From NCBI GenBank assembly GCA_019240395.1, contig JAFAYM010000130.1:1-33506 (forward strand): a stretch of DNA of 33,506 bases, written 5' to 3'. The notes beneath the pieces were generated by a model, which did not search any database, was not told the origin of the DNA, and saw only the letters and a program-made list of their open reading frames with translations. Positions 1-33,506 of the stretch are shown piece by piece. The stretch is from Acidisphaera sp. (GTDB lineage: Bacteria > Pseudomonadota > Alphaproteobacteria > Acetobacterales > Acetobacteraceae). The translations under genes and the position numbers were made by a program. Each line of letters opens with the position of its first letter. The stretch's first letter is position 1.

Positions 1-28
1 ACGACCGGGGATATGCAAAGGCCGGTTA

Positions 29-71
29 GGCGCCGCTCCCGCTCGATTTGAAGGCGCTCGGGAGCGGCGCC
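29..71. repeat. Perfect 13-bp inverted repeat (stem-loop)
   Basis: Arms 29-41 (GGCGCCGCTCCCG) and 59-71 are perfect reverse complements around a 17-nt loop. No T-run follows on either side, so it is at best a weak terminator for a gene left of the window. The remaining bases up to 289 hold no convincing gene. They include a short AT-richer patch near 207-216 that could belong to the promoter of the following gene. Confidence 0.5.
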
Positions 72-289
72 GCCTGATTATCCTCACCCCTCGCGTCGGC
101 CGTAGAACGCGGGGGCTCTCACTCTCCTGGTCATGTGCGGGCTCCTGAAGACGGGTCTGTGTAGCGCAAGTCTGGCGGGATCGCCAGACCAAAATGCGCG
201 TCTCGCCATTTTTAAATTGCGCCTGAACCCGAAGGCCCATTATAGAGAGGCAGATGCAACCTGGTGAGCGGGAAGGAGCGCGCCCTTTT

Positions 290-1102
290 ATGGCGGAACA
301 GAGCAAGACCGAGAGTGCGGACGCGGCCGCTCCGCAATCTGAAGGCGGGAAGCGCGTATACGAACGCTCCACCATTGAGTTTCCATACAATGACCTGAAT
401 GACTCGGTGGAGATCGCGAAGGCGATCCACCAGAACGCCGGCATGTCCTGCGCTTTGGACCAACTCGCGGCCTATTTGCATGTCTCTATGACGGGTGGGG
501 CCTTCAATGGGCGTGTTGCTAACGCTGGCACGTTTCGGGTCGCGAAGCGCAGCGGCGGCATGGTGACGCTTACACCGGTCGGATGTCGTATCGTTGATCC
601 GAGTACCGAGGCCGAGGCGCGAGCTGAGGCTTTTCTATCAGTCCCGCTGTATGCGGCCATTCATGACAAGTACCGGGGCTATACGCTGCCGCCGCCGGCC
701 GCTTTGGAGCGCGAGATGGCGCTTCTTGGAGTTGCGGCAAAGCAAACCGACAAGGCGCGGCAGGCGTTCATGCGATCTGCCCAACAAGCCGGTTTCTTCA
801 TCCATGGCGAGGATCGACTGGTCCGACCGTCCTTTACTGCATCTCCTACCACAAAGCCTATTGAACTGCCCCCCGAGCAGCGCGCGGACGAAAAGTCGGG
901 CGGCGGTGGAGGCAAGCCGCCACTTGACCCATTGCTGCGCGGCCTAGTGGATCGCCTTCCGACCGCTGACACAGAGTGGGGGCTCGAAGATCGCGTTAAG
1001 TGGCTTCAAACCGCCGCGAACATCTTCGATCTAATCTACAAAGGGGGCGGTGGCATCAAGATTGAGGCCGCAATGGCACATCGATCTCCACGCCCTGAAT
1101 AA
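290..1102 (+). CDS. Conserved hypothetical protein, possible winged-helix fold
   Basis: A 270-residue protein of unknown function. I recognise the pattern of a widespread uncharacterised family: a STIEFPYNDLNDSVEIAKAI start, a block resembling a winged helix (DQLAAYL ... GAFNGRVANAGTF ... VTLTPVGCRIVDP), then a helical block (AEAFLSVPLYAAIHDKYRG ... QTDKARQAFMRSAQQAGFF). A Gly/Lys-rich linker leads to a C-terminal helix near PLLRGLVDRLP. No signal peptide or membrane segment is seen. ATG 290 has AAGGAG 11 nt upstream. An in-frame ATG at 254 has only GAGAGG at 3 nt, so the start is uncertain. By eye the base composition is less GC-rich than the neighbours, and the gene lies just inside a putative transposon end at 1112-1160. 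It may therefore be an acquired passenger gene. DNA binding is inference only. Confidence 0.7.
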   Translation: MAEQSKTESADAAAPQSEGGKRVYERSTIEFPYNDLNDSVEIAKAIHQNAGMSCALDQLAAYLHVSMTGGAFNGRVANAGTFRVAKRSGGMVTLTPVGCRIVDPSTEAEARAEAFLSVPLYAAIHDKYRGYTLPPPAALEREMALLGVAAKQTDKARQAFMRSAQQAGFFIHGEDRLVRPSFTASPTTKPIELPPEQRADEKSGGGGGKPPLDPLLRGLVDRLPTADTEWGLEDRVKWLQTAANIFDLIYKGGGGIKIEAAMAHRSPRPE

Positions 1103-1111
1103 GGGCGCAAC

Positions 1112-1160
1112 TAGGACACCCGCTGGCCGACTTAGGACACCGCGCCCCTAATTAGGACAG
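1112..1160. repeat. Three spaced TAGGACA repeats, putative transposon end
   Basis: TAGGACA occurs at 1112-1118, 1133-1139 and 1153-1159, spaced 21 and 20 bp. On the minus strand this reads as three direct repeats beginning TGTCCTA, the outermost being TGTCCTAATTAGG. Several 19-22 bp direct repeats beginning TGT at an element end are typical of transposons with DDE integrase-type transposases (Tn5053/Tn402, Tn7 and IS21 groups). The orientation implies an element lying to the left that includes the gene at 290-1102. No transposase or opposite end is in the window. Confidence 0.45.
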
Positions 1161-1205
1161 CACCAACCAGCCGGGGGCGACGCAGGAGCGAGGCATGCGG
1201 GTAGG

Positions 1206-1226
1206 AGACGCTTCAGCGAAGCGTCT
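1206..1226 (-). terminator. Hairpin across the acetyltransferase stop codon
   Basis: Arms AGACGCTTC (1206-1214) and GAAGCGTCT (1218-1226) are perfect around a 3-nt loop. They span the stop codon of the minus-strand acetyltransferase. No clear U-tract follows, so termination here is a weak inference. Confidence 0.3.
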
Positions 1227-1656
1227 TCGCCATGTAGACGCGGTCGTAACCCTTCTCGCTCACCCGGCCGGTCTCGATGAAGCCGGCACGGGTGTAGAGC
1301 GCGACGTTTTCCGTCATCAGCACGTGGGTGTAGAGGCGGATGGTGCGGTGGCCGCGGCGCGCCGCCTCCGCCTCGGTGAAGCGGATCAGCGCGTGGCCGA
1401 TCCCCCTGCCCTGCGCCGCCGGGGCGACCGCCACATTGTCGAGCAGCAGCCCGTCCGAACTCTCCTCGAGCACCAGCATTCCGACGAGTTGCCCGTCCTG
1501 CTCGGCGACCCAGCACTGGCCCTGCGCGATCCGGCGGGGATAGTCGTCGAGCATCGGGCCGGGTGGCTTGCCGAGGCGCGCGATGTAGGGCGTGTAGGCC
1601 GCCGCGACGATCGCCGCGACCGCCTCGGCGTCCTCCGCCCGGGCTGGGCGGATCAT
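1213..1656 (-). CDS. GNAT family N-acetyltransferase
   Basis: A 147-residue single-domain GNAT acyltransferase, which would move an acetyl group from acetyl-CoA to an amine. The N-terminal strand and helix (MIRPARAEDAEAVAAIV) and the acetyl-CoA pyrophosphate loop of motif A (VAPAAQGRGIGHALI, matching Q/R-x-x-G-x-G/A) are clear. The usual C-terminal N-V-A-L-Y-x-R-x-G-F block follows (ENVALYTRAGF). An upstream ATG would add five residues, but ATG 1656 forms an ATGA overlap with the aminotransferase stop, which points to translational coupling. The substrate cannot be read from sequence. The overlap makes it a likely partner of the aminotransferase product, for example acetylating an amino compound. 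Confidence 0.9.
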   Translation of the reverse strand: MIRPARAEDAEAVAAIVAAAYTPYIARLGKPPGPMLDDYPRRIAQGQCWVAEQDGQLVGMLVLEESSDGLLLDNVAVAPAAQGRGIGHALIRFTEAEAARRGHRTIRLYTHVLMTENVALYTRAGFIETGRVSEKGYDRVYMAKTLR

Positions 1657-2834
1657 GCCGCGGCCAGCCACTCCATCGCCGCATCGACGCCGCCGGCGGC
1701 ATGCGGCACGTTGTTGACCCGCAGGCTCATCTCCACCGCGGCGAGCGTGCCGAGCACCATCGGTTCGTTGAGATCCCCGAGATGGCCGATGCGGAACACC
1801 GTCCCGCCGAGCCGGCCCAGGCCGCCGCCGAGCGAGACGTTGTAGCGGTCCAGCGCGGTGCGGCGGATCGCCTCGGCGTCGTGACCCTCGGGCATCAGGA
1901 CGGCGCTGACGGAATTGGAGACGCGGCCCGGATCGGTGCAGAAAAGCTGCGGCCCGTCATTGCCGCTCCAGGCGCGCACCGCCCGGCGAACCGCCTCGCC
2001 GAGGCGGGCGTGGCGGGCGAACACGCGGTCGAGCCCCTCCTCCTCCAGCAGCCGGACGGATTCGTGCAGGCCATAGAACAGCGTGGTCGGCACGGTGCCC
2101 ATGAAGCTCCGGTGCCGGCGCTCGGTCATCTGCTGCCAGTCGAAATAGTGCCGTGGCAGCCGCGCCTGTGCGTTGGCCTGCAGGCCCTTGGCGGAGACGC
2201 CGGTGAAGCTGAAGCCGGTGGGCAGCATCAGCCCCTTCTGGCTGCCGCCGACCACCGCATCGATGCCCCACTCGTCCATGCGGAAATCCATCGAGCCGAG
2301 CGAGGAGATGGTGTCCGCGAGCAGCAGCGCGGGATGGCCGGTGTCATCGAGGATGCCGCGGATCTCCTCGAGCGGCAGCACCACCCCGGTGGCGGTCTCG
2401 TTGTGCACGCAGCAGACCGCTTTGACCGCGTGCTCGCGATCCTCGCGCAGCGCCGCCGCGACGGCCGGGAAATCGACACCGCGCCGCCAGTCGGCGCCGA
2501 CCGTCTGCACGGTGAGGCCGTGCTTGCGCGCCATCGCCGACCAGCCCTCGGAGAAATAGCCGGTCTCCAGCATCAGCAGCCGCTCGCCCGGAGAGAACAG
2601 GTTGCTCAGGGTGGCCTCCCAGGCGCCGTGGCCGGAGGCGGTGTAGAGGAACACGTCGGCCTCGGTGCGCAGCATCCGCTTCAGCCCGGCGACCGCCTGG
2701 TCGTAGATCTCGATGAAGGCGGGATCGTTGAAGTCGACGCTGTAATGCGCCACCGCCAGCAGCACGCTGTCGGGGATGTTGGTCGGCCCCGGGTTGGCGA
2801 AGAACTGGCGGCCCGGCTTGCGTTTCATCGGCAC
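1653..2834 (-). CDS. Class V PLP aminotransferase, serine/alanine-glyoxylate type
   Basis: A 393-residue fold-type I aminotransferase of the alanine-glyoxylate / serine-glyoxylate group. The N-terminus carries the family signature NPGPTNIPDSVL. The cofactor-contact segment LYTASGHGAWEA is present, as is the PLP Asp region (LLLADTISSLGS). The Schiff-base lysine lies in GGSQKGLMLPTG at about residue 200. Full length fits the family. A GTG start at 2834 has GGAG 6 nt upstream; the in-frame ATG at 2828 would leave 12 nt and is less likely. Glyoxylate is the probable amino acceptor by family. The donor (serine, alanine or ureidoglycine) is undetermined. A 165-bp gap separates it from the lyase gene upstream, so it may have its own promoter, while the acetyltransferase downstream overlaps it. 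Confidence 0.88.
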   Translation of the reverse strand: MPMKRKPGRQFFANPGPTNIPDSVLLAVAHYSVDFNDPAFIEIYDQAVAGLKRMLRTEADVFLYTASGHGAWEATLSNLFSPGERLLMLETGYFSEGWSAMARKHGLTVQTVGADWRRGVDFPAVAAALREDREHAVKAVCCVHNETATGVVLPLEEIRGILDDTGHPALLLADTISSLGSMDFRMDEWGIDAVVGGSQKGLMLPTGFSFTGVSAKGLQANAQARLPRHYFDWQQMTERRHRSFMGTVPTTLFYGLHESVRLLEEEGLDRVFARHARLGEAVRRAVRAWSGNDGPQLFCTDPGRVSNSVSAVLMPEGHDAEAIRRTALDRYNVSLGGGLGRLGGTVFRIGHLGDLNEPMVLGTLAAVEMSLRVNNVPHAAGGVDAAMEWLAAA

Positions 2835-2999
2835 GTTCTACTCCCACGGCATTTGCCGGCGGTTAACAGGCAGCGAGTGACGGACTGTGCGGAGACGAGG
2901 CGGCTCCATAGCACGCCCAAGACAGGCTGTTGAGCCGGCCGCGAGGCCTTTCCCTGCAAGCCCGCCATGCGAGCCCGCCCGCCCCTGCCGTCAGTGCTC

Positions 3000-3941
3000 T
3001 TAGGCGCGTGCGGTGTCCGGGACCGCGGTGCCGATCCGCGATGACAGGGCCTCGCGTACCCGTCCGCCCGGCAGCGCGCCGGGGAGAGCGGCGGCCTCGC
3101 GGGCGGCCGGGACCAGCGCATCGAGGTCGATCCCCGTCGGGATGCCCATCCGTTCGAACATCCAGACGACGTCCTCGGTGGCGACGTTGCCGGTTGCGCC
3201 GGGTGCGAAGGGACAGCCGCCGAGCCCGCCGAAGGAGGCGTCGAACACGCGCACGCCCTGACCGAAAGCGGCATGGACATTGGCGAGCCCGAGACCGTAG
3301 GTGTCATGGGCGTGGAAGGCCCAGGCCGGGGTTTCGGGGAAACGGTCGCGGGCCGCCGCGAACAGCCCCTTGACGTGGTCCGGCGCGACCCGGCCGGTGG
3401 TGTCGCACAGGCAGATCTCGGCGTCCCGCCGCAACGGGATCAGCCGGTCCAGCAGCGCCAAGGCGGCCGCCTCGGGCACCCGGCCGGTGAACGGGCAGTC
3501 GAAGGCGGTCGCGATGTCCAGGCGCATGCCGATTTCGGACGGAATGGCGGCGAGGAGATTTTCATATTCCCCGGCGGATTCCAGCGGGTGACGGCGGACG
3601 TTGTTGCGGTTGTGCGCTTCCGATACCGACAGCACGAACACCAGGCATTGCGCGCCGGCCTCCACCGCATCCCGGCCGCGCCGCTCGCTCGGCACCAATA
3701 CCTGCGCGGAGACACCCGGCAGTTGCCGGCACGCCGCGAGCACCTCGCGCGTGTCGCGCATCTGCGGCAATGCCGTGGCACTGACGAAGGAGCCGATTTC
3801 GATGCGCCGCAGACCGGCGGCCGCCAGTCTCTCCAGCAGCGCGATCTTCGTCGATGTCGGAATGAACGGTCCGATGCCCTGATAGCCGTCGCGCGGTCCC
3901 ACTTCGACGATCTCGACCGCCGGCCTCGTTCCACTATCCAT
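3000..3941 (-). CDS. Hydroxymethylglutaryl-CoA lyase family protein
   Basis: A 313-residue DRE-TIM metallolyase of the HMG-CoA lyase type, which splits 3-hydroxy-3-methylglutaryl-CoA-like thioesters into acetyl-CoA and an oxo-acid. The metal and substrate motif VEVGPRDGYQG is at the N-terminus. The metal-binding HxH (WAFHAHDTYGLG) and the active-site cysteine loop (GLGGCPFAPGATGN) are intact. The start ATG shares one base with the stop of the CoA transferase (TGATG), and a purine-rich AGGAGGGAG lies about 10 nt upstream, so the two are translationally coupled. The pairing suggests CoA activation of an organic acid followed by aldol-type cleavage. Related citramalyl-CoA or itaconate-type substrates are possible. 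No hydratase or dehydrogenase for a full leucine pathway is present here. Confidence 0.9.
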   Translation of the reverse strand: MDSGTRPAVEIVEVGPRDGYQGIGPFIPTSTKIALLERLAAAGLRRIEIGSFVSATALPQMRDTREVLAACRQLPGVSAQVLVPSERRGRDAVEAGAQCLVFVLSVSEAHNRNNVRRHPLESAGEYENLLAAIPSEIGMRLDIATAFDCPFTGRVPEAAALALLDRLIPLRRDAEICLCDTTGRVAPDHVKGLFAAARDRFPETPAWAFHAHDTYGLGLANVHAAFGQGVRVFDASFGGLGGCPFAPGATGNVATEDVVWMFERMGIPTGIDLDALVPAAREAAALPGALPGGRVREALSSRIGTAVPDTARA

Positions 3942-5203
3942 CAGATCACTCCCTCCTGCCGCAGTGCTTCGACTTCAGTGCGCTGCATGCCGAGCAATTC
4001 GGCCATGACCTCCTCGGTGTGCGCACCGACGGCGGGGCCGGGCCAGCGAACGCTTCCGGGACTCTCCGGCACGTGCGGCACGACGCCGGCATGCAGGACC
4101 GGGCGAGCGAATTGCGGGTCATCGACCTCGCGCACCATGCCGCGCGCGCGGAACTGCGGGTCGGCGGCGCATTCGGCGGCGGAGTAGATTTGCGTGCAGG
4201 GAATATCCGCCTCGGTGAGCTGCCGGTCCGCCTCGGCGGCGGTGAACCGCCTCGACCACTCCCCGATGATCCGGTCGAGCGGCTCGGCGTTGCGCACCCG
4301 CGCCTGGTTGCCCTGAAAGCGCGGGTCGCCGACGATGTCGGGACGGCCGATCAGCCCCGCGAGGCGGGCAAAGAGCGGCTCGGAGTTCGCGGCGATCAGG
4401 ATCCACTTGCCGTCGGCGCTGGGATAGGCGTTCGACGGTGCCGCGGTCGGAATGCGTGAGCCGACGGGCTGGCGCACCGTTTCCAGCACGCCGTATTCCG
4501 GCAGCAGACCCTCCATGAAGCTGAGGATTGAATCGGTCAGCGCGACGTCGAGCGTACGCCCTTGCGCATCGCCGCCGCGCGCCCGGTCGCGCCGCCAGAC
4601 CGCCGCCATGATGCCGAACGCGGCGTAGAGTCCGGCAAGCGAATCGCCGACGCTGATCCCGACGCGCACCGGCGGCAGCTCGGTCAGCTCGGGCGGATGA
4701 TTGCAGAGATAGCGCAACCCGCCGATCGCCTCGCCGATGACGCCGAAGGCGGCGCGGTCACGATACGGTCCATCCTGGCCGAAGCCGGAGATGTGCGCGA
4801 TGACGAGGCCCGGCCGTGCCCCTCTGAGCGCCTCCCGCCCGAGCCCGAACTTGGCGAGCTGCCCGGGCCGGAAATTCTCCACCAGCGCGTCGCAGCTCTG
4901 GGTGAGGCGCAGCACGATCTCCACGGCCTTCGGGTGCTTGAGGTTGAGGGTGATCGAGCGTTTGTTGCGGCCATGCATCGACCACCAGACGGATCGGCCG
5001 TTCACCTGCTGGCCCCACTGGCGCACCGGATCACCGGCGCCCGGCGGCTCGACCTTGATGACATCGGCGCCGAGGTCGGCGAGCAGGCGCGTGCAGAACG
5101 GTGCCGCAACGAAATGGCCGAGCTCGATCACCCGCAGACCGGAGAGCACGCCGTCTTGCGGAAGCTCGGCCCCCGAGGGCACATCCTTGGTGGCTTGGCT
5201 CAT
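3941..5203 (-). CDS. CaiB/BaiF (family III) CoA transferase
   Basis: A 420-residue formyl-CoA-transferase-like enzyme that moves CoA between carboxylic acids through an aspartyl-CoA thioester. Family hallmarks are LSGLRVIELGHFVAAPFCTRLLADLGADVIKVE, read in two parts near the N-terminus, then NKRSITLNL and VENFRPG. The probable catalytic Asp is in ALTDSILSF at about residue 224. An in-frame ATG at 5227 has no ribosome site, whereas ATG 5203 follows GGAGGGG directly, so 5203 is preferred. It overlaps the lyase by one base. The acid substrate is unknown; the lyase partner points to a branched hydroxy-dicarboxylate or its precursor. The 160 bp between this start and the receptor stop at 5364 hold no gene and presumably the promoter. 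Confidence 0.9.
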   Translation of the reverse strand: MSQATKDVPSGAELPQDGVLSGLRVIELGHFVAAPFCTRLLADLGADVIKVEPPGAGDPVRQWGQQVNGRSVWWSMHGRNKRSITLNLKHPKAVEIVLRLTQSCDALVENFRPGQLAKFGLGREALRGARPGLVIAHISGFGQDGPYRDRAAFGVIGEAIGGLRYLCNHPPELTELPPVRVGISVGDSLAGLYAAFGIMAAVWRRDRARGGDAQGRTLDVALTDSILSFMEGLLPEYGVLETVRQPVGSRIPTAAPSNAYPSADGKWILIAANSEPLFARLAGLIGRPDIVGDPRFQGNQARVRNAEPLDRIIGEWSRRFTAAEADRQLTEADIPCTQIYSAAECAADPQFRARGMVREVDDPQFARPVLHAGVVPHVPESPGSVRWPGPAVGAHTEEVMAELLGMQRTEVEALRQEGVI

Positions 5204-5363
5204 CTCCCCTCCGGCGCTGTCGGACATCGCGGTCCGGACACTCTGTTGCGAAAATCATCCATGGTCGCGCGACGGCGCGCAAGCCTGGCCCGCGAGGCGC
5301 CACGACCTGCACCGATACGGGTGATAATAGCACCAGCCGGCGCGCTCCGGCCCTGGCCGACCG

Positions 5364-7550
5364 TCAGAAGCGTTGCGCGAGCCCGGCGAGGATGGTGCGC
5401 CGCAGGCCGAATTGCGGCGCGCCGACGCCGACACCGGTGCCGTTCCTGATCTCGTACTTGCGGTCGAGCAGGTTGATCACGTCGAGCCGCAGCTGTGTGC
5501 CATGCAGAGAGCCGACGTTCAGCGTCTGCACCGCCGAGAGATTGATCGTGTAATAGCCGGGGAGCGCCATCCCGTTCGGCACCGTGGCAGTGCTGGCCCG
5601 CAGACCGCTGCCGACGAGCAGGTCGGCGGAAAGCCGGGCGGGGCTCGGCGTTCCCTGGAACAGGGTGTAGGCCGCTCCCCCCGATCCGGTCCACCGCTGA
5701 TCGTGGTCGAGATGGATGTAGTGCTGGCCGATATAGGCCAGATCCTGCGCGCTGAAGTTGAACTGGGCTGAATCGATGTCTTTGCCGATCGCCCGTGAAT
5801 AGGCCAGGTTCCCGTAGAGCGACCACGGTCCGTGATCATAGCTCGCGGTACCCTCGACCCCGTCGACCTGGCCCTTTGCATAGTTGAAGGCCGTCAGGAT
5901 GATCGGCGCGCCGAACTGGCCCTCATCGATCAGGTTCTTCGCCAGCTTGTAATAGGCATCGAGCCCGACCGTCAGCCCCGGCAGCAGTACCTGACTGAGG
6001 CCCGCATCGTAGTAATTGTCTCGCTCGGCCCTGACGACGCTGTCCTGGTTCACCGATGGCGCTGCCGTGGTGTTGCTGAACAGCCCGAGCGTCGAGCCGG
6101 ACACCAGCTCGAAAGGCGGCGGCGTGAAGTAGCGGGAATAGCCGGCGTGAACCGTGGTCGTGCCGGTCGCCTTCCAGACGACGTTGACGCGAGGGCTGAT
6201 CTGATTCTCATGGGTGAATTCGTCAACGACATCGAAGCGTGCCCCATAGTTCAACGTGAGTCGCGGCAGTAGACGCCATTCGTCCTGAACGTAGAGCCCG
6301 TATAAATCTCCGGTTTTCGCCGATCCGTCATAAATCGTCGATGGCACGTCCGAGCGCTGCGCACCCGTGTCATCGGTCAGCAAGACCTGCGATGCGGTGC
6401 TGGCGACCGTCCGCTCGCCGGTTACCTGAAAGCCGGCGCGGAGTGTATGCGTGTCGTTGACACGCCAGCTCGCGTCGGCCTGCACGCCGCTCGACCAGAC
6501 AGAGCGCGCGGCAGTCTGCGAAATGCCGTTGAACAGCAGGTCGCCAAGCGGGTCCGGACTGTAATACAGGCTGGTGTAGCGCGAAAAGGCAGAGATCTGG
6601 ACATCAAACGCGTCGAGGTGCTTCTGCAGCGACAGGATGCCGAAATCCGCGATCTCGCGCTGGTGCTCGGTCAGGGTCGAGCTGTCAAAACCGCTGATGC
6701 CGTTGACCACCAGTCCCAGCGAAGGAGTCTGTCGAGGGTTGTTCGGAATCTGGAATACGTCGTTCGAGACGCCGGCGATGAGGCTGATCCGGGTCGTCGG
6801 ATCAACGATGCCCGAGACATGCAGCAGGCCGTGATACTGGTTGCTGAGATCGTGAATGGCATTGAAACTGCTTGTAGGATTCTCGATGCCAACCCGCGTA
6901 TGCAGCCAGTCGCCCGTCACGAAATAGTCGATCGCGCCGGACCGCCCGCCATAAGAGAAGCTCGGCTGGAACAGGTCGCGCGCGCCGCCGTAGATCGAGA
7001 TTTCGCCACCGGGGTCGGTCGAGCCGGACTTCGTCGTGATGTCCACCACGCCGGCCTGCAGGAAACCATACTGCGCGGGAAGCGATCCGGTGATCAGCGA
7101 TATCGAGTGGGCGAAGCGCGTCTCCAGGGCCTGGCCGAAAACCGACAATCCCTCCGGCAGCTGCACGCCATCCAGCCGATATTGCAGCTCGTTGTGGTCG
7201 CCGCGCACGTGGACCTGGCCGAAGCTGTCCTGGGCCACGCCGGGAGCTTGCAGGAGGACCTGGTTGAGCGGGACATTGTCGCCCTGCGGGATCGCCTCTA
7301 TCGCCTGGCGGCTGAACTCGTAGCGGGTGGCCCCGAGGCTCGGCTGGATTTCGCTGCGCGCCTGATCGAGCCGCCGGCTGAGGATTTCGACATCGGGCAG
7401 CATCAGGTCGAGCCCGCCCGGCGCATCCGTCCCGTCGACCAGGCGGACCACCGGAGCCTGCTCGGTCTTGCCCCCCTCGACGGCCAGGACGGAACTGGCG
7501 ACCAGAGCGCCGAGCGTTGATCCGCAGGCCACTCCGAACCAGCATTTCAT
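5364..7550 (-). CDS. TonB-dependent outer-membrane receptor, probable zinc uptake
   Basis: A 728-residue outer-membrane receptor. An N-terminal signal peptide (MKCWFGVACGSTLGALVASS) is followed by a plug domain with QVHVRGDHNELQYRLDGVQLP and VVDITTKSG. A long beta-barrel ends in aromatic-final GLAQRF, the usual signal for barrel assembly. Barrel motifs YGLYVQDEWRL and LTLNYGARFD are typical. ATG 7550 has AAGGGA about 6 nt upstream. The substrate is not visible in the protein itself. The divergent tonB-like gene, the Zur-like operator in the shared promoter and the nearby zur suggest zinc or a zinc chelate, in the manner of ZnuD or Caulobacter ZnuK. That assignment is inference; cobalamin or a siderophore cannot be excluded. 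Confidence 0.9.
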   Translation of the reverse strand: MKCWFGVACGSTLGALVASSVLAVEGGKTEQAPVVRLVDGTDAPGGLDLMLPDVEILSRRLDQARSEIQPSLGATRYEFSRQAIEAIPQGDNVPLNQVLLQAPGVAQDSFGQVHVRGDHNELQYRLDGVQLPEGLSVFGQALETRFAHSISLITGSLPAQYGFLQAGVVDITTKSGSTDPGGEISIYGGARDLFQPSFSYGGRSGAIDYFVTGDWLHTRVGIENPTSSFNAIHDLSNQYHGLLHVSGIVDPTTRISLIAGVSNDVFQIPNNPRQTPSLGLVVNGISGFDSSTLTEHQREIADFGILSLQKHLDAFDVQISAFSRYTSLYYSPDPLGDLLFNGISQTAARSVWSSGVQADASWRVNDTHTLRAGFQVTGERTVASTASQVLLTDDTGAQRSDVPSTIYDGSAKTGDLYGLYVQDEWRLLPRLTLNYGARFDVVDEFTHENQISPRVNVVWKATGTTTVHAGYSRYFTPPPFELVSGSTLGLFSNTTAAPSVNQDSVVRAERDNYYDAGLSQVLLPGLTVGLDAYYKLAKNLIDEGQFGAPIILTAFNYAKGQVDGVEGTASYDHGPWSLYGNLAYSRAIGKDIDSAQFNFSAQDLAYIGQHYIHLDHDQRWTGSGGAAYTLFQGTPSPARLSADLLVGSGLRASTATVPNGMALPGYYTINLSAVQTLNVGSLHGTQLRLDVINLLDRKYEIRNGTGVGVGAPQFGLRRTILAGLAQRF

Positions 7551-7581
7551 GGGTTTCCCTTTCGAGCAGCGATCCGGTAGC

Positions 7582-7619
7582 TTATGTTATAGCGTTGCGT
7601 AATGTTATCCTGTAACGTT
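7582..7619. promoter_or_regulatory. Two tandem Zur-like operator palindromes
   Basis: AATGTTATCCTGTAACGTT (7601-7619) is a palindrome with 6 of 7 matching positions per half (AATGTTA-N5-TAACGTT). A weaker 21-bp palindrome lies at 7582-7602 (outer TTA/TAA), so ATGTTAT recurs 18 bp apart (7584-7590 and 7602-7608). The sequence resembles the AT-rich ATGTTATAACAT-type boxes of proteobacterial Zur. It lies between the divergent receptor and tonB genes, with zur next door. Confidence 0.6.
7586..7615 (-). promoter_or_regulatory. Predicted promoter of the TonB-dependent receptor
   Basis: On the minus strand TTACAG (7610-7615) and TATAAC (7586-7591) are separated by 18 bp and would start transcription roughly 30 nt before the receptor ATG. 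The stronger Zur-like palindrome covers the -35 element and the weaker one covers the -10, as expected for repression. It is read by eye against the sigma-70 consensus only. Confidence 0.4.
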
Positions 7620-7649
7620 CAGGGCACACTGTCCAGCCGGCATGGCGCC

Positions 7650-8450
7650 ATGGCGCGCTCGGGGCCGGTTGCCGAGCGGCTCGCCAGCAAGCTCATGCTC
7701 GCGGCGTGCCTGCACGTCGCCGTGCTGAGCCTGCTGCTGGCGATCCGACCGCGGGCCGTGCCGAGTCTGACAGCGGTCGAGGCGGTGACGATGATTTTCG
7801 CCGGCGATGCCGCCGACGCACCTCCTCCTGCTGCACTTGCTCCCGCAGCGGAGCCGGTACAGCCGGCATTGCCGCAACCGGCGGCGGCGCAGCAGCCCGA
7901 AAGCCCGGTGAGTCTGCCGGCACGACCAGCCCAGGGTGCTGAGTCCGTCGCGATGCCGGCGACGCTCGCGCCTAGGGCGTCCTCGCCGGCGATGCCGCCC
8001 AGCCGCCGGGCGGCTCCGCGACCGGCTGAATCCCGGCGACCACGCCAGCCCGCTCCACCCCGGTCGCCACCGGAGGATGGATCAGGGCGTCCGTCGGCGC
8101 CCTCGACATCGCCTGTTGCAGGCACGGCAGAGAACCGCGCGGCCGCGCCGCAAGCCGCGGCAGCCGCTTCCGTGGACGACGACACGGCATGGCGCGCGGC
8201 GCTTTCCGCCTGGCTTCAGGCGCACAAGACCTATCCGCAGGCAGCCCGCCGCAACGGCGAGGAGGGTCGCGCCGTCGTGCGTTTCACGGTGGATCGGGAC
8301 GGCCGGGTCCTGGATGTGGAGCTGGTGGGCAGCTCCGGATCGCAATCACTGGACGATGCGGCGCAAGCCATGCTGCGGGGCGCCCACCTGCCGCCGCCGG
8401 TGCGCCAACTCACGGTGACGGTGCCCGTCCGTTACCGCCTCGAGCCGTGA
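7650..8450 (+). CDS. tonB: TonB family energy-transducing protein
   Basis: A 266-residue inner-membrane-anchored TonB-like protein that couples the proton motive force to outer-membrane receptors. The layout is one N-terminal membrane helix (LMLAACLHVAVLSLLLAI), a long Pro/Ala-rich periplasmic spacer, then a C-terminal TonB domain at about 181-266 (HKTYPQAARRNGEEGRAVVR, FTVDRDGRVLDVELVGSSGS, PVRYRLEP). An ATG at 7602 in the same frame lies inside the Zur-like operator and would add a non-hydrophobic tail, so ATG 7650 is preferred, although its ribosome site is poor. It is divergent from the receptor and shares its promoter region. No exbB/exbD is in the window, so it must use those encoded elsewhere. 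Its 3' end overlaps convergent zur by 19 bp. Confidence 0.88.
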   Translation: MARSGPVAERLASKLMLAACLHVAVLSLLLAIRPRAVPSLTAVEAVTMIFAGDAADAPPPAALAPAAEPVQPALPQPAAAQQPESPVSLPARPAQGAESVAMPATLAPRASSPAMPPSRRAAPRPAESRRPRQPAPPRSPPEDGSGRPSAPSTSPVAGTAENRAAAPQAAAAASVDDDTAWRAALSAWLQAHKTYPQAARRNGEEGRAVVRFTVDRDGRVLDVELVGSSGSQSLDDAAQAMLRGAHLPPPVRQLTVTVPVRYRLEP

Positions 8451-8947
8451 GCCGCCTCGCCGACCGAACCGGCATCGGCACAAACCGCGCATACCCCGTT
8501 CACCTCGACGGTCGAGCCGCTCAACGTGAAACCGAGGCGTCGGGCGGCGCCGACCAGGGCTCGCCCGATCTGCTTGTCCGTCAGTTCCGCCGCCTGCCCG
8601 CACCGGTTGCAGATGAGGAACTGCACTGCGTCCTCGGGGCGGTGGCCGTGCGCCTCCTCCGTCGCATGTACGCAGCCGACGAAGGCGGACAGCCGTTCCA
8701 GCTTGTGGATCAGCTCCTGCTCCAGCAGGAACTCGAGGGCACGGTAGATGGTCGGCGGCGCCGCCCCTTTGCGCCGCGCACGCAGCCGGTCCAGCAGATC
8801 ATACGCGCCGACCGGCTTCGGGCTGTCCAGGATCAGTCCCAGCACGTACCTGCGGAGCTCCGTGAGCTGCGCGCCGCGGCGACGGCACAGGCCCTCGGCG
8901 CGATCGAGCAGGCGCTCCGTTCCTGACGTGAACTCGCTTCCGGGCAC
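8432..8947 (-). CDS. zur: Zinc uptake regulator Zur (Fur family)
   Basis: A 171-residue Fur-family repressor. An N-terminal winged helix (LTELRRYVLGLILDSPKPVG ... PPTIYRALEFLLEQELIHKL) is followed by the Zur-type metal domain: SAFVGCVH with Cys92 and His94, then His100 and His102. Two structural CxxC pairs, Cys113/Cys116 and Cys153/Cys156, complete it. The RLSAFVGC segment and the two CxxC pairs favour Zur over Fur or Mur. Translation starts at GTG 8947, set by an excellent AGGAGAGG 4 nt upstream; the frame is open far upstream inside phaC, but only as a shadow. The start is 26 nt after the phaC stop, so co-transcription is likely. It probably represses the nearby receptor/tonB promoter when zinc is bound. 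Confidence 0.88.
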   Translation of the reverse strand: MPGSEFTSGTERLLDRAEGLCRRRGAQLTELRRYVLGLILDSPKPVGAYDLLDRLRARRKGAAPPTIYRALEFLLEQELIHKLERLSAFVGCVHATEEAHGHRPEDAVQFLICNRCGQAAELTDKQIGRALVGAARRLGFTLSGSTVEVNGVCAVCADAGSVGEAAHGSRR

Positions 8948-8951
8948 CGAA

Positions 8952-8959
8952 CCTCTCCT
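8952..8959 (-). promoter_or_regulatory. Ribosome binding site of zur
   Basis: AGGAGAGG on the minus strand, four bases before the GTG start. It decides the start of zur, which has no suitable ATG, and lies in the 26-nt gap after phaC. Confidence 0.7.
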
Positions 8960-8973
8960 GCTCGGACCGCTCG

Positions 8974-10821
8974 CTACTTCTCCAGCACATAGCTGCCCGG
9001 GGCCGGCTCGATCGGCGGGTGCTGGTCGCTGCCGAGCGAGGGCGGCTCGACCTTCTTGCCGGCGTGCTCGGCCAGCCACTTCGTCCAATCCGTCCACCAG
9101 CTGCCGTCGTGGCGCATCGCCGCCCGGCGCCACTCCTCGGCGGTCTCGGCCGGTTTCTCGTTGGTCCAGAAGATGCCCTTGCCACCCGGCGGATTGATGA
9201 TGCCGGCGATATGGCCACTCGATGCCAGCACGTAACGAACGTTGCCGCCGGCAAGCTGAGTGATGCGCCACGCCGAATACCACGGCACGATGTGGTCCTT
9301 CTCGGCGCCCACGGCATAGATGTCGAGCGCGATGCGGCCGAGGTCGATCGGCTGGTCTTTCACGACGACGCGCCCGGGATGCATGAGGTTGTTCTCGACA
9401 TAGGTGTTGCGCAGGTACCAGCTGTGCGCGGCCCGGGCCATGCGCGTGCCGTCGCTGTTCCAGTACAGCAGGTCGAAGGCCGGCGGCTTGTTCCCCATGA
9501 GATAGTTGTTGACGACGTTGGCCCAGATCAGGTCGTTGGAGCGCAGCAGATTGAACATATTGGACATCTCGCGGCTGTCGAGATAGCCGCGCTGCATCAT
9601 CTGCTGCTCGATGAAGTCGATCGCCGGCTCGCCCATGAAGATCGCGGTGTCGCCGACCTTGCTGAAATCCTGCAGCGACACCATGAAAGTCGCGGAATTG
9701 AAGCGCTTGTCGCCGCTCGCCGCGAGCCAGGCCAAGGTCATCGCCAGTAGGGTGCCGCCGATGCAATAGCCCATGACGTTCAGCGTCGGGCTGCCGGTGA
9801 TCTCGCGCACGGCGTCGCTCGCCGCCAGCGGGCCGAGCTCCATGTAGTCCTCGATGGTCGTGCCGTCCATCGAGGCGTCCGGGTTCTTCCAGGACACCAT
9901 GAAGACCGTGAAACCCTGGGACACGAGGTAGGCCACCATGCTGTTCTTCGGCTGCAGGTCGAGGATGTAGTATTTGTTGATCCACGGCGGCAGGATCAGC
10001 AGCGGCACCTGGTGCACCTTCGGGGTCTGCGGCATGTACTGGATCAGCTCGATCAGCTTGTTCCGATAGACCACCTGGCCCGGGGTCAGCGCCAGGTTGC
10101 GGCCCGGCGCGAACGCCGTGGCGTCCACCATGCTCAGCCGGCCCTGCTTGATGTCGGCCAGCAGGTTGCGCGCCCCTTCGGCCAGGCTGGCGCCGCCGGT
10201 CTCCATCGCCCGCTTCAGCGCCGCCGGATTGGACACCAGCAACAGCGACGGGCTCATCGCGTCGACGAATTGCTGCAGATGGAATCGGATGCGGGTGCGC
10301 TCCGCCTCATCCATTCCGGCGATCTCACCCTGCTTGAGCAGCCAGTCCGAGGCGAGCAGGTACATCTCCTTGAGCGTGCGATAGAGCGGATTGTTCTGCC
10401 ATTCCGGCGCGGCGAAGCGCTTGTCCGCTGAGGCTGCCGGTGTCGCCGAGGCGCCGGCGTCGCCGCCCAGCCAGCGCCGGCTCGCCTCGCTCCAGATGTC
10501 GAGGGCGGAGCGCCAGAACTCGGCGTTCATCCTGGCCGCCATGGCCATCGTCGCCGCAGGATCGCTGAGCGAGTGCAGCCAAACCGTGCGCAGCGCGCGG
10601 GCGATCTCCGCCCAGTCGATGGGGATCACCTCGTGCAGCGGATTGGCGTTCAGGACCTGATCGAGCGAGTGCAGGACGGGGTCTTTCGCCAGCGTCTCCT
10701 GGAGCTGCTTGAGGCTGCCGTCGAACGGCGCGGCGAGGCCGTCGGGTGCGCCCGCCGGCCACCATGGCGACCGCAGCGTGCCGGCCTGCTCTTTTGCCTG
10801 ATCGGCTTCATGGGTCGACAT
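8974..10821 (-). CDS. phaC: Class I polyhydroxyalkanoate synthase
   Basis: A 615-residue PHA synthase that polymerises 3-hydroxyacyl-CoA into storage polyester on granule surfaces. The N-terminal PhaC region runs to about residue 260 and an alpha/beta-hydrolase catalytic domain follows. The lipase-like box is VMGYCIGGTLL, with nucleophile Cys353. The triad is completed by Asp509 (AEKDHIVPW) and His537 (SSGHIAGIINPPGG). Length and Cys box fit class I. ATG 10821 is chosen because GGAGGAGG lies 5 nt upstream; a start farther upstream would run into the neighbouring gene. No phasin, phaA or phaB is adjacent. It precedes zur by 26 nt. A second synthase begins at the right edge, so this genome has at least two paralogues. 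Confidence 0.95.
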   Translation of the reverse strand: MSTHEADQAKEQAGTLRSPWWPAGAPDGLAAPFDGSLKQLQETLAKDPVLHSLDQVLNANPLHEVIPIDWAEIARALRTVWLHSLSDPAATMAMAARMNAEFWRSALDIWSEASRRWLGGDAGASATPAASADKRFAAPEWQNNPLYRTLKEMYLLASDWLLKQGEIAGMDEAERTRIRFHLQQFVDAMSPSLLLVSNPAALKRAMETGGASLAEGARNLLADIKQGRLSMVDATAFAPGRNLALTPGQVVYRNKLIELIQYMPQTPKVHQVPLLILPPWINKYYILDLQPKNSMVAYLVSQGFTVFMVSWKNPDASMDGTTIEDYMELGPLAASDAVREITGSPTLNVMGYCIGGTLLAMTLAWLAASGDKRFNSATFMVSLQDFSKVGDTAIFMGEPAIDFIEQQMMQRGYLDSREMSNMFNLLRSNDLIWANVVNNYLMGNKPPAFDLLYWNSDGTRMARAAHSWYLRNTYVENNLMHPGRVVVKDQPIDLGRIALDIYAVGAEKDHIVPWYSAWRITQLAGGNVRYVLASSGHIAGIINPPGGKGIFWTNEKPAETAEEWRRAAMRHDGSWWTDWTKWLAEHAGKKVEPPSLGSDQHPPIEPAPGSYVLEK

Positions 10822-10826
10822 GGCTG

Positions 10827-10834
10827 CCTCCTCC
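10827..10834 (-). promoter_or_regulatory. Ribosome binding site of phaC
   Basis: GGAGGAGG on the minus strand, five bases before ATG 10821. This strong site fixes the start of phaC and rejects the longer open frame upstream. Confidence 0.7.
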
Positions 10835-10924
10835 GCTCCGGTCCCCGACTTTATGGCCGCTCGCCGCCATGCGATATGGGCTCGCAGGAACTCCAGCAAA
10901 GGTTTGCCCGGCAAGGCGACGGGA

Positions 10925-11698
10925 GTGGCGCCGCAATTCGAGCTGCTGGGACATCGGGGCGCCCGCGGGCTGTTCCCGGAAAACACGCTGGAGGGTTTCC
11001 GGGCGGCGATCGCGCTCGGCTTCGATGGCTTCGAGCTCGATGTCGGCCTGACCCGCGACGGCGTGGTCGTCGTGCATCACGATCCCGCCTTGAACCCGGA
11101 CATCACCCGCACGCCGGACGGCACGTGGCTGCGGTGCCGCAGGCTGCTGAAGGATCTGACGTTCGCCGAGCTGGGCCGTTTCGACGTCGGGCGCATCCGG
11201 CCGGGCTGCCGCTACGCCGCTTTGTTCCCGGAGCAACACCCGATGGACGGCGCGCGCATTCCGCGCCTCGCCGATGTGCTGGCGCTCGATACGGGCATTC
11301 GCCTCACCATCGAGATGAAGCTGCACCCGGACCGGACCGTCGCCCCGGAGCCCATGGCAGAGGCCGTGGTCGCGGTCGTCGAGGCGGCCGGCGCTGCCGG
11401 GCGGGTCACGCTCTCATCGTTCGAGTGGCGCAGCTTGCAGCATCTCGGCCGCATCCGCCCCGGCCTCGCCCGCGCCTGGCTCACTCCGCGCCGCACCCCA
11501 CGGCGAATGCCGGAAGCAGGCGGCGGCACCTGGTCGCCCGAGCATGGCGGCTTGACGCAGGCGCTGCTCCGGCAAGCCCACGCGCTGAATTTGCGGGTGA
11601 TTCCGTGGACGGTGAATGATCCGGCCGACATGGCCCGCCTGATCCGATGGGGCGTGGACGGGCTGATCAGCGACCGGCCGGACCTCGCGCAAGCCTAG
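10925..11698 (+). CDS. ugpQ: Glycerophosphodiester phosphodiesterase
   Basis: A 257-residue GDPD/UgpQ-type TIM-barrel enzyme that hydrolyses glycerophosphodiesters to glycerol-3-phosphate and an alcohol. The catalytic start LLGHRGARGLFPENT carries the general acid/base His and metal Glu. FELDVGLTRDGVVVVHHDPAL has the second His and the metal-binding E-x-D, and TIEMKLHP supplies a further metal Glu. The C-terminus (VIPWTVNDPADMARLIRWGVDGLISDRP) is complete. The frame stays open to an ATG at 10820 whose codon would overlap the divergent phaC start. GTG 10925 places the enzyme motif 8 residues from the N-terminus, as is usual, and leaves room for promoters, so it is preferred. ATG 10853 is the alternative. 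No signal peptide is seen, so the enzyme is probably cytoplasmic. Confidence 0.9.
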   Translation: MAPQFELLGHRGARGLFPENTLEGFRAAIALGFDGFELDVGLTRDGVVVVHHDPALNPDITRTPDGTWLRCRRLLKDLTFAELGRFDVGRIRPGCRYAALFPEQHPMDGARIPRLADVLALDTGIRLTIEMKLHPDRTVAPEPMAEAVVAVVEAAGAAGRVTLSSFEWRSLQHLGRIRPGLARAWLTPRRTPRRMPEAGGGTWSPEHGGLTQALLRQAHALNLRVIPWTVNDPADMARLIRWGVDGLISDRPDLAQA

Positions 11699-11831
11699 GG
11701 GCTTCGCCCGCAACGCGGCAGCGGCCTTGACCGGCTTGCCCGGCCGGTCGCGCCGATGGCAGGCTTGGGCGATCGCAGGAGGGGGCGATCGCAGGAGGGT
11801 ACGCTGAAGCATGGGACCCGCTGGGGGCAGA
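11699..11831. repeat. Dispersed repeat, copy A (split)
   Basis: GGGCTTCGCCC (11699-11709) directly follows the phosphodiesterase stop. TGAAGCATGGGACCCGCTGG and the next GGG lie at 11805-11827. Copy B at 24434-24484 has the same two blocks only 7 nt apart, whereas here about 95 bp separate them. The second block runs into the 5' end of the M20 hydrolase gene. Confidence 0.55.
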
Positions 11832-13084
11832 GCCCTCGCCTGGCTTTCTCGGACACCGCCATCCTCGCCGACATGGCGCGCCTGCTCGCCTGCGACACCA
11901 GCTTTCCGCCCGGCGACGGCTATGCCGCGTTCGCCGCGCTGCTGCGGCCGGAGCTGGACGCGATGGGCTTTGCCTGCCGTGAGGTGACGGTGCCGGAGGC
12001 GCTCTGGGCGGCGCCCGGCGCGCGGGGCGAACGCCTGAACCTGATTGCCGCACGCCGCACCGGCCGCCCGGTCTGCTCGCTCTACTTCCACGTCGACACG
12101 GTGCCCCCCGGCGACGGCTGGACGCGCCCGCCGCTGGCCTGCACGCGCGAGGGCGATCGCCTGCACGGCCGGGGTGCGGCCGACATGAAGGGCTGCATCG
12201 CCGCCGCGTTCGCCGCCCTGCGCGCCGCGGAGGACTGCGGCATCGCGCTCGCCTACGACCCGGTGCTGCTGTTCTGCACCGACGAGGAGGGCGGGCGCTA
12301 TCCGGGGATACGCTACCTCGCGGAGCAGGGAATGGTGGAAGGGCACCTGCTCTCATTCAACGGTGGCGCCGCGCCGCGCATCTGGGCAGGCTGCTTCGGC
12401 AGCTTCGACCTGCTGGTGCGCGTGCACGGCCGCGCCGCGCATTCCGGCGACCCGGCGGGCGGCGTCAACGCCATCGAGGCGGCGCTGCCGCTCCTCAACG
12501 CGCTCGCCCGGCTGCAAGCCGAGGTGCAGACGCGCCGCTCCGCCCTGCCTGCGCCGCCGCATTACGGCCAGGCGCCGCTCACCGCCTTGTTGACCGTCGC
12601 CGCGGCGCATGGCGGACAGAAGGGCTCGTCGCTGCCGGCCTGCTTCGAGCTGCTGATCAACCGCCGCTACGCTCCCGAGGAGGATTTTGCCGAGGCGGTG
12701 GCCGAACTGGAGAAGACGGTGCGGGAGGCCGTGCAAGGCGGGCCAGCTACCGGGCTGGAAACCCATCTGCTCGGCCATCTCTCCCCGGTCGGCGATCCCG
12801 GCGGGCCGCACTGGCCGCGCTGGCAGGCGGCGCTGAGCGCAGGGTTCGGCTTTCCCCCGGAGAGTTTCCGCCGCTGGGGCGCTTCGAGCAGTTCCGACAT
12901 GGGCTGGGTGCAGGCCGCCGGCATTTCGGAGATCCTGCTCGGCGGCCTGGCGCGCCCGGACAGCGACATTCACGGCGCCGACGAGCACACCACGCTCGCC
13001 GATATAAAGGCGCTCGCGCACAGCACGCTTGCCTATCTGGCCGCCGATTTCGCATCCGACCTCATGCCCGAGGAAGCGCCATGA
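11756..13084 (+). CDS. M20 family metallohydrolase (ArgE/DapE type)
   Basis: A di-zinc aminoacylase/deacetylase/peptidase of the M20 family, 442 residues from this start. All metal motifs are intact. His112 and Asp114 lie in FHVDTVPPGDGW, bridging Asp143 in GRGAADMKG, and Glu177/Glu178 in TDEEGG. The distal metal His406 is in DIHGADEHT. A central dimerisation (lid) domain lies between, about 220-330. The start is uncertain. ATG 11873 would cut into the first helix (TAILADMARLL). ATG 11756 includes it but adds about 28 residues encoded by repeat DNA, so the native start may have been altered by the repeat. The gene ends in an ATGA overlap with the peptide-binding protein. It probably trims imported peptides or deacylates amino acids. 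Confidence 0.85.
   Translation: MAGLGDRRRGRSQEGTLKHGTRWGQSPRLAFSDTAILADMARLLACDTSFPPGDGYAAFAALLRPELDAMGFACREVTVPEALWAAPGARGERLNLIAARRTGRPVCSLYFHVDTVPPGDGWTRPPLACTREGDRLHGRGAADMKGCIAAAFAALRAAEDCGIALAYDPVLLFCTDEEGGRYPGIRYLAEQGMVEGHLLSFNGGAAPRIWAGCFGSFDLLVRVHGRAAHSGDPAGGVNAIEAALPLLNALARLQAEVQTRRSALPAPPHYGQAPLTALLTVAAAHGGQKGSSLPACFELLINRRYAPEEDFAEAVAELEKTVREAVQGGPATGLETHLLGHLSPVGDPGGPHWPRWQAALSAGFGFPPESFRRWGASSSSDMGWVQAAGISEILLGGLARPDSDIHGADEHTTLADIKALAHSTLAYLAADFASDLMPEEAP
11767..11798. repeat. Perfect 16-bp tandem duplication
   Basis: GGGCGATCGCAGGAGG occurs twice without a gap at 11767-11782 and 11783-11798. Each unit contains the palindrome GCGATCGC. It lies between the two blocks of repeat copy A and in the 5' part of the M20 frame; 16 is not a multiple of 3, so copy-number changes would shift that frame. 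Confidence 0.8.
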
Positions 13085-14637
13085 TCCACCTTCACCCGAC
13101 CCGCCGGGGCGTGCTCGCCGCCGGCGCCGCGGCCACGATGCTGCCCTGGGCGGCGCGCGCCCAAACCGCTGCGCCGAAGCGCGGCGGCACGCTGCGCATC
13201 TCGGTCGACCAGGCGGTCGGCGTGCTGAACCCGCTGCTGACGCGGGTCAATCCCGAATACCTCGTGGCCGAGCTGCTCTACAGCGGCCTGACCCGGCTGG
13301 CGCCGGACATGTCGGCCGAGCCCGATCTCGCGCAATCCTGGGCCGGCAATGCCGAGCTGACGGAATGGATTTTCAAGCTGCGTCCCGGTGTGACCTTCCA
13401 TGACGGCTCCGCCTGCACCGCCAAGGACGTGGTCGCCAGCTTCACCGCCATTCTCGATCCGAAGACAGCCTCCCCCGGCCGCAACAATGTCGGGCCGGTG
13501 GCGCAGGTGACGGCGGTCGACGACACGACGGTGCGCTTCACGCTCAAGGCCGCCTTCGCCGATCTTCCGGTGACGCTCGCCTACACCAACGCCAAGATCG
13601 TGCCCGCGGCGCTGGTTGCGAGCGGCCTCGAGCGGCTGTCGCGCAGCGCCGTCGGCACCGGACCGTTCAAGCTGGTATCCTACGAGCCCGACCGGCAGGT
13701 GGTGGTCGCGCGCAACGATGCCTTCTATGACCCGGCGCGCCCCTATGTCGATCGCGTCGAGGTGGTGGTCTATCCCGATGCCACGGCGGAAGCCTCCGCG
13801 CTGATCTCCGGTGACACCGACCTGATGTCCGCGGCCGCGGCGTCCGAGTTCGCCCGTCTGTCGTCGTCGGACGGCGTGACGGCGCTGCGCGTGCCGTCCG
13901 GGCAATTCCTCAACATCAACATGGGATGCGACAAGAAGCCGTTCAGCGATGTGCGCCTGCGCCAGGCGCTGGCGCTGACCGTCGATCGCGAGGCGATGGT
14001 CGGCTTCGTCGCCCAAGGCTACGGCACGCCCGGCAACGACACGCCGATCAACCCGGCCTACCGCTTCTACGAGGCGCTGCCGTTGCGTCCTGCGCAGATC
14101 GCGCAGGCGAAGACGCTGCTCGCCCAGGCCGGATTTCCCGACGGCATCGACCTGACGCTGGTCGCCTCCGACACGCCCGCCACCCGCACGCAGCTGGGCA
14201 TCGCCGTGCGGGAGATGGCCAAGCCCGCCGGCTTTCGCATCGACGTGCAGACGATGCCGCACGCCACCTACCTCGACCAGGTCTGGAAGAAGGGTTCGTT
14301 CTACGTCGGCTTCTACAACATGCAGGCGACGGCGGACGCGATCTTCTCGTTGCTCTACACCTCCGATGCCGCATGGAACGAGACGCGGTGGAATTTCCCC
14401 GAGTTCGACAGGCTGGTGGACGAGGCCCGGGTCACCACCGACGAGGCGAAGCGCCGGACACTGTACGGCCAAGCGCAGACGCTGATGCACGACCAGGTGC
14501 CGTCAGTCATCCCGGTGTTTTTCGACTTGCTGGCGGCGCAGCGGAGCTACGTCCAGGGCTACAAGCTGCATCCGCGCGGCGCGGTGTTCCGCCTCGACTG
14601 GGTCTGGCTCGGGACCGGCGCGCCGAAGCGTTCCTGA
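13081..14637 (+). CDS. Peptide ABC transporter substrate-binding protein (family 5)
   Basis: A 518-residue DppA/OppA-type (SBP_bac_5) periplasmic binding protein. The N-terminus is a Tat-like signal: HPTRRGVLAAG with Arg8-Arg9, a hydrophobic Ala-rich core, and an ARAQ cleavage region. The mature part begins KRGGTLRISVDQ, the usual family opening. YLVAELLYSGLTRL, DLAQSWAGNAELTEWIFKLR and PGVTFHDGSACTAKDVVASF are the characteristic early signature. ADRQV-like TGPFKLVSYEPDRQVVVARN and RLRQALALTVDREAM complete it. ATG 13081 overlaps the M20 stop by four bases. Together with the two permeases and the fused ATPase downstream it forms a complete importer. By family the ligand is a di- or oligopeptide; opines or other amino-linked compounds are also possible. 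Confidence 0.92.
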   Translation: MIHLHPTRRGVLAAGAAATMLPWAARAQTAAPKRGGTLRISVDQAVGVLNPLLTRVNPEYLVAELLYSGLTRLAPDMSAEPDLAQSWAGNAELTEWIFKLRPGVTFHDGSACTAKDVVASFTAILDPKTASPGRNNVGPVAQVTAVDDTTVRFTLKAAFADLPVTLAYTNAKIVPAALVASGLERLSRSAVGTGPFKLVSYEPDRQVVVARNDAFYDPARPYVDRVEVVVYPDATAEASALISGDTDLMSAAAASEFARLSSSDGVTALRVPSGQFLNINMGCDKKPFSDVRLRQALALTVDREAMVGFVAQGYGTPGNDTPINPAYRFYEALPLRPAQIAQAKTLLAQAGFPDGIDLTLVASDTPATRTQLGIAVREMAKPAGFRIDVQTMPHATYLDQVWKKGSFYVGFYNMQATADAIFSLLYTSDAAWNETRWNFPEFDRLVDEARVTTDEAKRRTLYGQAQTLMHDQVPSVIPVFFDLLAAQRSYVQGYKLHPRGAVFRLDWVWLGTGAPKRS

Positions 14638-14641
14638 CGGC

Positions 14642-15589
14642 ATGTCGGCCTCCTGGCTGATCCGGCGCATCCTGCTGATCGCCTACACGCTGCTGGTCGT
14701 CTCTCTGCTGGTCTTCGGCATCACCCAGGTGCTGCCCGCCGATGCGGCGGTGATGCTGCTGGGCGAGAATGCGACACCGGCGGCGCTCGCCGCGGTGCGC
14801 GCGAAGCTCGGCCTCGGCGACCCGGCGTGGCTGCAGTACTGGCACTGGCTGGCGGCGCTGCTGCGCGGCGATTTCGGCATGTCGATGCGCACCGGCCAGC
14901 CGGTCGGACCGACGATGCTGGTGGCCTTGTCGCGCTCCCTGCTGCTCGCCGCACTGGCGCTGGCGCTGATGCTGGTTTTCGCCGTGCCGCTCGGCCTGGC
15001 GGCGGCGCTGCGCCGGGGGAAGCCGATCGACCTGGCGGCCGGCATCGTCTCCTATCTCGGCGTGTCGTTGCCGGAATTCGTCACCGCCACGCTCCTTCTG
15101 CTGCTGCTGGCGGATCGTCTGCATTGGCTGCCCGCCACCGGCTACGTGCCGTTGACCGACAACCCCGTGGATGGGCTCCGCCATCTCGGCCTGCCCGTGC
15201 TGACCGTCTCGCTGGTGCTGATCGCGCATGTCTCGCGCATGGTACGCTCCGAGACTATCGATGTGCTGCACAGCGACTACATCCGCGCGGCGCGGCTGAA
15301 GGGGCTTTCGCCACGCCGCGTGCTGTTCGGCCATGCCGTGCGCAACGCGCTGCTGCCGGTGATCACCATCGTGGCGCTGGATGTCGGCTACCTCCTCGGC
15401 GGCATCATCGTCGTCGAGGAGATCTTCGCCATTCCCGGCATCGGCCGGCAGCTCATCGTCGCCATCGAATCGCGTGATCTCCCGGCCATCCAGGCCGGGG
15501 CACTGATCATGGCGGCGACCTACGCCATCGCCAATTTCCTGGCCGACATCGCCTACGCCCTGCTCGACAAGCGCATCCGCTATGACTGA
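14642..15589 (+). CDS. Peptide ABC transporter permease (DppB type)
   Basis: A 315-residue inner-membrane permease. An N-terminal helix (RILLIAYTLLVVSLLVFGITQ) precedes the extracytoplasmic segment WLQYWHWLAALLRGDFGMSM, which is diagnostic of DppB/OppB. Five further hydrophobic segments follow. The EAA coupling loop is YIRAARLKGLSPRRVLFGHA. The end is typical (EEIFAIPGIGRQLIVAI). It starts 4 nt after the binding-protein stop and overlaps the next permease by 8 bases (ATGACTGA). It forms the membrane channel with the DppC-type partner. Confidence 0.93.
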   Translation: MSASWLIRRILLIAYTLLVVSLLVFGITQVLPADAAVMLLGENATPAALAAVRAKLGLGDPAWLQYWHWLAALLRGDFGMSMRTGQPVGPTMLVALSRSLLLAALALALMLVFAVPLGLAAALRRGKPIDLAAGIVSYLGVSLPEFVTATLLLLLLADRLHWLPATGYVPLTDNPVDGLRHLGLPVLTVSLVLIAHVSRMVRSETIDVLHSDYIRAARLKGLSPRRVLFGHAVRNALLPVITIVALDVGYLLGGIIVVEEIFAIPGIGRQLIVAIESRDLPAIQAGALIMAATYAIANFLADIAYALLDKRIRYD

Positions 15590-16412
15590 CGTGGTTTTCC
15601 GCCTGCTGCGCACGCCGCAGGGTGCGATGGGCCTCGTCATCCTCGTGCTCATCGCCGCGATCTGCGCGATCGGCCCCGACATCGCGCCGGTGGACCCGGA
15701 AAAGATCGACTTCCTCGGCCGCTTCCGCGTGCCCGGGGCGGCGCATCCGTTCGGCGCCGACCAGCTCGGCCGGGACGTGCTCAGCCGGCTGCTTGCCGGG
15801 GCGCGCACCACGGTGCCGATGGCGGTGGCGGCCACTCTGCTCGGCACGCTCTCCGGCGCCGTCATCGGCACCGTCTCGGCCTATCTCGGCGGGCGCTGGG
15901 ACGAGGCGATCATGCGCACGATCGACGCCGTCATGGCGATCCCCGGGCTGCTGATGGCGCTTCTCGTGGTGAACACGCTCGGCAAGGGCAGCCTCAACGC
16001 GACTCTCGCCATCGCCGTCGCTTTCGCCCCGGGCATGGCGCGGGTGACGCGCAGCGTTTCCCTGGCCGCGCGCCGACAGGACTATGTGAGTGCGGCGATC
16101 GCCCGCGGCGAGGGCGGCGCCTGGATCGTGTTTCGCGAGATGCTGCCGAACGTCGTGGCGCCCGTGGTCATCGAGACGACGATCCGCGTCGCCTTCGCGG
16201 TGGCGTTGTTCGCGACCCTCTCCTTCCTCGGGCTCGGCGCGCAGCCGCCGGCCTCGGATTGGGGATTGATGGTGGCGGAAGCGCGGCCCTTTCTGCACCA
16301 GGCGCCGTGGATGCTGGTGGCGCCCGGAGCGGCGATCGCGCTGACCGCCATCGGCTTCAACCTGCTCGGCGATGGGCTGCGCGACGCGCTGAACCCGCGC
16401 GACGAGCGATGA
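15582..16412 (+). CDS. Peptide ABC transporter permease (DppC type)
   Basis: A 276-residue permease partnering the DppB-type subunit. A short N-terminus with one helix (GAMGLVILVLIAAICAIGPD) is followed by the DppC hallmark HPFGADQLGRDVLSRLLAGAR. Further helices, the EAA loop (DYVSAAIARGEGGAWIVFRE) and the final AQPPASDWGLMVAEARPFL segment are intact. The end overlaps the ATPase start as ATGA. It is slightly short but within the family range, and no defects are seen. Confidence 0.93.
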   Translation: MTDVVFRLLRTPQGAMGLVILVLIAAICAIGPDIAPVDPEKIDFLGRFRVPGAAHPFGADQLGRDVLSRLLAGARTTVPMAVAATLLGTLSGAVIGTVSAYLGGRWDEAIMRTIDAVMAIPGLLMALLVVNTLGKGSLNATLAIAVAFAPGMARVTRSVSLAARRQDYVSAAIARGEGGAWIVFREMLPNVVAPVVIETTIRVAFAVALFATLSFLGLGAQPPASDWGLMVAEARPFLHQAPWMLVAPGAAIALTAIGFNLLGDGLRDALNPRDER

Positions 16413-17983
16413 TCCCGATCCTCGACATCGACGGCTACACGCTGGAATACCGGACCCGCGCCGGCGCCGTGCGTGTGCTGGACGAGGTCTCGCTGCAGAT
16501 CGCGCCGGGCCAGGTGCTCGGCCTCGTGGGTGAATCCGGCTCCGGCAAGAGCTCGCTCGCCTGGGCGGTGATGCGCCATCTCCCGGGCAACGCGCAGGAG
16601 CTGTCCGGCGCGATCCGCCTCGACGGGGAGGACCTCCGAAGCATGGGGGCCAGGCAGCTGGAAGCGGTGCGCGGCCGGCGCATCGGCATGGTGTTCCAGG
16701 ACCCTGCGACCTCGCTCAACCCCACCCTTTCGCTCGGCCGGCAGGTGGCGGAGGTGCTGGCGCGCCATCGCGGCATGAGCGCAGCCGCGGCGTGGCAGGC
16801 GGGCATCGAGGCGCTGCGCCACGTCGATCTGCGCGATCCCGCGGCGCTGATGCGGCGCTACCCGCACGAGGTCTCCGGCGGCGAGAAGCAGCGCGTGATC
16901 ATCGCGACGGCCTTCGCCTGCCGGCCCGAGCTGATCATCTTCGACGAGCCGACCACGGCGCTCGATGTGATCACCGGCGCCCGCATCCTGGAATTGTTCC
17001 GGCGGCTGCGCGAGGAGACCGGGGTGGCCGGGCTCTATATCTCCCACGATCTCGCTCTGGTGTCGCGGGTCGCCGAGCGCGTCGCCGTGATCCGCCGCGG
17101 CCAGGTCGTCGAGCAGGCCGATGCGCGCCGCATCTTTCGCGCCCCGACGCACGACTACACGCGCGCGCTGGTGCAGGCCGTGCCGCGCCCGGAGCGCCGC
17201 CTGGTGACCGACGGGCCGGGCGGACCAACCGTTCTGGCGGCGCGCGGCCTCGGCGTGGCCTATGGCCGAGCGCGGCTGTTCGGCGGCAAGCCGGTGATGG
17301 GGGCGCGCGGCGTCGACCTCGAGCTGCGCCGCGGCGAGATCCTGGGCGTGGTCGGCGAGTCCGGCTCGGGCAAGTCGACCCTGGCGCGGGCGTTTTCCGG
17401 CCTGGCGCGGTTCACCGGCGCGGTGGTGTTCGAAGGCCGTGCGCTGGCCTCGCCGCGGCAGATGGATCGCGCCTACCGCCGCGCCGTGCAGATCGTCTTT
17501 CAGCACCCCGACGCCTCGCTCAACCCGCGGCACCGCGTCGGCGCGCTGCTGGCCCGGCCGCTGCGGCTCTACGGCGGCGCGATGGCGGAGCTGCCACGGC
17601 TGCTCGAGCAGGTGCGTCTGCCACCCGACTACGCCAGGCGCTATCCGCATCAGCTCTCGGGCGGCGAGAAGCAGCGCGTCGCCATCGCCCGCGCCTTTGC
17701 CGCGAAACCGGCGCTGGTGATCTGCGACGAGATCACCGCGCCGCTGGACGTCTCCGTGCAGGCCGCCGTGGTGGAGCTGCTGCTCGAGCTGCGCCGCCGG
17801 CACGGCACCGCCTATCTCTTCATCACCCACGACCTGAGCCTGGTGCGCCAGATCGCCCACCGCATCGCCGTCATGCGCCGGGGCGAGCTGGTCGATCTGC
17901 TGTCGGTCGATGCGCTGGGCAGCGAGGCCGTGCATCCCTACACCCGCGAGCTGATCGCGGCGTCGCCAACCCCTGTCGGCTGA
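16409..17983 (+). CDS. Fused double ATP-binding protein of peptide ABC transporter (DppD-DppF)
   Basis: A 524-residue protein with two complete ABC ATPase domains in one chain, doing the work of separate DppD and DppF. Domain 1 has Walker A GESGSGKSS (41-49), signature VSGGEKQRV and Walker B LIIFDEPTTALD (about 173-184). Domain 2 has Walker A GESGSGKST (316-324), signature LSGGEKQRV and Walker B LVICDEITAPLD (about 436-447), with Ile in place of the usual Pro after the catalytic Glu. H-loops (ISHDLAL, ITHDLSL) are present in both. The oligopeptide C-terminal extension (HPYTRELIAASP) ends the chain. The start at 16409 is set by ATGA coupling with the permease; the frame is open farther upstream only inside the permease gene. 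Confidence 0.93.
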   Translation: MIPILDIDGYTLEYRTRAGAVRVLDEVSLQIAPGQVLGLVGESGSGKSSLAWAVMRHLPGNAQELSGAIRLDGEDLRSMGARQLEAVRGRRIGMVFQDPATSLNPTLSLGRQVAEVLARHRGMSAAAAWQAGIEALRHVDLRDPAALMRRYPHEVSGGEKQRVIIATAFACRPELIIFDEPTTALDVITGARILELFRRLREETGVAGLYISHDLALVSRVAERVAVIRRGQVVEQADARRIFRAPTHDYTRALVQAVPRPERRLVTDGPGGPTVLAARGLGVAYGRARLFGGKPVMGARGVDLELRRGEILGVVGESGSGKSTLARAFSGLARFTGAVVFEGRALASPRQMDRAYRRAVQIVFQHPDASLNPRHRVGALLARPLRLYGGAMAELPRLLEQVRLPPDYARRYPHQLSGGEKQRVAIARAFAAKPALVICDEITAPLDVSVQAAVVELLLELRRRHGTAYLFITHDLSLVRQIAHRIAVMRRGELVDLLSVDALGSEAVHPYTRELIAASPTPVG

Positions 17984-17994
17984 GAGGATTTTCC

Positions 17995-19215
17995 ATGACC
18001 CAAGAGGACCTGCTGGCCCGCATCGACGAGAAGGCCTGCCTCGCGTTCCTGAGCGGGATGGTGCAGCACAAGAGCTACAGCCAGACCGAGGGCGAACGGC
18101 AGCTCGCCGCCTTCATGGCCGAGCAGATGCAGGCACTCGGCCTGGAGGCCGAATTGCGGCCGCTCGGCGAGGGTGATCGCGTCAACGCCGTCGGCCGGCT
18201 GCGCGGCGTAAGCGGCGGCAAAAGCCTGCTGTTCAACGGCCACGTCGACACGAATCCCGTGTCGGAGGGATGGACGGTCGATCCCTGGGCGGGGAAGGTC
18301 GACGACCGCTTCATCTACGGCATCGGCGTCTCCAACATGAAGGCCGGCGACGCCGCCTATTTCTGCGCGGTGCGCACCCTGGTGGAGGCCGGGGTGAAGC
18401 TGCGCGGCGACGTCATTCTCACATTCGTCGTCGGTGAGCTGCAGGGCGGGGTGGGCACCTTGGCGCTGCTGCGCGACGGGCTGCGTGCCGACTACTTCGT
18501 CAACTCCGAGCCGACCGATCTGCAGGCGCTGACCATGCATGCCGCGGCCTTCGTCTTCACCATCGAGCTGGTCGGCAACACGCGCCATCTCTCCAACCGC
18601 GAGGCGGCGGTGGACGCCATCGCCGCGGCCTGCGACCTGATCCCGCGCCTGAACGCCATGACCTTCGCCGGCGCGGCCTCGCCCGAGCACGCGCGCATCA
18701 ACCGGGTGCATGTCGGCGTGGTGCATGGTGCGCTCGGCCGCGAGCTGCAGGAATGGCGGCCGCCGCAGGTGGCGGATTTCGTGCGCCTCAAGGGCTCCGG
18801 GCGTTACGCTCCCGGCCAGACCGAGCAGGGCGCGCTGGCCGATCTGCGCGCCGCGCTGGACGCGCTGGAGCAGCGCTTTCCCGGATTGCGGGCGACGCTC
18901 ACGCCCGAGCATCTGTCGGGCCGCCCCGTCATGCCGTCCTTCGAGGTGGCGAAGGACAGCCGGATCGTCCGGGCGATCAACCAAGCCTATCGCGCGGTGC
19001 GCCACCATGACCAGCCGACCGGCGCCATCACGCCGCCGGGCTATTACGGCACGGATGCCGGCCATCTCTACCGTGTCGCCGGCATGGAGGGCGTGGTGTG
19101 CGGCCCCGGCGGCCGCTACAACACCATGCCGGACGAGCGGGTGGACATCGCCGACTTTCTCGACATGGTCCGCATCTATCTGCTGACCATCATCGACATC
19201 TGCGAGCTCGCCTGA
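17995..19215 (+). CDS. M20-fold hydrolase with replaced metal ligands
   Basis: A 406-residue protein clearly of M20 (ArgE/DapE/carboxypeptidase G2) architecture. LLFNGHVDTNPVSEGW retains His83 and Asp85. The bridging Asp position reads VSNMKAG (Asn114). The Glu-Glu pair reads VVGELQGG (Glu148 kept, second Glu now Leu149). The next metal ligand seems kept as Glu172 in NSEPTD. The C-terminal His position reads YNTMPDERV (Thr377). Thus three of the usual di-metal ligands are changed. It could be a one-metal enzyme, a binding protein or a relative with different chemistry. ATG 17995 lies 11 nt after the ATPase stop with GAGAGGA upstream. It is the last gene of the peptide operon and contrasts with the canonical M20 enzyme at its head. 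Confidence 0.88.
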   Translation: MTQEDLLARIDEKACLAFLSGMVQHKSYSQTEGERQLAAFMAEQMQALGLEAELRPLGEGDRVNAVGRLRGVSGGKSLLFNGHVDTNPVSEGWTVDPWAGKVDDRFIYGIGVSNMKAGDAAYFCAVRTLVEAGVKLRGDVILTFVVGELQGGVGTLALLRDGLRADYFVNSEPTDLQALTMHAAAFVFTIELVGNTRHLSNREAAVDAIAAACDLIPRLNAMTFAGAASPEHARINRVHVGVVHGALGRELQEWRPPQVADFVRLKGSGRYAPGQTEQGALADLRAALDALEQRFPGLRATLTPEHLSGRPVMPSFEVAKDSRIVRAINQAYRAVRHHDQPTGAITPPGYYGTDAGHLYRVAGMEGVVCGPGGRYNTMPDERVDIADFLDMVRIYLLTIIDICELA

Positions 19216-19224
19216 GCGGCCTTT

Positions 19225-19283
19225 ATACCAACGGTCATAAAAGCGGAAGCGTTGGAGGAGTCAACGCTTCCGCCGGCTGGTAT
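19225..19283. terminator. Nested stem-loop between convergent genes
   Basis: Perfect 12-bp arms GCGGAAGCGTTG (19243-19254) and its complement (19262-19273) enclose a 7-nt loop. An outer pair ATACCA (19225-19230) and TGGTAT (19278-19283) nests around it. It sits between the M20 gene and the convergent DUF2786 gene, whose stop codon it touches. It probably ends transcription from both sides. The ATACCAACGGTCA flank looks like a genome-dispersed palindromic unit. Confidence 0.6.
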
Positions 19284-21046
19284 CACTCCGCGGCGGCGAG
19301 GCCGGGGCGATACTCGAAGCGCGTTCCCGCGGCGTGCCCGGCCTCATAGGCGCCGGTCATGACGGAACGCCCAGACGCCCGGTTGCGGGCGCGGAAATGC
19401 AGCCCGAGCCTGGCGAGGTCTTCCTCGATGACGGCGCTCTTGATGGGCACGAGGTCGCGGCCGGAGGAAGCCAGGGCCGCGTCGCGCTCCTTTCGCAATT
19501 CCTGCAGCTTGCCCGCGATCCCGCGCGCGAGTCCGATCTGGAAGGAGTTCGTGGCGCTCCGGCGCTCGCCCGATCCGAGTTCCAGGTAGAACTCGTTGCG
19601 GGCGAACCGGGCGGTTTCCGTGGTGAATGCGCGCTCGACCAGGTCGTAGAGATAGTGCGCTGCCGTAACGTCGGCCCGCAGGCCGAAGAAGACGTGCCGG
19701 ATCGGTGCCGAGCCGCTCTGCTGGCTCCAGGTGCGGCAATCGAAGAACGCCGCAATCACCGGCACGCATTCGTCGATCGGCCGCAGGCGGCGGCGGTCAG
19801 TGTCGATGCCGATGCCCAGGCAGGTCTGCCGGCGCAGCTCGATCTCGCTCAGCGACAATCCGTAGCGGTCGAGCAGCTCGGCGACCTTCTCGGCGGCCGC
19901 GAGCGCTTCCTCCTCTGTGCATCCCTGCTCGACGGTCTTTGCCCGGAGTCCTTGGATGCGCTGCACCAGCCGTTCGAGGTTGCCGTTGCCGTCACCGGCC
20001 GATGCGGCCGGCCGGCTCCGCCGGACCAGCTCCTCGAACAGCGATCGGGCTCCCGGCGGCATGCGGTGGCTGGCGATGGCATCGGCCAGGGCGGCGGAAA
20101 CTCCTTGCAGCGAGAGACCGGCGATGCCGTTGGCCTGGCGAAGCTGGATCGTCTCGATCTGGATGGCAGCGATCCGGGCGTAGGCGTCCGCCAAGCCGCC
20201 ATGACGCTGTTCGCGGGCGGCGGCGGAACCGCCGAGGGCTGCGACCAGGCTGTCCAGATGCGTCAGGTCGCGCACGCGCTGAATCGCCGCGGGGTCGGGC
20301 GCGACATCCGCGCCCTGCCTCGCCCAAGCCTGGACCAGCCCGTCGAGCGTACCTTCGTCCGGATCGAGGCCCGGATCGTCCGGGCCGCTCGCGTCATCGA
20401 GCGGGCGGTTCAGCCCGACGAGCTCGGGACCACCATGACGGATCAGCTGACGATAGACCGCCTCGGCGCAGCGTTGCGCGTTGGTCAGGCCCTTGCCGTC
20501 CGGGCGCATGAAGCTCCGCGCCACGGCGAGGGCCGCCTCGTCGAGCGGGGTGGCCGGCCCGACCAGCGCGTAGCTGCCCTCGCCGAGCGGTGCCGTCCGC
20601 CCGACCAGGCTCACGCCCATGCAGGGCGGGGGGATGTCCTCATCGATGACCCGAAGGGTTTCACCGGATGCCAGATCCCGGAAGCGGAGCGTGCTTTGAT
20701 CCTGCCGCTCTTCGATGCGCATCACTCGCCAGCGCGCCTGGCGCAGCGCCGCCACCGCCGCCGCTTCGTCCCGATCCGCCGGCTTGCGGTGGCGGGCCAT
20801 GCGGTCGATGGCCGTCGCACCGCTCGGCGATGGCATGAACAGGGCGAGATCGGAGGCAAGCCCGACCGCGTCGGCCAGCCGGCGTGCTTCGCGCTGCGCA
20901 TCGTCGGACAGGTCGACGTGCATCCGCCAGCGCTCGACGGTCTCGACGATACGGCTCTGCGCGACGTATTGCAGCGCGTCCACGAAAAGCCCGGTCAGCA
21001 ACACGCACAGTCTCTTCTCGTCCGCCGCCCTTTTCTTGTCCGCCAT
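19283..21046 (-). CDS. DUF2786 domain-containing protein
   Basis: A 587-residue cytoplasmic-looking protein of unknown function. A DUF2786-like helical segment is recognisable around residues 360-405 (RIQGLRAKTVEQGCTEEEAL ... AEKVAELLDRYGLS). The part after it (HVFFGLRADVTAAHYLYDLV ... FARNEFYLELGSGER ... FQIGLARGIAGKLQE) matches the domain that usually follows DUF2786 (DUF7168-like). The first 350 residues are helical, without a family I recognise, and include an acidic Asp/Pro-rich linker (DDASGPDDPGLDPDEG). No signal or membrane segment is seen. DUF2786 is frequent in phage and mobile genes, but no phage neighbours are here. ATG 21046 has GAAGAG close upstream. It is divergent from the GMC gene, with 196 bp between. 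Confidence 0.75.
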   Translation of the reverse strand: MADKKRAADEKRLCVLLTGLFVDALQYVAQSRIVETVERWRMHVDLSDDAQREARRLADAVGLASDLALFMPSPSGATAIDRMARHRKPADRDEAAAVAALRQARWRVMRIEERQDQSTLRFRDLASGETLRVIDEDIPPPCMGVSLVGRTAPLGEGSYALVGPATPLDEAALAVARSFMRPDGKGLTNAQRCAEAVYRQLIRHGGPELVGLNRPLDDASGPDDPGLDPDEGTLDGLVQAWARQGADVAPDPAAIQRVRDLTHLDSLVAALGGSAAAREQRHGGLADAYARIAAIQIETIQLRQANGIAGLSLQGVSAALADAIASHRMPPGARSLFEELVRRSRPAASAGDGNGNLERLVQRIQGLRAKTVEQGCTEEEALAAAEKVAELLDRYGLSLSEIELRRQTCLGIGIDTDRRRLRPIDECVPVIAAFFDCRTWSQQSGSAPIRHVFFGLRADVTAAHYLYDLVERAFTTETARFARNEFYLELGSGERRSATNSFQIGLARGIAGKLQELRKERDAALASSGRDLVPIKSAVIEEDLARLGLHFRARNRASGRSVMTGAYEAGHAAGTRFEYRPGLAAAE

Positions 21047-21242
21047 CGTGCTCTTCGCTCCGTCTGCTGCACAGCATACACGCGAGCCGCGCCGATTCGG
21101 CGAAGGGGCCCATCAGGGTGATGCGGTCTGAGATCGCTGACCCCAGCGGCGCCCCGTGCTTCGGCGTAGGTGGCAGAGCGCCTCGCCTTCCTGCCGTTGC
21201 CGTAACCCGGTAATCTGCCGCGGCGGGGAAACGGAGGACGGA

Positions 21243-22940
21243 ATGTTCGACACCATCATCGTCGGCGGCGGCTCCGCCGGCTCGGTGCTGGCGAACCGGC
21301 TGTCGGCGCGCAGCGCGCACAAGGTGCTGCTGTGCGAAGCGGGGCAGGACACGCCGGAGGGCCGCATCCCCCCGGAGATCCTCGACAGCTATCCCGGCAC
21401 CGTCTATTTCGACCCGCGCTTCCATTGGACCGACCTCAAGGTGCACACCCAGGTGGTGCGCCACAACGAGCCGGAAAAGCGTCCGCCGCTGCGCCGCTAC
21501 GAGCAGGCCCGCGTGCTCGGCGGCGGCTCCTCGATAAACGGCCAGCTGGCGAACCGCGGCGCGCCGACGGATTACGACGAATGGCAGGCCCGCGGCGCCG
21601 AGGGCTGGGACTGGAACTCCGTCCTGCCGTATTTCCTCAGGGTCGAGCGGGACATGGATTTCGACGGGCCGTATCACGGCCGCGACGGTCGCATTCCGAT
21701 CCGCCGCATTTTCCCCGATGGCTGGCACCGGCATTCGACCGCCGCGGCGCAGGCCTTCGAAGCCGCCGGCCTTCCCTTCATCGCCGACCAGAACGCCGAA
21801 TACACCGACGGCTATTTCCCGATAACCATTTCCAACCTCTACGAGCGCCGGGTGTCCGCCGCGATCGGCTATCTCGACCCGGCGACGCGACGGCGCGGGA
21901 ATCTGACGATCTCGACCGACACCCAGGTCAAGGCGCTGCTGTTCGAGAATGCCAGCTGCGTCGGGGTGAAGGCGCAGGTGGCGGGCCGCGAGACGGAGTT
22001 TCGTGCCCGCGAAGTGATCGTCTGCTGCGGCGCCATCCATTCCCCGGCGCAGCTGATGCGCGCCGGCGTAGGGCCGGCGGCGCATCTGCGCGAGCTGGGC
22101 ATTCCGGTGATCGCCAACGTTCCCGGTGTCGGGCAGGGATTGATGGATCATCCCTCGATATCGCTGTCCGCCTTCATCAAGCCGCACGCTCGGATGAACG
22201 GCGGCACGCGGCGGCATATCGTGGTCGGGCTGCGCTATTCCTCCGGCCAGTTCGACGCACCGGCCGGCGACATGTTCGTGGTCTGCCTCGACAAATCCGC
22301 CTGGCATGCCGTCGGCCAGCAGATCGGCTCCCTGCTGCTCTGCGTGTACAAGACGTTCTCCGAGTCCGGACAGGTGCGGCTGGCGTCGGCCGACTGGCGG
22401 CGCGAGCCGATCGTCGAGTTCAACCTGCTCTCCGACCGTCGCGATCTCGAGCGTCTGATGGACGGCTTCCGGCGGCTCGGCGCGATGCATGCCACGCCGG
22501 CGCTGCGCGCGGTGACCAGCGATCCGTTTCCCGCGACCTACAGCGACCGGGTGCGCAAGGTGGGCGTGGTCAATGCCAAGAACCGCTGGATTACCGCGGC
22601 GTTCAGCCGGTTGCTGGATGGTCCGGCGGCGCTGCGCCGCTATCTCATCGACAATGTCGTTGTCGAGGGTTTCCGGTTCGACGAGGTGATGCAGGACGAC
22701 GAGAAGCTGGAGGCATTCATCCGCCAGGCGGCGATCGGCGTGTGGCACGCTTCGTGCACCTGCCGCATGGGGGCGGAGAGCGATCCGATGGCGGTGACCG
22801 ATTCCGCCGGCCGGGTGCGCGGCGTCGGCGGCCTGCGGGTGGTCGATGCCTCGCTGTTTCCGGTCGTGCCTTGCGCCAACACGAATGTTCCCACCATGAT
22901 GACGGCGGAGAAAATCGCTGATGCCATTCTTGCGGAGTAG
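21243..22940 (+). CDS. GMC family FAD-dependent oxidoreductase
   Basis: A 565-residue flavoenzyme of the glucose-methanol-choline family that oxidises an alcohol group. The N-terminal FAD dinucleotide fold (DTIIVGGGSAGSVLANRLS) and the GMC signature around ARVLGGGSSINGQLANRG are intact. VIVCCGAIHSPAQLMRAGVG is the second signature. The active-site His502 lies in GVWHASCTCRMG and its partner Asn546 in CANTNVPTMM. The terminal FAD segment (LRVVDASLFP) is complete. ATG 21243 has GGAGG five bases upstream. No signal peptide is seen. The HpaB-type monooxygenase starts 39 nt downstream, so the two probably share a transcript. The substrate is unknown; choline, aryl or sugar alcohols are all possible in this family. 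Confidence 0.93.
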   Translation: MFDTIIVGGGSAGSVLANRLSARSAHKVLLCEAGQDTPEGRIPPEILDSYPGTVYFDPRFHWTDLKVHTQVVRHNEPEKRPPLRRYEQARVLGGGSSINGQLANRGAPTDYDEWQARGAEGWDWNSVLPYFLRVERDMDFDGPYHGRDGRIPIRRIFPDGWHRHSTAAAQAFEAAGLPFIADQNAEYTDGYFPITISNLYERRVSAAIGYLDPATRRRGNLTISTDTQVKALLFENASCVGVKAQVAGRETEFRAREVIVCCGAIHSPAQLMRAGVGPAAHLRELGIPVIANVPGVGQGLMDHPSISLSAFIKPHARMNGGTRRHIVVGLRYSSGQFDAPAGDMFVVCLDKSAWHAVGQQIGSLLLCVYKTFSESGQVRLASADWRREPIVEFNLLSDRRDLERLMDGFRRLGAMHATPALRAVTSDPFPATYSDRVRKVGVVNAKNRWITAAFSRLLDGPAALRRYLIDNVVVEGFRFDEVMQDDEKLEAFIRQAAIGVWHASCTCRMGAESDPMAVTDSAGRVRGVGGLRVVDASLFPVVPCANTNVPTMMTAEKIADAILAE

Positions 22941-22979
22941 GGCCCCCGACGCCATTCACCTCAGCGCGGCTTGCGGCCG

Positions 22980-24428
22980 ATGATCCGCACCGCGGACCAG
23001 TACCGCGACAGCATCCGCGACGGCCGCCGGGTCTGGATCAACGGCGAGCGCGTCGCCGACGTCACCCGCCACCCGATGTTCCGTCCGCTCGTCGACATCC
23101 GTGCCCGCATCTATGAAATGCAGCACCTGCCGGAAACCCGCGAGGTCATGACCTGGCGCGACGAGACCGGCGACGAGCAGGCGGTCGGCGTCAAGCTGCC
23201 CTACACGCAGGCGGATTGGCACGCCAAGCGCGCCGCCACCGACGCCGTGCTCGAGGATATCGGCGGCGTGGTCACCCGCGTGGGCGACGAGACGGTCGGC
23301 GAGATGTGGTCACTGTTCGACGGCCAGGACGTGCTCAATGAAGTCGATCCGCAATTCTCGGCGAATATCCGCACCCATATCGAGCGCGTGGTGCGCACCG
23401 ATCCGTTCCATGTCTCGGCGAACACCGATCCGAAGGGTGACCGCTCGCTGCGCCCGCAGGATCAGGACCCGGACATGCTGCTGCACGTGGTGCGCGAGAC
23501 GGACGCCGGCATCGTCGTGCGCGGCGCCAAATACGAGACCGCCGCGGCCTATGCCAATCAGGCCTTCACCAAGCCCACCATCGCCAACTGGGGAAACGCC
23601 GAGCTCTCCGACTACGCCGTCGGCTTCATCTGCGATCTCGGCAGTCCCAACCTGAAATTCATCTGCCGCACCGGCTTCGCCGGGCGCGCCCCGGCAGAGG
23701 ACTATCCGCTGGCCAACCGGTTCGACGAGGTCGATACGCTGCTGATCTTCGACGACGTGCTGATCCCGTGGGAGAACGTGCTGTTCTACCGCCACACCCG
23801 GGCCGCAACGTTCATCCGTGCCACGCTGCACCGCTACAGCGCCTTCGCCTTCGTGCAGCGCAACCTCAAGGTCGCCGACATGATGATCGGCGCGGCCCTG
23901 TTCAATGCCCGTCAGACCGGGCTCGACAAGCAGCAGGCGGTGCAGGAGAAACTCGCCCAGCTCGCCTGCTATCGCGAGGGGATCAATGCCCACCTGACCG
24001 CCGCGATCGCCACCGCCGAGCGCAGCCCGGCCGGCCTGCTGATGCCGAACCAGTCGCTGCTCTTCACTGGCCGCGTCTTCGCCTGTTCGCAACTACACGC
24101 CATGATGCACATCGCCCGCGAGCTGGTCGGCGGCCAGATCTGCGTCACTCCGGATGCCGCCGCATTCCGCGACGCGGAGACCGCACCGTGGCTGGAGAAG
24201 TTCTACTCCATCAACGAGCGCTGGCGGTCGGAGGACCGGCGGCGGCTGCTCGCCTTCGCGCGCGACCTGCTGAACTCCGACTATGCCGGGCACCGGCTGA
24301 CGTTCCAGTTGTTCGCGCAATCGCCGCCTTTTGCGCATCTCGCGGCGGTTTACCGCAATTTCGATTGGGATGAACCGCTGCGGTTTGTTGCGAAGTCAGC
24401 ACAACTATCAGAGCAAGTCAGGAAGTAA
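22980..24428 (+). CDS. 4-hydroxyphenylacetate 3-hydroxylase (HpaB) family protein
   Basis: A 482-residue acyl-CoA-dehydrogenase-fold protein of the HpaB/PvcC group, usually the large, reduced-flavin-using oxygenase of a two-component aromatic hydroxylase. The opening MIRTADQYRDSIRDGRRVWI plus NGERVADVTRHPMFRPLV is the classic start. DPDMLLHVVRETDAGIVVRG with AKYETAAAYANQAF, and the flavin/active-site region FDEVDTLLIFDDVLIPWENV, are well conserved. The frame extends to a TTG three codons earlier, but ATG 22980 is preferred. No HpaC-type flavin reductase is adjacent, so one from elsewhere must serve it. Alternatively, the protein may be a CoA-thioester dehydratase relative. It lies in a probable operon with the GMC oxidoreductase. 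Confidence 0.9.
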   Translation: MIRTADQYRDSIRDGRRVWINGERVADVTRHPMFRPLVDIRARIYEMQHLPETREVMTWRDETGDEQAVGVKLPYTQADWHAKRAATDAVLEDIGGVVTRVGDETVGEMWSLFDGQDVLNEVDPQFSANIRTHIERVVRTDPFHVSANTDPKGDRSLRPQDQDPDMLLHVVRETDAGIVVRGAKYETAAAYANQAFTKPTIANWGNAELSDYAVGFICDLGSPNLKFICRTGFAGRAPAEDYPLANRFDEVDTLLIFDDVLIPWENVLFYRHTRAATFIRATLHRYSAFAFVQRNLKVADMMIGAALFNARQTGLDKQQAVQEKLAQLACYREGINAHLTAAIATAERSPAGLLMPNQSLLFTGRVFACSQLHAMMHIARELVGGQICVTPDAAAFRDAETAPWLEKFYSINERWRSEDRRRLLAFARDLLNSDYAGHRLTFQLFAQSPPFAHLAAVYRNFDWDEPLRFVAKSAQLSEQVRK

Positions 24429-24433
24429 GGCCA

Positions 24434-24484
24434 GGGCTTCGCCCCAAATGCTGAAGTGTGAGACCCGCTGGGGGTAGCCCCCAG
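24434..24484. repeat. Dispersed repeat, copy B, with two small hairpins
   Basis: GGGCTTCGCCC (24434-24444) forms a 4-bp stem. CTGGGGG-TAG-CCCCCAG (24468-24484) is a perfect 7-bp hairpin. Between them TGAAGTGTGAGACCCGCTGG matches copy A at 11805 with a few transitions. It fills the gap between the HpaB-type gene and the next start and is probably a REP-like element. Confidence 0.6.
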
Positions 24485-24489
24485 ACCCC

Positions 24490-25470
24490 ATGACTCAAGC
24501 GAGAGCGCTTGACCGGGCGTTGGCGCTTGCGGCGGTCGAGGCGGGGGCGCGGCGCTACTTCGCTGATCGCCGCGCCCGGGTCGAGCCTTTCGTCGATGCG
24601 CATTTCTCGCTGCGCGGCACGCTGGCGCTGCACCGGGCGGCACTCGGCTGGGACATCGCCAAAGCGCCGCTGAACCTCTCGCTCGCGGCGCCGCAGATCG
24701 TCATGCAGCTCGGCGCCAAGCTGGCCGACAGGCTCGGCGCGCCGCGGATGGGCGGAGCGCTGCGCCGCTCCATCCTGCTGCCCACGGCTGTGGCGCGGGA
24801 GGTCGAGTGGCTGGTGCACACCGAGTTGCTGGAACTGCCCTTCCGCCAGAAGCGGCGCCAGAGCCGACGCGACGCCCTGGCCGAGACGATCCTTGCCGAA
24901 CCGATCGTCGCACAGGCGCTGGAGGCAGCGCTCCTCGACATCGCTCGGCACGGCGAGGATCCCGTCTTCCGCGAGCGGCTTTCGCGGGCGATGGGCGAGT
25001 ATGGCATGAGCCGCGCCGCCGCCGCGGAGATCACGACGGGGCTGCTCAGCCTGGGCGCCGGCGCCGTGGCGTTCAACAAGCTGACGCCGGGCGCGGTTTC
25101 TCTGGGCCCGACGCTGGCCGGGATCATGGCGCAGCAGGCGGCGGTCGCGTCATTTCCGCTGGGCGGCTGGCTGGGCGGCGTCTGGTACGGCCTGTTCCCG
25201 GTGGCACCGTCCCTGGGAATGCTGACGACGACGACGGGAGGGCTGATGCTGGCCTCCGCAAGCCTCGCGGCTTTCGCCGGTGTGTTGTCCGACCCGATGC
25301 AGCGCGCGCTCGGCCTGCACCGTGCCAGGCTGCTGCGCATGATCGGCGCCCTGGAACGCCAGTTCTTCGACACGGCCACCCCGGGCTTTTCCGTGCACGA
25401 CCACTATCTCGCCCGCATGCTCGACGTTTTCGACCTGGTCAGCGGCCTGATCCGCCTGACGCGCAGCTGA
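24490..25470 (+). CDS. DUF6635-like conserved hypothetical protein
   Basis: A 326-residue protein. Its opening (RYFADRRARVEPFVDAHFSL, RGTLALHRAALGWDIAKAPLN) matches what I recall of the alphaproteobacterial DUF6635 family, although I cannot confirm this here. A basic linker (RQKRRQSRRD) precedes two Gly/Ala-rich hydrophobic stretches around residues 185-260 (ITTGLLSLGAGAVAFNKL, GGWLGGVWYGLFPVAPSLGM, LMLASASLAAFAGVLS). These could insert in or lie on a membrane. Amphipathic helices end the chain. No signal peptide or catalytic motif is seen. The ATG directly follows the repeat hairpin and has no Shine-Dalgarno sequence. Function is unknown; an accessory or membrane-associated role is only a guess. 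Confidence 0.7.
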   Translation: MTQARALDRALALAAVEAGARRYFADRRARVEPFVDAHFSLRGTLALHRAALGWDIAKAPLNLSLAAPQIVMQLGAKLADRLGAPRMGGALRRSILLPTAVAREVEWLVHTELLELPFRQKRRQSRRDALAETILAEPIVAQALEAALLDIARHGEDPVFRERLSRAMGEYGMSRAAAAEITTGLLSLGAGAVAFNKLTPGAVSLGPTLAGIMAQQAAVASFPLGGWLGGVWYGLFPVAPSLGMLTTTTGGLMLASASLAAFAGVLSDPMQRALGLHRARLLRMIGALERQFFDTATPGFSVHDHYLARMLDVFDLVSGLIRLTRS

Positions 25471-25506
25471 GTAACGCACTGCTCTTGCCGTGGACCCGGC
25501 GGGCCA

Positions 25507-25910
25507 TCAAGAGAGCCGCCGTGCATCCACTATCCGGAAGAGGGTGTCGAGACGGTCGATATCGACGTGCATGCGACGGTTGAACCGGTTCGCTTCGTCC
25601 GCGTCGTCGATCTGCCGCAGTGAAGCATGGCGTGGGTGAGTCCCAGCTTCGCCGACAGACGCCAGAAGAACGGCCGTGTCTCCGGATCCGGCATGAACTC
25701 GATGACCTTGGCATCTCCTGCGCAGAAAACCAGGTTGCTCAGTCCTGCGCCATGCGGGGCAATCACGAATTCCGCACGACGAAAAAGCGCGATCTGCTCC
25801 TCGAAGCTCAGTTTTTCGAGGCTGTACGGGGTGAAGCCCCAGGAAGCGACCTTCTCTTCGACCTGCTCGCTGTTGATGATTCCCCGGCTGCCGCCGCGAA
25901 GCGATCCCGG
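25507..25910 (-). pseudogene. Remnant of a glycosyltransferase family 61 gene
   Basis: The minus strand encodes the C-terminal part of a GT61 (DUF563) glycosyltransferase. GIINSEQVEEKVASWGFTPY, FEEQIALFRRAEFVIAPHGA, GLSNLVFCAGDAKVIEF and RLSAKLGLTHAMLH are read in one frame from 25910 to about 25622. The natural end (LRQIDDADEANRFNRRMHVD, then IDRLDTLFRIVDARRLS, stop 25507-25509) continues in another frame. A single-base loss at about 25620 would explain the switch. The catalytic N-terminal two-thirds is missing: the frame begins immediately after the MFS stop TGA (25911-25913), in the same frame. It is therefore a 5'-truncated, frameshifted relic, and a sequencing error could explain only the frameshift. 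The 25471-25506 spacer holds nothing recognisable. Confidence 0.78.
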
Positions 25911-27098
25911 TCAGGCTGATAGCGCTCCAGGACTACGCGCATACGGGATGAGCAGCAGCACGGGAACCACATTCAGCAGCGCCGCCGCGAGCAAGGTCAG
26001 CAGCGTGCCGGTCGGCCCGAATGCGCCGAGCAGCAGCGCGCCGATCGTCGGCGAGGCCGCTTGCGCCAGCAGCGCCGGCAGGGCGAGCCGGCCGAGCAGC
26101 GCCCCGTAGCCGGCACGGCCGTAGAGGGCGAGCGGCAGTGTTCCCCGGGCGATCGATCGGATCCCCCCGCCCGCGCCGTAGAGCACGATGCCGGCAACCA
26201 CGAGCCCGGGCCCGAGCAGCAGCATGGCCAGCCCGACCGCAACCAGGATCAGCGCGGCCAGCATGATCCAGACGGGATGGCTGCGCCGTCCGACGGCGAA
26301 TTCGACCAGCCGGGCGCCGACCTGCGACGGGCCCAGAAGAGCGCCGACGCCGACCGCGGCGGCGAGGCTGAAGCCGCGCGCCTGCAGGACAGCCAGCAGC
26401 TCGACCGAGACCACCGTCATCACCATGGCCGCCAGGGTCAGGGCGATCGCGACGCGCCAGAAGACCACCGGGCCGGGGCCCGGAGGCCCGGGCTCGCCGA
26501 CCGCCGGCACTTGCGCGCCGAGAGGCGGTTCGCGCGGCAGGCCGAACAGATAGAGCGGCAGCGCCAGGCCGAGCTGAATTGCGGCATAGCCGAAGCAGGC
26601 ACCGCGCCAGCCCACGCGGTCCAGCAGCAGGGCGCTGAGCGGCCAGCAGACGGTGCTGGCGAAGCCGCCGAACAGCGTCACGCCGGTGATCGCCGAACGC
26701 GCCTCCTCGCCATAGAGGCGGCCGAGTGTCGCGAACGCGGGATCGTACAGCCCGGCGCCCATGCCGAGGCCGAGCACCGCCCAGGCCGCGGCATAGAGCT
26801 CCGGGCCCGGGGCCAGTGCCAGGCCGAGCAGCCCGAGACCCATCAGAACAGCGCTCGCCGCCAGCACCGGGCGGCCGCCGACCCGATCGACGGTCCGCCC
26901 GACGCGCGGCGAGACCACGCCGGAGACCAGCAAGCCCAGCGAGAGGCCGCCCATCACCCAGCCGGCGGGCCATCCCGTCGCCTTCCGGATCGGCTCGGCC
27001 AGCACCGCCAGCAGGTAGTAGGACGATCCCCAGGCGAGGATCTGCGTGACGCCGAGCAGGCAGACCACCGCCCAGCGTGGCCGGGAGCCGGCCGTCAA
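25911..27098 (-). CDS. Major facilitator superfamily (MFS) transporter
   Basis: A 395-residue inner-membrane transporter with about 12 hydrophobic segments in two halves of six, separated by a Pro/Gly-rich loop near residue 205 (AVGEPGPPGPGPVVFW). The first helix (VVCLLGVTQILAWGSSYYLL) and the MFS loop GRTVDRVGGRPVL between helices 2 and 3 are typical. The start is TTG 27098, overlapping the hydrolase stop as TTGA; the next ATG would remove the first helix. Translational coupling to the hydrolase is likely. The substrate is unknown, and export of a hydrolase-related small molecule is possible. Its stop codon abuts the GT61 remnant in the same frame, so its extreme C-terminus may have been reshaped by a deletion. 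Confidence 0.9.
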   Translation of the reverse strand: MTAGSRPRWAVVCLLGVTQILAWGSSYYLLAVLAEPIRKATGWPAGWVMGGLSLGLLVSGVVSPRVGRTVDRVGGRPVLAASAVLMGLGLLGLALAPGPELYAAAWAVLGLGMGAGLYDPAFATLGRLYGEEARSAITGVTLFGGFASTVCWPLSALLLDRVGWRGACFGYAAIQLGLALPLYLFGLPREPPLGAQVPAVGEPGPPGPGPVVFWRVAIALTLAAMVMTVVSVELLAVLQARGFSLAAAVGVGALLGPSQVGARLVEFAVGRRSHPVWIMLAALILVAVGLAMLLLGPGLVVAGIVLYGAGGGIRSIARGTLPLALYGRAGYGALLGRLALPALLAQAASPTIGALLLGAFGPTGTLLTLLAAALLNVVPVLLLIPYARSPGALSA

Positions 27099-27934
27099 CG
27101 AGCAGGACGCGACGCGGCCGCGCCGAGGAGCTCGGCGAAGGCGGCGTTGAACGCATCGGCCGCCTCATAGGCTACCCAGTGGCCGGCGCCGGGCAGGATG
27201 CGGATCGCCACCTCGGGGTGCAGCGCGCGCAGCACCGCGACCCGCGCCTCGATATGCGGCCAGGAGACCGCGTCGCGCTCGCCCCAGATCGCCGCGAGCC
27301 GCGCGCGCACATGGCGCAAGGCGTCGCGCAGCGATCCGCTCTCGGCCAGGCCGCGGCTCCTCACCCGGGCATGGCGGGTATTCCAGTCCTGGATGCGCAG
27401 CGCCTGCGCGTCGATCTTCGCGGGGTCGGCGAACATCAGGCTTGCCAAATTGGCGCGGTGTGCCGCCTCGCGCGCTGCCCCGGTCTTCTCGCGCACGCTT
27501 TGCAGCGGCGTCGGGCTGCGCGGCAGGCCGAGCGCCCCGGCGCCGACCAGGGTCAGAGAGCGCACCAGGGCCGGCCGCAGCGCCGCCAGGTGTCCGGCGA
27601 TGATCGAGCCGAAGGAGAAGCCGGCGAGATCGCAGGCGCCGGCCTCGCCGAGCAGGTCGGCCAGCCCGCCGGCGACGATCGCGGCGATGCTCTCGGGGCT
27701 CCAGGGCGACGGCGGCGAGGCGGAGTCGCCGAGGCCAGGCAGGTCGGGCGCCAGCACGCGACGCGTCCGCGCCAGCACCGGGATGTTGCGCATCCAGTGA
27801 CGCCAGGAGCCGCTGCCGCCGTGCAGCAGCACCAGCGGCGGACCGGCGCCCCAGGCGCGCCAGACCATGACGCCATCGCCGCACGGCGTTTCACTCCGCA
27901 CGGCGGCGGCGTCCAGGGTTGCCGGCTCGAGCAA
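27095..27934 (-). CDS. Alpha/beta hydrolase
   Basis: A 279-residue alpha/beta hydrolase fold enzyme. The oxyanion segment is PLVLLHGGSGSWRHW. The nucleophile elbow is LAGFSFGSIIAGHLA, with the central Ser in G-F-S-F-G. The acid is probably in AIWGERDAVSW and the catalytic His is in LPGAGHWVAYEAADAF. The frame is open to 28132, but the upstream part is uncharacteristic. TTG 27934 has GGAG seven bases upstream and gives the usual opening (LEPATLDAAAVRSETPCGDG), so it is preferred. The ATG at MVWRAWG would also give a near-complete fold. The stop overlaps the MFS start. The substrate is unknown; esters, lactones or aromatic ring-fission products are typical. The 221 bp upstream are shared with the divergent GlcG-like gene. 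Confidence 0.88.
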   Translation of the reverse strand: MLEPATLDAAAVRSETPCGDGVMVWRAWGAGPPLVLLHGGSGSWRHWMRNIPVLARTRRVLAPDLPGLGDSASPPSPWSPESIAAIVAGGLADLLGEAGACDLAGFSFGSIIAGHLAALRPALVRSLTLVGAGALGLPRSPTPLQSVREKTGAAREAAHRANLASLMFADPAKIDAQALRIQDWNTRHARVRSRGLAESGSLRDALRHVRARLAAIWGERDAVSWPHIEARVAVLRALHPEVAIRILPGAGHWVAYEAADAFNAAFAELLGAAASRPAR

Positions 27935-28155
27935 AGAGGAACTCCGGGGAGTGAAGCGCTGCGCCGTGCGCGAGTATGCAGAAGCCGCCGGAAAATCGGC
28001 AATCCGGATGCGAGGAGCGGCTTGCCAGCATCGGTTCTGGGCTGGTAACGACTGCGGCGTTCGCATTCCCGCATGTCCCTTCGCGCCCGTGCCACGAACC
28101 GCCGGGCCAGCTGTCGCACGCCGTCGGCTCACCCCCGTTCCGTAGGAAACGCCGC

Positions 28156-28590
28156 ATGTCCTGGCTCACTCTCGAGCAAGCCGACACGATCATCCGTGCC
28201 GCGCTGGCGAAAGGTCACGACCTTGCGCTGGCGCCGCTCACCGTGGTGGTGCTCGACCCGGGCGGGCATCCGATCGCCCTGCAGCGGGAGGATCGCTCGG
28301 GCATCCTGCGCGTCGAGATCGCCACCGGCAAAGCCTGGGGGGCGCTGGGCATGGGATTCGGGTCGCGCGAAATGGCGGCGCGTGCAGCGGCGAATCCCGC
28401 CTTCGTCGGCGCGCTCGCGGTCGCCAGCCAGGGCCGCGTGGTGCCGGTCCCGGGCGGCGTGCTGGTCGAGGACGCCGCCGGCGCCCTGCTCGGCGCGGTC
28501 GGGATCTCCGGCGACACCTCCGACAATGACGAGACCTGCGCGGTGGCCGGCATCGAGGCCGCGGCATTGCGGGCACGTACCGGGAGCTGA
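28156..28590 (+). CDS. GlcG/HbpS family heme-binding-like protein
   Basis: A 144-residue single-domain protein of the GlcG/HbpS (DUF336) family. The characteristic opening (LTLEQADTIIRAALAKGHDL), APLTVVVLDPGGHPIALQRE, and PVPGGVLVEDAAGALLGAVG with ISGDTSDNDETCAVAGIEAA are complete. Family members bind heme or cobalamin or assist glycolate and other oxidases, but many have no known role. ATG 28156 has AGGA eight bases upstream; the frame is open earlier without a ribosome site. No oxidase partner is adjacent, and the divergent hydrolase is the closest candidate partner. Confidence 0.88.
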   Translation: MSWLTLEQADTIIRAALAKGHDLALAPLTVVVLDPGGHPIALQREDRSGILRVEIATGKAWGALGMGFGSREMAARAAANPAFVGALAVASQGRVVPVPGGVLVEDAAGALLGAVGISGDTSDNDETCAVAGIEAAALRARTGS

Positions 28591-28639
28591 GCCGCGGCTG
28601 CCCGGGTGCGGGGGGCGAAATGGATCGGTGGAGGGCGAG

Positions 28640-29722
28640 GTGAGCGGAACGGAACGGACCGCCCGGATGATGACGTGGGCCGTCCAGACGCGGGCCTGGC
28701 TCGTCCTGCCCGCGACCCTGCTCGGCGCCGTCATCGGCGGCCTGGTGCTGAACGCGTTCCGCTATCACTGGGCGGTTGCCGGTCTGTGCGGCGCGGTGAT
28801 CGGCGGCTGCATTGCGTGCTTTCTCCTGCAGGCACCTGCCAGACGCCGATCGCGGGGGCATCGGGACGTGTTGCAGACCGTGCTGTTCTTCTCGGCTGTG
28901 GCAGCCCTCGGCACGATCGCCACTGCGATGTGGTCGTACCGCCAGCCCTGGAGCGTGAGCGCCCAGCCGTTTCAGCAGAGCTTTGGCGGCTATGTGCTCG
29001 TCACGCTGTCTGCCGCTACCGCCGGCGCTTGCCTGGGCTTCCTGTTCGGCGTGCCCCGCAGCCGGCCGGCCGGCGTCGCGCCCCTCGGTCTTCCCGGCGG
29101 TCTGCCGCCCCAGGGCCTCGGCCAGCCGGCGTACGGCCCATCCGCCGCTGGTCGACCCGCCCCGCATGCCGCCGTTGACGAGGGGCCGGGCGACGATGAT
29201 TCAGCAGCGGCAGCAGCGGGCGGAGCGGCGGCGCAGGGCGCAGAGGCCGGCGCAGAGGCTGGCGGGGTGCAACCCGCGGAGGCCGCTGCCGGCGCCGCCG
29301 CTGCTCGGGCAGGCGCTCAGGCCGGCACGCAAGCCGGGGCGGGGGCGCCGGCGGCGGCGGCAGCCGGTGCCGCGGCCGGCGCCGCGGCCGGGGCCGCCGG
29401 GGCCATCCAGGCCGAACACGCCCGCCTCGGCATCAACAGCAACCTCGAGGACATCTCGGACTGGCTGACCAAGACCTTGATCGGCGCCGGGTTGACTCAA
29501 GTGACGTCGATCCCGGGTTTTCTGCGCAGCATCGGCGACTCCTTCAAGGAGGACCCCCGCCCGGTCGTCGTCGCCTCGCTGATGGTGTTCGGAATCGGCG
29601 CCGGGTTCCTCGGCGGCTACATCTTCACCCGCATCGCCGTCACCCGGGCGTTCGAGCGGGCAGCAGATGACGATGACTCGCCGCCGTCAGGCGACGACCC
29701 TCCGACCCATCCGGCATCGTGA
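28640..29722 (+). CDS. Multi-pass membrane protein with Ala/Gly-rich linker
   Basis: A 360-residue membrane protein of unknown function. Four hydrophobic segments lie at about 20-40, 44-63, 77-99 and 115-138, the last ending CLGFLFGVPRS. A low-complexity linker (141-258) follows, extremely rich in Ala and Gly from 188 on. Then comes a conserved-looking block LGINSNLEDISDWLTKTLIG (263-282) plus AGLTQVTSIPGFL, a fifth segment (309-329, ending GFLGGYIFTR) and an acidic tail. I recall the pair G-F-L-F-G-[IV]-P-R and N-[ST]-N-L-E-x-I-S-D-W-L-T-K from a family of uncharacterised membrane proteins, where the two are much closer together. GTG 28640 has GGAGGG four bases upstream; ATG 28667 is the alternative. 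The gene stands alone, with no operon partner visible. Confidence 0.72.
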   Translation: MSGTERTARMMTWAVQTRAWLVLPATLLGAVIGGLVLNAFRYHWAVAGLCGAVIGGCIACFLLQAPARRRSRGHRDVLQTVLFFSAVAALGTIATAMWSYRQPWSVSAQPFQQSFGGYVLVTLSAATAGACLGFLFGVPRSRPAGVAPLGLPGGLPPQGLGQPAYGPSAAGRPAPHAAVDEGPGDDDSAAAAAGGAAAQGAEAGAEAGGVQPAEAAAGAAAARAGAQAGTQAGAGAPAAAAAGAAAGAAAGAAGAIQAEHARLGINSNLEDISDWLTKTLIGAGLTQVTSIPGFLRSIGDSFKEDPRPVVVASLMVFGIGAGFLGGYIFTRIAVTRAFERAADDDDSPPSGDDPPTHPAS

Positions 29723-29767
29723 GCGTGATTCAGACCTGCGGTGATTCCACCTTCGGTCATCACGCTC
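29721..29767. repeat. Palindromic intergenic repeat
   Basis: GAGCGTGAT (29721-29729) and ATCACGCTC (29759-29767) are perfect 9-bp arms around a 29-nt centre that itself has partial symmetry. The left arm overlaps the end of the membrane-protein gene. It looks like a dispersed alphaproteobacterial intergenic element and could act as a terminator. The same TAGAGC/GCTCTA edge style occurs at 33110. Confidence 0.55.
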
Positions 29768-29803
29768 TAGCGCCTCGGCGCGAAGCTCGGTCGGACCAGA
29801 CCC

Positions 29804-30703
29804 ATGCCATCCCGTTCCAGGCAGCGCCTGTTCTTCACCATCCTCTGTCTGGTCTGGGGCAGCACCTGGCTCGCCCTGAAGGTGGGCGTGACGGCGGTTC
29901 CGCCCGGCTTTTTCTCCGGCACAAGATGGACGGCGGCCGGACTGATCCTGCTGGTCTGGCATGCCGCGACAGGACGGCCGGTCCGCGTCGGTGCCCATCT
30001 CTTCGGCAGGCTCGCCCTGCTCGGCTTTCTCATGGTTACCCTCAATTCGGGGATCCAGCTCTACGGGCTGCGCTACATCGGCAGCGGACTGGCCGCCGTG
30101 ATCAGCTCCGCGCTGACGCCGCTGTCGCTGCTCGCGTTCAGCGTGGCGGTGGGGCAGGAAGCGTTCCGGGCCAGCCAGCTCGGCGCGATCGGACTGGGCG
30201 TTGCCGGCATCCTGGTACTGTTCGGGCCGGCGGCGGCCAACGGCACGATGGGCAGCGCGGCCCTGCTCGGAGCCCTGGCGTTGGGGGTCGGCTGTCTCGC
30301 CTATTCCGCCGGGTCGGTCATGGCGCGGCCGCTGATGCGCACCTTGCCCCCGGCGCTGCTGGCGGCGACCTCCAACCTGATCGGCGGCGCGATCCTGCTC
30401 GTCCTCTCGCTGCTGTTCGAGCCGGGAGCCCGGGAGGCCGCCAGCGGCGCCTGGGGCGAGGCGGCCTGGGCCGCCTGGCTGTTCCTGCTGCTGCCCGGCT
30501 CGCTCGGCGCGACGATCATCTATTTCCTGCTGGTGCGCGATTGGGGGGCGAGCCGCGCCGGCACCTACGCCTTCGTCTCGCCGGTGATCTCGGTGCTGCT
30601 GGGCATCGCGGTGTTCGGCGAGCGGGTGCAGGTCACCGACGCCGTCGGCATGGTGCTGATGCTGGCCGCCGCCGGCCTGGTGCTGCGGCCGGGACGATCG
30701 TGA
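29804..30703 (+). CDS. EamA (DMT) family transporter
   Basis: A 299-residue inner-membrane protein with ten hydrophobic segments in two repeated halves, as in drug/metabolite exporters of the EamA family. The opening RLFFTILCLVWGSTWLALKV contains the W-G-S-x-W motif. The repeat 1 end (LRYIGSGLAAVISSALTPLS) and repeat 2 end (RAGTYAFVSPVISVLLGIAV) with FGERV match the family. It begins 36 nt after the palindromic repeat; the start ATG has no strong ribosome site. The substrate cannot be read; amino acids, nucleosides or drugs are all possible. Aspartate dehydrogenase follows closely on the same strand. Confidence 0.92.
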   Translation: MPSRSRQRLFFTILCLVWGSTWLALKVGVTAVPPGFFSGTRWTAAGLILLVWHAATGRPVRVGAHLFGRLALLGFLMVTLNSGIQLYGLRYIGSGLAAVISSALTPLSLLAFSVAVGQEAFRASQLGAIGLGVAGILVLFGPAAANGTMGSAALLGALALGVGCLAYSAGSVMARPLMRTLPPALLAATSNLIGGAILLVLSLLFEPGAREAASGAWGEAAWAAWLFLLLPGSLGATIIYFLLVRDWGASRAGTYAFVSPVISVLLGIAVFGERVQVTDAVGMVLMLAAAGLVLRPGRS

Positions 30704-30755
30704 GCCGGCAGGCGCAGCTTGCGGGAATGCTCCGCCGCCCGGCATGCTCGGCGGC

Positions 30756-31574
30756 ATGTCGCGCATCCCCGAGCTCACGGTCGCGGTCGGTGGGCTCGGC
30801 GCCATCGGTCGGAAGGTGGCGCAGGCCCTGGATGACGGACTGCCCGGGCTGCGGCTCGTCGCCGTGTCCGCGCGCGACCAGGCGCGGGCGCGTGACACCG
30901 TCGCCTTGTTCCGCTCCGCCGTCGCCGTCGCACCCCTGAAGGAACTGGCCGGGCTCGCCGATGTGATCGTGGAATGCGCCCCGGCGGCGGTCTTCCTTGA
31001 GGTCGCCGAGCCGGCCCTGCGAGCCGGCAGGACGCTCATGGCGATCAGCGTCGGCGCCTTGCTGACCCACGGCCACCTCGCCGCACTGGCTCGGGAAAGC
31101 GGCGGGCGGATCATTGTGCCGACCGGGGCGCTGCTCGGTCTCGATGCGGTGCAGGCCGCGGCGGAGGGCACCGTTTCGGTGGCCCGCATGGTGACCCGCA
31201 AGCCGCCGGCCGGTCTGCAAGGCGCCCCCTATCTCGTGGAGAACGGCATCGACCTGACGGGTCTGCAGGCGCCCCGCAAGGTCTTCGAGGGAACGGCGCG
31301 GCAGGCGGTCCGCGGCTTTCCCGCCAATGTCAACGTCGTGGCGGCGCTCAGCCTGGCCGGCATCGGTCCGGATCGCACGACCATCGAGATCTGGGCCGAC
31401 CCCGCCATCGACCGCAACCAGCACGCCATCCTCATCGAGAGCGACAGCGCCCGGCTCGAGATGTCGATCAGCGGCGTCCCGAGCGAAGCCAACCCGCGCA
31501 CCGGCAGGATCACGCCGCAAAGCGTGATCGCCGCGCTGCGCAAGCTGCGCAGCCCTCTGTGTATCGGCACCTAG
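30756..31574 (+). CDS. nadX: Probable L-aspartate dehydrogenase
   Basis: A 272-residue NAD(P)-dependent enzyme that converts L-aspartate to iminoaspartate/oxaloacetate. The N-terminal Rossmann motif is TVAVGGLGAIGRKVAQAL. The AspDH hallmarks are VIVPTGALLGLDAVQAAAEG (as RIIVPTGALLG), VTRKPPAGLQGAPYL, the catalytic-domain block FPANVNVVAALSLAGIGPDR, and the end SGVPSEANPRTGRITPQSVI. ATG 30756 is chosen over 30744; neither has a clear ribosome site and the difference is four residues. The family can feed NAD synthesis, but quinolinate genes (nadA, nadC) are not adjacent. It lies 52 nt after the EamA gene, so a shared transcript is possible. Confidence 0.88.
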   Translation: MSRIPELTVAVGGLGAIGRKVAQALDDGLPGLRLVAVSARDQARARDTVALFRSAVAVAPLKELAGLADVIVECAPAAVFLEVAEPALRAGRTLMAISVGALLTHGHLAALARESGGRIIVPTGALLGLDAVQAAAEGTVSVARMVTRKPPAGLQGAPYLVENGIDLTGLQAPRKVFEGTARQAVRGFPANVNVVAALSLAGIGPDRTTIEIWADPAIDRNQHAILIESDSARLEMSISGVPSEANPRTGRITPQSVIAALRKLRSPLCIGT

Positions 31575-31607
31575 CGGCCAACCTGGCGCTTGCTACCCGG
31601 TAGGCAC

Positions 31608-33110
31608 ATGCCCTTGCCCGTGCGGCCCTCGTTGCGAAACCTCGGGACGATCTGCGGCCTGCTGCTGGTGATCGGGCTTGCACGCGACGGGCAGGCGAGC
31701 GGCCGGACGGAGCCGCTGCAACCTGTCTTCGAGGAAACGGCCTGCGATCTTCCCAGTATTTCGCCGGCTGTACGTCCGCGCCTGCGCTGCGGCAGCGTCA
31801 GCGTCCCGCGAAGTTACGCGAACCCCGGTGCAGGCCAGTTCAAGCTGGCGGTTGTCGTCATCAGGAGCGCTCAGCAGCCCGCCTTCTCGGATCCCGTCGT
31901 TTACATCAGCGGCGGCCCAGGTGGTCCCCTCACCATCTACGCCGACCATCAGGCCCGGACCCCCTACGCCCCAAGCCGCGACCTCATTCTCGTGGATCAA
32001 CGGGGAACCGGCCGATCGGAGCCAAAGCTCTGCCCTAAGCTCGATGGCGCGCTTCTCGATGCCGCCCTCGCCGTCGCCACGGACCCGAGCGCCGATGCCT
32101 TGGCCAAGCGTCGGGCCGTCTTTGCGGCGTGCCGCGCCGAGGCGACCTCGCGCGGCTTTGAAATGAGGGACTTCGGCACCAGCGTCACCGTTGCCGATTT
32201 CGAGTGGGTCCGGCGGGCGCTTGGGGTCGAACGCTGGAATGTCTACGGCGAGTCCTACGGCACGACCGTTGCCATGACCCTGCTCGCGCTGCATCCCGAC
32301 ACGGTGCGCTCTGCCGTGCTCGATTCAATCTATCCGCCGGACCCGAGGCCGATGCACTCGACCAACGTCGCCGACGCGCTCGATACGTTCTTCTTGTATT
32401 GCTCCGGCGACCAGGCCTGTGCCGCCATGTATCCCAACCTAGCGGCCACCTATCGAGAGACAGTGTCCGGGCTCGCTCGCGCGCCGCTGATCGTCAACGT
32501 GCCAACGGAGATGCATCGTCCCAATGATCGGGTGCGCCTCACGTCGACCCTGTTCGAGGCTCTGATCAGCCGTCTCATCTACTATCCCTCCGCCTATCCG
32601 AGCCTGCCACGCCTGATCGCGACAGTGCATGACCGCGACAACCAGGGGCTCGGAACGGTTCTTGCGTCGGCGCGCGCGGCCGTGGCGGCGGAGGTGGACC
32701 CCGCGACGAACCTTGCCGTCGAATGCCGCGATCGTCCGCATTATCGCCACCCGCTTCCGGCCGGTGCGAGCGTGCTCGACCGCTTGCAGCCCTACGATCG
32801 GTGCGACGATTGGTCGGAAGTCGGACCCGCGCCGCTTGTGCCGGTCGGCACCGCTGTGCCGACGCTGGTGCTGGCGGGAGAGTTCGACCCCGTCACGCGG
32901 CCATCCCTCAGCCAGCATGTGGCGGCACTGATCGGTCCCAATGCGCGCTGGGTCGAGTTTCCCCGTATCGGTCATAACGTCAGGGCGTTCAGCCCGTGCG
33001 GCGCCGAAATCGCCGCAGACTTCATCGACAACCCCGGGGAGCCACACGACACCTCGTGCGCCGGTCGCGCCGCGCCCATCCGTTTTCTTCCAAAACAGCA
33101 GACACCCTAG
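31608..33110 (+). CDS. Exported alpha/beta hydrolase, peptidase S33/TAP-like
   Basis: A 500-residue secreted hydrolase. The signal peptide core is LGTICGLLLVIGLA, with probable cleavage after GQASG. The S33-like opening (DPVVYISGGPGGPLTIYAD, DLILVDQRGTGRSEPKLC) supplies the oxyanion region. The nucleophile is Ser216 in VYGESYGTTVAMTLL. Asp427 (LAGEFDPVT) and His456 (RIGHNVRAF) complete the triad in the TAP-like C-terminal domain. Conserved cysteines (CDLP, RCGSV, CPKL, CRAE, YCSGDQAC, ECRD, RCDDW, SPCGAE, TSCAG) fit a disulfide-bonded periplasmic or extracellular enzyme. ATG 31608 is chosen; an in-frame TTG lies six codons upstream. Related enzymes are tripeptidyl or prolyl aminopeptidases. 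Link to the peptide operon is possible but not shown. Confidence 0.88.
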   Translation: MPLPVRPSLRNLGTICGLLLVIGLARDGQASGRTEPLQPVFEETACDLPSISPAVRPRLRCGSVSVPRSYANPGAGQFKLAVVVIRSAQQPAFSDPVVYISGGPGGPLTIYADHQARTPYAPSRDLILVDQRGTGRSEPKLCPKLDGALLDAALAVATDPSADALAKRRAVFAACRAEATSRGFEMRDFGTSVTVADFEWVRRALGVERWNVYGESYGTTVAMTLLALHPDTVRSAVLDSIYPPDPRPMHSTNVADALDTFFLYCSGDQACAAMYPNLAATYRETVSGLARAPLIVNVPTEMHRPNDRVRLTSTLFEALISRLIYYPSAYPSLPRLIATVHDRDNQGLGTVLASARAAVAAEVDPATNLAVECRDRPHYRHPLPAGASVLDRLQPYDRCDDWSEVGPAPLVPVGTAVPTLVLAGEFDPVTRPSLSQHVAALIGPNARWVEFPRIGHNVRAFSPCGAEIAADFIDNPGEPHDTSCAGRAAPIRFLPKQQTP

Positions 33111-33204
33111 AGCATGTTCGCACGAGGCGAACCTGCTCAACCCCATATTTCGCGAGCAATTTCATCGGCCTGGAATCGCAAAGCGATTCCAGGCCGATCT
33201 TGCT
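33110..33204. terminator. Two consecutive stem-loops between convergent genes
   Basis: Stem-loop 1: GAGCA/TGCTC (33110-33114, 33134-33138) encloses GTTCGC/GCGAAC (33116-33121, 33127-33132). Stem-loop 2: perfect 16-bp arms at 33164-33179 and 33183-33198 around AAA, extended by AGCAA/TTGCT (33155-33159, 33200-33204). They separate the S33 gene from convergent phaC. They probably terminate both transcripts and resemble the dispersed TAGAGCAT-type palindromic units of alphaproteobacteria. Confidence 0.65.
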
Positions 33205-33253
33205 TTAAGCATTCCGGTGTCGCGCGACTGGGATTAGAGCCAGAACGGGCGCG

Positions 33254-33506
33254 TCAGCACAGTCGCACTTTGACGTAGCTGCCCGGTGCGTCCTCGATCG
33301 GCTTGAGCTTGCCCTCGCCGGGCTGGCGCGCCGCGACCTGGGTCTTTGAGAGGCCGGTTATCCAGCGCTGCCAGTCCGGCCACCAGGACCCCGCCATCTC
33401 GGTGCCGCCGGCGAGCCACTCCTCGGGGCTGTCCGGCAGCTCGGGGTTGATCCAGTGGCTGTATTTACCGCCCTCCGGCGGGTTCACCACGCCGGCGATG
33501 TGGCCC
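33254..33506 (-). CDS. phaC: Polyhydroxyalkanoate synthase, C-terminal part (partial)
   Basis: The last 83 codons and stop of a second PHA synthase, cut by the window edge. The window end encodes GHIAGVVNPPEGGKYSHWIN, which carries the catalytic His of the triad. It is followed by LPDSPEEWLAGGTEMAGSWW and the class I end IEDAPGSYVKVRLC. The matching part of the synthase at 8974 is SGHIAGIINPPGGKGIFWTN with end IEPAPGSYVLEK. The two are clearly paralogues but divergent, not a recent duplication. The YVKVR ending is the more typical form for the main alphaproteobacterial enzyme. Confidence 0.92.
   Translation of the reverse strand, partial: GHIAGVVNPPEGGKYSHWINPELPDSPEEWLAGGTEMAGSWWPDWQRWITGLSKTQVAARQPGEGKLKPIEDAPGSYVKVRLC

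Follow-up and report, generated by a model that had tools for sequence, protein, structure and literature searches.

An M20-fold protein in an Acidisphaera transporter operon, predicted to be a one-metal hydrolase of the 5-nitroanthranilate aminohydrolase type

The locus and the operons of relatives

The window (the whole stretch of DNA analysed, 33,506 nucleotides of an Acidisphaera sp. contig) carries a compact run of forward-strand genes, the last of which encodes the M20-fold protein under study (P0001, hereafter the target; 17995-19215, +; 406 amino acids from an ATG start). The run begins with a second M20-fold protein, M20a (P0002; 11756-13084, +), followed by an SBP_bac_5 substrate-binding protein (P0003; 13081-14637, +), two ABC permeases of the Opp/Nik type (P0004, 14642-15589, +; P0005, 15582-16412, +) and a fused double ABC ATPase with two Walker A motifs in one chain (16409-17983, +), the start of which was inferred from an ATG overlapping the permease stop. 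This cluster is conserved in 76 loci. Between the ATPase stop at 17983 and the target start lie 11 bases. The target frame stays open upstream through the ATPase gene (16792-19215, +; 807 amino acids from a GTG), and this longer frame is a shadow frame of high-G+C DNA, not a fusion; opposite-strand frames over the operon, which recur in many loci, are likewise read as coding-frame shadows. The next gene after the target, on the other strand, encodes a DUF2786/DUF7168 protein (19283-21046). A glycerophosphodiester phosphodiesterase gene lies just before M20a (10820-11698, +) and was discarded as a part of the system, since it is without a homologue in five or more loci. Elsewhere in the window, a TonB-dependent receptor gene (-) and a TonB gene (+) lie divergently at 5364-8450, and an aspartate dehydrogenase-like gene (30744-31574, +) is followed by an alpha/beta hydrolase gene (31590-33110).

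The best models for the substrate-binding protein are NikA and GsiB (far below cut-off), and the binding protein and permeases together score best with Nik/Gsi/Opp models. Transporters of this family import peptides and nickel chelates, among other compounds. As the scores lie so far below the model cut-offs, the word “peptide”, which the earlier note had attached to the operon, is a guess. A peptide operon would be recognised by a peptide-specific binding protein or an intact peptidase, and both M20 proteins, as well as the M24 protein found in relatives, have changed metal sites.

A scan of genome contigs gave 201 relatives of the target, of which the best 80 (all at about 70% identity or more) were retained; these come from Acetobacterales, Rhodospirillales and Hyphomicrobiales, and also from Rhodoferax, Caballeronia and Pantoea records. 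For the upstream survey, the target gene was picked in 77 loci, 67 of them with enough upstream DNA. M20a together with the binding protein, permeases and ATPase lies upstream of the target in 56 of these 67 (57 counting L043, which has M20a once all open reading frames are compared), an M24 protein takes the place of M20a in eight, and two (L017 and L074) have neither. The operons with M20a (type I) carry a GntR-UTRA regulator, while the eight M24 loci (type II) have a GntR-FCD regulator and an M20 of the hydantoinase/carbamoylase family placed divergently before M24; in the window, the operon contains no M24 gene and no GntR gene adjoins it. The target also occurs without this operon around it (L074 and L092/L141). 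A strict division of roles within the M20 pair, as the earlier note had suggested, is not supported, given the exchange of M20a for M24 and the loci outside the operon.

Among the best 80 of 201 relatives, 32 loci carry the M24 gene (40 copies), which in most cases directly follows the target. All five of its metal-ligand columns are changed, to Glu, Arg/Cys/Val/Lys, Tyr, Tyr/His and Ser/Gly, in 40 of 40 copies (including L039:10214-11347); the ligand mapping used three reference sequences (three of ten own-genome M24 loci were usable) and agrees with a HMMER alignment to 1pv9. Ectoine hydrolase DoeA/EutD (PDB 6TWK) is the closest solved structure (94.5 bits), and its metal ligands are replaced as well. 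The DoeA NCBIfam model is also the closest, but the score of 116 bits against a cut-off of 613 indicates that the M24 protein is not DoeA itself. Creatinase and DoeA are metal-free enzymes. Since all five ligand columns are changed, the M24 protein of the operon should, by analogy, be metal-free.

Other contexts of relatives are diverse. In the 63% relative L092 (locus L141:6660-16459), two aconitase-C-like genes and genes for FdrA, AllG, a xanthine/uracil permease and PEP_mutase are found; ddpX lies downstream in one Pantoea locus, and further downstream genes in L040 and L053 did not recur in other loci. The contexts of relatives hint at amide, ureide or heterocycle catabolism, without agreement among them. 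Substrate guesses drawn from L141, the type II operons, ddpX and L040/L053 were set aside, none being common enough to name a substrate. The target itself is sporadic: at E 1e-60 or better it turned up in 7 of 289 genomes of the class, and at 1e-35 in 2 of 398 genomes of a phylum sample, its own genome being counted both times. Of 416 plasmid records with any match, 61 lie at 60-80% identity. The operon is spread among soil and plant-associated proteobacteria.

Metal-ligand map of the two M20 proteins

Membership of the target in the M20 family is borne out by both sequence and full-length fold matches. Pfam Peptidase_M20 is matched at E 6.6e-26 (91.9 bits against a cut-off of 24.6), and M20_dimer is unreported although the lid domain lies within the aligned model range. 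The best listed curated NCBIfam M20 models all remain below cut-off (NF005373, 155.5 bits against 428; TIGR01910, 146.5 against 217.6), and the annotated copies examined carry the name “M20/M25/M40 family metallo-hydrolase”. The structure prediction called for in the earlier note returned a full-length M20 fold, the AlphaFold2 model (39-row alignment) having a mean pLDDT of 92.2 and a pTM of 0.89; the model of M20a reached 89.0 and 0.87. The target model matches M20 structures over its full length (3pfo, Z 42.8; 7uoi, 41.2; 5vo3, 40.4; 5k8m, 40.2). By Foldseek and VIA-align these full-length matches comprise DapE, ArgE, 3pfo and all four entries (5k8m/5k8n/5k8o/5k8p) of 5-nitroanthranilate aminohydrolase (5NAA-A). 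As the VIA-align scores do not separate 5NAA-A from DapE, the structure search supports the fold only.

In two-metal M20 enzymes (as in the carboxypeptidase G2 and DapE structures), metal 1 is bound by a His, a bridging Asp and the Glu of the EPT motif, while metal 2 is bound by the same bridging Asp, the second Glu of a Glu-Glu pair and a C-terminal His. The first Glu of the pair activates the water. The literature search gave no ligand table for carboxypeptidase G2. A residue-by-residue alignment of the target with Enterococcus faecium DapE (7uoi) places Asn114 on the bridging Asp (TDMKS), Leu149 on the second Glu of the pair and Thr377 on the C-terminal His (LPHQVDE), so three ligand positions are changed. 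His83 (GHMD), Asp85, Glu148 (the first Glu of the pair) and Glu172 (GEPT) are unchanged. The three replacements proposed in the earlier note were thereby upheld with their numbering, as were the four retained residues and the preservation of the surrounding motifs. By codon arithmetic from the start codon, the positions (all +) are 18241-18249 for His83-Val84-Asp85 (the metal-1 His and its Asp), 18334-18336 for Asn114, 18436-18441 for Glu148-Leu149 (catalytic Glu retained, metal-2 Glu replaced), 18508-18510 for Glu172 and 19123-19125 for Thr377.

Compared with DapE, ArgE and carboxypeptidase G2, the target shares the full-length fold (Z 36-41), the HxD motif, the first Glu of the pair and the EPT Glu, but is without the bridging Asp, the second Glu and the C-terminal His that these enzymes have. 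Both ligands that serve metal 2 alone are lost and the shared Asp has become Asn, with the metal-1 and catalytic residues intact; the three changes are therefore not scattered. The metal-2 site appears to have been removed, leaving a putative metal 1 (His/Asn/Glu) and the catalytic Glu148. Two further residues, His198 and Arg270, occupy what we take to be the positions that bind the substrate carboxylate and the oxyanion in M20 dimers.

M20a, which the earlier note called the canonical enzyme heading the operon, belongs to an altered M20 family of its own. It keeps His112, Asp143, Glu177-Glu178 and His406, with Asn202 in place of the metal-1 Glu. This replacement is present in 59 of 59 M20a sequences with all other ligands kept, falls on the EPT Glu of ArgE (7rsf) and carboxypeptidase G2 (1cg2) in profile alignments, and is followed in M20a copies by an invariant NG..R.W.GCFG stretch. 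Both M20 proteins of the operon thus carry a fixed ligand change, although a different ligand is lost, M20a retaining the bridging Asp, the Glu-Glu pair and His406; in the tree, M20a forms a clade separate from the target (100/100).

Fixation of the changes and kinship with 5NAA-A

The changed and retained residues are fixed. In 81 of 81 sequences (the window and the best 80 of 201 relatives) there is no variation at His83, Asp85, Asn114, Glu148, Leu149, Gln150, Glu172, His198 or Thr377, and none of these sequences has the full ligand set of two-metal M20 enzymes (His, bridging Asp, Glu-Glu, Glu/Asp, C-terminal His). Another 12 loci, one at 63% identity and some belonging to species already represented, all show the changed and retained residues, and all 12 have Arg270. 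Since 144 of 406 positions are invariant or nearly so among the 81 sequences, the invariance of a single column says little at this depth; the weight lies on the persistence of the same changes in the far more distant 5NAA-A-like branch. The target is under purifying selection: dN/dS comes to 0.18-0.26 when it is compared with four relatives, and three close pairs give 0.03-0.05. Random decay, which the earlier note had already doubted, is ruled out by the fixation and these ratios, and the orthologues in which canonical residues might have surfaced (81 of 81, 12 of 12) have none at the three changed positions. Misplacement of the ligands by alignment, the other point on which that note had asked for a check, is ruled out by the pairing with 7uoi and the agreement of two alignments.

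5NAA-A of Bradyrhizobium sp. JS329 (PDB 5K8M/5K8N/5K8O/5K8P) works with a single class of divalent metal (Mn or Zn), bound to the enzyme, and exchanges the amino group of an aromatic compound for hydroxide. Its PDB titles read “Mn2+/5NSA-bound” and “Zn2+/Tetrahedral intermediate-bound”, and its structure paper is, we presume, Kalyoncu et al. 2016. Enzyme-coordinated Mn2+ or Zn2+ is reported for it in PMC9814641, and an SNAr-type path involving a metal hydroxide in PMC11903332. Among PDB sequences (phmmer and profile search), DapE 7uoi is the top match for the target and 5NAA-A comes next or third. The aligned 5NAA-A lines hold the motifs NSHLDT, VVNCKG, GEID and EATN. The residue-by-residue comparison covers six columns of a 172-residue fragment from the N-terminal half, in which 5NAA-A has H, D, N, E, I and E at target columns 83, 85, 114, 148, 149 and 172; its C-terminal stretch in the profile alignment is without the His. 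The M20 fold, the change of Asp to Asn and a non-Glu residue (Ile) for the second Glu are hence common to both proteins, and the target shows the 5NAA-A type of residues (Asn in the bridge, Glu-(Ile/Leu/Thr), catalytic and metal-1 residues kept). Differences include a low identity (about 20%), an insert after the Glu motif (GEIDCEP...) in the 5NAA-A branch, and His198, retained by the target and absent in aligned 5NAA-A relatives.

A plasmid search with the 5NAA-A fragment gave 56 records, the best three of which (39-42%) form a separate branch, the next among the matches listed being the target family; in a 385-genome sample of the class the fragment found ten matches. The resulting alignment leaves out L109 (a fragment), L113 (a target orthologue) and L138, and L116 gave no match. 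All 11 aligned 5NAA-A-like rows have Asn in the bridge and Ile or Thr for the second Glu, the C-terminal His is present in none of the ten sufficiently long rows, and the metal-1 Glu is Asp in two of the 11. L093 and L094 (38-39% identity to the target) have a His aligned at the bridge (YGF--VHMK) and, in place of the C-terminal His, a Ser; both retain GEL. From this bridge His and the Asp in the two 5NAA-A-like rows, it follows that the metal site varies in the wider clade; L093 and L094 (also L139 and L140) are possibly another metal-site variant.

In a 45-row tree, the target, L092-L094 and the 5NAA-A-like rows group together as a clade that excludes M20a and the other M20 proteins of the genome (99/92). 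The same clade (99/98) appears in a 40-row tree from which the eight columns of ligands and five rows that were long-branched or loose (can_L114, L115, L117, L121, L122) had been removed. With the 172-residue 5NAA-A fragment, using its columns only, the whole clade receives 91/87, which is not starred, and 5NAA-A itself falls inside the 5NAA-A-like branch (96/88). Of the 81 target rows and the 59 M20a rows, 11 and 6 respectively entered the trees, the two M20 proteins of the window being L130 and L135; near-copies or fragments (can_L129, can_L132, can_L133, can_L134, naa_L107, naa_L112, naa_L108) were left out of the trees. The target thus shares descent with the 5NAA-A-like rows apart from two-metal M20 enzymes, and because they share one clade the ligand changes look inherited from one ancestor rather than converged, with the unstarred 91/87 as a reservation. 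Nevertheless, the target is not 5-nitroanthranilate aminohydrolase proper, given its separate branch and its different gene neighbourhood: the 5NAA-A-like branch on three plasmids has a flavin monooxygenase, an isochorismatase-type hydrolase and MFS as neighbours, whereas the target has the Opp/Nik transporter.

The 5NAA-A-like M20 genes on these Paraburkholderia, Acinetobacter and Kozakia plasmids (L101:4854-6173, L102:4854-6182, L103:4899-6176) adjoin an LLM flavin monooxygenase gene, and two also adjoin genes for an isochorismatase-type hydrolase and a flavin reductase. By analogy with Rut pyrimidine catabolism, which they recall, these neighbourhoods may encode an uncharacterised ring-opening pathway.

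The one-metal reading and its alternatives

On balance, the target is probably a working one-metal C-N hydrolase of the 5NAA-A type, fed by the co-encoded importer. In the predicted order of steps, a small compound would enter through the Opp/Nik-type transporter encoded just before the target. Metal 1 would be held by His83, Asn114 and Glu172, while metal 2 could not be held in the usual way, because Leu149 and Thr377 replace its own ligands and the bridge is the neutral Asn114. Glu148 would activate the water, with His198 and Arg270 remaining at the presumed substrate carboxylate and oxyanion positions. The target would then hydrolyse a C-N bond of the imported compound, perhaps a non-peptide amide, amidine, ureide or aryl amine, working together with M20a or the putatively metal-free M24. 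The ligand losses, their fixation, the kinship and the operon can be read directly from the sequences; the single metal, the activity, the class of substrate and the order of steps are predictions. A caveat to the one-metal reading is that the sequence-nearest PDB entry is the two-metal-type DapE 7uoi and not 5NAA-A.

The earlier note had left the choice between an altered enzyme and a binding protein, and the former was right in direction. Of the five residues that contact the metals, three are replaced without exception, and at most loci (56 or 57 of 67) the operon encodes a second M20, as might be expected if the target were a non-catalytic pseudoenzyme (a binding protein or regulator holding a small molecule for M20a or the transporter). 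A pure binder, however, would not need the invariant Glu148, His83, Glu172, His198 and Arg270; M20a is absent in eight of 67 loci and in L017 and L074; and 5NAA-A, with the same changes, is active, as reported in PMC11903332 and PMC9814641. A pseudoenzyme is accordingly unlikely, and a bare binding protein in particular is not supported, because the metal-1 ligands, Glu148, His198 and Arg270 are kept and 5NAA-A, an enzyme, shares the two changes of the N-terminal half. Equally, the target might still hold two metals through nearby conserved residues (Asn114, Gln150, His357, Asp119 or others) and act as an ordinary dipeptidase or deacylase. Its fold is close to those of DapE and ArgE, family-specific conserved polar residues lie near the altered motifs, and Asp119, Cys124 and His357, conserved across the target family, could form a replacement site. 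His357, unlike the loss of the metal-2 ligands, is not kept in L093/L094 or the 5NAA-A-like sequences (which have other residues after the conserved Asp), and the losses are common to 5NAA-A, making such a replacement improbable.

The losses in the two M20 proteins are complementary (the metal-1 Glu in M20a, the metal-2 ligands in the target), each invariant in its own set, and 56 or 57 of 67 loci have both genes in one operon. M20 enzymes are dimers in which active-site residues cross over, and each chain of a target/M20a heterodimer could be imagined to supply what the other lacks. Each M20 metal site is nevertheless built from a single chain, and a centre with two metals would not be restored by pairing. 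As M24 replaces M20a in eight of 67 loci, with the target residues unchanged there, and no M20a lies beside the target in L092/L141 or L074, an obligate heterodimer is very unlikely. Tolerated drift at the ligand positions of an ordinary M20 peptidase deserves the least credence of all: two-metal M20 enzymes working with one metal are known, and DapE PDB titles include a “mono-zinc form”, but drift would scatter, while the changes here are invariant (81 of 81 and 12 of 12) with dN/dS below 0.3.

One-metal M20 chemistry is already known from 5NAA-A, and the one-metal C-N hydrolase proposed here would represent an uncharacterised family of its own, in an operon that is likewise distinct; among the papers listed by the literature search, none dealt with an M20 branch that had lost these ligands. 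A wider reading, offered tentatively, is that the operon serves the catabolism of a non-peptide amide, amidine, ureide or aryl amine with every hydrolase (target, M20a and M24) having a dismantled metal centre, and that 5NAA-A is the sole characterised member of a large, unrecognised one-metal branch of M20 that includes the target. If so, SNAr-like or other unusual C-N hydrolysis would occur far more widely than a single nitroaromatic enzyme implies. Peptidase or ArgE/DapE deacylase is the blanket annotation given to M20 proteins, and a coherent, fixed loss of the second metal site would mark a branch whose chemistry should differ. Asn in the bridge and Glu-Leu/Ile/Thr in place of Glu-Glu provide a residue rule for recognising it.

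Further M20 genes of the same genome show departures of other kinds. L126, L128 and L131 (contigs C118 and C222) keep the Asp and the Glu-Glu pair with an apparent Ala/Gly for the C-terminal His, and C91:181-798 (L002, L133), an M20 gene cut by the contig end, has Glu-Val for Glu-Glu with the bridging Asp kept.
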